A stretch of 64,000 nucleotides of DNA from Streptomyces sp. NBC_00536 (GTDB taxonomy: Bacteria; Actinomycetota; Actinomycetes; Streptomycetales; Streptomycetaceae): NCBI RefSeq assembly GCF_036346295.1, contig NZ_CP107819.1, forward strand, positions 6,014,001 through 6,078,000. Reading direction: 5' to 3'. Of the stretch, positions 1 to 64,000 are shown piece after piece. The notes below the pieces were generated by a model. It had not been told where the DNA came from. It ran no database searches and saw only the letters and a list, made by a program, of their open reading frames with translations. A program made the translations under genes and the position numbers. Each line of letters opens with the position of its first letter. The stretch's first letter is position 1.

Positions 1-264
1 GATCTTGAACTGCTGGCCGGCCTTCGCCGCGCCCGCGGGAGCCGCGCCGCCGCCCGTGGCGGGCGCGCTCGCGCTCGACGAGTAGCCGGGGTCGGGGTTC
101 GTGGCGGGCTGCGACGCCGACTGGGACGGCGCGGCGGAGGGCGAGGCGCTCTTCGCGGGGCCCGTGTCCTCGTTGCCGCTCTTGCAGCCGCTCAGGGCCA
201 GGACCGCGGCCACCGCGACTCCCGTGGCCGCAAGGGCGGTTCTACGCGTGCTGAACGTGCTCAT
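1..264 (-). CDS. Putative lipoprotein, 3' end missing (partial)
   Basis: The gene starts at an ATG at 264 and runs off the left window edge, leaving 88 residues. It opens with a basic n-region (MSTFSTRR), a hydrophobic stretch and a lipobox-like LSGC near residues 24-27, so it should be exported and lipid-anchored at that Cys. After it comes a low-complexity Ser/Ala/Pro linker typical of streptomycete surface lipoproteins, and then the start of a folded part (AGQQFKI). A purine-rich GGGGGAT lies just upstream of the start. Nothing visible identifies a function because the folded domain lies outside the window. Confidence 0.75.
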   Translation of the reverse strand, partial: MSTFSTRRTALAATGVAVAAVLALSGCKSGNEDTGPAKSASPSAAPSQSASQPATNPDPGYSSSASAPATGGGAAPAGAAKAGQQFKI

Positions 265-397
265 TGTGATCCCCCATGTTTGTGACAGTGCATCGTCAAT
301 CTGTTGATCAGCGGGCAGCCTAATCGGTCGGAGGGGCGGGTTTGGGCCAAGCGTGTCCCAAGACCGTCTCAACCTGGTACCAGTGATTCCGCTTCGA

Positions 398-3300
398 TCA
401 CGGGCGCAGCCGCAGCCCCCTCGGAGTCGCGTGGAAGCCCGCCGCCTCCAGGCCCGGGCCCAGCGGCGAGGTCAGGGCCGGGGAGGCGTTGATGCGCTCC
501 ACCGTCAGCGGCGCCACCGTCCCCGACCGGCAGGCGGCGGCCAGCACCGCCATCGCCGCCGCCAGCCGGGGATCGTCCACCGGGGGCCAGGCCAGCAGGG
601 TCTTGCCGCCCCGCTCCAGATAGAGCGTCAGCTCCCCGTCCACCAGCACCACCAGCGAACCCGCCTTGCGGCCCGGCTTGTGCGCGGACCCGGCCGGAGG
701 CTCCGGCCACGGCAGGGCCGCGCCGTACGCGGAGGCCGGGTCGGCCGCCGCCAGCACCACCGCCGCCAGCGGCGGCGGGGTCCGCTCGGCCGCCCGCAGC
801 CGGTCCACCGCGCCGTCCATCGCGAACTGGGCCGCCCCCAGCCCCTCCACCACATAGCCGCGGCGGGCCTGCCCGCTGTCCTCGAAGGCGGACAGGATCC
901 GGTAGACAGCGCTGAAACCGCCCTCCACCCCCTCGGCGGCGACCGCGCCCCGGGTCACCACCCCGTGCCGGTCCAGCAGGGTCCGGGCCAGCGCGTGCGC
1001 CCGGTGCGTCGGGTCGGCGGCGCGGTCGGGCAGCAGGGACCAGCGCCCCGACACGGTCGGCGGGCCAGGCCGCGAGACTTGCGCGCCGAGCGTGCCGTAC
1101 CGCCCGCGCGGCACCGTCCGCCGGGCCCGGTGGGCGGTCGCGCCCGCCGTGCGGCCCGAGCCGAGCAGGGCGCGCAGCGGGGCCAGGGTGTCGTTCGTCA
1201 GCCGCCCCGACCAGGCCAGGTCCCACAGGGCCTGGGACAGCTGTACGTCGCCCACCTCGGGCAGCCGCCCCCGCACCGCCTCCGCGATCTGCCGGAAGAA
1301 CAGGCCGTACCCGCCGGAGAGGGCGTCCAGGATGCCCTGGTGCACCGGGGACGGGTCCAGCGGATGTGGCGGCGGGAGCAGCAGCGGGGCCGCGTCCGCG
1401 AGGTAGAGGGAGACCCAGCCGTCCTTGCCGGGCAGCGCTCCGGCGCCCGCCCAGACCACCTCGCCGCTGGTGGTCAGCTCGTCCAGCAGGCCCGGGGTGA
1501 AACCGCTGACCCGGGACGGCAGGATCAGCCGCTCCAGCGCCGACGCGGGGACCGGTGCGCCCTGGAGCTGCTCGATGGCCCGGGCCAGGCCGTCGATCCC
1601 GCGCAGGGCGCCGCCCAGGTGCTGCCACTGGGGGAGGAAGGTCGCCAGGGCGGTCGGCGGGACCGGTTCCAGCTCCTGGCGCAGCGCCGCCAGGGACCGG
1701 CGGCGCAGCCTGCGCAGCACCGTCGCATCGCACCACTCCTGGCCGATGCCCGCCGGGTGGAACTCGCCCTGCACCACCCGGCCCGCCGCCGCGAGCCGGT
1801 GCAGGGCGCCGTCGGCGGTGGCCGTGCCCAGGCCGAAGCGGGCGGCGACGGCCGCCGTGGTGAACGGGCCGTGCGTACGGGCGTACCGGGCCAGCAGGTC
1901 ACCGAGCGGGTCCTTGACCGGCTCGGTGAACGCCTCGGGCACCCCCACCGGCAGGGCGGTGCCCAGCGCGTCCCGCAGCCGCCCCGCGTCCTCGACCGAG
2001 GCCCAGTGCTCCGCGCCGCCGATCCGCACCGCGATCACCCGGCGGGCCCCCGCCAGGGACCGCGCCCAGGCCGGGTCGGCGCCCCGCTCGGCCAGCTCCG
2101 CATCCGTCAGCGGGCCCAGCAGCCGCAGCAGGTCGGCCACCGACTCCGCGTCCCGGGCCCGCCGCTCCGCGGTGAGCCACTGCAACTCCCGCTCCAGTTC
2201 GGCCAGTACCTCCGGGTCCAGCAGCTCGCGCAGTTCCGCCTGGCCGAGCAGCTCGGCCAGCAGCCGGGAGTCCAGGGACAGCGCGGCCGCCCTGCGCTCG
2301 GCCAGCGGCGAGTCCCCCTCGTAGAGGAACTGGGCGACGTAACCGAACAACAGGGACCGGGCGAAGGGCGACGGCTCGGCGGTGGTGACCTCCACCAGAC
2401 GCACCCGGCGGGCCTCGACGTCCCCCATCAGCTCGGTCAGGCCCGGTACGTCGAAGACGTCCTGGAGGCATTCGCGCACGGCCTCCAGGACGATCGGGAA
2501 CGAACCGAACTCGGAGGCCACCTGGAGCAGTTGGGAGGCGCGCTGGCGCTGCTGCCACAGCGGGGTGCGCTTGCCGGGACTGCGCCGCGGCAGCAGCAGG
2601 GCGCGCGCCGCGCACTCGCGGAACCGGGACGCGAACAGCGCCGATCCGCCCACCTGGTCGGTGACGATCCCCTGGATCTCGCCGTGGTCGAAGGTGACGT
2701 CGGCGGCGCCCAGCGGGGGCTTCCCGTCGTCGAAGTCGAAGTCGAAGGCAGCCGCGGCGGCGGCGGCCGGGGCCGGATCGTGGTCCAGCAGGTCCAGCGG
2801 CTCGCCGCCCAGGCCCAGCAGATCGGCGTCCGGCAGGCGCAGCACGATCCCGTCATCGGCATGCATGACCTGCGCGTCCATGCCGTACCGCTCGGCGAGG
2901 CGGGCGCCCAGCGCGAGCGCCCACGGCGCGTGGACCTGCGCGCCGAAGGGGGAGTGGACCACCACCCGCCAGTCGCCCAGTTCGTCGCGGAACCGCTCGA
3001 CCACGATGGTCCGGTCGTCGGGCACATGGCCGCAGGCCTCGCGCTGCTCGGCGAGATACGCCAGCACGTTCTGCGCGGCCCACGCGTCCAGCCCGGCGGC
3101 CAGCAGCCGCAGCCGCCCGTCCTCCTCGGACAGGGCGCCGACCTCGCGGACGAACGCGCCCACGGCGCGGCCCAGTTCCAGCGGGCGGCCCAGCTGGTCG
3201 CCCTTCCAGAACGGCAGCCGTCCGGGCACCCCGGGCGCCGGGGTGACCAGCACCCGGTCCCGGGTGATGTCCTCGATCCGCCAGGAGGTGGTGCCCAGGG

Positions 3301-5020
3301 TGAACACTTCGCCCACCCGGGACTCGTAGACCATCTCCTCGTCCAGCTCGCCGACCCGGCCGCCGCCCTTCTTGGGGTCCGAGCCCACCAGGAAGACGCC
3401 GAACAGGCCGCGGTCCGGGATCGTGCCCCCCGAGGTGACCGCGAGGCGCTGGGCCCCCGGCCGGCCCGTGACCGTACCCGCCACGCGGTCCCACACCACG
3501 CGCGGCCGCAGTTCGGCGAACGCGTCCGACGGATAGCGCCCGGCCAGCATGTCCAGCACCGCCGTGAACGCCGACTCGGGCAGCGCCGCGAAGGACGCCG
3601 CCCGCCGCACCAGGGCGAGCAGGTCGTCCACCTGCCAGGTGTCCATGGCGGTCATGGCGACCAGCTGCTGCGCCAGCACGTCCAGCGGATTGGCGGGGAT
3701 CCGCAGGGACTCGATGGACCCGCTGCGCATCCGCTCGGTGACCACCGCCGCCTGCACCAGGTCGCCGCGGTACTTGGGGAACACCACGCCGGTGGAGACC
3801 GCGCCCACCTGGTGCCCGGCCCGGCCCACCCGCTGGAGCCCGGAGGCCACCGACGGCGGCGACTCCACCTGCACCACCAGGTCCACCGCGCCCATGTCGA
3901 TGCCCAGTTCGAGGCTGGAGGTGGCGACGACGGCGGGCAGCCGGCCCGCCTTGAGGTCCTCCTCGACCAGCGCCCGCTGCTCCTTGGACACCGAACCGTG
4001 GTGGGCGCGGGCGAGCAGCGGCGGGGCGCCGTGCGCCGCGCCCGACTGGGCCATGATCTCGGCCGGGGGAGCGCCCGAGGGCAGCGGTTCGCCCATGGCC
4101 CGCTCGTAGGCGATCTCGTTGAGCCGGTTGCACAACCGCTCCGCGAGCCGCCGGGAGTTGGCGAACACGATGGTGGACCGGTGGGCCTGCACCAGGTCCG
4201 CGATCCGCTCCTCCACATGCGGCCAGATCGACGGCTTGTCCCCGCCGTCCTTGCCCTCGGAGGCGGGCGAGCCGCCCAACTCGCCCATGTCCTGGACCGG
4301 GACGACCACCGACAGGTCGAACTCCTTGGCCGAGGGCGGCTGGACGATCTCCACCTTGCCGCGCGGCGCCAGATAGCGGGCCACCTCGTCCACCGGGCGG
4401 ACCGTCGCCGACAGCCCGATCCGGCGCGCGGGGCGCGGCAGCAGCTCGTCGAGGCGCTCCAGGGACAGCGCCAGATGGGCGCCGCGCTTGGTCGCGGCCA
4501 CCGCGTGCACCTCATCGAGGATGACCGTCTCGATCCCGGTCAGGGCCTCGCGGGCGGCCGAGGTCAGCATCAGGAACAGGGACTCGGGGGTGGTGATGAG
4601 GATGTCCGGCGGGCGGGTCGCCAGCGCCCGCCGCTCGGCGGGCGGGGTGTCACCGGAGCGGATCCCGACGCGGATGTCCGGCTCGGGCAGCCCCAGGCGC
4701 AGCGACTCCTGGCGGATGCCGGTCAGCGGGCTGCGCAGATTGCGCTCCACGTCCACCGCGAGGGCCTTCAGGGGCGATACGTACAACACCCGGCAGCGCT
4801 TCTTCGGCTCGGCGGGCGGCGGCAGCGCCGCCAGCCGGTCCAGCGCCGCGAGGAACGCGGCGAGGGTCTTGCCGGAGCCGGTGGGCGCCACCACGAGGAC
4901 GTCGGAGCCCTCCCCGATGGCCCGCCAGGCACCCTCCTGCGCGGCGGTGGGCGTACGGAAGGCCCCCGTGAACCAGGAGCGGGTCGCGGGGGAGAACGAA
5001 TCGAGCGCGGAGCCGGCCAT
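398..5020 (-). CDS. lhr: Large ATP-dependent helicase Lhr
   Basis: Superfamily 2 DNA/RNA helicase of about 1540 residues, the length of the 'long' Lhr proteins in actinobacteria. Visible motifs are Walker A APTGSGKT (residues 45-52), DEVH (169-172), SAT (204-206) and the motif VI region QRVGRAGH. A winged-helix and beta-barrel Lhr core follows, and a long C-terminal extension is typical of bacterial Lhr. In mycobacteria Lhr is a 3'-5' translocase with a role in DNA repair; the cellular role here is inferred by family. I chose the ATG at 5020 (MAGSALDSF); an in-frame GTG at 5035 would add five residues. It diverges from the AraC-type gene. Confidence 0.95.
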   Translation of the reverse strand: MAGSALDSFSPATRSWFTGAFRTPTAAQEGAWRAIGEGSDVLVVAPTGSGKTLAAFLAALDRLAALPPPAEPKKRCRVLYVSPLKALAVDVERNLRSPLTGIRQESLRLGLPEPDIRVGIRSGDTPPAERRALATRPPDILITTPESLFLMLTSAAREALTGIETVILDEVHAVAATKRGAHLALSLERLDELLPRPARRIGLSATVRPVDEVARYLAPRGKVEIVQPPSAKEFDLSVVVPVQDMGELGGSPASEGKDGGDKPSIWPHVEERIADLVQAHRSTIVFANSRRLAERLCNRLNEIAYERAMGEPLPSGAPPAEIMAQSGAAHGAPPLLARAHHGSVSKEQRALVEEDLKAGRLPAVVATSSLELGIDMGAVDLVVQVESPPSVASGLQRVGRAGHQVGAVSTGVVFPKYRGDLVQAAVVTERMRSGSIESLRIPANPLDVLAQQLVAMTAMDTWQVDDLLALVRRAASFAALPESAFTAVLDMLAGRYPSDAFAELRPRVVWDRVAGTVTGRPGAQRLAVTSGGTIPDRGLFGVFLVGSDPKKGGGRVGELDEEMVYESRVGEVFTLGTTSWRIEDITRDRVLVTPAPGVPGRLPFWKGDQLGRPLELGRAVGAFVREVGALSEEDGRLRLLAAGLDAWAAQNVLAYLAEQREACGHVPDDRTIVVERFRDELGDWRVVVHSPFGAQVHAPWALALGARLAERYGMDAQVMHADDGIVLRLPDADLLGLGGEPLDLLDHDPAPAAAAAAAFDFDFDDGKPPLGAADVTFDHGEIQGIVTDQVGGSALFASRFRECAARALLLPRRSPGKRTPLWQQRQRASQLLQVASEFGSFPIVLEAVRECLQDVFDVPGLTELMGDVEARRVRLVEVTTAEPSPFARSLLFGYVAQFLYEGDSPLAERRAAALSLDSRLLAELLGQAELRELLDPEVLAELERELQWLTAERRARDAESVADLLRLLGPLTDAELAERGADPAWARSLAGARRVIAVRIGGAEHWASVEDAGRLRDALGTALPVGVPEAFTEPVKDPLGDLLARYARTHGPFTTAAVAARFGLGTATADGALHRLAAAGRVVQGEFHPAGIGQEWCDATVLRRLRRRSLAALRQELEPVPPTALATFLPQWQHLGGALRGIDGLARAIEQLQGAPVPASALERLILPSRVSGFTPGLLDELTTSGEVVWAGAGALPGKDGWVSLYLADAAPLLLPPPHPLDPSPVHQGILDALSGGYGLFFRQIAEAVRGRLPEVGDVQLSQALWDLAWSGRLTNDTLAPLRALLGSGRTAGATAHRARRTVPRGRYGTLGAQVSRPGPPTVSGRWSLLPDRAADPTHRAHALARTLLDRHGVVTRGAVAAEGVEGGFSAVYRILSAFEDSGQARRGYVVEGLGAAQFAMDGAVDRLRAAERTPPPLAAVVLAAADPASAYGAALPWPEPPAGSAHKPGRKAGSLVVLVDGELTLYLERGGKTLLAWPPVDDPRLAAAMAVLAAACRSGTVAPLTVERINASPALTSPLGPGLEAAGFHATPRGLRLRP

Positions 5021-5100
5021 GCCCCCATCGTGCACCCCACCACCGACAACGGCCCGGACCTGCGCGAACGCACCCCGGAGCGAGGGCGCAGAATGGAGGA

Positions 5101-5961
5101 ATGGCGGCAGCGGAGGGTAAGGGGAGCGGCGCGCGCGGGTCCGGCGAGTGGGCCCGGCACTGGCAGTACGCCGAGCTGCCCGGGCTGGACCTGCTGCGCG
5201 CCCACTACGTGCGCCACACCTTCCCGCGGCACGCCCACGACGGGTACGTCATCGCGGCCGTCACCCACGGCGTCGAGGAGATCGGGCTGCCCGGCGGCGT
5301 GGTGCGGGCGGGCCCCGGCAGTGTGGTCCTGATCAACCCGGAGGTCCCGCACTCCGCGCGCGCCGGGGTCCCCGAGGGCTGGGCGTACGCCACCCTCTAC
5401 CCCTCCCGGGAGCTGATCGCGGAGGTGGCCGGCGAGAGCGGCGCACCGCGCGGCACCCCCGCCTTCACCCCGGACATGGTCCTCGATCCGCGGGCCGCGC
5501 GGATGATCGCCGAGGTGCACCGGGCCGCGGAAGAGGGCAACCCGCTGGCCGCCGACACCCTGCTGCGGGGCGTGGTGGCGCGGATGCTGCGGCGGCACGC
5601 GGGGACGCTGTCCGCCCCCGGTGCCGCTGCCGCGGGCGCCGCCGACGCCGAGCGGGCCCGGGACGTACTGGAAGCGCGGATGTGCGAACCGCCGTCCCTG
5701 GAACAGCTCGCGGAGGAGCTGGGCACCCGGCCCTTCGCACTGCTGCGGGCCTTCCGCGAGCGGTACGGCATGCCGCCGCACACCTGGCTGACGGACGCCC
5801 GGGTGCGGCGGGCCCGGCTGCTGCTGGAGGCGGGCACCCCGCCCGCCGAGGCGGCCCTCGCGGTCGGCTTCACCGACCAGCCGCACCTGAACCGGCACTT
5901 CACCCGGATCGTGGGGGTGCCTCCGGGGGCTTACCGGAAGGGCCGAAGCGGCGCCGCTTGA
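5101..5961 (+). CDS. AraC family transcriptional regulator with cupin sensor domain
   Basis: A 286-residue protein. The N-terminal half is a cupin-like arabinose-binding fold (HTFPRHAHDGYVI near residues 40-52, then a second jelly-roll segment VVLINPEVPHSARA). The C-terminal 100 residues carry the paired helix-turn-helix of AraC proteins, ending in the usual FTDQPHLNRHFTRIVGVPPGAYR. It should bind a small ligand and control nearby or distant genes; the ligand is unknown. Divergent from lhr with about 80 bp between starts. Its 3' end overlaps the convergent patatin-like gene by 62 bp. Confidence 0.9.
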   Translation: MAAAEGKGSGARGSGEWARHWQYAELPGLDLLRAHYVRHTFPRHAHDGYVIAAVTHGVEEIGLPGGVVRAGPGSVVLINPEVPHSARAGVPEGWAYATLYPSRELIAEVAGESGAPRGTPAFTPDMVLDPRAARMIAEVHRAAEEGNPLAADTLLRGVVARMLRRHAGTLSAPGAAAAGAADAERARDVLEARMCEPPSLEQLAEELGTRPFALLRAFRERYGMPPHTWLTDARVRRARLLLEAGTPPAEAALAVGFTDQPHLNRHFTRIVGVPPGAYRKGRSGAA

Positions 5962-8935
5962 CCGGGGGTTTCGCCGCCTCGGCGCCGAGGTGGTGCCCCA
6001 GCTCCCGGTAGGCGTCGAACTGGGCGTGGTCGAACCACTGGTCGAAGGTGCTCTGCCGGGGGAACGCCTTCTCCTTGAGGGCGTACGCCAGCAGTTCGTA
6101 CGGCATGTCCGGGGTCAGGCTGGCCTTCGCGAAGACGATCGTGGCGAACCGCGAGGGCTTCCCGCGGCCCGGGAAATCGACCGGCTCCGGGTACTCGATG
6201 ACCCCGCGGACGACGCAGTCCGCCGAGAAGCGGGTGTTGAGGGCGGCCATCGGATCCGCCGGTTCGACCGTCGCGGCGCTGCCCGGCACCAGCCGCAGCA
6301 CCTCCGCCCGGTCGAAGGTGATCCGGACGCCGAGGTCCTCGTAGGCGAGGGTGACGGCCTGCGCGAGGGTGACGGCCAGCGGCGGGGGATCGCCGGAGGA
6401 GTCGATCACGTAGACCGTCTCGCAGCGCAGCCGCAGCAGTTCGACCAGACCGAGGTTGTCGAAGTGGCCGCCGTCGGTGCACAGCACCATCGGGCTGGTG
6501 TCGGAGTAGCGCCCGGCGAGTTCCTGGAGCTGGTAGCGCAGCCGCCGGAACCAGGGCAGCCGGGGCATCGTCCAGTCCCGGCGGTGGCGGGCCACCTCGG
6601 CGAGGTACGAGGGGTTGGGCACCCAGGTGCCCAGGCGCAGGTTGGACAGGGCGAGCAGGCGCTGGACGGCACTGCCCTGGCTGCCCATCGCCGAGGCGAA
6701 CGCGGCGCCCGAGACCGCCATCGCGGACTGCACGGTGAGGTCGCGCCGGATCACCGGGTGCGCGGTCTCCTCCATCGTGGCCGTGCGCACCCATCCGGTG
6801 TCCGGTCCGCCCACCCAGTCGTGGGAGAAGGTGAAGGGCACCGCGGGCCGGCCCGGCGCCGTCCGGTTGCGCAGCGACAGGGCGGCCGAGGCGGCGAAGA
6901 TCACCTGCGGAAAGCCCTCGGCCCGCCTGCCGTGGGTGCTCAGCCGGGTCGACTCGGCGTTGTAGTCGTACGGGACGGCGCCGACCGACCCGTCGCGCAG
7001 CACGGCCCGGCGCACGGCGAAGGCACCGGCGAGGCGCTGCCGGTAGAAGGGGTGCAGGCTGAAGGTGGTCTGGTCGATGAGGATCGCGGACACGAGCAGG
7101 GCGATCGGGAGGCCCAGTTTCCACCCGAGCGGCCAGCCGTGCGCGGAGACGGCCGACCAGGACAGCAGGGAGAGCCCGAAGAACGCGAGCAGGAGCAGTA
7201 CCAGCCAGACGACGATCGCGGTGAGCGGGCCGCCCCCGATCCGGGTCACGATCGACGTGGCGGATCCCCGGAACGGAGCGGCGCCCTCACCGCTCGGCAT
7301 CAGCTTCTTCGAGCGGTCGCTCACGGCGGTGAACACCCCGCCGAGCGCGGTGGCGGCGGCCGTCAGAGCGCCCAGGATCGAGATGCCGCGGGGGCCGGTG
7401 GGGAGCACGTCCTCCCGGTGGGCCAGCCACGCGAAGAACCAGAACACGGCGGGCAGCACCACCACCAACACGGTCATCGCCGCCGCCAGCGCGAGGGGAC
7501 CCCGCACGGTGGCGCGGACCCAGGCCGGCCGCGACTTCCCGCCGTACGTGAACACTGAGGCCACCACGGAGACGAAGGCCGAGAACCCGACCAGGGCGAG
7601 GACCGGGTAGAGGACGCGGGCGTGCGGCTCGAAGGCGGGGAAGGGGGCGCTGGGCTCCGGACGCAGCCGGGCGAGGCTGGTGAGCGGGACCGCCCCGTAG
7701 AAGACGCCGAGACAGATCCCGGCCACCACGAACGCGAGGCCCAACAGCCCCAGCGAGACGCCCAGGCCGCGCAGGATCACGCCCACGGCCAGCAGCTGCT
7801 CCCGGGGACTGTCCGCGAGGTACTTGGCATGGCGGCGGATGTGGTCCTCTTCGGGGCTGCCGGGCGCGAACACGTCCCGCGCGGTGGCGAGTCCGGTCCG
7901 CGCGAAGGGCGGGGAGCCGTCCTCGCGATCCATGGGCCGCCGACGGGTCAGCGCCAGCTGGAACGCCCCCGCCGTGTAGCCGCCGCCGGATACGGACACC
8001 AGATAGCGGGCCCGGCCCAGCACCCCGCCTTCGCGCAGGGCCTGGAGCGCGCCCAGGGTGACGGCGGCGGAGCGGATGCCGCCGCCGGACACGCAGATGC
8101 CGACGCTCGCCGGTTCCCGGCCGGGCGGCTGGTAGGCGCGGGTGCGCCAGCGGGCCTTGGCGCTGTCCTGGGGCGGCTTCGGTGGGAGGGGACCGGGCGG
8201 GGCGGGAGCGGACCAGTCGGCCACCGGTGTGGTCGCGTGCGGTGCGGCGGGGGCCGCGATGACGTCCGGGCCGGCCCACCGCTCGGAGCCGTCGGCGAGC
8301 CGGTGGGCCTCCTGTACCCGGGCCGGCTGCTCGCACGGCGGCGCGTTGGCGACCCGGACCCGCGGCAGGACGGCCCGGGCCAGCAGGGTGAAGGCCATCC
8401 ATCCGGCCGCGCCCGCCAGGGGGAGGGCGATCGACCACTTCAGCAGGGCGAACATCGCGGCGATCGCCAGGTCACCGTCCTCGTGGGGGGCCAGTCCGTC
8501 GAGCGCGCGGTATTCGAAGACGTTCTCACCCGCGTCGGCCGCGGCCAGGGCGAGGGTGGCGGCCAGGCCGCGGACCGCGTACCGCCGGGACACCTGGCGG
8601 TACAGGAAACAGCTGCCCAGCCCGAAGACACCGAGCAGGGCGAGCGTGTACACGGGGATGACGAAGGAGGAGTCGAGCCGCAGGGCCTTGTACTGCTGCC
8701 ACAGCAGCGGGTCCCCGTAGGCCGGGCACCACGGCCGCCGGTCGTAGAGCGCGTGACAGGCCCCTTCCCAGCCGCCCGAGACCTGGAGGGCCACTTCGCC
8801 GGGCACCTTCCCGGGGCGGCGGTTGACCCACACCGCGGTCAGGGCGATGGCCGCGATCAGTGCGGCGAAACACAGGAGAGGAGCCCAGCGGGCGTGCGAA
8901 GGACGTTCAACCGGCAAGGCGCGAACACGCTTCAT
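5900..8935 (-). CDS. Membrane-anchored patatin-like phospholipase family protein
   Basis: A 1011-residue protein. The N-terminal 190 residues hold several hydrophobic segments (around residues 18-35, 95-115, 120-140, 155-185). Next comes a patatin half-domain with the oxyanion-hole motif GGGIRSAA and a nucleophile-elbow-like SVSGGGY. More transmembrane segments follow in the middle (roughly residues 370-600). The catalytic-Asp motif DGGHFDN appears only near residue 830. The patatin fold is thus split by a large membrane insertion. Patatins hydrolyse acyl esters with a Ser-Asp dyad; here the elbow lacks the first Gly of the usual GxSxG, so activity is likely but unproven. It reads toward the AraC gene and overlaps its 3' end. 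Confidence 0.8.
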   Translation of the reverse strand: MKRVRALPVERPSHARWAPLLCFAALIAAIALTAVWVNRRPGKVPGEVALQVSGGWEGACHALYDRRPWCPAYGDPLLWQQYKALRLDSSFVIPVYTLALLGVFGLGSCFLYRQVSRRYAVRGLAATLALAAADAGENVFEYRALDGLAPHEDGDLAIAAMFALLKWSIALPLAGAAGWMAFTLLARAVLPRVRVANAPPCEQPARVQEAHRLADGSERWAGPDVIAAPAAPHATTPVADWSAPAPPGPLPPKPPQDSAKARWRTRAYQPPGREPASVGICVSGGGIRSAAVTLGALQALREGGVLGRARYLVSVSGGGYTAGAFQLALTRRRPMDREDGSPPFARTGLATARDVFAPGSPEEDHIRRHAKYLADSPREQLLAVGVILRGLGVSLGLLGLAFVVAGICLGVFYGAVPLTSLARLRPEPSAPFPAFEPHARVLYPVLALVGFSAFVSVVASVFTYGGKSRPAWVRATVRGPLALAAAMTVLVVVLPAVFWFFAWLAHREDVLPTGPRGISILGALTAAATALGGVFTAVSDRSKKLMPSGEGAAPFRGSATSIVTRIGGGPLTAIVVWLVLLLLAFFGLSLLSWSAVSAHGWPLGWKLGLPIALLVSAILIDQTTFSLHPFYRQRLAGAFAVRRAVLRDGSVGAVPYDYNAESTRLSTHGRRAEGFPQVIFAASAALSLRNRTAPGRPAVPFTFSHDWVGGPDTGWVRTATMEETAHPVIRRDLTVQSAMAVSGAAFASAMGSQGSAVQRLLALSNLRLGTWVPNPSYLAEVARHRRDWTMPRLPWFRRLRYQLQELAGRYSDTSPMVLCTDGGHFDNLGLVELLRLRCETVYVIDSSGDPPPLAVTLAQAVTLAYEDLGVRITFDRAEVLRLVPGSAATVEPADPMAALNTRFSADCVVRGVIEYPEPVDFPGRGKPSRFATIVFAKASLTPDMPYELLAYALKEKAFPRQSTFDQWFDHAQFDAYRELGHHLGAEAAKPPVKRRRFGPSGKPPEAPPRSG

Positions 8936-9046
8936 GCGTCCACCGTAGCGAGATGATCACTCAGGGTCGTCCCGTGGCGCCGTGTCGGGCGGTCCGGCGC
9001 AAGAACGTACAAGACGGAGCCGCGGGCACCCGCATAGCTTCGCCGG

Positions 9047-9823
9047 GTGAGAGAGCAGCGGACAGTGGAAGCGGAACCGGCCGGTACGACGGCCGACGGA
9101 GAAGGGCCGGGCGGGCCGGGTGTGCCGGCCGGGCTCGGCGGACGGGCCGGGCGCCGGGCCGTCGTGCGCGACGCGCTCGGCGTCGGGGTGGCCGTCGGGC
9201 TCTCCGGCTTCGCCTTCGGGGTGACCGCCGCCGGAGCCGGGATCAGCACCGCGCAGGCCTGTGTGATGAGCCTGCTGGTCTTCACCGGCGCCTCGCAGTT
9301 CGCCCTGGTCGGGGCGCTGGCCGCGGGCGGGAACCCGTTCACGGCCGCCGCCGGGGCCTTCTTCCTCGGGACCCGCAACGCCTTCTACGGGCTGCGACTG
9401 TCCCCGCTCCTGGACCTGCCCCGCGCCGTGCGCCCGCTCGCCGCCCACTGGGTCATCGACGAGACCACCGCCGTCACCCTGGCGCAGAAGGGGCGGGCCC
9501 ACGCCCGCCTCGGGTTCACCGTCACCGGACTCACCCTCTACCTGCTGTGGAACCTCACCACCCTGCTGGGGGCGCTCGGCGCCGAGGCGATCGGGGACAC
9601 CGCCGCCTGGGGCCTGGACGCGGCCGGACCCGCCGTCTTCCTCGCGCTGCTCGCCCCGATGCTGCGCACCACCACCGAGCGGGCCGTCGCCCTGCTCGCC
9701 CTGGTGCTCGGGCTCGGTTTCCTGCCGGTGCTGCCCGCCGGGGTGCCGGTGCTCGTGGCCGCGCTCGCCGCGCCGGCCGTGCTCTTCCTCACCGGCCGCC
9801 GCGCGAAGGGACCCCGCTCGTGA
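9047..9823 (+). CDS. azlC: AzlC family branched-chain amino acid exporter, large subunit
   Basis: A 258-residue membrane protein with a soluble Gly/Pro-rich N-terminal tail of about 40 residues, then about six hydrophobic segments. It carries the family signatures GFAFGVTAAGAG, FTGASQFALVG and FFLGTRNAFYGLRLSPLL. AzlC works with AzlD to export branched-chain amino acids or their analogues (known for the Bacillus azlCD pair). It starts with GTG, and its stop codon overlaps the start of azlD (GTGA), so the two are translationally coupled. Confidence 0.92.
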   Translation: MREQRTVEAEPAGTTADGEGPGGPGVPAGLGGRAGRRAVVRDALGVGVAVGLSGFAFGVTAAGAGISTAQACVMSLLVFTGASQFALVGALAAGGNPFTAAAGAFFLGTRNAFYGLRLSPLLDLPRAVRPLAAHWVIDETTAVTLAQKGRAHARLGFTVTGLTLYLLWNLTTLLGALGAEAIGDTAAWGLDAAGPAVFLALLAPMLRTTTERAVALLALVLGLGFLPVLPAGVPVLVAALAAPAVLFLTGRRAKGPRS

Positions 9824-10128
9824 ACGTCTGGATCGCCATCGGGCTCACCGTGCTCGGCTGCTACGCCGTCAAGCTCGCCGGGCTGCTCGTCCCGGCCGGG
9901 GTGCTGGAACGGCCCCTGGTGCGGCGGCTGGCCGCCCTGCTGCCGGTCGCGCTGCTGGCCGCGCTCACCGCGCAGCAGACCTTCAGCACCGGCTCCGCGC
10001 TGGTGGTCGACGCGCGCGCCGCCGGGGTGCTGGCCGCCGGGATCGCCCTGCTGCTGCGGGCCCCGTTCCTCGTGGTCGTCGCGGTCGCCGTCGCCGTCAC
10101 GGCGGGGGTACGGGCGCTGGGCGGCTAG
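9820..10128 (+). CDS. azlD: AzlD family branched-chain amino acid exporter, small subunit
   Basis: A small hydrophobic protein of 102 residues with about four membrane segments, matching AzlD in size and in position directly behind azlC. The GTG start at 9820 overlaps the azlC stop by the GTGA arrangement. Its TAG stop at 10126-10128 overlaps the stop codon of the convergent gene within a CTAG sequence, so the two genes end with no spacer. Confidence 0.9.
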   Translation: MNVWIAIGLTVLGCYAVKLAGLLVPAGVLERPLVRRLAALLPVALLAALTAQQTFSTGSALVVDARAAGVLAAGIALLLRAPFLVVVAVAVAVTAGVRALGG

Positions 10129-11060
10129 GTCGTCTGGACCCCCGTCAGGGGGCGCCCGTAGGCCCGGAGCGTCAGCAGGGCCTCCAGCGTCACGATCGGG
10201 CGCCGCTCCAGGGTGCTGCCCGGGGCCCAGGCGCGCCGGCGGACCGGCCAGCCGCCGTCCTCCTGCTGTTCGGCGGCGAGGAAGTCCAGCGAGCGCGCCG
10301 TCTCCTCGTCGGTGAACCAGCCGCGCGCCAGCGACTCGGGGCGACGGGCGAAATCGTGTGGGAAGAGGTGCTCGCCGGGGGCGTAGCCCGGGCCGACCGG
10401 GAACTCGGCGCGCCGCCCGGGATCGAGGACGACCAGGCCCTGCTCGCGCACCAGCCGCCCCAGCCGGTCGGCGGCGGCCGCGGCCCTGGGCCGGTCCGGG
10501 GTGCCGTCCAGGAACGCGACCGCGCCCTGGATCTCGTACGGATGGGACCTGCGCAGGGTCTCGATCCGGTCCCAGCAGAATTCCGTGGCACGGAACAGCC
10601 AGGCGTGCCAGACCCGGTTGCGGTGGAGCAGCCCCACCACCGGGCCGGTGACCTGGAGATCGCCCGGCGGATCGTCCTGCACCGGGTGGTAGGGCGCCGC
10701 CGGGTAGCCGCGCGGGGAGGGGACCACCACCGGCAGGGCGCCGTCCGGGGTGGAGACCCCGCCGAGGTGGCGGCACAGCTGCTCGATCCGCCGTCCCGAG
10801 CAGCGGCCGAGGCCGTCCAGGACGCGCAGGGCGTGCGCGGTGTGCAGCGGCTGGCTGTGCGGGCCGCGCAGGTCCGGGTCGAGGGCGTGCCCGTAGCCGC
10901 CGTCGCCGTTGAGGTACGAGCCGAGGGCGGTGTCCACCGGATCGGCGTCGCCGCCGAGGAAGTGGAACGCGAACCGCCGCTGCTCCAGCACCCGTGCCGT
11001 GAGCCAGATGAACCGCTCGGCGCGGGCGAGCGGTGCTGCGTCGTCTCCTGCCATGGCCAT
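10125..11060 (-). CDS. Conserved protein resembling an alpha/alpha-toroid (prenyltransferase-like) fold
   Basis: A 311-residue soluble protein without signal peptide. It has repeated segments with Gly-Gly-Tyr/Trp turns (NGDGGYGHALDPDL, EQQEDGGWPVRR) and helices with Leu-rich spacing, the look of squalene-cyclase/prenyltransferase repeat proteins. The DxDD or metal-binding signatures of true cyclases are not evident, so no reaction is assigned. Homologues are common in Streptomyces as hypothetical proteins. It is convergent with azlCD and divergent from the DUF3046 gene. Confidence 0.75.
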   Translation of the reverse strand: MAMAGDDAAPLARAERFIWLTARVLEQRRFAFHFLGGDADPVDTALGSYLNGDGGYGHALDPDLRGPHSQPLHTAHALRVLDGLGRCSGRRIEQLCRHLGGVSTPDGALPVVVPSPRGYPAAPYHPVQDDPPGDLQVTGPVVGLLHRNRVWHAWLFRATEFCWDRIETLRRSHPYEIQGAVAFLDGTPDRPRAAAAADRLGRLVREQGLVVLDPGRRAEFPVGPGYAPGEHLFPHDFARRPESLARGWFTDEETARSLDFLAAEQQEDGGWPVRRRAWAPGSTLERRPIVTLEALLTLRAYGRPLTGVQTT

Positions 11061-11140
11061 GGGGGAACCGTAGGACGCGGGAGGGGGCGCGGACGGCGGG
11101 AACGGCCCGGGTGCACTCTCCGGGGCGGGATAATGGACGC

Positions 11141-11335
11141 ATGCGGTTGACGATTTTCTGGGAACGGATGGCCGAGCACTTCGGGGCGGGCTACGCGGAG
11201 TCCTTCGCGCGCGATCACGTGATGGCCGAGCTGGGCGGGCGCACGGTGACCGAGGCGCTGGACGCGGGCTGGGAGACCAAGGACGTGTGGCGGGCGGTCT
11301 GTTCGGCGATGGACGTACCGGCCTCGCTGCGCTGA
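11141..11335 (+). CDS. DUF3046 family small protein
   Basis: A 64-residue protein starting at the ATG at 11141 (MRLTIFWERMAEHFG). It matches the compact actinobacterial DUF3046 pattern: RMAEHFG.GYAESFARDHVMAELGGRTV.EAL..G.....VWRAVC. This family usually sits within a few genes of recA in actinobacteria, as here (recA is 9 kb downstream). Function is unknown; the conserved Trp, His and Arg positions suggest a small helical binding module. Confidence 0.88.
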   Translation: MRLTIFWERMAEHFGAGYAESFARDHVMAELGGRTVTEALDAGWETKDVWRAVCSAMDVPASLR

Positions 11336-11416
11336 GCGCGTCGGCGGCTGTGGGGGCCGCGGTGACCGTGGTGACCGTGGTGTCGGCGTTGCTGCCGGTA
11401 CGGGAGACTTGTCCGT

Positions 11417-12667
11417 GTGGCAGTCACCGACCAGCTCGACACCGATACGTCCGGTACACCCGATCCGGCCTCGCCGGCCGGGAGCGGCCCGCGTGAGCGG
11501 ATGCCGCGCTGGCTGCCGCGCGCGGTGGTCGTCGTCCTCGCGCTGATCGCCTGTTTCCAGCTCGGCAGCTGGGCGTTCCACCAGCTCATCGGACTGCTCG
11601 TCAACATCCTGATCGCGTTCTTCCTCGCCCTCGCGATCGAACCCGCGGTGGCCCGGATGGCGGCCCGCGGGATGCGCCGCGGGCTGGCCACCTTCCTGGT
11701 GTTCCTCGGGGTGTTCGCCGCGACCGCCGGGTTCGTCGTCCTGCTCGGCTCGATGCTCGCCGGGCAGATCGTCGACATGGTGGAGGGTTTCCCCCGCTAC
11801 CTCGACTCGGTCATCGGCTCGATCAACAGCACCTTCCACACGGATCTGTCCCGGCTGGAGATCCAGGACAGCGTGCTGCACTCGGACTGGCTGCAGAAGT
11901 ACGTGCAGAACAGCGCGTCCGGGGTGCTCGACGTCTCGGCGACCGTGCTCGGCGGGCTCTTCCGGCTGCTGACGGTCGGCCTGTTCGCCTTCTACTTCGC
12001 CGCCGACGGGCCACGGCTGCGGCGCGCCCTGTGCTCCGTACTGCCGCCCGCGAAGCAGTCGGAGGTGCTGCGCGCCTGGGAGATCGCCGTCACCAAGACC
12101 GGCGGCTACCTCTATTCGCGCGGGCTGATGGCGCTGGTCTCCGGGATCGCGCACTACATCGTCTTCGTCGTGCTCGACGTGCCGTACGCGCCCGCGCTCG
12201 CGGTGTGGGTGGGGCTGGTCTCCCAGTTCATCCCCACCATCGGCACCTATCTGGCGGGCGCGCTGCCGATGCTGATCGCCTTCACGGTCAATCCCTGGTA
12301 CGCGCTGTACGTCCTCGGCTTCGTGGTGGTCTACCAGCAGTTCGAGAACTACGTGCTCCAGCCCAAACTGACCGCGAAGACGGTCGACATCCACCCCGCG
12401 GTGGCCTTCGGATCGGTCATCGCGGGGACGGCCCTGCTCGGCGCGGTCGGTGCGCTCATCGCCATCCCGGCCGTCGCGACCCTGCAGGCCTTCCTCGGTG
12501 CGTACGTACGGCGCTACGCCGTGGTCCACGAGGGCGAGGGCGAAGGCGAGGGTGACGACGGCGGCCACGACGGCGGGGCCGGGCAGCCGGGCGCCGTGGT
12601 CACCGCGCCCGGGCTCAGGGCTGCTGCTGCCTGGTCGCGGCGAGTACGGCGTCCACGGCCTCGGTGA
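11417..12667 (+). CDS. AI-2E family transporter (PerM/TqsA-like permease)
   Basis: A 416-residue integral membrane protein. It has the family layout of two N-terminal membrane segments (residues 35-80), a central soluble region, and a C-terminal membrane block with the signature VGLVSQFIPTIGTYLAGALPML. Members export autoinducer-2 or ions in other bacteria; no substrate can be assigned here. The start is a GTG at 11417. The tail after residue 370 is acidic and Gly-rich (GEGEGEGDDGGHDGG), then basic, and its last 53 bp overlap the 3' end of the convergent ClpN-type gene. Confidence 0.88.
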   Translation: MAVTDQLDTDTSGTPDPASPAGSGPRERMPRWLPRAVVVVLALIACFQLGSWAFHQLIGLLVNILIAFFLALAIEPAVARMAARGMRRGLATFLVFLGVFAATAGFVVLLGSMLAGQIVDMVEGFPRYLDSVIGSINSTFHTDLSRLEIQDSVLHSDWLQKYVQNSASGVLDVSATVLGGLFRLLTVGLFAFYFAADGPRLRRALCSVLPPAKQSEVLRAWEIAVTKTGGYLYSRGLMALVSGIAHYIVFVVLDVPYAPALAVWVGLVSQFIPTIGTYLAGALPMLIAFTVNPWYALYVLGFVVVYQQFENYVLQPKLTAKTVDIHPAVAFGSVIAGTALLGAVGALIAIPAVATLQAFLGAYVRRYAVVHEGEGEGEGDDGGHDGGAGQPGAVVTAPGLRAAAAWSRRVRRPRPR

Positions 12668-13400
12668 CGTGCGCCTCGGCGGCGGCCTTGCTGACGCCGA
12701 GTCCGCTGAGCACGCCCTCGCCGTCCTCCAGTTCGAGGAGGGCGAGCAGGATGTGCTCGGTGCCGACGTAGTTGTGGCCCAGCCGCAGGGCTTCGCGGAA
12801 GGTGAGTTCCAGGGCCTTCTTGGAGTTCGCGTCGAAGGGGATGTGGCCGGACGGGTCGGCGGGCTCGGCCGCGGCGGGCGGCAGGGTGGCCGTGGCGGCG
12901 GCTCGGACGGCTTCCGGGTCGATCTCCTGGGCGGCCAGTGCGAGGGCGCCGAGGCCCTCCGGTTGGGCGAGCAGGCCGAGGATCAGGTGCGCGGGGCGGA
13001 TCTCGGTACCGCCGGCCGCGTGGGCCTCGCTCTGGGACTTGACGACGACGTTGCGGGCGCGCGGGGTGAAGCGGGAGAAGCCCTGGCTGGGGTCGAGGTC
13101 CCCGTCGTTCTTGGGGACGAAGCGCTTCTGGGCGGCCTGCCGGGTGACGCCCATGCTCTGGCCGATGTCGGTCCAGGAGGCGCCCGAGCGGCGGGCCTGG
13201 TCGACGAAGTGGCCGATGAGGTGGTCGGCGACGTCCCCGAGGTGCTCGGCGACGACGACCGCACCGCTGAGCTGTTCCAGGGCGTCGGGGTGGGTCTGCT
13301 TGATGCCCGCGATCAGATCGTCGAGGCGGACCGGGTTCGTCATGCGCGCGGGGGCCGCAGTCTCTGCGGAGCCCGCCGAAGGGTTCTTCGGGTTCGTCAT
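12615..13400 (-). CDS. HTH-ClpN fusion protein (Clp N-domain without ATPase)
   Basis: A 261-residue protein starting at the ATG at 13400 (MTNPKNPSAG). Residues about 74-94 (ASWTDIGQSMGVTRQAAQKRF) look like a helix-turn-helix. Residues about 105-165 and 188-258 look like the two ClpC/ClpA N-domain repeats (FTPRARNVV..., RPAHLILGLL; YVGTEHILLALL). There is no AAA+ module. ClpN domains bind substrates or adaptors of the Clp protease, for example arginine-phosphorylated proteins in Firmicutes. The fusion suggests a DNA-binding regulator that senses proteolysis clients or phospho-Arg; that is inference. The promoter at 13408-13450 places transcription at or next to the ATG. Confidence 0.85.
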   Translation of the reverse strand: MTNPKNPSAGSAETAAPARMTNPVRLDDLIAGIKQTHPDALEQLSGAVVVAEHLGDVADHLIGHFVDQARRSGASWTDIGQSMGVTRQAAQKRFVPKNDGDLDPSQGFSRFTPRARNVVVKSQSEAHAAGGTEIRPAHLILGLLAQPEGLGALALAAQEIDPEAVRAAATATLPPAAAEPADPSGHIPFDANSKKALELTFREALRLGHNYVGTEHILLALLELEDGEGVLSGLGVSKAAAEAHVTEAVDAVLAATRQQQP

Positions 13401-13407
13401 AAGTGCA

Positions 13408-13450
13408 ACCGTAGGTTGACAGTCCATGGGGTGTCAACCCTGGGTTGTCA
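13408..13450 (-). promoter_or_regulatory. Leaderless promoter with three GGTTGACA-type half-sites
   Basis: On the minus strand a -35 TTGACA (13432-13437) is followed by an 18-bp spacer and a -10 TACGGT (13408-13413). The expected start is about 7 bp further, at or next to the ATG at 13400, so the mRNA should be leaderless. The promoter lies in a perfect inverted repeat GGTTGACA-N10-TGTCAACC (13414-13421 and 13432-13439), with a third half-site GGTTGTCA at 13443-13450. This is the layout of a repressor operator, most simply autoregulation by the HTH-ClpN protein. Confidence 0.7.
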
Positions 13451-13507
13451 GTCGGGTCGGAGATTGCCCGGCGCGCCGAGATGGCCGCACACTCGTTCCC
13501 AAGGAGC

Positions 13508-14461
13508 ATGATTCTGGGGGTAGTTGTGCGGATCTTCCTCTTCGTCGCGGCGGCCCTGCCGCTGCTGGGGGCCGTCGGGTGGCGGGTCCGGGCGTACCGG
13601 GCGCTCTTTCCGCCCGCCGGTCACGAGGCGCTCACGCTGTACGAGGCCGCGTACCTGCGGGGCGGGCACGAGGCCGTCGCCGACGTGGCGCTGGTCTCCC
13701 TCTATCTGACCGGACGGCTGGAGGTGCGCACGGGGAAGCGGCTGGCGCTGGTGGGCGGGGCGCCGGCGGACGATCCGGTCCAGGTGGCGGCGTACAGCGG
13801 CGCCTGTGACGAGGACGGGGCCCGGTCCGCCGTCACGGTCCGGCGGCAGGTCGCGTACGGCCCGCCGGTGCGATGGATCGAGGAGGTGCTGGCCGGGCGC
13901 GGTCTGGTGCCCGACGGGAAGCGGGTGGGGACCCTCGGGCGGGTCAACGGCGTGATCGGCGTGCTCTCGGTGGCCGCCGCCCTGCTGGCCATCGCGGCGC
14001 TGGTCACCGACAAGCTGACGGGGGAGGGGAACGGCATCGCGCCGCTGATCGCCTTCGGGGTGCTGGGCGTGGTGACCGGGGGCGGGTGGCTGGCCCCGCG
14101 GCGCTTCGGGCGCGCCCCCTCCGGCCGGGTGACCCGGGCGGGGGCGCGGCGGCTGCGGGAGGTCAGGCAGGACAGGACCTGGCAGCCGCGGATCGTGGCC
14201 GGAGTGCCGATCGTGGGCGCGGAGGCGGGCGTCCTGGCCGATGTCGCCCGGCACGGGATCGACCGGGGCCCGGCGGAGCTGGTTCCCCTGCTCGTGCCGC
14301 CGGAACCGCAGGTCCCCGTCGTCGTGGCGCTGCCCTGGCGCTCCTCGGACTCCTCCGACTCCGGCAGTGGCCGGGGCGGGGGAGGAAGCTGCGGCGGAGG
14401 GTGCGGGAGCAGCTGTGGGGGTGGCTGCGGCGGGGGTTGTGGGGGGTGCGGGTGCGGTTAG
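13508..14461 (+). CDS. TIGR04222 domain membrane protein with Cys/Gly-rich tail
   Basis: A 317-residue protein with a hydrophobic N-terminus (ILGVVVRIFLFVAAALPLLG) and a cytoplasmic-looking domain of the TIGR04222 type (LTLYEAAYLRGGHEAVADVALVSLYLTGRL). Two more membrane segments follow near residues 145-185. The C-terminus is extreme: Ser/Gly, then seven Cys among Gly in the last 25 residues (SCGGGCGSSCGGGCGGGCGG...). Function is unknown; the tail could bind metal or be modified. The start may be the ATG at 13508 or the GTG at 13526, which has better ribosome-binding-site spacing. Divergent from the HTH-ClpN gene. Confidence 0.82.
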   Translation: MILGVVVRIFLFVAAALPLLGAVGWRVRAYRALFPPAGHEALTLYEAAYLRGGHEAVADVALVSLYLTGRLEVRTGKRLALVGGAPADDPVQVAAYSGACDEDGARSAVTVRRQVAYGPPVRWIEEVLAGRGLVPDGKRVGTLGRVNGVIGVLSVAAALLAIAALVTDKLTGEGNGIAPLIAFGVLGVVTGGGWLAPRRFGRAPSGRVTRAGARRLREVRQDRTWQPRIVAGVPIVGAEAGVLADVARHGIDRGPAELVPLLVPPEPQVPVVVALPWRSSDSSDSGSGRGGGGSCGGGCGSSCGGGCGGGCGGCGCG

Positions 14462-14533
14462 GGGGCACCGTATGAACGATCAAAAGGGCGGGGGGATAGC
14501 ATATGAGCGCCCCCTAGCTCGAAAGATAAACCT

Positions 14534-15979
14534 GTGACTGTCAAAGACGACGCGTTCACCAACTGGAAGAACCGCGAGGAGATCGCGGAGTCGATGATCC
14601 CGATCATCGGGAAGCTGCACCGTGAGCAGGACGTGACCGTCCTGCTGCACAGCCGCTCCTTGGTGAACAAGTCGGTGGTCAGCATTCTCAAGATCCACCG
14701 ATTCGCCCGGCAGATAGCCGGTGAGGAACTCTCGGTCACCGAGACGCTTCCCTTCCTGCACGCCCTCACCACCCTCGATCTCGGCCCGTCGCAGATCGAC
14801 CTCGGCATGCTCGCCGCGACGTACAAGGCCGACAGCCGCGGCCTCTCGGTCGCCGAGTTCACCGCCGAGGCCGTCGCGGGTGCCACGGGCGAGAACAAGA
14901 TCGAGCGCCGCGAGGCGCGCGACGTGGTCCTCTACGGGTTCGGCCGCATCGGCCGCCTCGTCGCCCGGCTGCTGATCGAGAAGGCCGGGTCCGGCAACGG
15001 CCTGCGGCTGCGCGCGATCGTCGTCCGCGGGGGCGGTGAGGCGGACCTCGTCAAGCGCGCCTCGCTGCTGCGCCGCGACTCGATCCACGGTCAGTTCCAG
15101 GGCACGATCACCGTTGACGAGGCGAACAACACGATCGTCGCCAACGGCAACGAGATCAAGGTGATCTACGCCAACGACCCGTCGGAGATCGACTACACGG
15201 GGTACGGCATCAAGGACGCCATCCTCATCGACAACACGGGCAAGTGGCGCGACCGCGAGGGCCTCTCCAAGCACCTGCGCCCCGGCATCGACAAGGTCGT
15301 GCTGACGGCTCCGGGCAAGGGCGACGTCCCCAACATCGTCCACGGCGTCAACCACGACACGATCAAGCCGGACGAGCAGATCCTGTCCTGCGCCTCCTGC
15401 ACCACCAACGCGATCGTCCCGCCGCTGAAGGCGATGGCGGACGAGTACGGCGTCCTGCGCGGCCACGTGGAGACCGTCCACTCGTTCACCAACGACCAGA
15501 ACCTGCTGGACAACTACCACAGCGCCGACCGCCGTGGCCGTTCCGCGCCGCTCAACATGGTCATGACCGAGACCGGTGCCGCCTCCGCCGTCGCGAAGGC
15601 GCTGCCCGACCTCAAGGCGCCGATCAGCGGCAGCTCGATCCGCGTCCCGGTGCCGGACGTCTCGATCGCGATCCTCAGCCTGCGGCTCGGGCGCGAGACC
15701 ACCCGCGAAGAGGTCCTGGACTACCTGCGGGAGGTCTCGCTGACCTCGCCGCTGAAGCGCCAGATCGACTTCACCACCGCCCCCGACGCGGTCTCCAGCG
15801 ACTTCATCGGCTCGCGGCACGCCTCGATCGTCGACGCGGGCGCCACCAAGGTCGACGGCGACAGCGCGATCCTCTACCTCTGGTACGACAACGAGTTCGG
15901 CTACTCGTGCCAGGTCATCCGGGTCGTCCAGTACGTCTCCGGCGTGGAGTACCCGACCTACCCGGCGCCGGCGGTCTGA
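14534..15979 (+). CDS. gap: Glyceraldehyde-3-phosphate dehydrogenase, long GapB type
   Basis: A 481-residue enzyme with an extra N-terminal helical region of about 125 residues before the Rossmann motif YGFGRIGR (about 134-141). The catalytic Cys is C289 in CASCTTN. This size and extension match Corynebacterium glutamicum GapB, which acts mainly in gluconeogenesis. At the end of the second Rossmann strand the usual Asn-Asp for NAD is replaced by VVRGGG, which could permit NADP; that is inference. The start is GTG at 14534. A strong terminator follows at 16006-16067. Confidence 0.93.
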   Translation: MTVKDDAFTNWKNREEIAESMIPIIGKLHREQDVTVLLHSRSLVNKSVVSILKIHRFARQIAGEELSVTETLPFLHALTTLDLGPSQIDLGMLAATYKADSRGLSVAEFTAEAVAGATGENKIERREARDVVLYGFGRIGRLVARLLIEKAGSGNGLRLRAIVVRGGGEADLVKRASLLRRDSIHGQFQGTITVDEANNTIVANGNEIKVIYANDPSEIDYTGYGIKDAILIDNTGKWRDREGLSKHLRPGIDKVVLTAPGKGDVPNIVHGVNHDTIKPDEQILSCASCTTNAIVPPLKAMADEYGVLRGHVETVHSFTNDQNLLDNYHSADRRGRSAPLNMVMTETGAASAVAKALPDLKAPISGSSIRVPVPDVSIAILSLRLGRETTREEVLDYLREVSLTSPLKRQIDFTTAPDAVSSDFIGSRHASIVDAGATKVDGDSAILYLWYDNEFGYSCQVIRVVQYVSGVEYPTYPAPAV

Positions 15980-16005
15980 TCCGCCGCCCGTCCGGCCCGC
16001 TCGCA

Positions 16006-16067
16006 CCGCTGCCCGCCCGGTCCACCGCCCCGCTTCGGGGCCAAGGACCGGGCGGGCAGCGGTTTTT
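16006..16067 (+). terminator. Rho-independent terminator of the long gap gene
   Basis: An 18-bp perfect stem (16006-16023 pairing with 16045-16062) is followed by TTTTT at 16063-16067, 27 bp after the gap stop codon. It is a textbook intrinsic terminator. Confidence 0.93.
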
Positions 16068-16231
16068 CGTGCGCCCTCCCGGTTCGGCCGAGGGGCGGAA
16101 TCCGGCCGAGTGGTGACCGAGCGGCCGGGTAACTCACCTTGCCCTCTTGCCAGTTGAGTCGGGGATCCCAACAATGCGCATGACAACCGGAGGATCTTCG
16201 GTTGCATCGTCATTCAGAGGGGAACCCCCAC

Positions 16232-17077
16232 ATGAAGAAGCCTCTCGTCGGCGCGCTGCTCTCCCTGCTCCTGATGGGCGCGGCGGCAGCCCCGGCCGTG
16301 GCCTCCGCACCCCAGTCGACGGCGGAGAAGGCCGCGAAGGCCGTCACGGTCAACTTCGCGGGAACGGTCGCGCTCAGCAACTGTTCCGGCTCCGTCGTCC
16401 GGACGCCCAACTCCCTCGCGAGCGACCCCGCGCTCGTCCTCTCCAACGGCCACTGCCTGGAAACCGGCTTCCCGGCCGCCGGTGAGGTCATCAAGGACCA
16501 GCCGTCCAGCCGCTCGTTCTCGCTGCTGAACGGCTCCGGCTCGAAGGTCGCGACGCTGCGGGCCAGCAAGGTCTCGTACGCGACGATGACCGACACCGAC
16601 ATCTCCATCTACCAGCTGACCAAGACGTACGCGCAGATCCAGAGCCAGTACGGCATCAGCGCGCTCACCCTCAACGACGCGCACCCGGTGCAGGGCGCCT
16701 CGATCAAGGTCGTGTCCGGGTACTGGAAGCGGATCTACACCTGCAACGCGGACGGGTTCGTCTACCGCCTCAAGGAGGGCGACTGGACCTGGAAGGACTC
16801 GATCCGCTACACCTCGGCCTGCAACACGATCGGTGGCACCTCCGGCTCGCCCGTGATCGACACCGCGACCGGCCGGGTCGTCGCCGTCAACAACACCGGT
16901 AACGAGGACGGCCAGCGCTGCACGGAGAACAACCCGTGCGAGGTCGACCAGAACGGCAACGTGACGGTCCGCCAGGGCATCAACTACGCGCAGGAGACGT
17001 ACATCATCGTCCCCTGCATCGGTGCCGGCAGCGTGATCGACCTGAACCGCCCCGGCTGCGTCCTGCCCCGGCCGTAA
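16232..17077 (+). CDS. Secreted trypsin-like serine protease
   Basis: A 281-residue precursor. It starts at ATG 16232 with the ribosome-binding site GAGGGGA, then a Sec signal peptide (KK, hydrophobic core LVGALLSLLLMGAAAA, cleavage near AVASA). The triad is visible: H74 in SNGHC, D121 or D123 in DTDIS, and S204 in GGTSGSPV. Paired Cys residues (C51/C75, C171/C197, C225-region) suggest disulfides outside the cell. The S1 fold and GTSGS instead of GDSGG resemble V8/glutamyl-endopeptidase-like enzymes; the specificity is not determined. It sits between two gap genes without an obvious functional link. Confidence 0.88.
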   Translation: MKKPLVGALLSLLLMGAAAAPAVASAPQSTAEKAAKAVTVNFAGTVALSNCSGSVVRTPNSLASDPALVLSNGHCLETGFPAAGEVIKDQPSSRSFSLLNGSGSKVATLRASKVSYATMTDTDISIYQLTKTYAQIQSQYGISALTLNDAHPVQGASIKVVSGYWKRIYTCNADGFVYRLKEGDWTWKDSIRYTSACNTIGGTSGSPVIDTATGRVVAVNNTGNEDGQRCTENNPCEVDQNGNVTVRQGINYAQETYIIVPCIGAGSVIDLNRPGCVLPRP

Positions 17078-17109
17078 CACCGGCCGTAACACCGCCCGCC
17101 CCACGGCCC

Positions 17110-17133
17110 GCCCGTCTCCATCCGGAGGCGGGC
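17110..17133. terminator. Possible bidirectional terminator hairpin
   Basis: A 10-bp GC-rich stem (GCCCGTCTCC, loop ATCC, GGAGGCGGGC) with one G-U pair lies between the convergent protease and short gap genes. There is no T-tract, so the call rests on position and stem only. Confidence 0.45.
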
Positions 17134-17172
17134 GGCGCCGGGGGAGCCCGAAGGCACGGGCCCGCTCACGGG

Positions 17173-18171
17173 TCAGCCGGCGGCGAGGAGTTCGAGCGTG
17201 TCGATGACGCGGTGCGAGAAGCCCCACTCGTTGTCGTACCAGGCGACCACCTTGATGTGGCGGCCGTCGACGCGGGTGAGGGCCGAGTCGAAGATCGACG
17301 AGGCCGGGTTGCCGGTGATGTCCGACGACACGAGCGGGTCGTCCGAGTACTCCAGCACGCCCGCGAGCGGACCGTCCGCGGCCGTGCGGTACGCCGCCAG
17401 GACGTCCTCGCGCGTCACGTCGCGGGCGACCGTCGTGTTGAGTTCGACGATCGAGCCGACCGGGACCGGAACCCGGATCGAGTCGCCCGAGAGCTTGCCG
17501 GCGAGGTTCGGCAGCACCAGCCCGATCGCCTTCGCGGCGCCGGTCGTGGTCGGCACGATGTTCACTGCGGCGGCGCGGGCGCGGCGGGGGTCGCGGTGCG
17601 GACCGTCCTGCAGGTTCTGCTCCTGCGTGTAGGCGTGCACCGTGGTCATGAAACCGTGCTCGATGCCCGCGAGGTCGTCGAGGACCGAGGCGAGCGGCGC
17701 GAGCGCGTTCGTCGTGCACGAGGCGTTCGAGACGATCGTGTGCGCGGCCGGGTCGTAGGCGGCGGTGTTCACCCCGAAGGCGAGCGTGACGTCGGCGCCG
17801 TCCGCCGGAGCGCTGACCAGCACCTTCCTCGCACCCGCGGTGATGTGGCCGCGCGCGGCGTCGGCCGAGGTGAAGCGGCCCGTCGCCTCCAGCACGATGT
17901 CCACGCCGAGCTTCTCCCACGGCAGCTGCTCGGGTGCGCGCTCGGCGAGCACGGTGATGCGGCGGCCGTCGACGACGAGGTCGTCCCCGTCGACCCGCAC
18001 CGGGCGGCCGAGCCGGCCCGACGTCGTGTCGAAGGCCAGCAGCCGGGCGAGGGCGGCGGGCTCCGTGAGGTCGTTGACGGCGACGACCTCCAGGTCACTG
18101 TCGCGTTCGAGCAGGGCGCGCAGCACGTTGCGTCCGATGCGGCCGAATCCGTTGATGGCGATGCGAGTCAT
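17173..18171 (-). CDS. gap: Glyceraldehyde-3-phosphate dehydrogenase, short GapA type
   Basis: A 332-residue classical type I GAPDH. It has the Rossmann motif INGFGRIGR at 6-14, Asn33-Asp34 at the end of strand two (NAD preference in the family), catalytic C152 in SNASCTTN, base H179, and the C-terminal WYDNEWGFS. It oxidises glyceraldehyde-3-phosphate to 1,3-bisphosphoglycerate in glycolysis. It starts at the ATG at 18171 (MTRIAING). The GlxA-type regulator lies directly upstream on the same strand, 113 bp away, and could control it. A second, long GAPDH lies 1.2 kb further on in the opposite orientation. Confidence 0.95.
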   Translation of the reverse strand: MTRIAINGFGRIGRNVLRALLERDSDLEVVAVNDLTEPAALARLLAFDTTSGRLGRPVRVDGDDLVVDGRRITVLAERAPEQLPWEKLGVDIVLEATGRFTSADAARGHITAGARKVLVSAPADGADVTLAFGVNTAAYDPAAHTIVSNASCTTNALAPLASVLDDLAGIEHGFMTTVHAYTQEQNLQDGPHRDPRRARAAAVNIVPTTTGAAKAIGLVLPNLAGKLSGDSIRVPVPVGSIVELNTTVARDVTREDVLAAYRTAADGPLAGVLEYSDDPLVSSDITGNPASSIFDSALTRVDGRHIKVVAWYDNEWGFSHRVIDTLELLAAG

Positions 18172-18284
18172 GAGTATCGGTGTCCCTTCCGGTTCCCCTC
18201 CAGGTTCGCGCGCGGCGCCCGCCGGTGACAGCGGCGTGATCGCCACGGTCCGCAAGGATCGCGCCATGCGAGGGGGCTCGGGGG

Positions 18285-19247
18285 TCACTCGCCGCGGGTG
18301 AAGGTGCGCCGGTACTCGCTCGGCGTGGTGCGCAGGATGCGCTGGAAGTGCAGCCGCAGGTTGGAGCCGGTGCCGAGCCCCACGTCGGCGGCGATCTGCT
18401 CGACGCTCCGCTCCGAACGCTCCAGCAGCTCGCGGGCCAGGTCGATGCGGGCGCGCATGACCCACTGCATCGGGGTGTACCCGGTGTCCTCGGCGAAGCG
18501 CCGCGAGAAGGTGCGCGGCGACACCGCCGCGTGCCCGGCGAGCACCTCCAGCGTGAGCGGTTCGCCGAGCCGGTGCAGCGCCCACTCACGGGTGGCGGCG
18601 AACCGCTCGCCGAGCGGCTCGGGCACGCTGCGCGGTACGTACTGGGCCTGCCCGCCGCTGCGGTAGGGGGCCGCGACCAGCCGCCGGGCCGCGTGGTTGG
18701 AGGCGGCGACCCCGAGGTCGCCGCGCAGGATGTGCAGGCACAGGTCGATGCCCGAGGCGGCTCCGGCCGAGGTCAGCACGCTGCCCTCGTCGACGAACAG
18801 GACGTTCTCGTCGACCCGGACGAGCGGCCGCTTCGCCGCGAGCGCCCGCGTGTAGTGCCAGTGCGTGGTGGCGCGCTTCCCGTCGAGCAGCCCGGTGGCG
18901 GCGAGCGCGAAGGCGCCGGTGGAGATGGCGGCGAGCCGCGCCCCCCGGTGGTGGGCGGCGATCAGCGCGTCCACGACGGCCCGCGGCGGCTCGTCGCGGT
19001 CCGGGAACCGGTAGCCGGGGACGAAGACGATGTCGGCCCAGGCGAGGGCGTCGAGGCCGTGGGCGACGGCGTACGAGAGCCCGTCGCCGCCGGTCACGAG
19101 TCCGGGCGCCGCTCCGCAGACCCGCACCTCGTACGGCATGCTCGCGCGGGCCGAGAACACCTGGGCGGGGATGCCGACGTCGAGGGGCTTGGCACCTTCG
19201 AGGACCAGGACGGCGACGCGATGCGGGCGGGAGGACGGCACGGGCAA
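18285..19247 (-). CDS. GlxA family transcriptional regulator (DJ-1/PfpI plus AraC HTH)
   Basis: A 320-residue protein. Residues 8-185 form a DJ-1/PfpI, class I glutamine-amidotransferase-like domain (VAVLVLEGAKPLDV...ISTGAFALAATGLLDG). The usual nucleophile Cys is Thr in STGAF, so this is probably a sensor, not an enzyme. Residues 215-315 are an AraC-type double helix-turn-helix (VSPRTFSRRFAEDTGYTPMQWVMRARI...). Family members respond to small metabolites. It precedes the short gap gene on the same strand, so gap is the natural candidate target; that is inference. Confidence 0.9.
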   Translation of the reverse strand: MPVPSSRPHRVAVLVLEGAKPLDVGIPAQVFSARASMPYEVRVCGAAPGLVTGGDGLSYAVAHGLDALAWADIVFVPGYRFPDRDEPPRAVVDALIAAHHRGARLAAISTGAFALAATGLLDGKRATTHWHYTRALAAKRPLVRVDENVLFVDEGSVLTSAGAASGIDLCLHILRGDLGVAASNHAARRLVAAPYRSGGQAQYVPRSVPEPLGERFAATREWALHRLGEPLTLEVLAGHAAVSPRTFSRRFAEDTGYTPMQWVMRARIDLARELLERSERSVEQIAADVGLGTGSNLRLHFQRILRTTPSEYRRTFTRGE

Positions 19248-19315
19248 GAGGGTATGCCCCTTCCCTGCCCGGGTATCGCGTGCAGTGGCGGCCGGTGGGG
19301 GCGCAGACTCGCTCC

Positions 19316-19933
19316 ATGACGGACATGTGCGCGTTCCGGGAGGCGGTCGGCCGCTGGGCGGCCGGCGGTACCGGTGGACCGGCGGGTGAACTGGCCGGGC
19401 GGCTGGGGCTGCGGACGGCGGTGCTGCTGGAAGGGCCGAGCGACCTGGAGGCCGTCGAGGTGCTGGCCGCGCGGCGCGGGCTGGACCTGGCCGCCGAAGG
19501 CGTGTGCGCCGTGGCCATGGGCGGGGCGATGAGCATCGCCCGCTACGCGGGTCTGCTCGGGCCGCCCGGACTCGGTCTGCGCCTCAGGGGGCTGTGCGAC
19601 GAGGGCGAACAGGGCTTCTACGACCGGGGCCTGGACCGGGCCGGGGCGCCGCGTCGCGGCTTCTTCGTGTGCGTGGCGGACCTGGAGGACGAACTCATCC
19701 GCGCGCTGGGCACGGCACGGGTCGAGGAGATCATCCGGACCGAGGGCGACCTGCGGTCCTGGCAGACCTTCCTGCGCCAGCCCGCACAGCACGGGCGGCC
19801 CCGCGAGCGGCAGTTGCGGCGTTTCCTCGGCACGAAGAAGGGCCGGAAGATCCGCTACGGCCGCCTGCTGGCGGAGGCGCTCGGTCCCGCCCAGGTCCCG
19901 GCTCCGCTGGACGACCTCGTCCGGAGCCTGTGA
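19316..19933 (+). CDS. Stand-alone TOPRIM-domain (OLD-like) protein
   Basis: A 205-residue soluble protein starting at ATG 19316. Residues about 32-105 resemble a TOPRIM fold: the conserved acidic strand-turn VLLEGPSDLEAVEVLA, and a second acidic motif GLCDEGEQ in place of DxD. In OLD nucleases and topoisomerases TOPRIM binds Mg for strand cutting or joining. Here there is no ATPase or topoisomerase partner domain. The C-terminal half is helical and basic (RQLRRFLGTKKGRKIRYGRLL). Activity is unknown. It lies 0.7 kb upstream of recA, with a small secreted-protein gene between. Confidence 0.75.
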   Translation: MTDMCAFREAVGRWAAGGTGGPAGELAGRLGLRTAVLLEGPSDLEAVEVLAARRGLDLAAEGVCAVAMGGAMSIARYAGLLGPPGLGLRLRGLCDEGEQGFYDRGLDRAGAPRRGFFVCVADLEDELIRALGTARVEEIIRTEGDLRSWQTFLRQPAQHGRPRERQLRRFLGTKKGRKIRYGRLLAEALGPAQVPAPLDDLVRSL

Positions 19934-19997
19934 CCGGGTGGCCGGGTGGCCGGGTGACCGACGGGGCGATCGGGTGTCCGGGTGTCCGGGTGTCCGG

Positions 19998-20312
19998 CTA
20001 CTGGTCGGCCTCCTTGCAGGCGGTGACCGCGGTCGCGTGGGTCACGCCGCTCTGGGTCAGACCGGTCACGCACGCGTCCTGGGCGCCGGTCAGTGCGACG
20101 TAACACGAAGCGCGGACGCCTTCCGGAGCCTCGCCGCCCTTCAGCTCCCGCTCGGCCCGGTTGATGCAGGCCGAGACGTCCGTGTGGGCGGAGGCGGGGG
20201 CCGAGGCGTGGGCGGCCGCCTGGGCCGCGGGGGCGGCGAAGGCCGCGCCGCCGGTGGCCAGGGTCAGACCGGTGAGGACACTCGCGATACGGATACGGGT
20301 CGACGTGCGCAT
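19998..20312 (-). CDS. Small secreted protein with four cysteines
   Basis: A 104-residue precursor starting at ATG 20312 after a purine-rich AGGTAGG. A signal peptide (MRTSTRIRIASVLTGLTLATGGAAFA, cleavage near AQA) is followed by a mature part of about 70 residues with four Cys (SACINRAER, RASCYVAL, DACVTGL, VTACKEADQ), probably two disulfides. The spacing suggests a small helical extracellular protein. I do not recognise the family. It is transcribed away from recA. Confidence 0.72.
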   Translation of the reverse strand: MRTSTRIRIASVLTGLTLATGGAAFAAPAAQAAAHASAPASAHTDVSACINRAERELKGGEAPEGVRASCYVALTGAQDACVTGLTQSGVTHATAVTACKEADQ

Positions 20313-20463
20313 GGGACCTACCTGCTCTCCGGGATCGCCGCGCGGCCCGGCCCCCGCGCCGGACCGGCTCGGCTGGGCTTTCCCTCCCTCATCGATTCCC
20401 TCCCCCATCCGACGCTAGAGCAGCCCCCTGCCGCCCGCACCCGCTGGGTCGGGCGTGGCGCGC

Positions 20464-20498
20464 TTGACAGGGAAATCGAACATCCATTCTGATGGGTT
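20464..20498 (+). promoter_or_regulatory. recA promoter with SOS-like LexA box
   Basis: TTGACA at 20464-20469 is a consensus -35. GAACATCCATTC at 20478-20489 lies between it and the expected -10 and resembles the actinobacterial/Bacillus LexA box (GAAC-N4-GTTC with one base changed). A near-identical element has been described in front of S. lividans recA. LexA bound here would cover the promoter spacer. The leader to the ATG at 20595 is about 100 nt. Confidence 0.75.
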
Positions 20499-20594
20499 GT
20501 CCACAGGCGAACCGTGCGTGGGAGCGCGTTGTCAGTGGCAGGCGTTAGCGTCAATGGCGTGAAGCGATCGACTCAAGCAAATCGGGTGGAACCC

Positions 20595-21722
20595 ATGGCA
20601 GGCACCGACCGCGAGAAGGCGCTCGACGCAGCGCTCGCGCAGATTGAACGACAGTTCGGCAAGGGCGCGGTCATGCGCCTCGGCGACAAGCCGAACGAAC
20701 CCATTGACGTCATCCCCACCGGGTCGACCGCGCTGGACATCGCGCTCGGTGTCGGCGGGCTGCCGCGCGGCCGTGTGGTGGAGGTCTACGGGCCGGAGTC
20801 CTCCGGTAAGACGACCCTGACCCTGCATGCCGTGGCCAACGCGCAGAAGGCCGGCGGCACCGTCGCCTTCGTCGACGCCGAGCACGCGCTCGACCCCGAG
20901 TACGCGAAGGCCCTGGGCGTCGACACCGACAACCTCATCCTGTCCCAGCCGGACACCGGTGAGCAGGCGCTGGAGATCGTGGACATGCTGGTCCGCTCCG
21001 GTGCCCTCGACCTCATCGTCATCGACTCCGTCGCGGCCCTCGTGCCGCGCGCGGAGATCGAGGGTGAGATGGGCGACTCGCACGTGGGTCTCCAGGCCCG
21101 CCTGATGAGCCAGGCCCTCCGCAAGATCACCGGTGCGCTCAACCAGTCCAAGACCACCGCGATCTTCATCAACCAGCTCCGCGAGAAGATCGGTGTGATG
21201 TTCGGCTCGCCGGAGACCACCACCGGTGGCCGCGCGCTGAAGTTCTACGCCTCGGTGCGTCTGGACATCCGCCGGATCGAGACCCTCAAGGACGGCACGG
21301 ACGCGGTCGGCAACCGCACCCGCGTCAAGGTCGTCAAGAACAAGGTCGCGCCGCCCTTCAAGCAGGCCGAGTTCGACATCCTCTACGGCCACGGGATCAG
21401 CCGCGAGGGCGGCCTGATCGACATGGGCGTGGAGCACGGCTTCGTCCGCAAGGCCGGTGCCTGGTACACGTACGAGGGCGACCAGCTCGGCCAGGGCAAG
21501 GAGAACGCGCGCAAGTTCCTGTGCGACAACCCCGACCTCTCGGACGAGATCGAGAAGAAGATCAAGGAGAAGCTGGGCGTGGGCATCCGCAAGGCCCCCG
21601 GCGCCGAGCCCGGTCCTGACGCGGCGGGCGGCGCGGCCCCGGCGGCCGATGACGCGGCCAAGACCGTTCCCGCTCCGGCGACGAAGGCCAAGACGGCCAA
21701 GGCCGCCGTAGCCAAGAGCTGA
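20595..21722 (+). CDS. recA: Recombinase A
   Basis: A 375-residue RecA, the length of Streptomyces RecA. Walker A GPESSGKT is at 66-73, and the DNA-binding loops are intact around [10 protein letters not shown] and the [17 protein letters not shown] segment. It starts at ATG 20595 ([10 protein letters not shown]). The C-terminal tail after residue 335 is Ala/Lys/Pro-rich instead of acidic, which is common in streptomycetes. It forms filaments on single-stranded DNA, drives strand exchange and stimulates LexA self-cleavage. recX follows after 2 bp. Confidence 0.99.
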
Positions 21723-21724
21723 CC

Positions 21725-22297
21725 GTGCGGGAGCAGAACGGGGCGGGTGGTTCCGGCACGCCGAGAGCCGAGCGGGGACTGTCGCCCCAGAGCCCCGAAG
21801 AGCAGGCGCGGGCGATCTGCCTGCGTCTGCTCACCGGGTCGCCGCGCACCCGGCAGCAGCTCGCGGACGCCCTGGAGAAGCGGGACATCCCCGAGGAGGT
21901 GTCACAGCAGGTCCTCTCCCGGTTCGAGGAGGTGGGCCTGATCGACGACGCAGCCTTCGCCGGGGCGTGGGTCGAGTCCCGGCACCACAGCCGTGGCCTC
22001 GCCCGCCGGGCGCTCGCCCGCGAGCTGCGTACCAAGGGGGTGCACGCGACCCTGGTCGACGAGGCCCTGGAGCAGCTCGACTCCGAGCAGGAGGAGCGGA
22101 CGGCCCGGGAGCTGGTGGAGCGCAAGCTGCGCGGGACCCGGGGGCTGGAGCGGGACAAGCGGATCCGCCGCCTCGCCGGAATGCTGGCCCGCAAGGGCTA
22201 CGGGGAGGGCATGGCCCTGCGGGTGGTGCGGCGCGCCCTCGAAGAGGAGGGCGAGGACGTGGACGACCTCGGTGGCCCGGAGTACCGGGCGTTCTGA
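21725..22297 (+). CDS. recX: Recombination regulator RecX
   Basis: A 190-residue helical-repeat protein beginning with GTG two bases after the recA stop, so co-transcribed and probably translationally coupled. Three RecX repeats are visible (ARAICLRLLTGSPRTRQQLADAL..., GLARRALARELRTKGV, KRIRRLAGMLARKGYGEGMALRVV). RecX binds RecA filaments and limits RecA activity; in Streptomyces it tempers recA overexpression. The N-terminal 30 residues are poorly conserved and charged. Confidence 0.96.
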   Translation: MREQNGAGGSGTPRAERGLSPQSPEEQARAICLRLLTGSPRTRQQLADALEKRDIPEEVSQQVLSRFEEVGLIDDAAFAGAWVESRHHSRGLARRALARELRTKGVHATLVDEALEQLDSEQEERTARELVERKLRGTRGLERDKRIRRLAGMLARKGYGEGMALRVVRRALEEEGEDVDDLGGPEYRAF

Positions 22298-22410
22298 CCC
22301 GCCCCGGCGGCGCCCGGGCCGCCCCCGCGGCGGGGTAGGGGTAGCCCCCGGGCCGGGACGCCGGGGCGCTCCACTGCTCAACAGGGGTCCTGAACAGCAG
22401 AGTTACCCGC

Positions 22411-24975
22411 ATGATGCTGCGTTACGCCCTTCAGAGCGTCCGGGACCGCACAGCCGGTTTCCTCGGCGCCTTCGTCGCCCTCCTGTGCGCGGCGGCCCTG
22501 ATCACCGCCTGCGGCACCCTCCTCGAAACGGGCCTGCGCGGAGCGATCGCCACCGAGCGCTACGCGGGCGCCCCGGTGATCGTCTCCGCCGACCAGAACG
22601 TGCACGAGCGGTCGGTCGCGGAGAAGAAGGGCAAGACCAAGGTCAAGGAGAAGGCCAAGCCCGTCGCCGACCGGGCCTGGCTGCCGGCCGCCACCCTCGA
22701 CACCGTGCGGGCCGTGCCCGGGGTCGCGCAGGCGGTCCCCGAGCTGACCTTCCAGGCCGTCCCCCTGGTGGCACACGGCACCGGCAAGCGCTCCTACGGG
22801 CACGCCTGGGAATCCGCCGCCCTCACCCCCTTCACCCTGGCCGAGGGGCAGCCCCCGCGCGGCGCCGGTGAGGTGGTCGTCGACCGCGAGCTGGCCGCCC
22901 TGGCCGGGCTGCGGCCCGGCTCCCCGCTCACCGTCCAGGCCACCGCGGAAGCGCGTACGTACACCGTCAGCGGCATCGCCCGGGCGGCGGACCCGGCCCG
23001 CGCCGGGGCGGGCGCCGACGCGCTGGGCCACCAGACCTCGCTGTTCTTCGACTCCGGCGAGGCCCGCCGGCTCGCCGCCCGCGACGGACGGATCACCGCG
23101 ATCGGCGTCCTGCCCCGCCCCGGGGTCAGCGCCGCCGCACTGGCCGCGCAGGTCGGCGAGGCCCTGGCCGGAACCACCGCCCAGGTGTCCCGCGGCGTGG
23201 ACCGCGGCCCCGTCGAGTTCCTCGACGCGGCGGGCGCGCGCACCAAGCTCGTCTCCATGGGCGGAGCGATGGGCGGCACCTCCCTCCTCGTCGCCGTCCT
23301 CGTCGTCGTCGGCACCTTCGCCCTCTCCGTCCAGCAGCGCCACCGCGAACTCGCCCTGCTGCGGGCCATCGCCGCCACCCCCCGCCAGCTGCGCCGGATG
23401 CTCGGCCGCGAGGCCCTGGTCGTCGGCCTCGCCGCCGGTGTGCCCGGCGCCCTGGCCGGACTGCCGCTCGCCGCCTGGCTGCACGGCCGGTTCATCGCCA
23501 CCGGCGCGGTGCCGGCCACCCTGGAGCGCACCGCCGGGATCTTCCCCATGGCCGCCGCCGTCGCCGCCACCCTGCTCGGCGCCTGGACCGCCGCCCGGAT
23601 CACCGGCCGCCGGATCGCCCGGATCCGTCCGGCCGAAGCCCTCGCCGAAGCCGCGGTCGAGCGCGCCCGGCCCGCCTGGACCCGGATCGTCATCGGCACG
23701 CTGCTGCTGGCGGGCGGCGCGGTCCTGGTCGCGGTCCTCTCCACGCTGCGCACCGAACCCGCCTCCACCCCGGTCACCTTCCTCGCGGTGGTGGTCCTCG
23801 CCGGGGCGGTCTCGCTGCTGGGCCCGCTGCTGGTGCGCGCCGCGACCGCGCTGCTGGCCGGCCCGCTGCGGCTGACCGGCGAGAACGGCCGCCTGGCCAC
23901 CGCCAACCTGCGCGGCAACGCCACCCGGATGGCCTCCGCCGTCACCCCGCTCGCGCTGCTCGTCGGGATGACCTGCACGGTGCTCTTCGTCACCCCGACC
24001 CTCGGCGACGCGGCCCGGAGCCAGGCCCGTGCGGGCGTACGGGCCCCCTGGCTGCTCGCCGGGCAGGGGCCGGGCGTCACCGCCGGGGCCGCCGCGAGGA
24101 TCCGCAGCACGCCAGGGGTCACCGCCGCCACCGAGCTGGTGGGCACCACCGTCCGGGTGGGCCTGACCAAGTACGCGGCCCAGGGCGTCACCCCGGAGGG
24201 GCTCACCCGCACCTGGGACCCGGAGGTCACCGCGGGCAGCCTCGACGGCTTCGGGCCGGGCAGCGCCGCCGTCAGCGAACTGGCCGCCGAACAGCTGGGC
24301 CTGAAGACCGGCGGCCCGCTCACCCTGACCCTGGGCGACGGGACCCCCGTCACGGTGACCGTCGCCGCCGTCTACGCCCGGGGCCTCGGCTTCGGTGACC
24401 TGACCCTGGCGCACGACCTGGTGGCCGCGCACGTGGACAACCCGCTGGCCGGCGGCGTACTGGTGGCGACCGAACCGGGCACCGGGCGGGAGCAGCTGGC
24501 CGCCGCGCTTAAGGAGTTCCCGGGCACGGTCGTGCTGAGCGCCGCCGACGCCGACGGGGCGCGGGCCGAGCGGCAGGACGCGCAGGCGGAGGTGAACCTG
24601 CTCGCGATGGGTCTGGTCCTCGCCTTCACCGCGATCGCGGTGGTCAACACGCTGGCGATGTCCACGGCGGAACGGTTCCGCGAGTTCGCGATGCTGCGCC
24701 TGGCCGGGGCCACCCGCCGCCAGGTCCTGCGGATGCTGCGCACCGAGGCCCTCGCCGTCCTGCTGATCGGGGCGGGGCTGGGGTCGGGGATCGCGCTCGC
24801 GGTGCTGATCGCCTTCAGCGTCGGGATGACGGGGCGCGCGGCCCCGGCGGTGCTGCCGCTGGTCTACGGGGTGGTGGTCGGCGCCGCCGGGCTCCTGGCC
24901 CTGGTCGCCACCGCCCTGCCGGGCCGTTTCGCCCTGCGAGTGCGGCCGGTGGAGGTGGCCTCGGCCAAGGGCTAG
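22411..24975 (+). CDS. ABC transporter permease, FtsX/MacB type, without adjacent ATPase
   Basis: An 854-residue protein with a single N-terminal membrane segment (FLGAFVALLCAAALITACG), a periplasmic-type domain, then two FtsX-like blocks. Membrane segments lie near residues 285-305, 335-360, 375-395, 430-450, 455-480, 510-530, 730-750, 785-815 and 820-845. The motif RHRELALLRAIAATPRQLRRMLGREA and its second copy REFAMLRLAGATRRQVLRMLRTEAL are the coupling segments for an ABC ATPase. No such ATPase gene is next to it. The ribosome-binding site is weak and either ATG (22411 or 22414) could be used. Probable role: lipoprotein or peptide extrusion. Confidence 0.85.
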   Translation: MMLRYALQSVRDRTAGFLGAFVALLCAAALITACGTLLETGLRGAIATERYAGAPVIVSADQNVHERSVAEKKGKTKVKEKAKPVADRAWLPAATLDTVRAVPGVAQAVPELTFQAVPLVAHGTGKRSYGHAWESAALTPFTLAEGQPPRGAGEVVVDRELAALAGLRPGSPLTVQATAEARTYTVSGIARAADPARAGAGADALGHQTSLFFDSGEARRLAARDGRITAIGVLPRPGVSAAALAAQVGEALAGTTAQVSRGVDRGPVEFLDAAGARTKLVSMGGAMGGTSLLVAVLVVVGTFALSVQQRHRELALLRAIAATPRQLRRMLGREALVVGLAAGVPGALAGLPLAAWLHGRFIATGAVPATLERTAGIFPMAAAVAATLLGAWTAARITGRRIARIRPAEALAEAAVERARPAWTRIVIGTLLLAGGAVLVAVLSTLRTEPASTPVTFLAVVVLAGAVSLLGPLLVRAATALLAGPLRLTGENGRLATANLRGNATRMASAVTPLALLVGMTCTVLFVTPTLGDAARSQARAGVRAPWLLAGQGPGVTAGAAARIRSTPGVTAATELVGTTVRVGLTKYAAQGVTPEGLTRTWDPEVTAGSLDGFGPGSAAVSELAAEQLGLKTGGPLTLTLGDGTPVTVTVAAVYARGLGFGDLTLAHDLVAAHVDNPLAGGVLVATEPGTGREQLAAALKEFPGTVVLSAADADGARAERQDAQAEVNLLAMGLVLAFTAIAVVNTLAMSTAERFREFAMLRLAGATRRQVLRMLRTEALAVLLIGAGLGSGIALAVLIAFSVGMTGRAAPAVLPLVYGVVVGAAGLLALVATALPGRFALRVRPVEVASAKG

Positions 24976-25406
24976 CCGCCGCTACGAGAGCCAGGGCGCC
25001 CGGACCCCGGCCGGAGCCGGTCGTCCCCTCCGGGGGCGCCTCAAACGCCGGCGGGGCTGAAATGCTCGGCCCCGGCGGCAAAGGGCCCTTGTACGACGCC
25101 GCCCGGACCCCGGCCGGAGCCGGTCATCCCCTCCGGGGGCGCCTCAAACGCCGGCGAGGCTGAAATGCCCGGCCCCGGCGGCAGAGGGCCGTTGTACGCC
25201 GCCGCGTGGAGCCTGGCCCGAGCCGGTCGTCCCCTCCGGGGGGCCTCGAACTCCCCCAGCTACCGCTGGGAGGGGCCCCCGGGCGAGGCTGAAATGCCCG
25301 CGCCCGGAGCCAATCCCAGCCTCGCCGGCGATTGAGGCGCCCCCGGAGGGCAGACGGGCCGGCACGGGGCCGCCAGCCCGGGCGGGGCGGCGGTCCGCGC
25401 AGGCCG
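24976..25406. repeat. Gene-free region with 103-bp tandem array of Streptomyces intergenic repeat
   Basis: Two 103-bp units (24999-25101 and 25102-25204) are almost identical. A third diverged unit starts at 25205, interrupted by an unrelated stem-loop (GGAGGGG / CCCCTCC region near 25250-25285). An inverted copy of the core lies at about 25313-25345. The core reads GCCTCAAACGCCGGCGAGGC followed by TGAAA, a palindromic element scattered widely through Streptomyces intergenic regions. No credible gene is present. The array sits between the permease and rhodanese 3' ends and may act as a bidirectional terminator. Confidence 0.85.
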
Positions 25407-25814
25407 TCAGTCCGCGGCCGTCACGGGGAGGCCCGCCGCCTTCCAGGCCTGGAAGCCGCCGGTCAGGTCCGTGGCCCGGGTCAGGCCCAGGGCGTGGAGG
25501 GAGGCCGCCGCCAGGGTGGAGGCGTAGCCCTCGTTGCAGATCACGACGATCCGCAGGTCGTGGGAGGTGGCCTCGGGGACGCGGTGGCTGCCCCGCGGGT
25601 CGAGGCGCCATTCCAGTTCGTTGCGCTCGATCACCAGCGCGCCCGGGATCAGGCCGTCCCGCTCGCGCAGCGCCTGGTAGCGGATGTCCACCAGCAGGGC
25701 GCCGCCCAGGGAGGCGGAGTGGGCCGCGGCGGGCCCGATCCGCTCGTACGTCGCGCGGACCCGCTCCAGCAGTTCGTCGATGCCGACGGGCGCGGCGCCG
25801 GGGGTGGCGCTCAC
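25407..25814 (-). CDS. Rhodanese-like sulfurtransferase
   Basis: A 135-residue single-domain rhodanese. The active-site loop is CNEGYAS with catalytic C93, preceded by the strand DLRIVVI; LVDIRYQALRERDGLIPGALVI is the CDC25/rhodanese signature, and the C-terminal TGGFQAWKAAGLPV is typical. It moves sulfane sulfur through a Cys persulfide. Its GTG start (25814) overlaps the stop of the cysteine dioxygenase gene (GTGA), so the two are coupled in one operon. This fits disposal or recycling of cysteine sulfur. Confidence 0.93.
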   Translation of the reverse strand: MSATPGAAPVGIDELLERVRATYERIGPAAAHSASLGGALLVDIRYQALRERDGLIPGALVIERNELEWRLDPRGSHRVPEATSHDLRIVVICNEGYASTLAAASLHALGLTRATDLTGGFQAWKAAGLPVTAAD

Positions 25815-26371
25815 TGCCAGTCCGCCGGGCGCTCGACCTGCTCCAGGGTCAGCACGGCCCCGCTGCGGCTGTACCGGCGGATCAGCGGGAGCGGCGGGTA
25901 GTAGGCGTGGACCGAGACGGCGTGTTCGGCGGGGGAGGCGTTCAGCACCTCGTGCACGTGGTGCTCGCCGAAGGCGCGCCCGGTGCCCGCGCCCAGGGTG
26001 CGGGTGCGGTCCAGACCGGAGGCCAGGTGCAGGGACTTCCACCCCTCCGACGGCAGCCGGACGGACAGGGAGTGCTCGGTGAGGCTGCCGCGCGCGGTGG
26101 CGAAGGCCCCGCGAGACTCGGCGTGGTCGTGCCAGCCGGTGCCGGTGCCCGGCGGCCAGCCGATCAGCCAGGCCTCGCTGCCGCCCGGGCCGTCGAGACG
26201 CACCCAGGTCCGGCCTTCGGGGTCGAGGGGGAGCGAGTCGATCAGCGCGGAGTCGGCGGCGGTCCGCCGGGCGAAGTCGAGCAGTTCGGCCGCGCCCGGG
26301 CCGGTGGCGGAGGGGCCGGTGGCGGAGGGGTCCGCGGCCGCCGGGGCATGGCTGAGCAGGGGTGCAGACAT
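25811..26371 (-). CDS. Cysteine dioxygenase family protein
   Basis: A 186-residue cupin of the cysteine dioxygenase family. Iron ligands are visible as H81 and H83 (GTGWHDHAESRGAF) and a third His in FGEHHVHEVLN (H138 or H140). The reaction is oxidation of cysteine by O2 to cysteine sulfinate, the first step of cysteine catabolism. The N-terminal 27 residues include a short duplicated PSATG segment. Its own ribosome-binding site is weak (AGGACGG about 12 bases from the ATG at 26371). A cysteine-rich mini-ORF lies 60 bp upstream. The rhodanese gene overlaps its end. Confidence 0.92.
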   Translation of the reverse strand: MSAPLLSHAPAAADPSATGPSATGPGAAELLDFARRTAADSALIDSLPLDPEGRTWVRLDGPGGSEAWLIGWPPGTGTGWHDHAESRGAFATARGSLTEHSLSVRLPSEGWKSLHLASGLDRTRTLGAGTGRAFGEHHVHEVLNASPAEHAVSVHAYYPPLPLIRRYSRSGAVLTLEQVERPADWQ

Positions 26372-26431
26372 GGGGAATGACCGTCCTGGGAGTTCGCGAA
26401 AGCGCGCGGGGGCGCGCGGGAAGGAGGCGAG

Positions 26432-26479
26432 TCAGCAGGAAGGGCGACAGACGCAGCCCGCATAGCGGAGGAGGTCCAT
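26432..26479 (-). CDS. Putative cysteine-sensing leader peptide MDLLRYAGCVCRPSC
   Basis: A 15-codon ORF with ATG at 26479, a strong ribosome-binding site GGAGGG six bases upstream, and stop TGA at 26432-26434. Three of its last seven codons are Cys (positions 9, 11, 15), and the final Cys sits directly before the stop. Short Cys-rich upstream ORFs control sulfur genes in actinobacteria by ribosome pausing when Cys-tRNA is low (shown in mycobacteria). The gene 60 bp downstream is cysteine dioxygenase. A GC-rich hairpin (26402-26417: GCGCGC-GGGG-GCGCGC) lies between them. No direct expression evidence exists. Confidence 0.72.
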   Translation of the reverse strand: MDLLRYAGCVCRPSC

Positions 26480-26558
26480 GTGGACCCTCCGCCACAGGCG
26501 TACGTCGTGACCGGTCATGTCCGCGAGTGAACCACGGGCGGACATGAGGGTCAATCGA

Positions 26559-28202
26559 TCACGGGTGGGGTGTGGCGGACGCCTCGGGCAGGGCCCGCGG
26601 CCCGGCGGCCTGGCCAGAGCCGGAGCCGGAGCCGGGTCCGGGCGCGGGCAGCGCCGGCAGTGCGGACTCCGGGGCGCCCGCCCGTACGGCGTCCGCCGCC
26701 TCGTACAGCTCCGCCGGGCGGACCCCGGCGAAGGTGGCCGCGAGGTGGCCGTCCGGGCGCAGCAGCAGCACGGTGTGCGCGGCGGCCCCCGGGTAGCCGT
26801 CGGCGACCAGCAGCTCGGCGCGCACCGGCAGGGCGCCGACTGCGGCCTCCAGCCGGGGCATCAGCCCGGCGCCGACCCAGTGCCGCCGGTCCCACACGCC
26901 GGTTCCGGGAGCGACGAGGAGCACGAGGAGCCGCCCCCGGCCGAGCAGGTCGCGCAGCGGTACGGTCGCCCCGTCCGGGGCGGTCACCGGTACGTTCGCC
27001 GCCTGGCCGCCCGGTGGGGTGTCGGTCGGGACCTCGCGTACGGCGACGGGCGGGGCGTACGCCGGGGGCGCGCCCAGCGGCCCGCGCCCCAAGTGGCCGT
27101 CCGTGAGCAGCGTTTCATGGCTGCGCGCGGCGCCCGGGACGTACGTGCGCAGCCCGCCCCCGCCGCGCAGGACGGGCATGGCCTGGTCGGCGGCGCGCAG
27201 CCGGGAGGCCACCGCGGTGCGCCGTTCGGCCTCGTACCCGTCGAGCAGGGCTTCGGAGGCACCCTGGTGCCAGGCCAGGGACAGCCGCCAGGCCAGGTTC
27301 TCGGCGTCCCGCAGCCCCTCCTCGACCCCCTGCGTGCCCAGGGCGCCCAGCAGGTGGGCCGCGTCCCCGGCGAGGAAGGCGCGGCCGTCGCGCCAGCGCC
27401 GGGCGAGCCGGTGGTGCAGCGTGTACACGCCGGTGTCGATCAGTTCGTACGGGGGCGTGCTGCCCCCGCACCAGCCGGCGAGGGTGTCGCGGATCATCCC
27501 GATCAGCGCGTCGGGCGTGACCAGGTCGCCGCGCGGCGGCAGCAGCCAGTCCAGCCGCCAGACCCCGTCGGGCAGCGGCCGCGCCGTGACCTCGGCGGTC
27601 TTCGCGGAGCGGCTGCGGTGCAGCAGGGCCTCGCCGGGCCAGGGGAGTTCGGTGCGCAGCGCGGCCACGGCGTGGCGTTCCACGGCGGTGCGCCCGGGGA
27701 AGCGGATGCCCAGCAGCTTGCGGACGGTCGAGCGGGCGCCGTCGCAGCCGACCAGATGGCTGCCGCGCCACCAGGTGGCCGCGGCGCCCCGGGTGTGCGC
27801 GGTGACCCCGAGGGCGTCCTGCTCCAGGGCGTCGAGGCGGCTGTCGGTGACCAGTTGGACCAGCGGGTGCGCCGCGGCGGCGTCGCGCAGGCCCCGGGTG
27901 AGGGCGTGCTGCGGCAGGTGCAGCGGGGCGGTGGTGTCCTCGAAGGTGACCCGGCGGGTGTCCCGGCCGCGCCGCGTGGTGCGCCAGGCGGCGAAGGGGG
28001 CGCCCTCGTCGCGCAGGGTCGTACAGCCCAGCCGGTGAACCATCGCGGCGGTGTCGGCGTGCAGGACGACCGTACGGGCGGGGCGGGACTCCTCCTTGCC
28101 CGGACCCTCGTCGAGGACGACGGAGGGCACGCCCGCGCCGGCCAGGGCGAGCGCGAGGGTCAGCCCGACGGGTCCCGCACCCACGACGATCACCGGGTCC
28201 AC
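26559..28202 (-). CDS. FAD-dependent aromatic monooxygenase
   Basis: A 547-residue group A flavoprotein hydroxylase. The GTG start at 28202 was chosen because GGGAG lies eight bases upstream and the FAD-binding fingerprint VIVVGAGPVGL (residues 4-14) follows at once. Other motifs are GCDGARS (the DG motif) and FLAGDAAHLLGALGTQGVEEGLRDAENL (the GD motif). A thioredoxin-like C-terminal domain (about 410-510) is as in phenol/MhpA-type hydroxylases. It should hydroxylate an aromatic or polyketide substrate with NAD(P)H and O2; the substrate is unknown. The last 35 residues are a Pro/Gly/Ser linker. An upstream TGTGATCACA palindrome (28226-28235) may be an operator. Confidence 0.9.
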   Translation of the reverse strand: MDPVIVVGAGPVGLTLALALAGAGVPSVVLDEGPGKEESRPARTVVLHADTAAMVHRLGCTTLRDEGAPFAAWRTTRRGRDTRRVTFEDTTAPLHLPQHALTRGLRDAAAAHPLVQLVTDSRLDALEQDALGVTAHTRGAAATWWRGSHLVGCDGARSTVRKLLGIRFPGRTAVERHAVAALRTELPWPGEALLHRSRSAKTAEVTARPLPDGVWRLDWLLPPRGDLVTPDALIGMIRDTLAGWCGGSTPPYELIDTGVYTLHHRLARRWRDGRAFLAGDAAHLLGALGTQGVEEGLRDAENLAWRLSLAWHQGASEALLDGYEAERRTAVASRLRAADQAMPVLRGGGGLRTYVPGAARSHETLLTDGHLGRGPLGAPPAYAPPVAVREVPTDTPPGGQAANVPVTAPDGATVPLRDLLGRGRLLVLLVAPGTGVWDRRHWVGAGLMPRLEAAVGALPVRAELLVADGYPGAAAHTVLLLRPDGHLAATFAGVRPAELYEAADAVRAGAPESALPALPAPGPGSGSGSGQAAGPRALPEASATPHP

Positions 28203-28225
28203 GGCACTGCTCCCGATGTCCGGTA

Positions 28226-28235
28226 TGTGATCACA
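28226..28235. promoter_or_regulatory. TGTGATCACA palindrome upstream of the monooxygenase
   Basis: A perfect 10-bp palindrome lies 24 bp upstream of the chosen GTG. Half-sites of this type are bound by Crp/Fnr and GntR proteins. A TTGACG about 30 bp further upstream on the minus strand could be the -35. The regulator is not identifiable from the window. Confidence 0.4.
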
Positions 28236-28291
28236 GAACGTATGCAACCCACTGAATGCGCATGCGTCAAGTGACACTGGTGGGTGAGACG

Positions 28292-28330
28292 CCTTGTGGT
28301 GCGACGGAAGACTTCCGCCGCACCACAAGG
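28292..28330. terminator. Long near-perfect palindrome downstream of gluD
   Basis: A 39-bp hairpin with arms CCTTGTGGTGCG and CGCACCACAAGG and an inner stem CGGAAG/CTTCCG, broken by only two single mismatches and a one-base centre. It lies 37 bp after the gluD stop and before the monooxygenase promoter. It should end glu operon transcription. There is no T-tract, as is common in Streptomyces. Confidence 0.8.
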
Positions 28331-28366
28331 ATCACGCCATCATACTGACCGGGTGTCAGGAGGGTG

Positions 28367-29251
28367 TCAGACCGTGCCCGCGCCGCCGCCCGCGCCCGCG
28401 TCGATCGCGGCGAGGTCGACCGTCGCGCCGGTGCTCTTCTTCGACTTGCGCAGCCGCTTCTCCAGCTGGGAAGCGGCCGTGGTCAGCGCGAAGTTCATGG
28501 CGATGAACAGCACGGCGATCATGACGAGGGACGCGATGGTGTTGCTGTAGTTCGCCGCGATCTGCCGGGCCATGGAGAGCAGCTCGGGCAGCGCGAGCAG
28601 CGAGCCGCCGAGCGCGGTGTCCTTGAGGATCACCACGAGCTGGCTGACCAGCGCCGGGAGCATCGCCGTCACGGCCTGCGGGACCAGGACGTAGACCATG
28701 GTCTGGCCCTTGCGCATGCCGATCGCCTTGGCCGCGTCGGTCTGGCCGGAGGGCAAGGACAGCACGCCCGCCCGGACGATCTCCGCGATGACCGCGGCGT
28801 TGTACAGGACCAGGCCCGTCACCACGGCGTAGAGCGGCCGCTGTTCGGAGCTGACGTCGCTGAACCGCACGTACAGGGCGGAGCCGAAGAGCATCAGCAT
28901 CAGCACCGGGATGGCGCGGAAGAACTCGACGAACGCGCCGACCGGGATCCGGACCCAGGCGTGGTCGGAAAGCCGTCCGATGCCGAGCAGCGCCCCCAGC
29001 GGCAGCGCGATCACCATGGCGATCAGGCCGGCCTTGAGGGTCTCCAGTACGCCCGGGATCAGCCAGGTCGACCAGATCTCGCCGTCGGTGACGAACGGGG
29101 TCCACTTGTCGGCGTCGAGCTGGTTCTTGTCCGCCATGGTGGAGAGCACCCACCACAGGCCCAGGCCCAGCACGACGAGGAAGACCGCGGAGTACAGCCA
29201 GTTGCGCGCCTTGGCCTTGGGGCCCGGCGTGTCGTACAGCACGGAGGTCAT
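28367..29251 (-). CDS. gluD: Glutamate ABC transporter permease GluD
   Basis: A 294-residue membrane protein of the polar amino-acid permease (HisM) type. The EAA-loop-like segment DAAKAIGMRKGQTMVYVLVPQAV couples it to the ATPase GluA. The N-terminal 45 residues contain one membrane segment; the rest has about five. The C-terminal 30 residues are basic, then Ala/Gly-rich. Its ATG overlaps the gluC stop (4 bp), and gene order gluA-B-C-D matches the Corynebacterium and Streptomyces glutamate importer. Confidence 0.95.
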   Translation of the reverse strand: MTSVLYDTPGPKAKARNWLYSAVFLVVLGLGLWWVLSTMADKNQLDADKWTPFVTDGEIWSTWLIPGVLETLKAGLIAMVIALPLGALLGIGRLSDHAWVRIPVGAFVEFFRAIPVLMLMLFGSALYVRFSDVSSEQRPLYAVVTGLVLYNAAVIAEIVRAGVLSLPSGQTDAAKAIGMRKGQTMVYVLVPQAVTAMLPALVSQLVVILKDTALGGSLLALPELLSMARQIAANYSNTIASLVMIAVLFIAMNFALTTAASQLEKRLRKSKKSTGATVDLAAIDAGAGGGAGTV

Positions 29252-29922
29252 CGTTTCACCGCCACTCGCTTGGCCACCCAGCCGAGGATCAGGCCGGTGG
29301 GCAGGGTCAGCAGGACGAAGCCGAGGGCGAAGATGCCGAAGACCGCGAAGAGGGCCTGCGCCTCGTTCTCGATCATTTCCTTCATCAGCAGGGCCGCTTC
29401 GGCCACGCCGATGGCCGCCGCCACCGTGGTGTTCTTGGTGAGGGCGATCAGTACGTTCGTGAGCGGCCCGATGACCGCCCGGAAGGCCTGGGGGAGCACG
29501 ATCAGGGTGAGCACCTGGAAGAAGCTCAGCCCCAGCGCGCGGGCCGCCTCGGCCTGCCCGACGGGCACGGTGTTGATGCCCGAGCGCAGCGCCTCGCAGA
29601 CGAAGGTGCCGGTGTAAGCGGTCAGCGCGAGGACGGCCAGCCGGAAGCCGATGTCCTTGAAGGTGCCGCCGCCGAGCGTGATGCCGAGCGTCTGGTTCAG
29701 ACCCAGGGAGCAGCCGATGATCAGCACGGTCAGCGGCGTATTGCGCACCACGTTGACGTAGGCGGTGCCGAAGCCCCGCATGAGCGGGACGGGACTGACC
29801 CGCATCCCGGCCAGGACGGTGCCCCAGACCAGGGATCCGGCCGCCGAGTAGAGGGTGAGCTGAACCGTCACCCAGAAGGCCCCGAGCAGGTCGTACTGCC
29901 CGGAATCAAGAAAATCGAACAC
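29248..29922 (-). CDS. gluC: Glutamate ABC transporter permease GluC
   Basis: A 224-residue permease with five hydrophobic segments and the EAA loop EAARALGLSFFQVLTLIVLPQAFRAVIGPLTN. It forms the membrane channel with GluD. It is separated from gluB by 83 bp that contain a strong hairpin (29951-29999), so it is probably expressed at a lower level than the binding protein. It overlaps gluD by 4 bp. Confidence 0.95.
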   Translation of the reverse strand: MFDFLDSGQYDLLGAFWVTVQLTLYSAAGSLVWGTVLAGMRVSPVPLMRGFGTAYVNVVRNTPLTVLIIGCSLGLNQTLGITLGGGTFKDIGFRLAVLALTAYTGTFVCEALRSGINTVPVGQAEAARALGLSFFQVLTLIVLPQAFRAVIGPLTNVLIALTKNTTVAAAIGVAEAALLMKEMIENEAQALFAVFGIFALGFVLLTLPTGLILGWVAKRVAVKR

Positions 29923-29950
29923 GATGCCCTGCGCTCTCCCCAGGATGGCC

Positions 29951-29999
29951 GGTGAGGTGCGGCGCCGCCCGTGACAGGCGGGCGGCGACGCACCTCACC
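29951..29999 (-). terminator. Attenuating hairpin between gluB and gluC
   Basis: Outer arms GGTGAGGTGCG and CGCACCTCACC enclose an inner GC stem (GCCGCCCG / CGGGCGGC) with loop TGACAGG. It begins 7 bp past the gluB stop codon. In binding-protein operons such intercistronic hairpins stabilise the upstream message or lower expression of the permeases. Confidence 0.8.
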
Positions 30000-30005
30000 G
30001 ATGAA

Positions 30006-30866
30006 TCACTTGCCTTCGGTGATCTGCGGGGCCGGCTCGTTCTTGTAGTTGGCCGGACCGAAGTTCTTCTTCACGGCCGCTTCCCAGGAACCGTCCGCTT
30101 CCATCTTCGCGATGGCGGCGTTGATCTTGGTCTGAAGCTCCTTGTCGCCCTTCTTCAGACCGATGCCGTAGTTCTCGTTGCTCAGGCTCAGCCCGACCAG
30201 CTTGAACTTGCCCTTGTTCTTGTCCTGCGCGGCGTAACCGGCCAGGATCGAGTTGTCCGTGGTCAGCGCGTCCAGGGCCTTGCTCTCCAGGCCGGTCAGG
30301 CACTCGGAGTAGCCCGGGAACTGCTGCAGGTCGGCCTCGGGGGCCAGCTTGGTCTTGACGTTCTGCGCCGAGGTGGAGCCGGTGACCGAGCAGAGCTTCT
30401 TCTTGTTGAGGTCCTCGGCCTTGGTGATGCTGTTGTCGTCGGCGCGGACCAGCAGGTCCTGGTGCGCGAGGAAGTACGGGCCGGCGAAGTCGACCTTCTC
30501 CTTGCGCTTGTCGTTGATCGAGTAGCTCGCCACGATGAACTTGACGTCGCCGTTCGAGATCAGGTTCTCGCGCTCGGCGCTGACGGCCTGCTTGAACTGG
30601 ATCTGGTCGGGCGCGTAGCCGAGCTCCTTGGCCACGTAGGTGGCCACGTCGACGTCGAAACCGGCGTACTTGCCGTCCGGGGTCTTCAGGCCCACGCCCG
30701 GCTGGTCGAACTTGATGCCGATGACGATCTTGTCCTTCTTGGCAGCGCCCGAGCTGCCCGCGTCACTCGCGGCGGTGTCGTCCTTCTTGCTGCTGCCACA
30801 GGCGGTCGCGGTCAGCGCCAGAGCGACGGCCACGGCCACGGCCGCGCCGGCCTTGAGAACCTTCAT
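30006..30866 (-). CDS. gluB: Glutamate-binding lipoprotein GluB
   Basis: A 286-residue family 3 solute-binding protein. The signal peptide ends at the lipobox Cys C23 (ALTATAC), so it is anchored on the outer face of the membrane. The family core is visible: KIVIGIKFDQPGVGLKTPDGKYAGFDVDVATYVAKEL, DKRKEKVDFAGPYFLAHQDLLV and the closing KMEADGSWEAAVKKNFG. It captures glutamate (possibly also aspartate or glutamine) for GluCD-GluA. A Ser/Asp/Lys linker follows the Cys. Confidence 0.94.
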   Translation of the reverse strand: MKVLKAGAAVAVAVALALTATACGSSKKDDTAASDAGSSGAAKKDKIVIGIKFDQPGVGLKTPDGKYAGFDVDVATYVAKELGYAPDQIQFKQAVSAERENLISNGDVKFIVASYSINDKRKEKVDFAGPYFLAHQDLLVRADDNSITKAEDLNKKKLCSVTGSTSAQNVKTKLAPEADLQQFPGYSECLTGLESKALDALTTDNSILAGYAAQDKNKGKFKLVGLSLSNENYGIGLKKGDKELQTKINAAIAKMEADGSWEAAVKKNFGPANYKNEPAPQITEGK

Positions 30867-30949
30867 GGTGAACTTCCCTCGGATGAGACGTTGTTGTACG
30901 ACGGGCGACGATGTACCCCCGTCGACCGGATCACTACCAGACGAAGTCG

Positions 30950-31735
30950 TCAGTGGTGCAGGATCTTCGACAGGAAGTCCTTGGCGCGGTCGCTGCGCGG
31001 ATTGCTGAAGAACTGGTCGGGCGTGGCCTCTTCGACGATCTTTCCGTCCGCCATGAAGACCACCCGGTTGGCCGCAGAACGGGCGAAGCCCATCTCGTGC
31101 GTGACGACGACCATGGTCATGCCCTCACTGGCGAGCTGCTGCATGACCTCCAGCACCTCGTTGATCATCTCCGGGTCGAGCGCCGACGTCGGCTCGTCGA
31201 AGAGCATCACCTTCGGGCCCATCGCCAGCGCACGGGCGATCGCCACGCGCTGCTGCTGGCCGCCGGACAGCTGCGCCGGGTACTTGTCGGCCTGCGTGCC
31301 GACCCCCACCCGGTCCAGCAGGGCACGCGCCTTCTCCTCGGCCGCCGCCCGGTCCGTCTTGCGGACCTTCAGCTGGCCGAGCATCACGTTCTCCAGCACC
31401 GTCTTGTGCGCGAAGAGATTGAACGACTGGAACACCATGCCGACGTCGGCGCGCAGCCGGGCCAGCTCCTTGCCCTCGGCGGGCAGCGGGCGGCCGTCGA
31501 GCGTGATGGTGCCCGAATCGATGGTCTCCAGCCGGTTGATCGTCCGGCACAGCGTGGACTTGCCCGACCCCGAGGGGCCGATCACCACGACGACTTCGCC
31601 GCGGGCAATGCTCAGATCGATGTCCTGAAGCACGTGCAGCGCGCCGAAGTGCTTGTTGACGTTGCTCAGTACGACCAGGCTGTCCGCGGCGGGCGCCGCG
31701 TCCTGCGTGCCCTCGGTCACTGATACTCCGCTCAT
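30950..31735 (-). CDS. gluA: Glutamate ABC transporter ATP-binding protein GluA
   Basis: A 261-residue ABC ATPase. Walker [10 protein letters not shown] is near residues 54-62, the signature motif is [16 protein letters not shown], Walker B is [14 protein letters not shown], and the switch His is in VVVTHEMGF. It powers uptake through GluCD and is the first gene of the operon. The start is ATG 31735; an Asp/Ala-rich 18-residue tail precedes the conserved fold. It is divergent from gluRK across a 323-bp control region. Confidence 0.95.
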
Positions 31736-32058
31736 CGGCCTCTTGCTCCGTCCACCTCGGTTGGGGAGGACAGTAATGAGGCAATGAGCACACCGTCATC
31801 ACATCTGAGCGAGAATTGAGGATAACGATACGGCCTCGCCCCGCCACGCTCCGTGTATGGTCCCGGCGTGGCCGCATCGGGTGCATAACGGTCGGAACAC
31901 GGGGCCGGAACCCCCTTGACGTGGGCCCCCCGCATCCGCGTGGATGCAGGGTGGCCATGTTGTCCGACATGGTGAGCTTCCGACATGGCGAGCTTCCGAC
32001 ATGGTCGGCCGCCCGCATGGCGAGCTGCCCATATGGCGAGATGAGGAAAGGGGGACGC
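31736..32058. promoter_or_regulatory. gluA-gluR divergent control region with direct repeats
   Basis: The 323 bp contain no gene. At 31964-32043 are five head-to-tail copies of a 16-17 bp unit: CCGACATGGTGAGCTT (31964), CCGACATGGCGAGCTT (31980), a partial copy CCGACATGGTCGG (31996), CCGCATGGCGAGCTGC (32013) and CCATATGGCGAG (32029). Direct repeats at 16-bp steps are the expected footprint of an OmpR-type dimer array, so these are likely GluR sites. They sit next to the gluR start and about 230-330 bp upstream of gluA. AT-richer DNA at 31800-31830 probably holds the gluA promoter. Confidence 0.65.
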
Positions 32059-32775
32059 ATGAGACTGCTGCTCGTCGAGGACGACGACCACGTCGCCGCG
32101 GCCCTGTCCGCGATCCTCGCCCGCCACGGCTTCAAGGTGACCCACGCCCGCAACGGCGAGGAGGCCCTCCAGGCGCTGCTGCCCGCGGGCGCCCCGCCCA
32201 GCGTCTCGCCCTACGGGGTGATCCTGCTCGACCTCGGCCTGCCCGACCAGGACGGCTACGAGGTCTGCGGCAAGATCCGCAAGCGCACCACCACCCCCGT
32301 GATCATGGTGACCGCGCGGGCCGACGTCCGCTCGCGCATCCACGGCCTCAACATGGGCGCCGACGACTACGTCACCAAGCCCTACGACACCGGTGAGCTG
32401 CTCGCCCGGATCCACGCCGTGGCCCGCCGCACCGGGGTCTCCGACGACGGCGCGGCCACCCCCGGCGGCGCCCCCGCCATCGTCCGCTTCGGCCGCGTCA
32501 GCATCGAACTGCCCACCCGGCGGGTCTGCGTGGACGGCGTCGACGTACCGCTCACCCGCAAGGAATTCGACCTGCTCGCGCTCCTCGCCCAGCGCCCCGG
32601 AGTGGTCTTCCGGCGCGAACAGATCATCAGCGAGGTCTGGCGCACCAGCTGGGAAGGCACCGGACGCACCCTCGAAGTGCACGTCGCCTCGCTGCGCTCC
32701 AAGCTCGCGATGCCCGCGCTCATCGAAACCGTCCGCGGGGTGGGCTACCGGCTCGTCGCCCCGGCCGCCCCCTAG
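32059..32775 (+). CDS. gluR: Response regulator GluR (OmpR family)
   Basis: A 238-residue two-component regulator. The receiver domain occupies residues 1-125 with acidic pocket E7-D8-D9, phospho-acceptor D58 in ILLDLG, and the conserved Lys in TKPYD. A winged-helix OmpR domain follows from about 145 to 234 (LTRKEFDLLALLAQRPGVVFRREQI...TLEVHVASLRSKL). ATG 32059 has the ribosome-binding site AAAGGGGG. In S. coelicolor GluR/GluK is reported to respond to external glutamate and activate gluABCD. gluK follows after 11 bp. Confidence 0.93.
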   Translation: MRLLLVEDDDHVAAALSAILARHGFKVTHARNGEEALQALLPAGAPPSVSPYGVILLDLGLPDQDGYEVCGKIRKRTTTPVIMVTARADVRSRIHGLNMGADDYVTKPYDTGELLARIHAVARRTGVSDDGAATPGGAPAIVRFGRVSIELPTRRVCVDGVDVPLTRKEFDLLALLAQRPGVVFRREQIISEVWRTSWEGTGRTLEVHVASLRSKLAMPALIETVRGVGYRLVAPAAP

Positions 32776-32786
32776 CGGTCCCGGCC

Positions 32787-34199
32787 GTGCGCACCCGGCT
32801 GCTTCCCCTGCTCGTCGTCCTGATGGCGGGCACCCTGCTCGCCCTCGGCTTCCCGCTCGCGGTGAGCCTCGCCGCCGCGCAGCAGCAGCGGGTGGTCGTC
32901 GACCGGATCGACGACAGCGCCCGCTTCGCCGCCCTCGCCCAGTTCGTCGTCGACTCCGAAGGCTCCGGCGACAACGGGGCCGGCGACCGCCGCGAGACCC
33001 TCCAGCTCGAACTCGCCCGCTACCAGGAGCTCTACGGCATCCGCGTCGGCATCTTCTACCGCGACGACAACGCCATGGCCCGCGCCCCCGGCTGGTGGCA
33101 GCTCCCCGAGACCGGCGAGGGCCGGCGCGCCTTCGAAGAGGCCCTCGCGGGCCGGCGCAGCCACGACCCCGCCCAGGTCTGGCCCTGGCAGCGCGGAGGC
33201 AAACTGCTCGTGGCCTCCCCGGTGGTCCTCGACGGTGACGTCGTCGCCGTCGTCGTCACCGAATCGCCCACCGACCGGATGCGCGCGAGCACCCTGCGCG
33301 GCTGGCTGTTCATCATCGGGGGACTGGCCGCCGCGATGCTGGTCGCCTTCGGGGCGGCGCTGCGGCTCACGAGCTGGGTGCTCAAGCCCGTACGGACCCT
33401 GGACGCGGCCGCCCACGGGATCGCCACCGGGCGGATGAACTCCCGCGTCGCGGCCGGTGGGGGACCACCGGAACTCCGCCGCCTGGCCCGTTCGTTCAAC
33501 GAGATGGCCGACAACGTCGAAGAGGTACTGGAGCAGCAGCGGGCGTTCGTCGCGGACGCCTCCCACCAACTGCGCAACCCGCTCGCCGCGCTGCTCCTGC
33601 GCATCGAGCTGCTCGCCCTCGAACTCCCCGAGGGCAATGCGGAGATCGCCTCGGTGCGCACCGAGGGCAAGCGCCTGACCCAGGTCCTCGACGACCTGCT
33701 GGACCTGGCGCTGGCCGAGCACGCCTCCGCCGAGATCAGCCTCACCGACATCGGGGAGCTGACCGGCGAGCGCGTCGCCGCCTGGCGCCCGCTCGCCGAG
33801 GAGAAGGGGGTCCGGCTCACCGAGGACGGCCGCACCGCCGTCACCGGCTGGGCCGACCCCATCGCACTGTCCAGCGCCCTCGACGCCGTCATCGACAACG
33901 CCCTCAAGTTCACTCCCGAGGGTGAGGAGGTGCGGGTGTCGGTGACCGCCGAGGCGCGCTCGGTCCTGGTGACCGTCGCCGACCGGGGGCCCGGCCTGAC
34001 CGAGGAGGAGCTGGCCCGCGTCGGCGACCGGTTCTGGCGCAGCAACCGCCACCAGAACGTCAAGGGCTCCGGGCTGGGCCTGTCGATCTCCCGGGCCCTG
34101 CTGGCCGCGGGCGGCGGGACCCTCTCGTACGAGACGAACCCGCCGCACGGGCTGCGCGTCACGGTCACGGTGCCGCGCACCGGCCCGCACGCCAGCTGA
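32787..34199 (+). CDS. gluK: Sensor histidine kinase GluK
   Basis: A 470-residue membrane kinase. Membrane segment one is at about residues 5-30, an extracellular sensor region spans about 32-165, and segment two is at about 172-195. Then come HAMP, HisKA with phospho-acceptor H260 (DASHQLRNPL), and HATPase motifs (N-box VIDNALKF, G1 DRGPGL, G2 GSGLGLSI). It begins with GTG. The external domain should bind glutamate directly or sense transport; that follows from work on the S. coelicolor homologue. Confidence 0.93.
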   Translation: MRTRLLPLLVVLMAGTLLALGFPLAVSLAAAQQQRVVVDRIDDSARFAALAQFVVDSEGSGDNGAGDRRETLQLELARYQELYGIRVGIFYRDDNAMARAPGWWQLPETGEGRRAFEEALAGRRSHDPAQVWPWQRGGKLLVASPVVLDGDVVAVVVTESPTDRMRASTLRGWLFIIGGLAAAMLVAFGAALRLTSWVLKPVRTLDAAAHGIATGRMNSRVAAGGGPPELRRLARSFNEMADNVEEVLEQQRAFVADASHQLRNPLAALLLRIELLALELPEGNAEIASVRTEGKRLTQVLDDLLDLALAEHASAEISLTDIGELTGERVAAWRPLAEEKGVRLTEDGRTAVTGWADPIALSSALDAVIDNALKFTPEGEEVRVSVTAEARSVLVTVADRGPGLTEEELARVGDRFWRSNRHQNVKGSGLGLSISRALLAAGGGTLSYETNPPHGLRVTVTVPRTGPHAS

Positions 34200-34271
34200 C
34201 CTGCGAGGTCACCGGATCGCACCCTCCTGACCCGCGGGGTCACCTGACCGCACGCCGCCTGACCCGCGGCG

Positions 34272-36395
34272 TCACCAGGCGTACGAGGTGCTCACCGGCG
34301 CCGAGACCGCGTACAGCTCGCTGACCGCCCGCACCTCGAAGGCGGTCTCCGGCTCCTGCCCGGACCGCTCCAGCCCCGGCACGTACAGCGCCGTACCGCA
34401 GGTGCCGCCGAGGAAGCGCCGGGTCCCGTCCGGCAGCATCCGGTACAGCTCGTGGTGGCGCACGGCGCCCGGCGCCCGCTGCCACGACAGGCGCAGCGAC
34501 ACCTTCGCCCCCTCCCGGACCGCCGAGTCCACCCGGGCCCCGCCCGGCGCGGCGGGCCGCTCCGCGCCGTCGGCCACCGACAGGGACCCGAGCCGCCAGC
34601 GCACCGCCGCCGTGCCGCGCCGGGTCAGCCGGACCGCCAGGCCGTACGCCGTCTTCCCGGCCAGCGCGGACAGCGGCACCCGGGCCGTCCGCCAGCCCTG
34701 TCCACCGCCCGGGGCCTGCGCTTTCAGCCAGGTGTACGGGACGGCCCCGCCCGGCTTCGACGGCTCGCGCACGGCGATGCCGACCTCCACGTCCACCGCG
34801 CCCGACTCGGTGCGGTACACCAGCTCCAGCACGCTCGCGGCGGTCAGCGGCAGCCGGGTCGCGTGCAGCCCGACGGTGGCCGCGGCGGTCAGCGCCCCCG
34901 CGACCAGCAGGCTGGAGCCGCCGCGCCAGGCGTCGGCGAAGTCCAGGGTGACGGCGGGCCGCGGGCCCGCGGACGCCACGACCCAGCGGCGGCCCGGCAG
35001 CCGGTCCTGGAGCCCGAGGTGGTTCCAGGGAGCCGGCGAGGTGACCGTGCCGTTCTCGTACCAGCGCAGCCCGTGCCCGGTGTTGAAGGTACTGGCGAAG
35101 GGCAGGGCGGTGACCGTGGACCGGTCGGCGACCACGCTCGCCGGAGCCCGCCAGGCGCTGCCCGCCGCGGGCCGGGACGGGTCGAGCGACTCGCCGGTCC
35201 AGAACCGGTCGTCGGCGGCGTGGAAGGCGCCGGGGGAGCGGTCGGTGAGGTGGTTGCGGGTCCACTCGGGCCGGTAGAAGCCGTAACTGACGACGTGGTC
35301 GCGGCCGCGCGGCACGATCGCGTCCCAGCCGGGATCCGTGTTCCAGCCCGCCGACTCGACGTCCACGCCCGCCCACAGCTCGTACCGGTCGCGCCCCAGC
35401 TGCCCGGCGAGGGTGCCCGAGGCGGCCAGCGAGCCCGCGGACCAGCGGAAGTCGACGAACATGGTGTCGGCGACCTTGCCCTGCCGGTCCTCGAAGAACT
35501 CCTGGTTGGACGGGTCGAGGGCGCCCCGCCAGCCCACGCGGCCGGTGCTGTTCATCGCGTCGTACCAGGTGATCCGCAGCCCCTTCGGCTCCCCGGCCGC
35601 GCGCAGCGCGCGCAGGAACCCCCGCATCCGGGTGGCGAGTTCGCTGTCCCCGCCGTCGGTTTCGGCGTTGACGAACCAGCCGTCGAAGCCGTAGGCGGCC
35701 GCCACTTCCGCCAGTCTCTCCGCGATCGGGTAGCGGCCGAGGGAGTCCTGCTGCACGAGGTCGCGGGTCCACTGGAGATCACCGCCGTAGGCCACCGGCG
35801 GCAGGAACACATTGCCCAGCACGCGCACGCCGTTGCGGTGCGCGGCGTCGACGACCGGCGCGTTGGGGGCGAGCACGATGCCCTCGCCGGCGGAGCCGCC
35901 CCAGAAGACCAGCTCGTCGAGGTACGCCCAGTGCGTGAGCGCGTAGTAGTCGGCGCTCGCACCGCCCTGGGAGGGGTTCCCGGCCGTCGGCCCGAAGGAG
36001 ACCAGTGAGGAGATCCGGGCCTGCCCGGCCCGGGCGGTCGCGTTGGCCGCCACCGGGGTGAACCGCGCGGCCAGCGGCACGCTCGCGGTGTTGTGGGCGA
36101 GATCGGGGTCGGTCTCGGCCCGCCACTGCTTGAGCGAGCGCCACACGATCCCGGCGCCGGGGCTGCCCGCCGGGAGCGAGTCCGGGAACCAGTACGAGGC
36201 GTACGGGGCCCGGTCCTGCGCGGTGGCCGAGGATTGCCCGGTGGCCAGCGGCGCCCGGGGAGCCGCGGTGGCGGCCGCCGCCGGCCCGGGCGCGCCCAGC
36301 AGTGCGCCCGCCCCGGCCCCGGCGCCCGCGAGCAGCAGCCCGCGCCGGGTGGGACGTATGGAACGAGCGTCGACGCCGTTGTCGGTCTCGGACAT
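34272..36395 (-). CDS. Secreted GH85 endo-beta-N-acetylglucosaminidase
   Basis: A 707-residue enzyme with a twin-arginine-like signal (RPTRRGLLLAGAGAGAGALL, cleavage near AAA at 38-42). The GH85 barrel spans about residues 60-420, with the substrate-assisted catalytic pair N243 and E245 in FDGWFVNAETDGG (as N171/E173 in Endo-A). Beta-sandwich domains follow, and the last 95 residues look like a fibronectin-III module. It cuts the chitobiose core of N-glycans, leaving one GlcNAc on the protein and freeing Man(n)-GlcNAc. It lies 49 bp downstream of the GH5 gene on the same strand, after a G-rich spacer (36410-36440). Confidence 0.93.
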   Translation of the reverse strand: MSETDNGVDARSIRPTRRGLLLAGAGAGAGALLGAPGPAAAATAAPRAPLATGQSSATAQDRAPYASYWFPDSLPAGSPGAGIVWRSLKQWRAETDPDLAHNTASVPLAARFTPVAANATARAGQARISSLVSFGPTAGNPSQGGASADYYALTHWAYLDELVFWGGSAGEGIVLAPNAPVVDAAHRNGVRVLGNVFLPPVAYGGDLQWTRDLVQQDSLGRYPIAERLAEVAAAYGFDGWFVNAETDGGDSELATRMRGFLRALRAAGEPKGLRITWYDAMNSTGRVGWRGALDPSNQEFFEDRQGKVADTMFVDFRWSAGSLAASGTLAGQLGRDRYELWAGVDVESAGWNTDPGWDAIVPRGRDHVVSYGFYRPEWTRNHLTDRSPGAFHAADDRFWTGESLDPSRPAAGSAWRAPASVVADRSTVTALPFASTFNTGHGLRWYENGTVTSPAPWNHLGLQDRLPGRRWVVASAGPRPAVTLDFADAWRGGSSLLVAGALTAAATVGLHATRLPLTAASVLELVYRTESGAVDVEVGIAVREPSKPGGAVPYTWLKAQAPGGGQGWRTARVPLSALAGKTAYGLAVRLTRRGTAAVRWRLGSLSVADGAERPAAPGGARVDSAVREGAKVSLRLSWQRAPGAVRHHELYRMLPDGTRRFLGGTCGTALYVPGLERSGQEPETAFEVRAVSELYAVSAPVSTSYAW

Positions 36396-36444
36396 CAGAT
36401 CTCCTCAAGAGGGGGGCGGGGCGGGGCGGTGCGGGGCGGTGCGG

Positions 36445-37722
36445 TCAGTGGACGTCGGTGACGTGGACCAGCTCGGTGATCCCGCGCGCGGCCAGGTGGG
36501 CCCGGTCCTCGGCGTGGTCGGCCAGGACCACCGCGGGGCGTACGCCCTGGGCGGCCAGCGTGGCCCAGGCCTCGAAGAACGCGCCGCCGGGCGCGCACAC
36601 CGAGCGCCGGGGCGCGGACAGGGCTCCGCCGACATCGGCCACCAGCGCGGTGGACCGTACCGGCGGGTGGTGGGCGCGGCCCCGCCACTCCTTGGCGATC
36701 CGGGCGACGGACTCGCCCGCGGGCTTGGGCGCGCGGTCGTTGGTGAGCAGGCCGAGGCCGTACTCCAGCTCCGGGAAGTCGGCCAGCTCGCGGCTCACGT
36801 CGTGCGAGCACCACCAGGTCACGCCCCAGACGTCCGCGCAGTCCAGGGCGTTGGCCACGGTGGCCTCGGTGAAGGCGGCGGCGTGCTCGGGCTGGATCAG
36901 CGGGGCCGGGGCGCCCACCTCCTGGAGCCAGACCGGGCGGTGCGGATCCGTCGCCCAGGCCTTGGACATCTCGATCATGTAGGCCGCGTGGTGCTCGGTC
37001 GCCGCCCCGGCGCGGCCGTGCCGCTGGGCGGTGCCGTTGAACACCCAGGAGTGCACGGCGGTGGCCGCGCCGAGCCGGGCCGCCTGCGCCACGGTGAAGG
37101 GGTGCCCGTCCTGGTACCAGGCGGCGTCGTACTCGGCGTGCAGATGGAACTTCCCCGGCGCCCCGCGCTCGCAGGCCGCCAGCATCCGCTCCAGCCAGCG
37201 GTCCGCCTGCTCCCGGGTGATCCGGTCCGGGTCGGGGTGCGGGCCGTCCGAGAACTGGTTGATCTCGTTGCCGACCGTCATGCCGAGGAAGTGCGGCCGG
37301 TCGGCGAGGGCGGCGGCGAGCGTGCGCAGGTACTCCTCCTGTCCGGCGACCACGTCGGCGTCGCTGAAGAGGTTGCGCCGGTGCCAGGTCCGCGTCCAGG
37401 CGGGCAGGAAGTCGAAGCTCGACAGATGGCCCTGGAGGCCGTCCACCGTGACGTCGAGACCGCGCTCGCCCGCCGCGTCGGCCAGCTCGACGAGCTGCTC
37501 GACCGCGCGGGGCCGGATCAGGGTCCGGTTCGGCTGGAAGAGCGGCCAGAGCGGGAAGACCCGGATGTGGTCCAGGCCGAGGGCGGCGAGGGAGTCGAGG
37601 TCGGCCTTCACCTCGTCGAGGTCGAAGTCCAGCCAGTGGTGGAACCACCCGCGCGTCGGGGTGTAGTTCGCGCCGAAGCGGAGGCCGCGCGGGCGGATGG
37701 CAGGGGCATCAGCGTGGTGCAT
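36445..37722 (-). CDS. GH5-family beta-mannosidase (GH5_18-like), cytoplasmic
   Basis: A 425-residue TIM-barrel glycosidase without signal peptide. Acid/base E153 lies in TVGNEINQF and nucleophile E268 in PVWLQEVGAP, the GH5 (clan A) pattern. The start GLRFGANYTPTRGWFHHWLDFDLDEVKADLDSLAALGLDHIRVFPLW resembles subfamily GH5_18, whose bifidobacterial member cleaves the Man-beta-1,4-GlcNAc left after Endo release of N-glycans. That assignment is by recall and context. ATG 37722 has AGGA five bases upstream. It is first in the operon with GH85 and reads away from the two-operator region. Confidence 0.85.
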   Translation of the reverse strand: MHHADAPAIRPRGLRFGANYTPTRGWFHHWLDFDLDEVKADLDSLAALGLDHIRVFPLWPLFQPNRTLIRPRAVEQLVELADAAGERGLDVTVDGLQGHLSSFDFLPAWTRTWHRRNLFSDADVVAGQEEYLRTLAAALADRPHFLGMTVGNEINQFSDGPHPDPDRITREQADRWLERMLAACERGAPGKFHLHAEYDAAWYQDGHPFTVAQAARLGAATAVHSWVFNGTAQRHGRAGAATEHHAAYMIEMSKAWATDPHRPVWLQEVGAPAPLIQPEHAAAFTEATVANALDCADVWGVTWWCSHDVSRELADFPELEYGLGLLTNDRAPKPAGESVARIAKEWRGRAHHPPVRSTALVADVGGALSAPRRSVCAPGGAFFEAWATLAAQGVRPAVVLADHAEDRAHLAARGITELVHVTDVH

Positions 37723-37880
37723 GCGTGTCCTGGAGTCGGAGGAAACGGGGGCGTCGCGGGCCCGGGAATTCGCCGGGGTGCCCCACGCTGCCGCCTCGTC
37801 CGGGGGGAAGTCAACAGGGCCTATATCCGCGGACGTACCGCGTTGGCGACCTTAAAGTCCCTGACCTTCGGCAATCGTGT

Positions 37881-37896
37881 ACTTATGCGCTTCAGT
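37881..37896. promoter_or_regulatory. LacI-type operator copy 1 (ACTTATGCGCTTCAGT)
   Basis: A 16-bp imperfect palindrome with the central GC characteristic of LacI/PurR operators. It matches copy 2 at 14 of 16 positions. It lies on the GH5 side of the divergent region. Confidence 0.72.
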
Positions 37897-37935
37897 CCTG
37901 TTGACAGAAGGGTCCTTGGGCGTGAAGCTGATGCG

Positions 37936-37951
37936 ACTAATGCGCTTTAGT
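37936..37951. promoter_or_regulatory. LacI-type operator copy 2 (ACTAATGCGCTTTAGT)
   Basis: A 16-bp palindrome, symmetric at all but one pair (ACTAATGC / GCTTTAGT). It is centred 55 bp from copy 1, about five helical turns, so two repressor dimers could sit on one DNA face. It lies about 40 bp upstream of the GH38 start, where it would block that promoter. Confidence 0.75.
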
Positions 37952-37992
37952 TTGTCCTGGCCAATGGCGCCACACCAGGAAGTGTGCGGAAA

Positions 37993-40900
37993 ATGGACAG
38001 CGGTATCTCGGTCTCGTCCGTCACCACCCCGGCCCTCTTCACCGGAGCGCCCGAAGACCCGCTCCAGGTGATCCGGATCCGGATCCGCCGGGCCCGGCCG
38101 GCCGGGCCGCTGTACGTCCGGGTGCACGGCCCCGGCATCGCCACCCCGCACCCGCGGATCCTGCGCGCCGACACGGCCGATGCTGCCGACACGGCCGACG
38201 CCGCCGAGCCGACTGAGCCCGACACCGTCGAGGTGTCCGTCCGTACGCCCGGGGCCGCTCCCGGCGACCGGCTGCCCGCGACCGTCACGGTCAGCGCCGC
38301 CGACGGCCGCCCGCTCGCCGCGCACCCCTTCGTCCTGGCCGTCGCCGAACCCGGCTGGACCGTCCGCCTGGTCCCGCACTTCCACTACGACCCCATGTGG
38401 TGGAACACCCAGGCCGCCTACACCGCCCTGTGGGACGCCCCGGCCGCGCCCGGCGCCCCCGCGCGCGGCTGGGAGTACACGGGAGTGCCCGCCTTCACCC
38501 TCATCCCGCTCCACCTCCAACAGGCGCGCGAGGACCCGGCGTACACCTTCGTCCTCTCCGAGGTCGACTACCTCAAGCCCTGGTGGGACAGCCACTCCGA
38601 GGACCGCGCCGAACTGCTGGGACTGATCGCCGCGGGCCGCGTGGAGATCGTCGGCGGCACCTACAACGAGCCCAGCACCAACCTCACCTCCGCCGAATCC
38701 ACCGTCCGCAGCGCCGTCCACGGCCTGGCCCTGCACCGCGGCACCCTCGGCGCCGACCCCCGCACCGCCTGGCAGCTCGACGTCTTCGGCCACGACCCGT
38801 CCTTCCCCGCCCTGATGGCGGGCGCGGGCCTGGACTCGGCCGTCCTCGCACGCGGCCCCCACCACCACTGGGGGCCGATGATGGACACCTGGGGCGCCGC
38901 CTTGCGCGCACCGACCGCCATGCAACTGCCCGCCGAGTACGAATGGATCGCGCCCAGCGGCGAGGGGCTGCTCCTGCACTACCTGCCCGCGCACTACTCG
39001 GCCGGCTGGTTCTCCCAGCACGCCCCCGACGCCGAGAGCGCCGCCGGGCAACTGCTGGACCTCTACGAGCTGCTGCGCCAGGGCGCGGCGACCCGCAACG
39101 TCCTGATCCCGATGGGCACCGACTTCTCCTGGCCGCACCGCTGGGGCCTGGACGTCCAGCACACCTGGAACCGCCGTTACTGCTGGCCGCGCATGGAACA
39201 CTCCGGCCCGGGCGCCCACTTCGCGGCCGTCCGCGCCGAACTCGCCGCGCGCGGCGAGGAACCGCTCCCCGTCACCCGGGAGATGGGACCCGTCTACACC
39301 GGCAAGGACGTCACCTACGCCGATGTGAAACAGGCTCACCGGGCTGCCGAGAACCTCGTCGAGGAAGCCGAGACCTTCGCCGCCCTGGCCTGTGCGGAAG
39401 GCCTCGCCGACTACCCGCGCCAGACCCTCGACAAGGCCTGGCGTCACATCCTCCACGCCGCGCATCACGACGCCGTCACCGGCACCTTCTCCGATCAGGT
39501 CTACCTGGACCTGCTGCCCACCTGGCGCGAGGCCCACGACCTCGCCGAGGGGGTACGGGCCGACGCCCTGCGGGCCCTGACCGCCGCGGCCGACACGCGT
39601 GCCCCGGACACCCGCGCCCCCGGCCTGACGCCCGCCCGGCTCGCCGTCACCGTGCACAACCCGCTGTCCTGGACCAGGACCGACCTCGTCCGCACCACCG
39701 TGGACCTCACCGCGCTGGGCCCCGACGCCGACCCGCGCCGGATCGCCGTGTACGACGCCGAGGGGCGCCCCGCCCCCGTCCACCTGGAAGCCGTCACCGG
39801 CGGCGCCGCCGAGATGGTCTTCCTCGCCGCCGACGTACCGCCGCTCGGCCACCGCACCTGGTGGCTCGGCGCCGACGGCCCGGCCCGGTCCGGCGGCTGG
39901 GCGCCCGCCCCCGGACACGCCATCGAGAACGAGGCGTTCCGCGCCGAGGCCGACCCCGGGCGCGGCGGCGGCCTGGCCCGCCTGCTCGACCGGCGCACCG
40001 GCCGCGAACTGCTCACCGAGGGCCAGGTCGACGAGCTCGTCGTCCAGGACGAGTACGACGCCCACCCCTACTTCGCGGAAGGCCCCTGGCACCTGCTGCC
40101 CCGGGGACCCGGCACCGGCTCGGCCGCCGCGCCCGCCACCACCTGCCACACCGAACGCGGTCCGCTCGGCTCGCGGATCGTGGCCACCGGCCGCACCGGA
40201 CCCGTCCGCTGGACCCGCACCACCACCCTCTGGGACGGCCTCGACCGGGTCGAACTCACCACCCGCGTCGACGCCTTCGACGGCAGCGACCAGCTGCTGC
40301 GGCTGCGCGTCCCGGCCGACGTGCCCGGCGCGCTCCCGGTGGCCGAGACCGCCGCCTCGGCCGTCGGACGCGGCTTCGCCTTCCCCGCGGCCGACACCGG
40401 AGCCGACCACACCCGGGCCCCCTGGACCCTGGACAGCCCCTGCCTGAACTGGTTCGCCCTGTCCTCCACCCTCCGCGCCGCGCTGACCGGCCCCGACGGG
40501 CACCCGGCCGGGCAGCGGGCGCTCGGCGCGGGCGAGATCGTGCTCCCGGACGCGGGCGCCCCTGCCGGGCTGCGCGAGCTGGTCACCGCCCTCGGGCGCC
40601 GCGGGGTCACGGCCGCCCCGACCCGGCCCGGCGGGCCGCGGTGGGGGGACCTGGCCGTCGACAGCAGCCTCCCCGACGTCCGGATCGCCCTCGGCGGGCC
40701 CGCGGAGAACGCCTTCACCGCGCGGGTCCTGGCCGCCAGCGACCGTATGTACGCGGAGGCAGTGCGAAACCACCCCGTCGTGTGGATCCCGGCCCGGGCC
40801 GCACTGCGCGAGGTGTGGCGGCCCGGCTGCGACCTGACCGGCGTACGGGACCTGCCCGTCCTGGTCGTCACCGCGGGCGCCACCGCCCTCGCGCGCGCCC

Positions 40901-42285
40901 TCGTCCGGGACGGCCGGATCGACGCGCACCACCCGCTCCCCGCCGAAGGCGCCGCCGAACACGCCGTCTTCGAGGACCGCACGGTGGCCCTGCTCGGCCG
41001 CGGCACCCCCGGTTTCGCCGTCGACACCGAGGGCCGCCTGCACAGCTCCCTCATGCGCTCCTGCACCGGCCGCCCCAGCGGCGCGTGGATGGACCCGCCC
41101 CGGCGCACCGCCCCCGACGGCAGCTCCTTCCAGCTCCAGCACTGGACCCATGTCTTCGAACACGCCCTGGTCGCCGCCGACGGCGACTGGCGCGCGGCCG
41201 ATCTGGTGCGCAGGGGACGCGCCTTCAACAAACCGCTCACCGCCGTCACCGCCGGGCCCGGCGCGGGCCCGAACCCGCCCGCCCGCTCCCTGCTCGCCGT
41301 GGAACCCGCCGACCGGGTCCTCGTCGAAACCGTCCAGCGGGCCCCCACGACCGGAGACCTGGCCGTACGGCTGCGCGAAACCCACGGCCGCCCGGCCCGC
41401 ACCCGGATCACCCGCCCCACCCACCCCACCGGCCCCGCCGGCGAGCCCACCGGCCCGGCTCCCCTCGAAGCCGACCTCCTCGGCCGCCCCCTCGGCCCCT
41501 TCTCCGGTGGGATCCGCGGCGCCGCGACCACCACCGTCCTGCTCCCGGCCCGCTCCCCGCTGCCGGAACGGGCCGGGGAGCAGGAGCCCCACCAGCCGGT
41601 GTTCAGCCGCTACTGGCTGCACAACACCGGCACCGCCCCGACCGGCGACGCCCCGTACACGGTCACCGTCGACGGCCCGCCCGGCGAGGCCCGGGTCACG
41701 CTCGCCGCCCACGGCACGGGCGGCCCGGTCCGGCTGGAGGTCCACGCGCCCGACGGCTGGTGGACCGCCTGGACCGTCCACGAGGAGGAGCTGCCCGACG
41801 GCGGGCACGTACGGCGGACGCTGGCCGTCGCACCCGGCCCGGCGGCCGCGCCCGGCGACCACCTGGTCCGGGTCCTCGCACACACCCCGGCGGGCCGCTT
41901 CGAGGACGTGCTCACCGTGACCGTGCCCGGCGGCGAGACCCCGGCCGGGCTGTGGGTGGCCGCGCCCGACACCGAGGTACGGGTCACCGCGGGCGCGCGG
42001 GCCGTCGTACGGGCCACCATCGGCAGCACCGGCATCCGCACCCCGCTGACCGGGCAGGCGTACGTTGTCTCCCCGCACGGCACCCGCGAGCTGATCGGCC
42101 CCGCCGCGCGGCCCCTGCGCGTGCCCGACGGAGCGCCGGCCGAGCTGGAGTTCGAGGTCCACCCGCCGCCCGGCACCACACCGGGGACGTACTGGGCGGT
42201 GGTCAAGGCGGTGTGCCAGGGCCGGATCGCGTACGGTCCGGCCATTGCCATCCGTGTGGCCGGTGCACACCCAGGGGGTGTCTGA
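37993..42285 (+). CDS. GH38 alpha-mannosidase, very large, cytoplasmic
   Basis: A 1430-residue protein without signal peptide. The catalytic domain starts near residue 122 with VRLVPHFHYDPMWW (zinc ligands H131 and D133), continues to nucleophile/zinc ligand D263 in AWQLDVFGHDPSF, and reaches HHDAVTGTF (third zinc His, near residue 490). Beta domains of GH38 follow, plus extra C-terminal beta-rich segments, so it is some 400 residues longer than most bacterial GH38 enzymes. It should strip alpha-mannose from imported high-mannose glycans. ATG 37993 has AGGAAG ten bases upstream; a GTG at 37984 is possible. Operator copy 2 lies just upstream. Confidence 0.92.
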   Translation: MDSGISVSSVTTPALFTGAPEDPLQVIRIRIRRARPAGPLYVRVHGPGIATPHPRILRADTADAADTADAAEPTEPDTVEVSVRTPGAAPGDRLPATVTVSAADGRPLAAHPFVLAVAEPGWTVRLVPHFHYDPMWWNTQAAYTALWDAPAAPGAPARGWEYTGVPAFTLIPLHLQQAREDPAYTFVLSEVDYLKPWWDSHSEDRAELLGLIAAGRVEIVGGTYNEPSTNLTSAESTVRSAVHGLALHRGTLGADPRTAWQLDVFGHDPSFPALMAGAGLDSAVLARGPHHHWGPMMDTWGAALRAPTAMQLPAEYEWIAPSGEGLLLHYLPAHYSAGWFSQHAPDAESAAGQLLDLYELLRQGAATRNVLIPMGTDFSWPHRWGLDVQHTWNRRYCWPRMEHSGPGAHFAAVRAELAARGEEPLPVTREMGPVYTGKDVTYADVKQAHRAAENLVEEAETFAALACAEGLADYPRQTLDKAWRHILHAAHHDAVTGTFSDQVYLDLLPTWREAHDLAEGVRADALRALTAAADTRAPDTRAPGLTPARLAVTVHNPLSWTRTDLVRTTVDLTALGPDADPRRIAVYDAEGRPAPVHLEAVTGGAAEMVFLAADVPPLGHRTWWLGADGPARSGGWAPAPGHAIENEAFRAEADPGRGGGLARLLDRRTGRELLTEGQVDELVVQDEYDAHPYFAEGPWHLLPRGPGTGSAAAPATTCHTERGPLGSRIVATGRTGPVRWTRTTTLWDGLDRVELTTRVDAFDGSDQLLRLRVPADVPGALPVAETAASAVGRGFAFPAADTGADHTRAPWTLDSPCLNWFALSSTLRAALTGPDGHPAGQRALGAGEIVLPDAGAPAGLRELVTALGRRGVTAAPTRPGGPRWGDLAVDSSLPDVRIALGGPAENAFTARVLAASDRMYAEAVRNHPVVWIPARAALREVWRPGCDLTGVRDLPVLVVTAGATALARALVRDGRIDAHHPLPAEGAAEHAVFEDRTVALLGRGTPGFAVDTEGRLHSSLMRSCTGRPSGAWMDPPRRTAPDGSSFQLQHWTHVFEHALVAADGDWRAADLVRRGRAFNKPLTAVTAGPGAGPNPPARSLLAVEPADRVLVETVQRAPTTGDLAVRLRETHGRPARTRITRPTHPTGPAGEPTGPAPLEADLLGRPLGPFSGGIRGAATTTVLLPARSPLPERAGEQEPHQPVFSRYWLHNTGTAPTGDAPYTVTVDGPPGEARVTLAAHGTGGPVRLEVHAPDGWWTAWTVHEEELPDGGHVRRTLAVAPGPAAAPGDHLVRVLAHTPAGRFEDVLTVTVPGGETPAGLWVAAPDTEVRVTAGARAVVRATIGSTGIRTPLTGQAYVVSPHGTRELIGPAARPLRVPDGAPAELEFEVHPPPGTTPGTYWAVVKAVCQGRIAYGPAIAIRVAGAHPGGV

Positions 42286-42338
42286 CACTCCCTAGCGCCG
42301 CCCGCACCGCTCGTACCCGAAGGATGATGAGGCAGGCC

Positions 42339-43376
42339 ATGGCCCGCAGACCCACCATCAAGGACATCGCCCGGCAGGCCGGGGTGTCCGAAAGCGCCGT
42401 GTCCTTCGCGCTCAACGACCGCCCCGGCGTCTCCCAGGACACCCGGGCCCGGATCCGGCGCGTCGCCGAGGAACTGGGCTGGCAGCCCAACATCGCGGCC
42501 CGCGCCCTGTCCGGCGAACGCTCCGGCGCCGTCGGCCTGGTCCTGCCCCGCCCCGCGCACACCCTCGGCGTCGAATCGTTCTTCCTCCAGCTGGTCTCCG
42601 GAATCCAGGAGGTCCTCGCGGCCCAGCGCACGGCCCTGCTCTTCCAGGTCGTCGACGACCTCGACGCCGAATGCGCCCTCTACCGCCGCTGGTGGGCCGA
42701 GCGGCGCGTGGACGGGGTGCTCGTCGTCGACCCGCGGACCGACGACCCGCGCCCCGGGCTCCTCGACGGCCTCGGCCTGCCCGCCGTCACCGTCGGCGCA
42801 CCGGGCGGCCCGGGGCCCGCGGTGCTCTCCTCGGTGTGGGCCGACGACGCCGGGGCGATGGCCCGGATCCTCGACCACCTGTACGCCCTCGGCCACCGCC
42901 GGATCACCCACATCGCCGGACTGCCCGGCCTTGCCCACACCGAGCGCCGCATCGCCTCGCTGCGGGCCGAGGCCGACCGGCGCGGACTGACCGCGGCCGA
43001 GGTCTCCTCGATCACCACCGACTACTCCGACGCCCAGGGCGCCGAGGCCACCCGGCGGGTGCTGCGCGGGCCGCTCCCGCCGACCGCCCTGGTCTACGAC
43101 AACGACGTGATGGCGGTCGCCGGGCTGGCCGTCGCCGCCGAGGCGGGCATCGCCGTGCCCGGACGGCTCTCGGTGGTCGCCTGGGACGACTCGGCGCTGT
43201 GCAGGGTCACCCACCCCCGGCTGACCGCCCTGGTCCGGGACACCGCGGGATTCGGCCGGCTCGCCGCCGAGGAACTCCTCGCCGTCCTCGCGGGCGGGCC
43301 GCCGCGGGCCCGGCAGGGCGAACAGCCCAGGCTGGAGCCCCGTGAGAGTACGGCCCCGCCCGCGGCGGCATACTGA
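42339..43376 (+). CDS. LacI family transcriptional regulator
   Basis: A 345-residue repressor. The N-terminal HTH is PTIKDIARQAGVSESAVSFALNDRPGVS, with the hinge around residues 45-60 (IAARALSGERSGAVGLVLP), followed by a periplasmic-binding-protein-like sugar-sensing domain with the usual end VSVVAWDDSALCRVTHPRLTAL. I chose the ATG at 42339 (MARRPT), which has GAGG well placed; ATGs at 42324 and 42327 are possible. It is co-directional with GH38 (53 bp after it) and is the obvious ligand-sensing repressor for the paired operators at 37881 and 37936. Confidence 0.93.
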   Translation: MARRPTIKDIARQAGVSESAVSFALNDRPGVSQDTRARIRRVAEELGWQPNIAARALSGERSGAVGLVLPRPAHTLGVESFFLQLVSGIQEVLAAQRTALLFQVVDDLDAECALYRRWWAERRVDGVLVVDPRTDDPRPGLLDGLGLPAVTVGAPGGPGPAVLSSVWADDAGAMARILDHLYALGHRRITHIAGLPGLAHTERRIASLRAEADRRGLTAAEVSSITTDYSDAQGAEATRRVLRGPLPPTALVYDNDVMAVAGLAVAAEAGIAVPGRLSVVAWDDSALCRVTHPRLTALVRDTAGFGRLAAEELLAVLAGGPPRARQGEQPRLEPRESTAPPAAAY

Positions 43377-43399
43377 CGTACGAACCCCAGGAGCCTCCC

Positions 43400-44401
43400 G
43401 TGACCACTCCCACCTCCGCCTTCCCCGCCCCCCGCCTCGGGGTCGCCCAGGCCGCCGGGCCGACGGTGGCCATCGACATCGGCGGTACGAAGATCGCCGG
43501 CGCCCTGGTGCACGCCGACGGCACGATGACCGCCACCACGCGGCGGCCCACCCCGCGCGGGACCGACGCCGAAACGGTGATGGCGGCGGTCGCCGAGGTC
43601 GTCGCCGATCTCGCCGCCGACCCGCTGTGGTCCTCGGCCGTGCGGTGCGGGATCGGCAGCGCGGGGCCCGTGGACACCTCGCGGGGCACCGTCAGCCCGG
43701 TCAACATCGGAGCCTGGCGGGAGTTCCCCGTCCTGGACCGGGTCGTCGCCGAACTGGCCCGCCGCGGTGCGGACCTGCCGACCGTCCTCGCGGGCGACGG
43801 CGTGGCCATGACCGCGGCCGAGCACTGGCTGGGCGCCGCCCGCGGGCACGCGAACGCGCTCTGCATGGTCGTGTCCACGGGCGTCGGCGGCGGCCTGATC
43901 CTCAACAACCAGCTCCACCCCGGCCCCACCGGCAACGCCGGTCACATCGGACACATCAGCGTCGCCTTCGACGGCGACCCCTGCGCCTGCGGCGGCCGCG
44001 GCTGCGTGGAATCCCTGGCCTCCGGCACCGCCATCGCCCGCCGGGCCCTCGAACAGGGCTGGACCCCGGCCGCCGGGGCCGACCGCAGCGCGGCGGGCGT
44101 CGCCGCGGCCGCCGCGGCCGGCGACCCCGTCGCCCTCGCCGCCTTCGACCGCGCGGGCCGCGCCCTGGCCGCCGCCATCGCGGCCACCGCGACCCTGGTC
44201 GAGACCGACATCGTCGTCATCGGCGGCGGCGTCGCGGCCGCCGGGGACACCCTCTTCGGCCCGATCCGCGCCCACCTGGCCTCGTACGCGACCCTGTCCT
44301 TCGTCCAGGGGCTCCAGGTCGTCCCGGCCACCCTCGGCACCCACGCGGGCCTCATCGGCGCCGCCGCCTCGGCCGCGATGCTGCTCCCGGCCCGGGCCTG
44401 A
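43400..44401 (+). CDS. ROK family sugar kinase
   Basis: A 333-residue protein. The phosphate-binding motif VAIDIGGTKIAGAL is at residues 23-36, the ROK signature runs through GPTGNAGHIGHISV, and the zinc motif CACGGRGCVE has all ligands. There is no N-terminal HTH, so it is a kinase and not an Xyl/NagC-type repressor. By context it should phosphorylate mannose or GlcNAc freed by the GH85/GH5/GH38 enzymes; glucose cannot be excluded. GTG start at 43400 with CAGGAG, 23 bp after the LacI gene. Confidence 0.92.
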   Translation: MTTPTSAFPAPRLGVAQAAGPTVAIDIGGTKIAGALVHADGTMTATTRRPTPRGTDAETVMAAVAEVVADLAADPLWSSAVRCGIGSAGPVDTSRGTVSPVNIGAWREFPVLDRVVAELARRGADLPTVLAGDGVAMTAAEHWLGAARGHANALCMVVSTGVGGGLILNNQLHPGPTGNAGHIGHISVAFDGDPCACGGRGCVESLASGTAIARRALEQGWTPAAGADRSAAGVAAAAAAGDPVALAAFDRAGRALAAAIAATATLVETDIVVIGGGVAAAGDTLFGPIRAHLASYATLSFVQGLQVVPATLGTHAGLIGAAASAAMLLPARA

Positions 44402-44416
44402 CCCCGTCCGGCAGCC

Positions 44417-45412
44417 CTACGGCTTGACCGACCGGTAGTACCGGCGGGCACCCTCGTGCAGGTCCAGCGGCTCCGTGTAGATCGCCGTCCGCAGGTCCAC
44501 GAGCTGCGCCGCGTGCACCTCGTGGCCGATCCGGTCCCGGCTGTCGATCACGGTCCGGGTGAACTGCTCGGTCAGTTCCGTCCCCGTGCGGTCCGTGGTG
44601 ACCAGCAGGTTCGGCACCGCCAGGGTCGCCACGGCCGAGGTGTTGCGGGCCCGCGCGTAGGCGTCCTGCGGCATCACCGCCGCCCGGTAGTAGTGCGTCG
44701 GACTGCCGCCGTTCTGCAGCTCCGGCACCAGGTCGCCGAGCGGCACCAGCCGGATCTCGAAGCGCTCCGAAAGCCCCCGCACCGCGTTGGTCGGCAGCCC
44801 GCCGGACCAGAAGAACGCGTCGATCCGCCCGGCCTCCAGCTCCGTGGGCATCGTGTCGATGCCGATCGGCACGGCCGTGATGTCCCGCACGGGATCGAGC
44901 TTCGCCGCCGCCAGCATCCGCTCGGAGATCAGCCGCACCCCCGACCCCGGCTGGCCGACCGCGACCCGCTTGCCTCGCAGGTCCTTGGTCGACTGGACCT
45001 TCGACGCCGCCGGGACCACCAGCTGCACGTAGTCGTCGTAGAGCCGCGCGACCCCGCGCAGGTGCGCCGCCCCCGGCTTCCCGTCGCGCTGGTACTTGGC
45101 CACCGCGTCCGCGGTCGCCACGGTGAAGTCCGCCTTGCCGTCTGCCACCCGCTCCAGGTTCTGCTGGGAGCCCTCGCTGGTCACCAGCCGTACGTCGACA
45201 CCCGGCACGTCGGTCGCGAGCGCCTGCTGGAGCAGCTCCCCGTAGCGCTGGTAGACCCCGGTGCGCACGCCCGTACTGAAGACCAGCGTTCCGCGCAGCT
45301 CGGCCTTCCCGAACGGCCACAGCCACCACAGCAGGATCCCGAGCACGGCCAGCACGGCCACCAGGCCCCGCAGGGCGCGGCGCCGGCCGACCGGGTCCAG
45401 TGCGAGGGGCAT
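44417..45412 (-). CDS. TAXI family TRAP transporter solute-binding protein
   Basis: A 331-residue protein with one N-terminal membrane segment ([22 protein letters not shown]). The TAXI-type binding domain shows [50 protein letters not shown] and [16 protein letters not shown] proteins feed TRAP permeases with dicarboxylates or amino acids, but no DctM-type permease gene is within the window. It starts at ATG 45412 (MPLALDP). It is divergent from miaB and convergent with the ROK gene, whose stop is 15 bp away. Confidence 0.88.
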
Positions 45413-45475
45413 GGCCGCGATCCTGCCAGCCGACCGGCGTCCTGTCACGGCGCGCCGAGCGCCTACCCTTGTCAC

Positions 45476-47005
45476 ATGAGCAGCGCGGAGCCGGGTGGAG
45501 CAGTGGACGTCATGGATGCCAAGGGCACGTACGAGGTGCGCACGTACGGGTGCCAGATGAACGTGCACGACTCCGAGCGGCTCTCGGGCCTGCTGGAGGA
45601 CGCCGGGTACGTCCGCGCGCCCGAGGGCTCCGACGGTGACGCCGACGTGGTCGTCTTCAACACCTGCGCCGTCCGCGAGAACGCCGACAACAAGCTGTAC
45701 GGCAACCTCGGCCGCCTCGCCCCGATGAAGACCAAGCGCCCCGGCATGCAGATCGCCGTCGGCGGCTGCCTCGCCCAGAAGGACCGCGACACCATCGTCC
45801 GGCGCGCCCCCTGGGTCGACGTGGTGTTCGGCACGCACAACATCGGCAAGCTGCCGGTGCTGCTGGAGCGCGCCCGCATCCAGGAGGAGGCGCAGGTCGA
45901 GATCGCGGAGTCGCTGGAGGCGTTCCCGTCCACCCTGCCGACCCGCCGCGAGTCCGCCTACGCCGCCTGGGTGTCGATCTCCGTCGGCTGCAACAACACC
46001 TGCACCTTCTGCATCGTCCCGGCCCTGCGCGGCAAGGAGGAGGACCGCCGTCCCGGCGACATCCTTGCCGAGATCGAGGCCCTCGTCGCCGAGGGCGTCT
46101 CCGAGATCACCCTGCTCGGCCAGAACGTCAACGCCTACGGCTCCGGCATGGGCGACCGCGAGGCCTTCTCGAAGCTGCTGCGCGCCTGCGGGCAGATCGA
46201 GGGCCTGGAGCGGGTCCGCTTCACCTCGCCGCACCCGCGCGACTTCACGGACGACGTGATCGCGGCGATGGCCGAGACCCCCAACGTGATGCCGCAGCTG
46301 CACATGCCGATGCAGTCCGGATCGGACACGATCCTGAAGGCGATGCGCCGCTCGTACCGGCAGGACCGCTTCCTCGGCATCATCGAGAAGGTCCGCGCCG
46401 CCATCCCGCACGCGGCCATCTCCACCGACATCATCGTGGGCTTCCCCGGCGAGACCGAGGAGGACTTCCAGCAGACGATGCACGCCGTGCGCGAGGCCCG
46501 CTTCGCGAACGCCTTCACCTTCCAGTACTCCAAGCGGCCCGGGACCCCGGCCGCCGACATGGAGGGGCAGATCCCCAAGGAAGTCGTCCAGGAGCGCTAC
46601 ATGCGCCTGGTCGCCCTCCAGGAGGAGATCTCCTGGGAGGAGAACAAGAAGCAGGTCGGCCGGACCCTGGAGGTCATGGTCGCCGAGGGCGAGGGCCGCA
46701 AGGACGGCGCCACGCACCGGCTGTCCGGGCGCGCCCCCGACAACCGCCTGGTCCACTTCACCAAGCCGGACGAGGAAGTCCGCCCCGGTGACGTGGTGAC
46801 GGTGGACATCACCTACGCCGCCCCGCACCACCTGCTGGCCGAGGGGCCGACGGGTGCGGTCCGCCGGACCCGTGCCGGGGACGCGTGGGAGAAGCGGAAC
46901 GCGGCCCCCGCGCAGCCCGCCGGAGTCATGCTGGGCATCCCCACCCTGGGCGTCCCGGCCCCCCTCCCCACCATCACCTCCGCCTGCGCGGCCCCCACCG
47001 CCTGA
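45476..47005 (+). CDS. miaB: tRNA-2-methylthio-N6-dimethylallyladenosine synthase MiaB
   Basis: A 509-residue radical-SAM methylthiotransferase. The N-terminal UPF0004 domain has three cluster Cys: C26 in YGCQMN, one in NTCAVREN and one in GGCLAQ. The radical SAM motif is CNNTCTFC near residue 175, and a TRAM domain lies at about 415-460. It adds the methylthio group to i6A37 of tRNAs reading UNN codons, after MiaA (encoded 3.4 kb further on). The last 45 residues are a poorly conserved Pro/Ala tail. It starts at ATG 45476. Confidence 0.97.
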
Positions 47006-47411
47006 CCGCCCGCCGGTCCGCCGCCGACCGCCGGTCCTGTGCGCCTCCGGCGGCGCCTCAAACGCCGACGGGGCTGGATTGTGCCCCATGCACCGGGGCA
47101 CGCCCTGCCGCCTGGGCATACCCAGCCCCGCCCGGCGTTTGAGGCGTGCCTGCGGGGATGCGGGGATGCGGGCCGCGTCCTCGCGCCGCCCGGGCAAAAC
47201 TCAGCCTCGCCGGCGATTGAGGCGCCGCCGGAGGCACCCGGGGCTCGGCCCGCTCATGGGCGGCTTCGGGGTGTGATCCGGGCTCGGCCGGGGGGACCTG
47301 CCAGGCCGGGGCTCGGGGCCGTCGGGCCGGCCCCGGCGGAGGCGCACCGCGGCGGGGCATGGGCGCCCGGGCAGGGCCACCGGCACGGCGTGGGCGACTA
47401 GGCTGTCGATC
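47006..47411. repeat. Gene-free region with three copies of the intergenic repeat
   Basis: Elements of the same family as the 25.0-kb array: one forward copy (47043-47078, GCGCCTCAAACGCCGACGGG core), one inverted copy (47121-47150, CCCGGCGTTTGAGGCG) and a second inverted copy (47201-47236, CAGCCTCGCCGGCGATTGAG). Forward and inverted copies can pair into a long hairpin, suitable as a terminator for miaB. The rest is GC-rich with short GGGGATGC duplications and no credible gene. Confidence 0.8.
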
Positions 47412-48128
47412 ATGCTCGTAGCCGCAGCCGTCTGCCCCGCCCCGCCCCTCCTCGTGCCCCCGGTGGCCGCCGGAGCCGCCGGTGAACTCGCCGACGCCCG
47501 CACCGCTTGCTCCGACGCCCTCGCGGTGCTCGCCGCCTCCCGTCCCGACCGGCTGATCGTGGTCGGGCCGGCCGACCCGGACGCGGGGGGCCCGTACCCG
47601 CAGGGCGCCCGCGGCGGCTTCCACGGCTTCGGCGTCGCGTGCGACGTACGCCTGGGCGAGGCCCCGGACCCGGAGGGGACCACGCGCCCGCTCCCCGCGT
47701 CCCTCGCCGTCGCCGCCTGGCTGCTCGGCCACACCGCCTGGTCAGGGGCCCCGGTGGAGGGCCTGGGCGTGGAGGAGCCGCTGAACACCGCCGACTGCCT
47801 GGAGGCGGGCCGCGAGCTGGCCGCCCGCGCCGAGCGGGTCGCCCTGCTCGTGATGGGCGACGGCAGCGCCTGCCGCACCCTGAAGGCCCCCGGCTATCTG
47901 GACGAGCGCGCCGAGGCCTTCGACGAGGCCGCCGCCCGCGCCCTCGGCTCCGCCGACGTGGCCGCGCTGACGGCCCTCGACCCGGGCCTCGCGTCCGAAC
48001 TGAAGGCGGCGGGCCGGGCCCCCTGGCAGGTGCTCGCCGGGGCCGCCGAGGGCGCGGGCCTGGAGGGCCGCCTGCTGTACGAGGACGCCCCCTACGGCGT
48101 CGGCTACTTCGTCGCTGCCTGGTCTTAG
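47412..48128 (+). CDS. LigB-like (class III extradiol dioxygenase subunit B) protein
   Basis: A 238-residue soluble protein. The fold signature MLVAAAVCPAPPLLVPPVAAG and LIVVGPADPDAG match the LigB superfamily, and the AEAFDEAAARALGSADVAALTALDPGLASEL segment is typical of the streptomycete branch near miaB. The His ligands that hold iron in true extradiol dioxygenases are not evident, so it may not be a ring-cleaving enzyme. It ends before a terminator at 48187. Confidence 0.8.
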   Translation: MLVAAAVCPAPPLLVPPVAAGAAGELADARTACSDALAVLAASRPDRLIVVGPADPDAGGPYPQGARGGFHGFGVACDVRLGEAPDPEGTTRPLPASLAVAAWLLGHTAWSGAPVEGLGVEEPLNTADCLEAGRELAARAERVALLVMGDGSACRTLKAPGYLDERAEAFDEAAARALGSADVAALTALDPGLASELKAAGRAPWQVLAGAAEGAGLEGRLLYEDAPYGVGYFVAAWS

Positions 48129-48186
48129 GCCGAACGGGTCACCCGACCCCGACCTGACAGAGAATTCGTTACGAAACCCGGTACGA

Positions 48187-48222
48187 AAAAGGGGCGCGGG
48201 GGATGACCCCCGCGCCCCTTTT
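48187..48222. terminator. Bidirectional terminator
   Basis: A perfect 16-bp stem (AAAAGGGGCGCGGGGG / CCCCCGCGCCCCTTTT) with loop ATGA. It has a T run on each strand, so it serves both the LigB-like gene and the convergent antitoxin-like gene. Confidence 0.95.
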
Positions 48223-48232
48223 CGGGATCGCG

Positions 48233-48478
48233 TCAGGAAGACGCCGGCGGTGTCGGCCCGCCGGGGTGGTCCTTGTGCGCGACCTTGCCCAGGGCGTCCT
48301 TCGCCTTGCCCGTGCCGGAGGAGATCTGGTCGCTGTACTTGCCCTTGGTCTTGGAGTCCACGACCTTGGCGACCTTGTCGAGACCGTCACCGATCTTGCC
48401 CTCGTGCTGCTGCGCGAGGTCACCCAGCTTGTCCTTGGCCGGCGCGAGCTTGGCCTTCAAATTGTCCAGCAGGCCCAT
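48233..48478 (-). CDS. Small antitoxin-like protein (MT0933/Rv0909-like family)
   Basis: An 81-residue charged helical protein (MGLLDNLKAKLAPAKDKLGDLAQQHEGKIGDGLDKVAKVVDSKTKGKYSDQI... pattern) with a Pro-rich tail. This Lys/Asp-rich KGKYSDKI signature is the actinobacterial 'antitoxin' family named from mycobacteria. No toxin gene is adjacent, so a toxin-antitoxin role is doubtful; a stress or DNA-compaction role is equally possible. ATG at 48478. Confidence 0.82.
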   Translation of the reverse strand: MGLLDNLKAKLAPAKDKLGDLAQQHEGKIGDGLDKVAKVVDSKTKGKYSDQISSGTGKAKDALGKVAHKDHPGGPTPPASS

Positions 48479-48504
48479 GGGACACCTTCCAGTGGCAGTA
48501 GCTC

Positions 48505-48711
48505 CTACGTACGGGCGCCCTCACCGGCCTCGCTGTCCGCGGCTTCCTCCGCGCACTGCTGCTTGGGGATCTCCACGCCCTCCGGCGCGGGGGTCTCCGT
48601 CTCGGCCTTGGGGGCCTCGTCGGTCACCTCGGGCTCCACCGCGGCGGCCGACTCGACGACCTCCTCGGCAGGCTCCGCGGCCTTCCGGCGAAACCGATCA
48701 AAAACGCCCAT
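48505..48711 (-). CDS. Small acidic hypothetical protein
   Basis: A 68-residue protein starting at ATG 48711 with GGGAG five bases before it. It begins with a basic amphipathic MGVFDRFRRKAAE, a possible membrane-association helix. The rest is strongly acidic and Ala/Pro/Thr-rich (EPEVTDEAPKAETETPAPE), probably disordered, with a single Cys. Similar short genes sit here in many Streptomyces. No function is assigned. It is 26 bp upstream of the antitoxin-like gene, probably the same transcript. Confidence 0.7.
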   Translation of the reverse strand: MGVFDRFRRKAAEPAEEVVESAAAVEPEVTDEAPKAETETPAPEGVEIPKQQCAEEAADSEAGEGART

Positions 48712-48885
48712 GTCTACTCCCATAACGTTACTCGTGCGGGTGAAGTTCCGCCTTGGCCGGACCGGCCACCGCCGGGCGTACGCCGGGCCGGAACCTCGCC
48801 AGGGCAACGACCCCGCTTCCGCCCCGTCACGTAACTCGATCGGGTACATGGCCGTGCCTTGACTGGGGGCTGCGAGACTGGGTCG

Positions 48886-49824
48886 GTGAGAAGCCCAGCC
48901 CCCGCACCGCGGGTCATCGCCGTCGTCGGCCCCACGGCAGCCGGAAAGTCCGATCTGGGCGTCGCCCTGGCCCGTCGGTACGACGGCGAAGTCGTCAACG
49001 CCGACTCCATGCAGCTCTACCGTGGGATGGACATCGGGACCGCCAAACTGACGCCCGCCGAACGCGGTGGCGTCGTCCACCGGCTCCTGGACGTCTGGGA
49101 CGTGACCGAGACCGCCAGCGTCGCCGAGTACCAGCGCCTCGCGCGGATCGAGATCGACCGGCTGCTCGCCGAAGGCCGTACGCCGGTCCTCGTCGGCGGC
49201 TCCGGGCTGTACGTCCGCGGCGCCCTGGACGCCATGGAGTTCCCCGGCACCGACCCGGAGGTACGGGCCCGGCTGGAGGAAGAGGTCACCCTGCGCGGCC
49301 CCGGCGCCCTGCACGCCCGCCTCGCCGCGGCAGACCCGGCCGCCGCCCTCGCGATCCTGCCCAGCAACGGCCGCCGGATCGTCCGGGCGCTGGAGGTCAT
49401 CGAGATCACCGGACGCCCGTACACGGCGAACCTGCCCGGTCACGAGTCCGTCTACGACACCGTGCAGATCGGCGTGGACGTGGCCCGGCCCGAGCTGGAC
49501 GAGCGGATCGCCCGGCGCGTGGACCGGATGTGGGAGGACGGCCTCGTCGAGGAGGTGCGGACGCTGGAGGCCCAGGGGCTGCGCGAGGGGGTCACCGCCT
49601 CCCGCGCGCTCGGCTACCAGCAGGTGCTGGACGCGCTGGCGGGACGCTGCACCGAAGCGGAGGCCAAGGCCGAGACGGTCCGCGCGACCAAGCGGTTCGC
49701 CCGCAGGCAGGACTCCTGGTTCCGCCGGGACCCCCGGGTCCACTGGCTCAGCGGGGCCGCGAGCGACCGCGCGGAACTCCCCGGACTCGCGCAGTCGTTG
49801 GTCGAACGAGCGGTCACAGCCTGA
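48886..49824 (+). CDS. miaA: tRNA dimethylallyltransferase MiaA
   Basis: A 312-residue enzyme. The P-loop GPTAAGKS is at 15-22, with the substrate motifs VNADSMQLYRGMDIGTAK and VGGSGLYVRGALD, and the tRNA-binding helix NGRRIVRALEVIEITG. It transfers the dimethylallyl group to A37 of tRNA, making i6A for MiaB. The GTG start at 48886 (VRSPAPAP) was chosen over upstream ATG codons because it keeps the normal length. Confidence 0.96.
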   Translation: MRSPAPAPRVIAVVGPTAAGKSDLGVALARRYDGEVVNADSMQLYRGMDIGTAKLTPAERGGVVHRLLDVWDVTETASVAEYQRLARIEIDRLLAEGRTPVLVGGSGLYVRGALDAMEFPGTDPEVRARLEEEVTLRGPGALHARLAAADPAAALAILPSNGRRIVRALEVIEITGRPYTANLPGHESVYDTVQIGVDVARPELDERIARRVDRMWEDGLVEEVRTLEAQGLREGVTASRALGYQQVLDALAGRCTEAEAKAETVRATKRFARRQDSWFRRDPRVHWLSGAASDRAELPGLAQSLVERAVTA

Positions 49825-49950
49825 TCACGTGATGGCATCGGGACGCTCCGGGCGCCTGTTCGGAGCCCGGGGCCGTGCCATCATCAAACTCAGGCCGGTG
49901 TGGACACCGGCGGTGATCGACAACGTACGAAGTCCGAGTGGGGAGGGCGC

Positions 49951-50547
49951 GTGGCGATGGAGGCCGGCCCTCGAGACACCGGGCGGGAGCGCGACCGGCA
50001 GGAAACGGATCCGGTGCTTCAGGACGGACTCGATCTGCCCGAGGACGGACTCGGTCTGCCCGCCGAACCCGTGCGTCTGACTCCCGACGGCCCGGACGGC
50101 CCCGACGCGCTCGCGGGCCTGGACGGCCTGCCCGGCACCGCCGGTCTGCCGGGCGGTCTGGACGGCCTGACGGGACTGGACGCCGCCGACGCCGCGGCCG
50201 CGCAGGCCCCCGAGTTCGAGGTCGAACTGCGCCCGCAGCGCCGCCTGCGGATCTGGCAGATCGCGCCCATCGTGATGCTGGCCGCCGCCGGGTCCCTGAT
50301 GTTCGCTTTCCCGCTCGCCTTCGAGTTCGGTGACGGCGGCGCCGTCGTCGCCATGCTGGGCCTGCTGATCAGCTCCTGCGCCGGCGGCTGGGGCATGATG
50401 GCCGCCCGCCGCGTCGGCTACACCTGGCCCGGGCTCCCGGCCCGCGGCTCCGGCCGCCGCCCGGACTGGCGCATCGCCGGCCTCTACGCGGTGGTCGTTC
50501 TGGCCCTGGCGGCCCTGGCGGTCCTGCGCGTGGCGCGCCTGCGCTGA
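49951..50547 (+). CDS. Membrane protein of unknown function
   Basis: A 198-residue protein with a GTG start at 49951 preceded by GGGAGGG. Residues 1-100 are a soluble Asp/Gly/Leu/Pro-rich region with repeated GLDGLPG-type turns. Three membrane segments follow (about residues 103-125, 128-150, 172-195) with a conserved-looking core QRRLRIWQIAPIVMLAAAGSLMF. No family recognised. It lies between miaA and dapF in the same direction and is probably co-transcribed. Confidence 0.75.
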   Translation: MAMEAGPRDTGRERDRQETDPVLQDGLDLPEDGLGLPAEPVRLTPDGPDGPDALAGLDGLPGTAGLPGGLDGLTGLDAADAAAAQAPEFEVELRPQRRLRIWQIAPIVMLAAAGSLMFAFPLAFEFGDGGAVVAMLGLLISSCAGGWGMMAARRVGYTWPGLPARGSGRRPDWRIAGLYAVVVLALAALAVLRVARLR

Positions 50548-50619
50548 CCCCTCGGTGGTCCGGCCCGGCCGACCGGCCCGGCCGACTTCGCGCGCGCCGC
50601 GGGTTTGTACGATGTGAAC

Positions 50620-51501
50620 GTGACCACCACCACCGCGCCGCTGGCGTTCCTCAAGGGCCACGGGACCGAGAACGACTTCGTGATCGTCCCGGACCCGGAC
50701 AACGCCATCGACCTGCCCGCCGCCGCCGTCGCCCGGCTCTGCGACCGCCGGGCCGGACTCGGCGGGGACGGGGTGCTGCACGTGGTGCGCTCCGCCGCGC
50801 ACCCCGAGGCCCGCTCGATGGCCGAAGAGGCCGAGTGGTTCATGGACTACCGCAACGGCGACGGCTCCATCGCCGAGATGTGCGGCAACGGCGTCCGCGT
50901 CTTCGCCCGCTACCTCCAGCACGCCGGGTACGCCGAGGCCGGCGACCTCGCCGTCGCCACCCGCGGCGGCGTCAAGCGGGTCCACCTCCACAAGGACGGC
51001 TCCGTCACCGTCGCCATGGGCCGCGCGGTCCTGCCCGAGGGCGAGGTCACCGTCACGGTCGGCCCGAAGAGCTGGCCCGCGCGCAACGTGAACATGGGGA
51101 ACCCGCACGCCGTCGCCTTCGTTGAATCCCTCGACGACGCCGGGAACCTGTTCGCCGCCCCCGCCTTCGGCCCGGCGTCCGCGTACCCGACGGGTGTCAA
51201 TGTCGAGTTCGTCGTCGACCGCGGCCCCCGGCACGTCGCGATGCGCGTCCACGAGCGCGGATCCGGCGAGACCCGCTCCTGCGGCACCGGCGCCTGCGCG
51301 GTCGCCGTGGCCACCGCCCGCCGCGACGGGGCCGACCCCGCCGTCACCGGCGAGCAGGCCACGTACACCGTCGACCTGCCCGGCGGCACCCTGGTCATCA
51401 CCGAGCACCCCGACGGCTCGGTGGACATGACCGGACCGGCCGTCATCGTCGCCGCGGGCGAGTTCGACGCGGCCTGGCTCACCGAAACGGCTTTCGGCTA
51501 G
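50620..51501 (+). CDS. dapF: Diaminopimelate epimerase
   Basis: A 293-residue enzyme with both catalytic cysteines, C88 in EMCGNGVR and C221 in SCGTGACA. It converts LL- to meso-diaminopimelate. Streptomyces peptidoglycan uses the LL form, so here its product mainly feeds lysine synthesis. The N-terminal LAFLKGHGTENDFVIV is canonical. I chose the GTG at 50620; a TTG at 50605 is possible. Neither has a clear ribosome-binding site. Confidence 0.96.
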   Translation: MTTTTAPLAFLKGHGTENDFVIVPDPDNAIDLPAAAVARLCDRRAGLGGDGVLHVVRSAAHPEARSMAEEAEWFMDYRNGDGSIAEMCGNGVRVFARYLQHAGYAEAGDLAVATRGGVKRVHLHKDGSVTVAMGRAVLPEGEVTVTVGPKSWPARNVNMGNPHAVAFVESLDDAGNLFAAPAFGPASAYPTGVNVEFVVDRGPRHVAMRVHERGSGETRSCGTGACAVAVATARRDGADPAVTGEQATYTVDLPGGTLVITEHPDGSVDMTGPAVIVAAGEFDAAWLTETAFG

Positions 51502-51642
51502 AGCTTCCCTCTAATGGGTGATCCGTTTCACGCTGAGCGAGAGCTGGACTGCGCCACGTGGTGGGGTCGGTAGCATCAGGCACCGGCCCTGAGGGCTCAC
51601 CCCATGCCCGCCACCGCCGGTCGAAGCCGCCGGAGGTGCCCC

Positions 51643-53766
51643 ATGAGTGCAGAGGCCACGAACCCCGACGCACGACCCGAGTTCCGCAGACGTGGCCGGA
51701 CGCGGCTCGATCTGCTCCGGCTGGGACGCGCGGCCCTGCTCGGGCCGACGTCCCGGGACCGGCTCCCCGATGCCATCGGCCACGTCGCCGAAGCCCACCG
51801 CGCCCACCATCCCGACGCCGACCTGTCCGTGCTGCGCCGCGCCTACGTGCTGGCCGAGACCTCGCACCGCGGCCAGATGCGCAAGAGCGGCGAGCCCTAC
51901 ATCACCCACCCCCTCGCCGTCACCCTGATCCTGGCCGAACTCGGCGCCGAGACCACCACCTTGACGGCCTCGCTCCTCCACGACACCGTCGAGGACACCG
52001 ACGTGACCCTCGATCAGGTCCGCGAGGAGTTCGGCGACGAGGTCTGCTTCATCGTCGACGGCGTCACCAAGGTCGAGCGGATCGACTACGGCGCCGCCGC
52101 CGAACCCGAGACCTTCCGCAAGATGCTCGTCGCCACCGGCAACGACGTCCGCGTCATGTCCATCAAACTCGCCGACCGGCTCCACAACATGCGCACCCTC
52201 GGCGTGATGCGCCCGGAGAAACAGGCCCGCATCGCCAAGGTCACCCGGGACGTCCTCATTCCGCTGGCCGAACGGCTCGGCGTACAGGCCCTCAAGACCG
52301 AGCTGGAAGACCTCGTCTTCGCGATCCTGCACCCCGAGGAGTACGAGCGCACGCGCGCCCTCATCGCCGCCCACGCGGGCGAGCGGGACCCGCTCCCCGG
52401 CATCGCCGACTCCCTCCGCGCGGTCCTGCGCGAATCCGGCATCCAGGCCGAGGTCCAGATCCGCCCCCGGCACTTCGTCTCCGTCCACCGCATCTCCCTC
52501 ACCCGCGGCGAACCGCGCGGCTCCGACTTCGGCCGGCTCCTCGTGCTCGTCGCCGAGAACGCCGACTGCTACGGGGTGCTGGGGGAGCTGCACACCTGTT
52601 TCACCCCGGTCGTCTCCGAGTTCAAGGACTTCATCGCGGTACCCAAGTTCAACCTCTACCAGTCCCTGCACACCGCCATCGCCACCCCCGAGGGCAACGT
52701 CGCCGAGGTCATCGTCCGCACCCACCGCATGCACCGGGTCGCCGAAGCCGGAGTCGTCGCCCTCGGCAACCCCCAGATCTTCGGGGAGGCCGCCGCCCTG
52801 GGCGCACCGGGGACGCAGAGCACCGCGGGCGGCGCGGGCGAGGGGTACGGGGACGAGGAGCGGGTCGACCCCACCCGGCCCGGCTGGCTCTCCCGGCTGC
52901 TCGACTGGCAGCAGTCCGCGCCCGACCCCGACACCTTCTGGAGTTCGCTGCGCGCCGAGCTGGCCCAGGACCGCGAGATCACCGTCTTCCGGGCCGACGG
53001 CGGGGGCGCCGACGGCACCATCAGCCTGCCCGCCGGGGCCAGCTGTATCGACGCGGCCTACGCCCAGTACGGCGAGGCCGCGCACGGCTGTATCGGCGCC
53101 CGGGTCAACGGGCGCCTCACCTCCCTGGCCACCCCGCTGGCCGATGCCGACACCGTCCAGCTGCTGCTCGCGCACGACGCCTCCTCCGGGCCCGCCGCCG
53201 ACTGGCTCGACCACGCCCGTACCCCGGCGGCCCGGATCGCGATCAGCGCCTGGCTCCAGTCCCACCCCGCCGCCGTCAAACCGCCCACCGCGCCGCCCCG
53301 GGCGCCGCTGCCGATGGTCAGCCTGCGGCCCGGCGGGCGCAACGCCGTGGCGGACCTGCCCGACGCGCCCGTACGGCTCGCCGGCTGCTGCACGCCGGTG
53401 CCGCCCGACTCCGTCGCCGGGTTCGTCGTCCGGGGCGGGGCCGTCACCGTGCACCGGATCGCCTGCCCGGCCGTCGAGCAGATGCGCTCGGTGGGGCGTA
53501 CCCCGGTCGCCGTGCACTGGCGGGCCACCGCCGACTGCCGGGTCACCCTGGTCGCCGAATCGTTCGGGCGGCCGCACCTGCTGGCCGACCTCACCGAGGC
53601 CATCGCCCACGAGGGCGTCGAGGTCATCTCGGCCACCGTCGAAGCGCCCGTCGAGCAGCGCGTGCGCCACACGTACACGCTGCACCTGCGCGACGCGACC
53701 GGGCTGCCGGGGCTGATGCGGGCGATGAGGGACGTGCCGGGGGTCTACGACGTGAGCCGCGTGTAG
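51643..53766 (+). CDS. rshA: RelA/SpoT homologue RshA
   Basis: A 707-residue protein starting at ATG 51643 behind GGAGG. The hydrolase HD domain is intact: H75, H113-D114 in LLHDTVED, and KLADRLHNMRTL. The synthetase domain looks eroded: the DLxGIRV strand is DFGRLLVLV, QIRT is VIVRT, and the AExGIAAHW end is AEAGVVALG, though FKDFIAVPKFNLYQSLHT remains. Then come TGS (about 455-520), a Cys-pair region (CCTPVPPDSV) and a C-terminal ACT domain. S. coelicolor rshA is the second (p)ppGpp gene beside relA. The motif pattern here favours hydrolysis or regulation over synthesis; that is inference. Confidence 0.93.
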   Translation: MSAEATNPDARPEFRRRGRTRLDLLRLGRAALLGPTSRDRLPDAIGHVAEAHRAHHPDADLSVLRRAYVLAETSHRGQMRKSGEPYITHPLAVTLILAELGAETTTLTASLLHDTVEDTDVTLDQVREEFGDEVCFIVDGVTKVERIDYGAAAEPETFRKMLVATGNDVRVMSIKLADRLHNMRTLGVMRPEKQARIAKVTRDVLIPLAERLGVQALKTELEDLVFAILHPEEYERTRALIAAHAGERDPLPGIADSLRAVLRESGIQAEVQIRPRHFVSVHRISLTRGEPRGSDFGRLLVLVAENADCYGVLGELHTCFTPVVSEFKDFIAVPKFNLYQSLHTAIATPEGNVAEVIVRTHRMHRVAEAGVVALGNPQIFGEAAALGAPGTQSTAGGAGEGYGDEERVDPTRPGWLSRLLDWQQSAPDPDTFWSSLRAELAQDREITVFRADGGGADGTISLPAGASCIDAAYAQYGEAAHGCIGARVNGRLTSLATPLADADTVQLLLAHDASSGPAADWLDHARTPAARIAISAWLQSHPAAVKPPTAPPRAPLPMVSLRPGGRNAVADLPDAPVRLAGCCTPVPPDSVAGFVVRGGAVTVHRIACPAVEQMRSVGRTPVAVHWRATADCRVTLVAESFGRPHLLADLTEAIAHEGVEVISATVEAPVEQRVRHTYTLHLRDATGLPGLMRAMRDVPGVYDVSRV

Positions 53767-53886
53767 CGGGGGCCCGAGGGTGGTGGAGGGGGTGGAGCCG
53801 GGGCGGAACCACCCCTTCGGGTGGGGCCGAACGCGTCGCCGACGCGCCGCCCGGGCCCGGGCGGCGGGCGCTGGTATGCGGTGGGG

Positions 53887-55338
53887 ATGCGCCTCACCAC
53901 CTCCCGCCTGCGTGCCGCCCTGCTCGCCGCAGCCTCCCTCACCCTCGTCGCCGCCGTACTGCCCCCGCCGCAGCCCCTCGGCATCGGCGACCGGCTCTTC
54001 CCGGAGCTGGGCAACCCGGGGTACGACGTGCGCTCGTACGACCTGTCCCTCACCTACAAGGACAACCGCACCCCGCTCGACGCGGTCACCGTCATCGACG
54101 CCCGCACCCTGACGGCGCTGGACCGGGTCAACCTGGACTTCGCCCGCGGCAAGGTCCTGTCCGCCGAGGTCAACGGCAGGCCCGCGCCGTTCGCGAGCGC
54201 GGGGGAGGACCTCGTACTGACCCCCCAGCGCCCGCTCGGAGCCGACGAGCCGCTGCACATCACCATCCACCACACCAGTGACCCGCGCGGCGGCGGGGAC
54301 GGCGGCTGGGTCACCACCGCGGACGGACTGGCCATGGCCAACCAGGCGGACGCCGCCCACCGGGTCTTCCCCTGCAACGACCACCCCGCCGACAAGGCCT
54401 TCTTCACCTTCCGGATCACTGCCCCGAACGGCACGACCGCGGTCGCCAACGGGCTGCCGGTCCTCCCGGCGCTCCCGGCCGCCCGCTCCGCCGGGGCGAC
54501 CACCTGGACGTACCGCACCGTGCACCCCATGGCCACCGAGCTGGCCCAGGTCTCGCTCGGAGCCTCCACCGTGATCCACCGCGAGGGCCCGCGCGGGATG
54601 GAGCTGCGCGATGTCGTCCCGACCGCGGACCGGGCCCGGCTGGAGCCCTGGCTGAAGAAGACCCCGGCCCAGATCGAGTGGATGGAGAAGCGGATCGGCC
54701 GCTACCCCTTCGAGACGTACGGGGTGCTGATCGCGCACGCCAGCACCGGCTTCGAGCTGGAGACCCAGACCCTCTCGCTCTTCGAACGCGGGGTCTTCAC
54801 CGACCCCGCCTACCCCGAGTGGTACGTCGACTCGATCATGGTCCACGAACTGGCCCACCAGTGGTTCGGCGACAGCGTCACCCCGCGCACCTGGTCCGAC
54901 CTGTGGCTCAACGAAGGACACGCCACCTGGTACGAGGCCCTGTACGCCGACGGGCTCGGCCAATACACACTGGAACGCCGCATGCGCGAGGCCTACCAGC
55001 GCTCCGACCAGTGGCGGGCGGCCGGCGGTCCCCCGGCCGAGCCCAAGGCGGCGGCGCCCGGCGAGAAGATCGGCCTGTTCCGGCCGGTGGTCTACGACGG
55101 CGCCGCCCTGGTCCTCTACGCCCTGCGCCAGAAGATCGGCACGCCCGCCTTCGAGCAGCTGGAGCGCCGGTGGGTGGGCGAGCACGCCGACCAGGTGGTG
55201 GGCACGGAGGACTTCGTACGCCTGGCCTCGGAGGTGGCCGGGGAAGACCTGAGCGCCTTCCTGCGGCCGTGGCTGTACGGGAAGACCACCCCGCCGATGC
55301 CCGGACACCCGGAGTGGAGCGCGCCGAAGACCACCTGA
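53887..55338 (+). CDS. Secreted M1 family metallopeptidase
   Basis: A 483-residue protein with an N-terminal hydrophobic signal (LRAALLAAASLTLVAAVL). The M1 zinc site is H320-E321-x2-H324 (HELAHQW) with E343 in LNEGHATWYE. The exopeptidase GAMEN motif is replaced by FELETQTL, as in other short streptomycete M1 enzymes. It lacks the large C-terminal domain of aminopeptidase N, so it is about half that length. Its role is outside-the-membrane peptide processing. ATG 53887 was chosen. The gap after rshA is 120 bp and GC-rich. Confidence 0.9.
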   Translation: MRLTTSRLRAALLAAASLTLVAAVLPPPQPLGIGDRLFPELGNPGYDVRSYDLSLTYKDNRTPLDAVTVIDARTLTALDRVNLDFARGKVLSAEVNGRPAPFASAGEDLVLTPQRPLGADEPLHITIHHTSDPRGGGDGGWVTTADGLAMANQADAAHRVFPCNDHPADKAFFTFRITAPNGTTAVANGLPVLPALPAARSAGATTWTYRTVHPMATELAQVSLGASTVIHREGPRGMELRDVVPTADRARLEPWLKKTPAQIEWMEKRIGRYPFETYGVLIAHASTGFELETQTLSLFERGVFTDPAYPEWYVDSIMVHELAHQWFGDSVTPRTWSDLWLNEGHATWYEALYADGLGQYTLERRMREAYQRSDQWRAAGGPPAEPKAAAPGEKIGLFRPVVYDGAALVLYALRQKIGTPAFEQLERRWVGEHADQVVGTEDFVRLASEVAGEDLSAFLRPWLYGKTTPPMPGHPEWSAPKTT

Positions 55339-55541
55339 CCGTATCGGGAGGCCGACCGTACCCGGGAGAAAAGGGTGTGACGGCCGGGGAACGGGCATGT
55401 CACCATCGACAGGTCGGCGACGCGGCCGCAGGGCCGGGCCCCCGTGGGGAATCTCCGGCCGGTGTGACACGTTGTACGTAGGCGCCGCACACCCCTCCGG
55501 GCAGCGGCGCGGGAACCATCCGAAAACGACGTAAGGATCCA

Positions 55542-57047
55542 ATGACCTCCTCTTCTTCCCCTTCCCAGGACGCGCAGGACTCGCCCGAGGCGAAGGACGC
55601 GCAGAGCTTCACCGAGAGCCTTCGGGCCGATGCCCTGATGGAAGAGGACGTCGCCTGGAGCCACAAGATCGACGGTGAGCGCGACGGCGAGCAGTTCGAG
55701 CGCTCCGAGCGCGCCGCGCTGCGCCGCGTCGTCGGCCTCTCCACCGAACTCGAAGACGTCACCGAAGTCGAGTACCGCCAGCTCCGCCTGGAGCGCGTGG
55801 TCCTCGTCGGCGTCTGGACCACCGGCACCGTGCAGGACGCGGACAACTCCCTCGCGGAGCTGGCCGCACTCGCGGAGACGGCGGGCGCCCTCGTCCTCGA
55901 CGGCGTGATCCAGCGCCGTGACAAGCCCGACCCGGCCACCTTCATCGGTTCCGGCAAGGCGCGCGAGCTGCGCGACATCGTCACCGAGACCGGTGCCGAC
56001 ACCGTCGTCTGCGACGGCGAGCTCAGCCCGGGCCAGCTCATCGCCCTCGAAGACGTCGTCAAGGTCAAGGTGGTCGACCGGACCGCGCTGATCCTCGACA
56101 TCTTCGCCCAGCACGCCAAGTCCCGAGAGGGCAAGGCGCAGGTCGCGCTCGCGCAGATGCAGTACATGCTGCCGCGACTGCGCGGTTGGGGTGCCTCGCT
56201 CTCCCGGCAGATGGGTGGCGGCGGCGGTGGCGGCATGGCCACGCGTGGTCCCGGTGAAACCAAGATCGAGACCGACCGGCGCCGGATCCGCGAGAAGATG
56301 GCGAAGATGCGCCGCGAGATCGCGGACATGAAGACCGGCCGTGACATCAAGCGGCAGGAACGGCGCCGCAACAAGGTGCCCTCGGTCGCCATCGCCGGTT
56401 ACACCAACGCGGGCAAGTCCTCGCTGCTCAACCGCCTCACGGGCGCGGGCGTCCTGGTGGAGAACTCGCTGTTCGCCACCCTCGACCCGACCGTGCGCCG
56501 GGCCGAGACGCCCAGCGGCCGGATCTACACCCTGGCCGACACCGTCGGCTTCGTCCGGCACCTGCCCCACCACCTCGTCGAGGCGTTCCGCTCCACGATG
56601 GAGGAGGTCGGCGACTCCGACCTCATCCTGCACATCGTGGACGGCTCGCACCCGGCGCCGGAGGAGCAGCTGGCGGCGGTGCGCGAGGTCATCCGCGAGG
56701 TCGGCGCGGTCAATGTGCCCGAGATCGTGGTCATCAACAAGGCGGACGCCGCGGACCCGCTGGTCCTGCAGCGACTGCTGCGCATCGAGCGGCACTCCAT
56801 CGCCGTCTCGGCCCGTACGGGCCTGGGCATCGAGGAGCTGCTCGCGCTCATCGACAGCGAACTGCCCCGGCCCGAGGTCGAGGTGGAAGCGCTGGTGCCG
56901 TACACCCGCGGCGGTCTGGTCGCCCGGGCGCACGCCGAAGGCGAGGTCATCTCCGAGGAGCACACCCCGGAGGGCACCCTGCTGAAGGCGCGGGTCCACC
57001 AGGAACTGGCGGCGGACCTGGCTCCGTACGTCCCCGCGAAGCACTGA
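55542..57047 (+). CDS. hflX: GTPase HflX
   Basis: A 501-residue ribosome-associated GTPase. The N-terminal HflX domain (residues about 90-200, with VVCDGELSPGQLIALEDVVKVKVVDRTALILDIFAQHAKSREGKAQVALAQMQY-type core) is followed by a Gly-rich loop, a coiled coil, and the G domain with G1 GYTNAGKSSL, G3 DTVGF and G4 NKAD. It splits stalled ribosomes under heat or antibiotic stress. Compared with E. coli HflX it has about 60 extra acidic N-terminal residues. ATG 55542 with AAGGA. A long terminator follows. Confidence 0.96.
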   Translation: MTSSSSPSQDAQDSPEAKDAQSFTESLRADALMEEDVAWSHKIDGERDGEQFERSERAALRRVVGLSTELEDVTEVEYRQLRLERVVLVGVWTTGTVQDADNSLAELAALAETAGALVLDGVIQRRDKPDPATFIGSGKARELRDIVTETGADTVVCDGELSPGQLIALEDVVKVKVVDRTALILDIFAQHAKSREGKAQVALAQMQYMLPRLRGWGASLSRQMGGGGGGGMATRGPGETKIETDRRRIREKMAKMRREIADMKTGRDIKRQERRRNKVPSVAIAGYTNAGKSSLLNRLTGAGVLVENSLFATLDPTVRRAETPSGRIYTLADTVGFVRHLPHHLVEAFRSTMEEVGDSDLILHIVDGSHPAPEEQLAAVREVIREVGAVNVPEIVVINKADAADPLVLQRLLRIERHSIAVSARTGLGIEELLALIDSELPRPEVEVEALVPYTRGGLVARAHAEGEVISEEHTPEGTLLKARVHQELAADLAPYVPAKH

Positions 57048-57080
57048 GTGGATAGCGGATAGCGCCGGAGCACCGGTGGC

Positions 57081-57133
57081 GCCGGAAACAGGGAGGGCCC
57101 CCGCGATCGCGGGGGCCCTCCCTGTTTTCCGGC
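57081..57133. terminator. Strong bidirectional terminator after hflX
   Basis: A near-perfect 53-bp palindrome centred on GCGATCGC, with arms CAGGGAGGGCCCCCGC and its complement, flanked by AAA and TTTT. It separates hflX from the convergent protease gene. Confidence 0.95.
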
Positions 57134-57145
57134 TTCCAGCCGCTC

Positions 57146-58327
57146 CTACTTCTTGAACTTGCCGCTCACCGCGTCATAGACGCCCTTCGCCTCGGGACCC
57201 AGCCGCGGACCGGCCAGCCAGCCCGCCTTGACCGGGCCGATGGAGGTGTTGGAGACCAGCGCGCGCTTGCCGTCGCCGCCGATGGCGACCCAGCCGCCAC
57301 CCGAGGAACCGCCGGTCATGGTGCAGCCGATGCGGTACATCACCGGCGCGGACGCGTCCAGCGAGAGCCGGCCCGGCTTGTCGGTGCACTGGTAGGCCTT
57401 CTGGCCGTCGAACGGGGCCGCCGCCGGGAAACCGGTCGCCGTGATGCCCGCGACCTTCCCCACGGCCGGGGCGTTGAAGTCCACCGGGAGGGCCGAACCG
57501 ACCGTCTCCTCCAGTGACTTGCCGCCGCCCGCCTCCGGGGTCACGTGCAGCACCGCGAAGTCGTACGGGGCGCCCGCGCCACCGGTCGGACCGCCCTGGG
57601 CGATCCACTGGTCCGAGGTCTGTGCCCAGTCGCTCCACCAGACGCCGTACGGCGCCACCTGGTCCCGGCTCGCGCCCTTGAGCTGGGCCGCGGACTTGCC
57701 GGAGTTGTTGTAGGAGGGCACGAAGGCGATGTTGCGGTACCAGCCGCCGCTCTTGCCCGCGTGCACGCAATGGCCCGCCGTCCAGACCATGTTGGACTTG
57801 CCGGGGTGCGCCGGGTCCTTGACCACGGTCGCCGAGCAGACCATGGAGCCCTCGGGTCCGTCGAAGAAGACCTTGCCGGCCTCCGGGACGCTCTGGTGGA
57901 AGGGCGGAGCGGCCGCCTTCGCGGTCACGGGGTCGGGCGTCGGGTCGGTGACGCCCTGGTCCTTGCCGAGGTCCGGGTCGGTGACCGGGCGGTCCGGCGG
58001 GACGTCGGCGTCACGCATCCGGTCCGGGTCCCACAGGCCTGCGATGATCGGGTTGATGTAGTCGCCCGCCTCGCGGAGCCACTGGTCCTTCTTCCAGTTC
58101 TTCCACTCGCCCCCCTTCCACTTGTCCATGTCGAAGCCGTGCTGCTTGAGCTTGTCCTTCAGCTCGTCCGGGATCTTGATGGTGTCGGATCCGGACGGGA
58201 GGCTCGCCGCAGCGGTCGGCTTGGCGTCGCTGCCCGCCTCACCGTTGCCGGGTCCGCAGGCCGAGGCGGTCAGCGCGAGCGCGGCCGCGCACAGTACGGC
58301 GGTGACCGGTCGGTTCGGTCGTCGCAT
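57146..58327 (-). CDS. Trypsin-like serine peptidase lipoprotein
   Basis: A 393-residue protein. The signal peptide ends at a lipobox-like ASAC (C24), so it is probably membrane-anchored. A charged linker with a Trp/Lys-rich segment (DMDKWKGGEWKNWKKDQW) follows. The S1 domain is at about 145-393 with triad H186 (TAGHC), D256 (PYDFAVL) and S342 (GGSSGGGW). Substrate unknown. ATG 58327. It is convergent with hflX and divergent from the siderophore operon. Confidence 0.88.
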   Translation of the reverse strand: MRRPNRPVTAVLCAAALALTASACGPGNGEAGSDAKPTAAASLPSGSDTIKIPDELKDKLKQHGFDMDKWKGGEWKNWKKDQWLREAGDYINPIIAGLWDPDRMRDADVPPDRPVTDPDLGKDQGVTDPTPDPVTAKAAAPPFHQSVPEAGKVFFDGPEGSMVCSATVVKDPAHPGKSNMVWTAGHCVHAGKSGGWYRNIAFVPSYNNSGKSAAQLKGASRDQVAPYGVWWSDWAQTSDQWIAQGGPTGGAGAPYDFAVLHVTPEAGGGKSLEETVGSALPVDFNAPAVGKVAGITATGFPAAAPFDGQKAYQCTDKPGRLSLDASAPVMYRIGCTMTGGSSGGGWVAIGGDGKRALVSNTSIGPVKAGWLAGPRLGPEAKGVYDAVSGKFKK

Positions 58328-58613
58328 GTCGTGAATCCCCCTGGATGGGTCGAGGCGTGGAGTGCAGCCCCCCACTATGCCGATGCCCTGGGGGACGACG
58401 CCGGGCGGGGCGGCGGTTGCGGCCCGGACGGCCCCTCTCCGCAAGGATCTTGGCGCCCGCCCGTGATCCGCCGCCGTCATCGTCGTTGGTACGTACGGGG
58501 GATGGGGAAGCGGCGTTCGTGTTCGAGACGCAATCCGGAAGAGCACCTGAGCAACAGGGCACCTGCGCACGGGAGCACGTGACAGGGCGATCCAAGTGGG
58601 AGGACCGACACCC

Positions 58614-60179
58614 GTGGCCTTGACCGAGCCGGCCGCGACGGCGGCACGGACCGCCCCCGCGCCGTCCGCCCCTGCCCCGTCCACACCTGTCCCGCCCGCC
58701 CCCGCCCCCGCCCCCGCGCCCACGCCCGCCTCCGCCCCCGCGCTCGCGGAATCCCTGCCGCTCGTGCCCGCACAGGGCGGGCGCTCGGTTCCCGCGGCTC
58801 CCTCCGTGCCGCCGGGGGGCGGCACGGTCGGCGGAACCGAGGGCATCCTGCGCAGGCAGTCGCTCCGGGAGTCGGCCGCCCGGACCTACGCCCGGGCGCT
58901 GCCCATCGTGCCCGTCCGGGCCCGCGGGATGACCATCGAGGGCGCCGACGGCCGCCGCTACCTCGACTGCCTGTCCGGCGCCGGAACCCTGGCCCTGGGA
59001 CACAACCACCCCGTGGTGCTGGAGGCGATCCGCAAGGTCATCGACTCCGGGGCCCCGCTGCACGTCCTCGACCTGGCCACACCGGTCAAGGACGCCTTCA
59101 CCACGGAGCTGTTCGCGAACCTGCCGCCCGGCCTGGCGGCGAACGCGCGCGTCCAGTTCTGCGGACCGGCCGGTACGGACGCGGTCGAGGCGGCCCTCAA
59201 ACTCGTCCGCACCGCCACCGGCCGGAGCGGGCTGCTCGCCTTTACCGGCGCCTATCACGGCATGACGGCCGGAGCCCTGGCCGCCTCCGGCGGGGCCCGG
59301 GACGTCGAGGTGACCCGGCTGCCCTACCCCCGCGACTACGACTGCCCGTTCGGCGTCGGCGGGCCGGAGGGCGCCCGGCTCGGGGCCCGCTGGACCGAGA
59401 GCCTCCTGGACGACCCCAAGAGCGGGGTCCCCCAGCCCGCCGGGATGATCCTCGAACCGGTCCAGGGCGAGGGCGGGGTCATCCCGGCCCCGGACGGCTG
59501 GCTGCGCCGGATGCGCGAGATCACCGCGGCCCGCGGCATCCCGCTGATCGCCGACGAGGTGCAGACCGGTGTCGGGCGCACCGGTGCCTTCTGGGGCGTC
59601 GACCACGCCGGGGTGGTCCCGGACGTGATGGTGCTGTCCAAGGCGATCGGTGGCAGCCTGCCGCTCGCCGTGATCGTGTACCGGGCCGAACTGGACGTCT
59701 GGGAGCCGGGCGCCCACGCCGGTACGTTCCGCGGCAACCAGCTCGCCATGGCCGCGGGCACCGCCACCCTCGCGCACGTCCGCCGCAACGGCCTGGCGGC
59801 GCGTGCGGCCGAGGTGGGCGACCGGATGCTCACCGCCCTGCGCGCGCTGGCCGCCGAGCACCCCTGCATCGGCGACGTCCGCGGCCGCGGCCTGATGCTG
59901 GGCGTCGAACTCGTCGACCCCGAGGCGGGTGAGGTGGGCCAGGCGGGTGACGCGCCTGACGGCACGGCCGGGTCCGGAGCGGAGGGTGGGGCCCCGCACC
60001 TCGCCGCCGCCGTGCGCCAGGAGTGCCTGGACCGCGGCCTCATCGTGGAGCTGGGCGGGCGCCACTCCAGCGTCGTACGGCTGCTGCCCCCGCTCACGAT
60101 CACCGACGAGCAGGCCGCGGCCGTCCTGGACCGCCTCGCCGACGCCCTCACCGCGGCGGAACGCACCCGGCACTCCTGA
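58614..60179 (+). CDS. Diaminobutyrate-2-oxoglutarate aminotransferase (siderophore operon)
   Basis: A 521-residue class III PLP aminotransferase. PLP Lys is in VLSKAIGGSLPLAV, the Asp-containing motif is LIADEVQTGVGRTG, and the substrate motif is FTGAYHGMTAGALAASG. It converts aspartate semialdehyde to diaminobutyrate, precursor of diaminopropane-containing siderophores (RhbA-like). The N-terminal 75 residues are an unusual Pro/Ala-rich extension, and an acidic Gly-rich insertion sits near residue 440. GTG 58614 follows GGGAGG; a GTG at 58596 is possible. No classic iron box (TTAGGTTAGG type) is visible in the 286-bp upstream gap. Confidence 0.9.
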   Translation: MALTEPAATAARTAPAPSAPAPSTPVPPAPAPAPAPTPASAPALAESLPLVPAQGGRSVPAAPSVPPGGGTVGGTEGILRRQSLRESAARTYARALPIVPVRARGMTIEGADGRRYLDCLSGAGTLALGHNHPVVLEAIRKVIDSGAPLHVLDLATPVKDAFTTELFANLPPGLAANARVQFCGPAGTDAVEAALKLVRTATGRSGLLAFTGAYHGMTAGALAASGGARDVEVTRLPYPRDYDCPFGVGGPEGARLGARWTESLLDDPKSGVPQPAGMILEPVQGEGGVIPAPDGWLRRMREITAARGIPLIADEVQTGVGRTGAFWGVDHAGVVPDVMVLSKAIGGSLPLAVIVYRAELDVWEPGAHAGTFRGNQLAMAAGTATLAHVRRNGLAARAAEVGDRMLTALRALAAEHPCIGDVRGRGLMLGVELVDPEAGEVGQAGDAPDGTAGSGAEGGAPHLAAAVRQECLDRGLIVELGGRHSSVVRLLPPLTITDEQAAAVLDRLADALTAAERTRHS

Positions 60180-60222
60180 GCCCCGCGCCGACGCGACCCC
60201 GTGCCGCCCCGACCCCGCGCCG

Positions 60223-60282
60223 CCGAACTCCGAACTCCGAACTCCGAACCGAGCCTCCGCCGAACTCCGAACCGAGCCTCCG
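60223..60282 (+). repeat. CCGAACT tandem repeats in the intergenic gap
   Basis: Between the aminotransferase and the first synthetase, CCGAACT occurs three times in tandem followed by CCGAACC (60223-60250). A 23-bp unit is then exactly duplicated (60237-60259 and 60260-60282). The array ends just before the ribosome-binding site AAGGA, so slippage could change spacing between the two genes. Confidence 0.9.
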
Positions 60283-60294
60283 CAAGGAACCCCC

Positions 60295-62256
60295 GTGACC
60301 TCCACCCCCGATCCCCTGCCGCACCAGCCCCAGGACCCGGCCGAGCACACCCCGCCCTCGGCCCCGGCCCCGGCTCCGGAGGCGGTGTCACCGCAGGCCG
60401 CGGTGGCACCCCCGGCCACCGTCCCCCGGCAGAAGGACGGCACCCCCAGACCCGCCCCGGCCCCCACCGCCCCGGGAGCGGCCGGGGTCGGCGCGGGCCT
60501 GGCCGGACCCGATCCGCTGGCCCTGCCCGACCTGCTGGACCACCCCGACCCGGCGGTCGCGGCCGAGGCGGCGGCCGTGGAGAACCTGCTGCGGTGCTGG
60601 GTCCGCGAGAGCGGGCTCGGCCGCCCCGACGGCCCCCGCGGCACCTTGCTGCGCATCCCCCTTCCCGCCTCCGGCACGGCCCTGCTCGTCGCGGTCCGGC
60701 ACTGGTCCCCGGCCGGCTGGCACCGCTTCGCCCCCGCCCGCCTCGAAGGCGCCCCCGCCACGGCCCCCGCCCTGGACGCGGTCACCCTCGCCGGACTCAT
60801 CGCCCGCGAGGGTGGCGGGCGCGGCGGCGCCGACCTGGTCGGCCGGGTCGCCGACTCCGTGCGCCGCACGGCCGAATTCATCGCCGACCGGCGCCTGCGT
60901 CCCGCGGCCCCCGCCCCTGTCGGCGGCGACCTCTTCCTCACCGCCGAGCAGTCCCTGCTCCTCGGTCACCCCCTCCACCCCACCCCGAAGAGCCGCGAGG
61001 GCCTCTCCGAGGCGGAACTCCGCCAGTACTCACCCGAGCTCCACGGCTCCTTCCCCCTGCACTGGACCGCGGTGGACCCCTCCGTCCTCGCCACCGACTC
61101 GGCCTGGACCGAACGCGGCCGTCTCGTCCCCGCCGAACGGCTGCTCGGCAGGCTCGCCCCCGGACTCCGCATCCCCGACGGCACCACCCCCCTTCCCCTG
61201 CACCCCTGGCAGGCCCGCGACCTCTTCCAGCGCCCCGCCGTCGCCGCCCTCCTCGACGCGGGGCTCCTGCACGACCTCGGGCCGCACGGCGACCCCTGGT
61301 TCCCGACCTCCTCCATCCGCACCGTCCACCGCCCCGGCGCCACAGCGATGATCAAACTGTCGCTCGGCCTGCGCATCACCAACTCCCGCCGGGAGAACCT
61401 CCGCAAGGAACTCCACCGGGGCGTCGAGGTGCACCGGCTGCTGCGCTCCGGCCTGGTCGAGGAGTGGCAGGCGGTCCACCCCGGCTTCGACATCGTGCGC
61501 GACCCCGCCTGGGTCGCCGTCGACGCTCCGGACGGCACTCCCGTCCCCGGCCTCGACGCCCTGCTGCGCCACAACCCCTTCCGTCCGGGAGACGACGCCG
61601 TCTGCGTCGCCGCGCTCACCTCCCCCCGGCCGCGGCCCGGCCGCACCACGATGCGCTCGCGCCTGGCCGACCTGGTCGCCACGCTCTCCCTCGCCACCGG
61701 CCGCTCCGCACCCGCCGTCGCCGCGGAGTGGTTCCTGCGCTACCTCGACCACGTCGTCCTGCCGGTGCTCGCCCTCGACGCCCTCGCGGGCATCGCCCTC
61801 GAAGCGCACCAGCAGAACACCCTGGTCCTGCTCGACCCCGCGGGCTGGCCCATCGGCGGCCGCTACCGCGACAACCAGGGCTACTACTTCCGTGACTCCC
61901 ACCGCACGGAACTGGAGCACCGGCTGCCCGGAATCGGCAGCGCCAGCGACACCTTCGTCCCCGACGCCGTCACCGACGAACGCTTCGCCTACTACCTGGC
62001 CATCAACAACGTGTTCGGCCTCATCGGGGCCTTCGGCTCCCAGCGGCTCGCCGACGAGTGCGTCCTGCTCGCCGCCTTCCGCCGCTTCCTCGGCAAGGCC
62101 GCCGCCCTCGGACCGCTTCCCGCACAGCTGCTCGACTCACCCACCTTGCGGTGCAAGGCGAATCTGCTCACCCGCCTCGGCGGCCTCGACGAACTCGTCG
62201 GCCCCGTCGACACCCAGTCCGTCTACGTCACCATCGCCAACCCCCTTCACGACTGA
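60295..62256 (+). CDS. IucA/IucC family NIS siderophore synthetase
   Basis: A 653-residue NRPS-independent siderophore synthetase. ATP and citrate motifs are visible: LFLTAEQSLLLGHPLHPTPKSREGLS (HPxHPxxKxRxG type), PLPLHPWQ, SSIRTVHRPGATAMIKLSLGLRITNSRREN, and the C-terminal FhuF-like AHQQNTLVLLDPAGWPIGGRYRDNQGYYF. It joins citrate to an amine by an acyl-adenylate (RhbC-like, type A). The first 75 residues are a Pro/Ala-rich extension similar in style to the aminotransferase. GTG at 60295 with AAGGA seven bases before. Confidence 0.93.
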   Translation: MTSTPDPLPHQPQDPAEHTPPSAPAPAPEAVSPQAAVAPPATVPRQKDGTPRPAPAPTAPGAAGVGAGLAGPDPLALPDLLDHPDPAVAAEAAAVENLLRCWVRESGLGRPDGPRGTLLRIPLPASGTALLVAVRHWSPAGWHRFAPARLEGAPATAPALDAVTLAGLIAREGGGRGGADLVGRVADSVRRTAEFIADRRLRPAAPAPVGGDLFLTAEQSLLLGHPLHPTPKSREGLSEAELRQYSPELHGSFPLHWTAVDPSVLATDSAWTERGRLVPAERLLGRLAPGLRIPDGTTPLPLHPWQARDLFQRPAVAALLDAGLLHDLGPHGDPWFPTSSIRTVHRPGATAMIKLSLGLRITNSRRENLRKELHRGVEVHRLLRSGLVEEWQAVHPGFDIVRDPAWVAVDAPDGTPVPGLDALLRHNPFRPGDDAVCVAALTSPRPRPGRTTMRSRLADLVATLSLATGRSAPAVAAEWFLRYLDHVVLPVLALDALAGIALEAHQQNTLVLLDPAGWPIGGRYRDNQGYYFRDSHRTELEHRLPGIGSASDTFVPDAVTDERFAYYLAINNVFGLIGAFGSQRLADECVLLAAFRRFLGKAAALGPLPAQLLDSPTLRCKANLLTRLGGLDELVGPVDTQSVYVTIANPLHD

Positions 62257-62272
62257 CGCGGAGAAGAGCCAC

Positions 62273-62929
62273 ATGCCCTCCCTCGACGTCGGCTCCGCCG
62301 CCGACGACACGCTCGAACTGCGCTTCCCCGCCGAGCTGCTGCCGCTGCTCGCCGAGGCCGACCTCCTGGAGTCACCGGCCGCCTGGGGCGCCGCCGCCAC
62401 CCCGTTCGGTGCCTTCCGGCTGGAGCCCGTACGCCTCGAACGCGACCTGGATCTCCTCACCCGGTGGATGAACGACCCGGAAGTGGCCGCCTTCTGGGAC
62501 CTCGCCGGTCCCGTCTCCAGGACCGCGGCCCATCTGTGCGAGCAGCTCGACGGGGACGGCCGCAGCATTCCCTGCCTGGGCGTTCTCAACGGCACCCCGA
62601 TGAGCTACTGGGAGATCTACCGGGCCGACCTCGACCCGCTCGCGCGCCACTATCCGGCGCGCCCCCACGACACCGGTATCCACCTGCTCATCGGAGACGG
62701 AACGAACCGCGGCAGGGGCCTCGGTACCGCCCTGCTCCGGGCCGTCGCCGACCTGGTGCTCGACAACCGTCCCCGCTGCACGCGCGTCATCGCCGAACCG
62801 GACATGCGCAACACCCCCTCCGTATCAGCCTTTCTCAACTCCGGTTTCCGCTGCTCCGCGGAAATCGACCTCCCCGAGAAGCGCGCCGCCCTGATGATCC
62901 GTGAGAGGGCCCTGCGCAATCTCCTCTGA
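62273..62929 (+). CDS. GNAT acyltransferase for siderophore side chain (IucB/RhbD-like)
   Basis: A 218-residue acetyltransferase. The LARHYPARPHDTGIHLLIGD segment and the CoA-binding NRGRGLGTALLRAV match the IucB/AlcB/RhbD group, which acylates the hydroxylamine to form the hydroxamate. ATG 62273 starts 16 bp after the synthetase stop, so this is one operon. The monooxygenase that makes the hydroxylamine is not yet seen and may lie past the right edge. Confidence 0.9.
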   Translation: MPSLDVGSAADDTLELRFPAELLPLLAEADLLESPAAWGAAATPFGAFRLEPVRLERDLDLLTRWMNDPEVAAFWDLAGPVSRTAAHLCEQLDGDGRSIPCLGVLNGTPMSYWEIYRADLDPLARHYPARPHDTGIHLLIGDGTNRGRGLGTALLRAVADLVLDNRPRCTRVIAEPDMRNTPSVSAFLNSGFRCSAEIDLPEKRAALMIRERALRNLL

Positions 62930-62979
62930 CCAGAGAAACTCTGCGTCACGCAGCTAAGTTCCCGATCCCGAGGAGTCTC

Positions 62980-64000
62980 GTGCCGAATTTTTCCGCTGCC
63001 CCCGACTCCGCCGACGCAGCGCTGCCGTCATCGCCCCAGGACCCCCGCACCCCACCCGAGCTGACCCCGTCGACCTGGGACGCGGCCGCCCGCCGGCTCC
63101 TGGCCAAGATGCTCGGCGAGTTCGCCTACGAGGAGATCGTCCGGCCCGTCCCGGCCCCGGCCGCCGACGGCGACGCCTGGACGCTCACCCTCGACGACGG
63201 CAGCTCCCTCGGCTTCCGGGCCCGCCGCCGCGCCTACGGGAGCTGGCAGGTCGACCCGGCCACCGTCACCCTCACCGCGCCGCCGCCCTCGACCGCGTCC
63301 GCCACCGCCTTCGGGGACCCGTACCGCTTCCTCGTCCTCGCCCGGAACCTCCTCGGGCTCGACGGAACCACCCTCGGCCACCTCGTCCGCGAACTGAGCG
63401 CGACCCTCTCCGCCGACGCGCGCATCGAGCACACCGCGCTCACCGCCGACCTGCTCGCCGACCTCGATTACGCGGCGCTCGAAGGCCACCAGAGCGGCCA
63501 CCCCTGGCTGGTCCTCAACAAGGGCCGCCTCGGTTTCTCGGCCGCCGACACGGCCGCCTGGGCCCCCGAGGCCCGGACCCGCCAGCGGCTGCCCTGGCTC
63601 GCCGCCCACACCTCGCTCGCGACCTACCGCGGCACCGCCGGTCTGGAGGACCCCGCCCGGCTCTACTCCACCGAGCTGGACCCCGTCACCCGCGCCGCCT
63701 TCGACCGGACGCTGCGCGACCGCGGCCTCGACCCGTGCGGCTACCTCTACCTCCCGGTCCACCCCTGGCAGTGGGACGAGATCGTGCTCCCCCTCTTCGC
63801 CCCCGCCCTGGCCTCGGGCGCCCTGGTCCCGCTGCCCGCCGACCTGGACGTGCGCCTCCCGCAGCAGTCGATCCGCACCTTCCTGAACCTCACCCGCCCC
63901 GACCGGCACACCGTCAAGCTCCCGCTGGCCGTCTTCAACACCATGGTCTGGCGCGGCCTGCCCACCGACCTCACCCTCGCCGCGCCCGCCGTCACGGCCT
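62980..64000 (+). CDS. Second IucA/IucC synthetase, C-terminus cut by window end (partial)
   Basis: An open frame of 340 codons from a GTG at 62980 (VPNFSAAPDS) with AGGAG four bases before it, running off the right edge. It shows AKMLGEFAYEEI, the citrate/ATP-loop motif GHQSGHPWLVLNKGRLGFS, YLPVHPWQWDEIV, and the nucleotide motif QQSIRTFLNLTRPDRHTVKLPLAVFNT. This pattern is closest to RhbF/DesD-like synthetases that do the second condensation. It is 50 bp after the acyltransferase and belongs to the same operon. Confidence 0.93.
   Translation, partial: MPNFSAAPDSADAALPSSPQDPRTPPELTPSTWDAAARRLLAKMLGEFAYEEIVRPVPAPAADGDAWTLTLDDGSSLGFRARRRAYGSWQVDPATVTLTAPPPSTASATAFGDPYRFLVLARNLLGLDGTTLGHLVRELSATLSADARIEHTALTADLLADLDYAALEGHQSGHPWLVLNKGRLGFSAADTAAWAPEARTRQRLPWLAAHTSLATYRGTAGLEDPARLYSTELDPVTRAAFDRTLRDRGLDPCGYLYLPVHPWQWDEIVLPLFAPALASGALVPLPADLDVRLPQQSIRTFLNLTRPDRHTVKLPLAVFNTMVWRGLPTDLTLAAPAVTA

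Follow-up and report, generated by a model that had tools for sequence, protein, structure and literature searches.

A conserved cysteine-codon leader ahead of a cysteine dioxygenase-rhodanese gene pair in Streptomyces, with predicted attenuation of the dioxygenase

Layout of the locus

The 64,000-nucleotide stretch of Streptomyces sp. NBC_00536 DNA that we analysed (hereafter the window) carries a short open reading frame (ORF) between a FAD-dependent monooxygenase gene (26559-28328) and a gene pair encoding a cysteine dioxygenase (CDO) and a rhodanese; all features described here lie on the minus strand and are given in window coordinates. The dioxygenase (25811..26371) is a type I enzyme (CDO_I PF05995, 142.5 bits) and the gene behind it (25407..25814, start chosen by reading) encodes a rhodanese-like sulfurtransferase (PF00581, 48.5 bits), which upholds the annotation of this pair in a preliminary description of the locus. 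The GTG of the rhodanese gene and the stop codon of the dioxygenase gene share four nucleotides (GTGA). The monooxygenase gene ends just upstream of the leader promoter, and related sequence was seen by eye ahead of the leader in one other locus, L027.

The leader ORF (MTGHDVRLWRRVHMDLLRYAGCVCRPSC; 26432..26518), assigned from its match to NCBIfam NF042934 and its conservation, comprises 28 codons and a stop, and lies directly upstream of a sulfur-metabolism gene, with 60 nt between its stop and the CDO ATG (26371). Its ATG (26518-26516) stands 13 codons upstream of the start of a 15-codon, cysteine-ending ORF (MDLLRYAGCVCRPSC; 26432..26479) on which the preliminary description had centred; that ORF is present, with a Shine-Dalgarno (SD) GGAGG (26486..26490) 6 nt ahead of its ATG, but is only the in-frame end of the 28-codon ORF. 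Conservation is given below relative to an alignment of 78 sequences, comprising 77 fetched Streptomyces CDO loci and the window.

A -35 element (TTGACC, 26549..26554) and a -10 element (TTCACT, 26526..26531) are separated by 17 nt, with the -10 element 7 nt ahead of the leader ATG. The pair recurs in 77 of the 78 sequences, with a spacing of 17 or 18 nt in 75 and a -10-to-start gap of 6-7 nt in 76; codon 1 is ATG or GTG in 76. A generic promoter scan called no promoter at the leader and the -10 boxes are themselves weak matches, and we credit the promoter because it is conserved across sequences. Since the leader ATG follows this conserved promoter by 7 nt, the geometry suggests that the mRNA is probably leaderless. 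A second, internal ribosome entry site is possible in Streptomyces, given that the internal GGAGG and ATG are conserved (the codon for R11 is AGG in 75/78; codon 14 is ATG in 77/78 and CTG in one).

Three cysteine codons were located in the second half of the leader by alignment: Cys22 (TGC, 26453..26455), Cys24 (TGT, 26447..26449) and Cys28 (TGC, 26435..26437). The last leader codons (26436..26443; CCTTCCTG in the window, CCGTCCTG in the commonest form) form a putative anti-SD, complementary, with one mismatch in the window, to the CDO SD (CAGGACGG, 26381..26388; AGGACGG, 9 nt ahead of the CDO ATG). After the leader stop there follow in order TTCGC (CTCGC in the window, 26431-26427, immediately behind the stop), a pyrimidine-rich stretch, a GC hairpin (GCGCGC-CCCC-GCGCGC, 26402..26417), GCGAA (26393..26397), which is a putative pairing partner of TTCGC/CTCGC, and the SD. 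The 60-nt distance and the intervening hairpin, both part of the preliminary description, can be read directly here; at the hairpin's position the aligned loci hold GC-rich inverted stretches of variable length (by eye). A search of 26300-26640 for intrinsic terminators found none, Rfam returned 0 matches up to E=1 within 25000-28500, and a Pfam search of the leader peptide gave no match.

Conservation and kinship of the leader

Of 80 Streptomyces loci fetched, 79 have the leader ahead of the dioxygenase gene, one copy being truncated, so that conservation in other Streptomyces, the check named in the preliminary description, was confirmed. The 79 comprise 77 recognized by the regular motif, L013, in which Phe replaces Tyr in the motif, and the truncated L027; the 80th locus, L074, begins at CDO. 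Among 56 distinct leaders (L065, L066 and L082 left out), synonymous differences exceed nonsynonymous ones about threefold in codons 6-25 (4615 versus 1556), and over codons 2-28 the figures are 5838 and 4191. Both Cys22 and Cys24 are cysteine in all 78 sequences, and Cys24 is TGT in every one, yet TGT accounts for only 20 of the 93 Cys codons in the window's 21 gene-like ORFs. Of the three, the terminal Cys28 varies most, being a Cys codon in 70/78 and F, R, S or stop in the other eight. The recurrence at CDO loci, the synonymous excess and the fixed TGT argue that the leader ORF is not a chance occurrence.

We then scored presence per genome in 197 genomes of the order, adjacency of leader and CDO not being counted; the leader (E <= 0.001, 163 genomes) was found in 162 of the 165 genomes with CDO (E <= 1e-20) and in 1 of the 32 without. 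The three genomes with CDO alone (G018, G160 and G183) hold the three weakest CDO matches. The single leader without a CDO match (L143, G122:C18:111229-111309) is a decayed remnant that lacks a start codon and Met14, with an apparent rhodanese end or fragment (by eye) behind it; CDO appears to have been deleted in this genome. Outside the genus the leader is kept as R-L-x-R-R-x-H-L-D-x-V-R, in L146, which belongs to a different genus of the same family, and in L147 and L148, which belong to a different family of the order. At class level, where 57 genomes had a CDO match and 12 loci were examined, an H-V-D-L leader was present in two (L172 and L175). In L172 (1260-1420), from another actinobacterial family, the leader ORF overlaps and passes the CDO start codon, and coupling there must therefore differ.

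The leader is a real and conserved member of a named leader family: it passes the cut-off of NF042934, "putative leader peptide" (36.9 bits against 27), and fails that of NF042933, the Ms5788A Cys-rich family (17.7 bits against 45). Six places in its own genome exceed the NF042934 cut-off, the CDO leader included, and the other five precede genes that we named by eye from their translations as sulfatase, CysO-CysM, sulfite reductase, flavin reductase and thiosulfate sulfurtransferase. A sub-threshold member (22.9 bits) precedes a symporter, read by eye as a cystine carrier, and a still weaker match (17.8 bits; HVDYMRVTTTSCPPPDRTTA, L093:1501-1584, G000:C1:3200656-3200703) lies before an ORF that by eye resembles an isopenicillin-N-synthase-type oxygenase. 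Twelve further genomes yielded 97 family matches, from which we fetched 28 loci and could assign 23 by eye: six carried the CDO-type peptide, six members preceded CysO, five flavin-dependent monooxygenases, two sulfatases, two thiosulfate sulfurtransferases, one a sulfite reductase and one a symporter, with five left without assignment. By this reading, CDO is the sole clearly cysteine-consuming gene among the assigned family loci. The CDO leader thus shares with its family the RxHxDLxR...C core, a score above the curated cut-off and a sulfur gene downstream, and differs in preceding a cysteine-consuming enzyme, in its three spaced Cys codons and in a 3' end that complements the downstream SD, comparable modelled opening being found in 2 of 22 paralogue loci. 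An internal start was rejected as a family-wide rule: five of the own-genome paralogues have CAC GTC/GTA GAC (or GCA GTA GAC) there, and in order-level relatives the codon is CTG.

Kinship to mycobacterial Cys leaders, raised in the preliminary description, is likewise supported. The Ms5788A-type polycysteine leaderless short ORFs of mycobacteria (Canestrari et al. 2020) precede cysteine-metabolic genes, according to the accessible parts of three sources (PMC9031893, PMC13236596, PMC9094748). The CDO leader shares with them, as they are described there, a predicted leaderless start, terminal Cys codons, a position at the head of an operon and an association with sulfur genes. In contrast to them, its C-V-C-R-P-S-C end has no consecutive Cys run and its NF042933 score is below cut-off, and the mycobacterial examples named in the accessible parts of the same three sources (PMC9031893, PMC13236596, PMC9094748) are cysteine-metabolic genes, none of them a cysteine dioxygenase. 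The actinobacterial cysteine-sensing leaders described in the accessible text of the literature searched belong to cysteine and sulfur acquisition genes, and among the matches listed nothing linked a leader peptide to cysteine dioxygenase. As far as that literature extends, the placement at CDO, the SD-complementary leader end and the leader of a second CDO (see below) are undescribed and possibly new.

Pairing and modelled opening of the dioxygenase Shine-Dalgarno sequence

Read as a reverse complement, the CDO SD matches the last leader codons, mostly CCG TCC TG. In 76 of the 78 sequences the leader segment that best complements the SD is located at nt 74-75; of codon-shuffled leaders, 1.1% attain the median complement score. 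In an RNA alignment that took in 34 of the 78 sequences, 93% of cells pair in register as opposed to 29-54% when slid; among these 34 Streptomyces sequences no base pair has a two-sided change. Leaders without CCGTCC pair on average more strongly with their own SD than with the majority SD (-12.2 vs -10.3 kcal/mol, 27 sequences), as do seven leaders with AGGAACGG (-12.2 vs -9.6 kcal/mol), and over all 78 sequences cognate duplexes are barely stronger than swapped ones (-15.1 vs -14.6 kcal/mol). When leaders are recoded synonymously, about 30% of the variants pair equally well, and for the window, with its leader mismatch, the share is 72%. We grade the compensatory evidence for leader-SD pairing as weak. 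In L066 the terminal Cys codon has become a stop with the SD-complementary bases kept. Outside the genus, where the SD partners differ, pairing was matched or beaten by 35% of shuffles in L146, 16% in L147 and 14% in L148, and was rejected as strong support. When the upstream DNA of 20 loci was shuffled, SD openness rose to 0.215 from 0.094 in the real sequences, with 14% of shuffles as closed.

We modelled folding with a ribosome footprint that reaches 12 nt upstream and 15 nt downstream of the first P-site base, averaging over 76 sequences (L065 and L082 left out). The mean unpaired value of the SD was 0.06 with an empty leader and rose to 0.11, 0.24 and 0.25 with the ribosome placed at Cys22 (A site), Cys24 and the stop, respectively; opening by more than 0.05 was predicted in 67/76 sequences at Cys24, 35/76 at Cys22 and 65/76 at the stop. 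The corresponding values in the window were 0.10 (empty), 0.02 (Cys22), 0.33 (Cys24) and 0.28 (stop). In the model a closed SD thus opens when ribosomes occupy Cys24 to the stop, from which more CDO would be expected at low cysteine. A traffic simulation based on the mean profile of 24 of the 76 loci pointed the same way when all three Cys codons were slowed, exposure rising at each of four initiation rates (0.089 to 0.177, 0.107 to 0.184, 0.134 to 0.185 and 0.159 to 0.186). Slowing Cys22 alone lowered exposure at the two highest rates (from 0.159 to 0.104 and from 0.134 to 0.104), and at a third rate the drop was marginal. Induction predicted by this simple traffic model is at most about twofold.

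The same model was applied to 22 paralogue loci (a 23rd, L196, was left out as no start was given), in which openness with an empty leader ranged from 0.11 to 0.68. Two monooxygenase leaders (L183 and L195) rise like the CDO leader, eight fall by at least 0.1 at a Cys codon or the stop, and the others are flat. With a CDO-like rise in only 2 of 22 modelled loci, SD sequestration was rejected as a family-wide mechanism.

Predicted control, its polarity and the second dioxygenase

Cysteine dioxygenase is a textbook enzyme of cysteine catabolism. A conserved Cys leader on such a cysteine-destroying enzyme suggests either a sensor rewired to the opposite polarity or a CDO with another job during sulfur shortage. 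The leader very probably lets the ribosomal supply of cysteine set the amount of CDO that is made, and the explanation that we tentatively prefer, at somewhat less than an even chance, is a cis-acting cysteine-responsive attenuator in which CDO rises at low cysteine through an SD freed by the leader ribosome. The transcript would begin at the leader ATG and ribosomes would read its 28 codons; on an empty leader the last codons (R-P-S-C) would pair with the CDO SD, backed by a TTCGC:GCGAA stem around the GC hairpin, and CDO translation would be low. A shortage of charged tRNA-Cys would make ribosomes linger on Cys24 (TGT) and Cys28, where they would mask the 5' arm; the SD would thereby be freed and CDO made, along with the rhodanese through the 4-nt overlap. 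The pair would then belong to a sulfur-shortage regulon and not to cysteine disposal.

So construed, the CDO leader would be a variant of a known attenuator type. In translation attenuators of the erm and cat type, a stalled leader ribosome frees a sequestered SD; the predicted release is the same here, whereas the signal would be tRNA-Cys charging and not an antibiotic. With the classical trp-type transcription attenuator it shares a leader peptide with codons for the relevant amino acid, but no intrinsic terminator was found in its leader region.

Low-cysteine induction is favoured by the company that the leader family keeps, by the model, by the invariant TGT at Cys24 and by the composition of the two enzymes; we put it close to, but still short of, an even chance. 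From the LLxF motif on, CDO has no Cys in 75/77 sequences and no Met in 74/77, and the C-terminal 120 residues of the rhodanese contain one Cys in 74/76 and no Met in 76/76, the window's gene-like ORFs having 0.81% Cys and 1.28% Met. This near absence of sulfur amino acids is only suggestive, because the orthologues are not independent. The predicted polarity is unproven and contradicts catabolic logic; as CDO degrades cysteine, its induction at low cysteine would be physiologically odd.

The strongest alternative, a serious contender that we nonetheless consider unlikely, keeps the leader and reverses its sign: abundant cysteine would let ribosomes reach the stop, open the SD hairpin and so allow CDO synthesis, and at low cysteine they would halt at Cys22, the first Cys codon, short of the anti-SD, and leave the hairpin closed. 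This fits the enzyme's chemistry, cysteine oxidation, and parts of the model, in which a ribosome with Cys22 in its A site leaves the SD mostly closed, one at the stop leaves it open, and a slow Cys22 alone lowers simulated exposure at the two highest initiation rates. Against it, a ribosome stalled at Cys28 or at the invariant TGT of Cys24 is placed to open the hairpin, and slowing all three codons in the simulation gives the opposite result. The preliminary description had supposed such a reversed logic, and it is disfavoured by a family that otherwise precedes acquisition genes and by a model that exposes the SD when Cys codons slow.

Published feather cultures, as reported in the accessible parts of two papers, bear on both signs. 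Interest in CDO extends to feather breakdown by Streptomyces, in which two cdo genes are under strong regulation for which those accessible parts offer no mechanism (PMC7181669, PMC12763843). In strain SCUT-3, cdo1 and cdo2 mRNA rose 50.2-fold and 8.3-fold on feather relative to LB (PMC7181669), and in strain KK both cdo mRNAs were up at 96 h on feather, 21.65- and 6.36-fold, while cysteine plus cystine in the broth increased over 24-120 h (PMC12763843). Induction of both genes on cysteine-rich feather in two strains (PMC7181669, PMC12763843) supports the reversed sign and counts against our preferred explanation, as does the unchanged cysM at 96 h in strain KK while cdo rose (PMC12763843), though CysO-CysM in the genome studied here has a family leader. 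In the same culture, however, sulfate-assimilation genes were also up at 96 h, which speaks against the reversed sign (PMC12763843). We consider these data ambiguous: they fit either polarity, and bear on these leaders only if the SCUT-3 and KK cdo genes carry them.

A distinctly improbable alternative is transcriptional attenuation, probably Rho-dependent, in which ribosome release at the leader stop would expose the pyrimidine-rich stretch and the SD hairpin would be secondary. A C- and T-rich, G-poor stretch does follow the leader stop in the inspected loci (by eye), most paralogue loci share the leader yet in the model do so without SD opening by the leader ribosome, and Rho has been proposed for mycobacterial cys leaders in the accessible part of one source (PMC1262725). 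The lack of an intrinsic terminator within 26300-26640 and the strong SD:anti-SD complement of this region both tell against this alternative. That the leader is only a constitutive coupling device, with leaderless loading and SD reopening but no sensing by its Cys codons, would suit the conserved internal SD and start and the replaceable terminal Cys, and is very improbable in view of Cys22 and Cys24 being cysteine in 78/78, with TGT fixed at 24, and of a Cys-rich leader of another sequence type ahead of the second CDO.

The genome of the window strain has four PF05995 matches, of 142.1, 62, 30.3 and 26.3 bits. The second CDO (L108) has its own leader (MSAPAAATRTPIRGFLCAAQVRCCCCSC; L108:1219-1305, G000:C1:3269975-3270058), which lies behind TTGACA and ends about 100 nt before the gene. 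This is a polycysteine ORF (...RCCCCSC or ...RCCCSSCHSC) with a consecutive Cys run, as in the mycobacterial polycysteine leaders, and no NCBIfam model matched it; upstream of the two weaker CDO-family matches (L109 and L110) no Cys-rich ORF was found. A profile of the second leader hit 66 of the 197 genomes of the order, all in Streptomyces; of 30 loci fetched, 29 have TTGACA ahead of the leader start and, 274-388 nt past its stop, a CDO signature, and the 30th, L242, was misread, probably because a contig end shifts the coordinates. As two cysteine dioxygenases carry Cys leaders of different sequence, we argue that cysteine-codon control of this step has been selected. A wider proposal, which we put forward as doubtful, would place both main Streptomyces CDO genes under cysteine-codon attenuation through two unrelated leaders; at the CDO-rhodanese pair an ancestral sulfur-starvation leader would have gained an SD-sequestering 3' end, and the pair, switched on at cysteine shortage, would scavenge sulfur (organic thiol to sulfite, then the sulfite reductase of the same regulon) in place of disposing of cysteine.

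Two Streptomyces loci depart from the common arrangement. In L027 (1180-1320) a natural deletion fuses leader codon 23 to a point just before GCGAA, so that the leader is kept only to codon 23 and Cys24, the leader end with the anti-SD and the hairpin are gone; if not an assembly error, this locus is a candidate for natural constitutive expression. In L065 (1150-1370) foreign-looking DNA takes the place of the promoter and the first 13 leader codons; it carries an inverted repeat that ends just before codon 14, and it seems to resemble the end of a mobile element.
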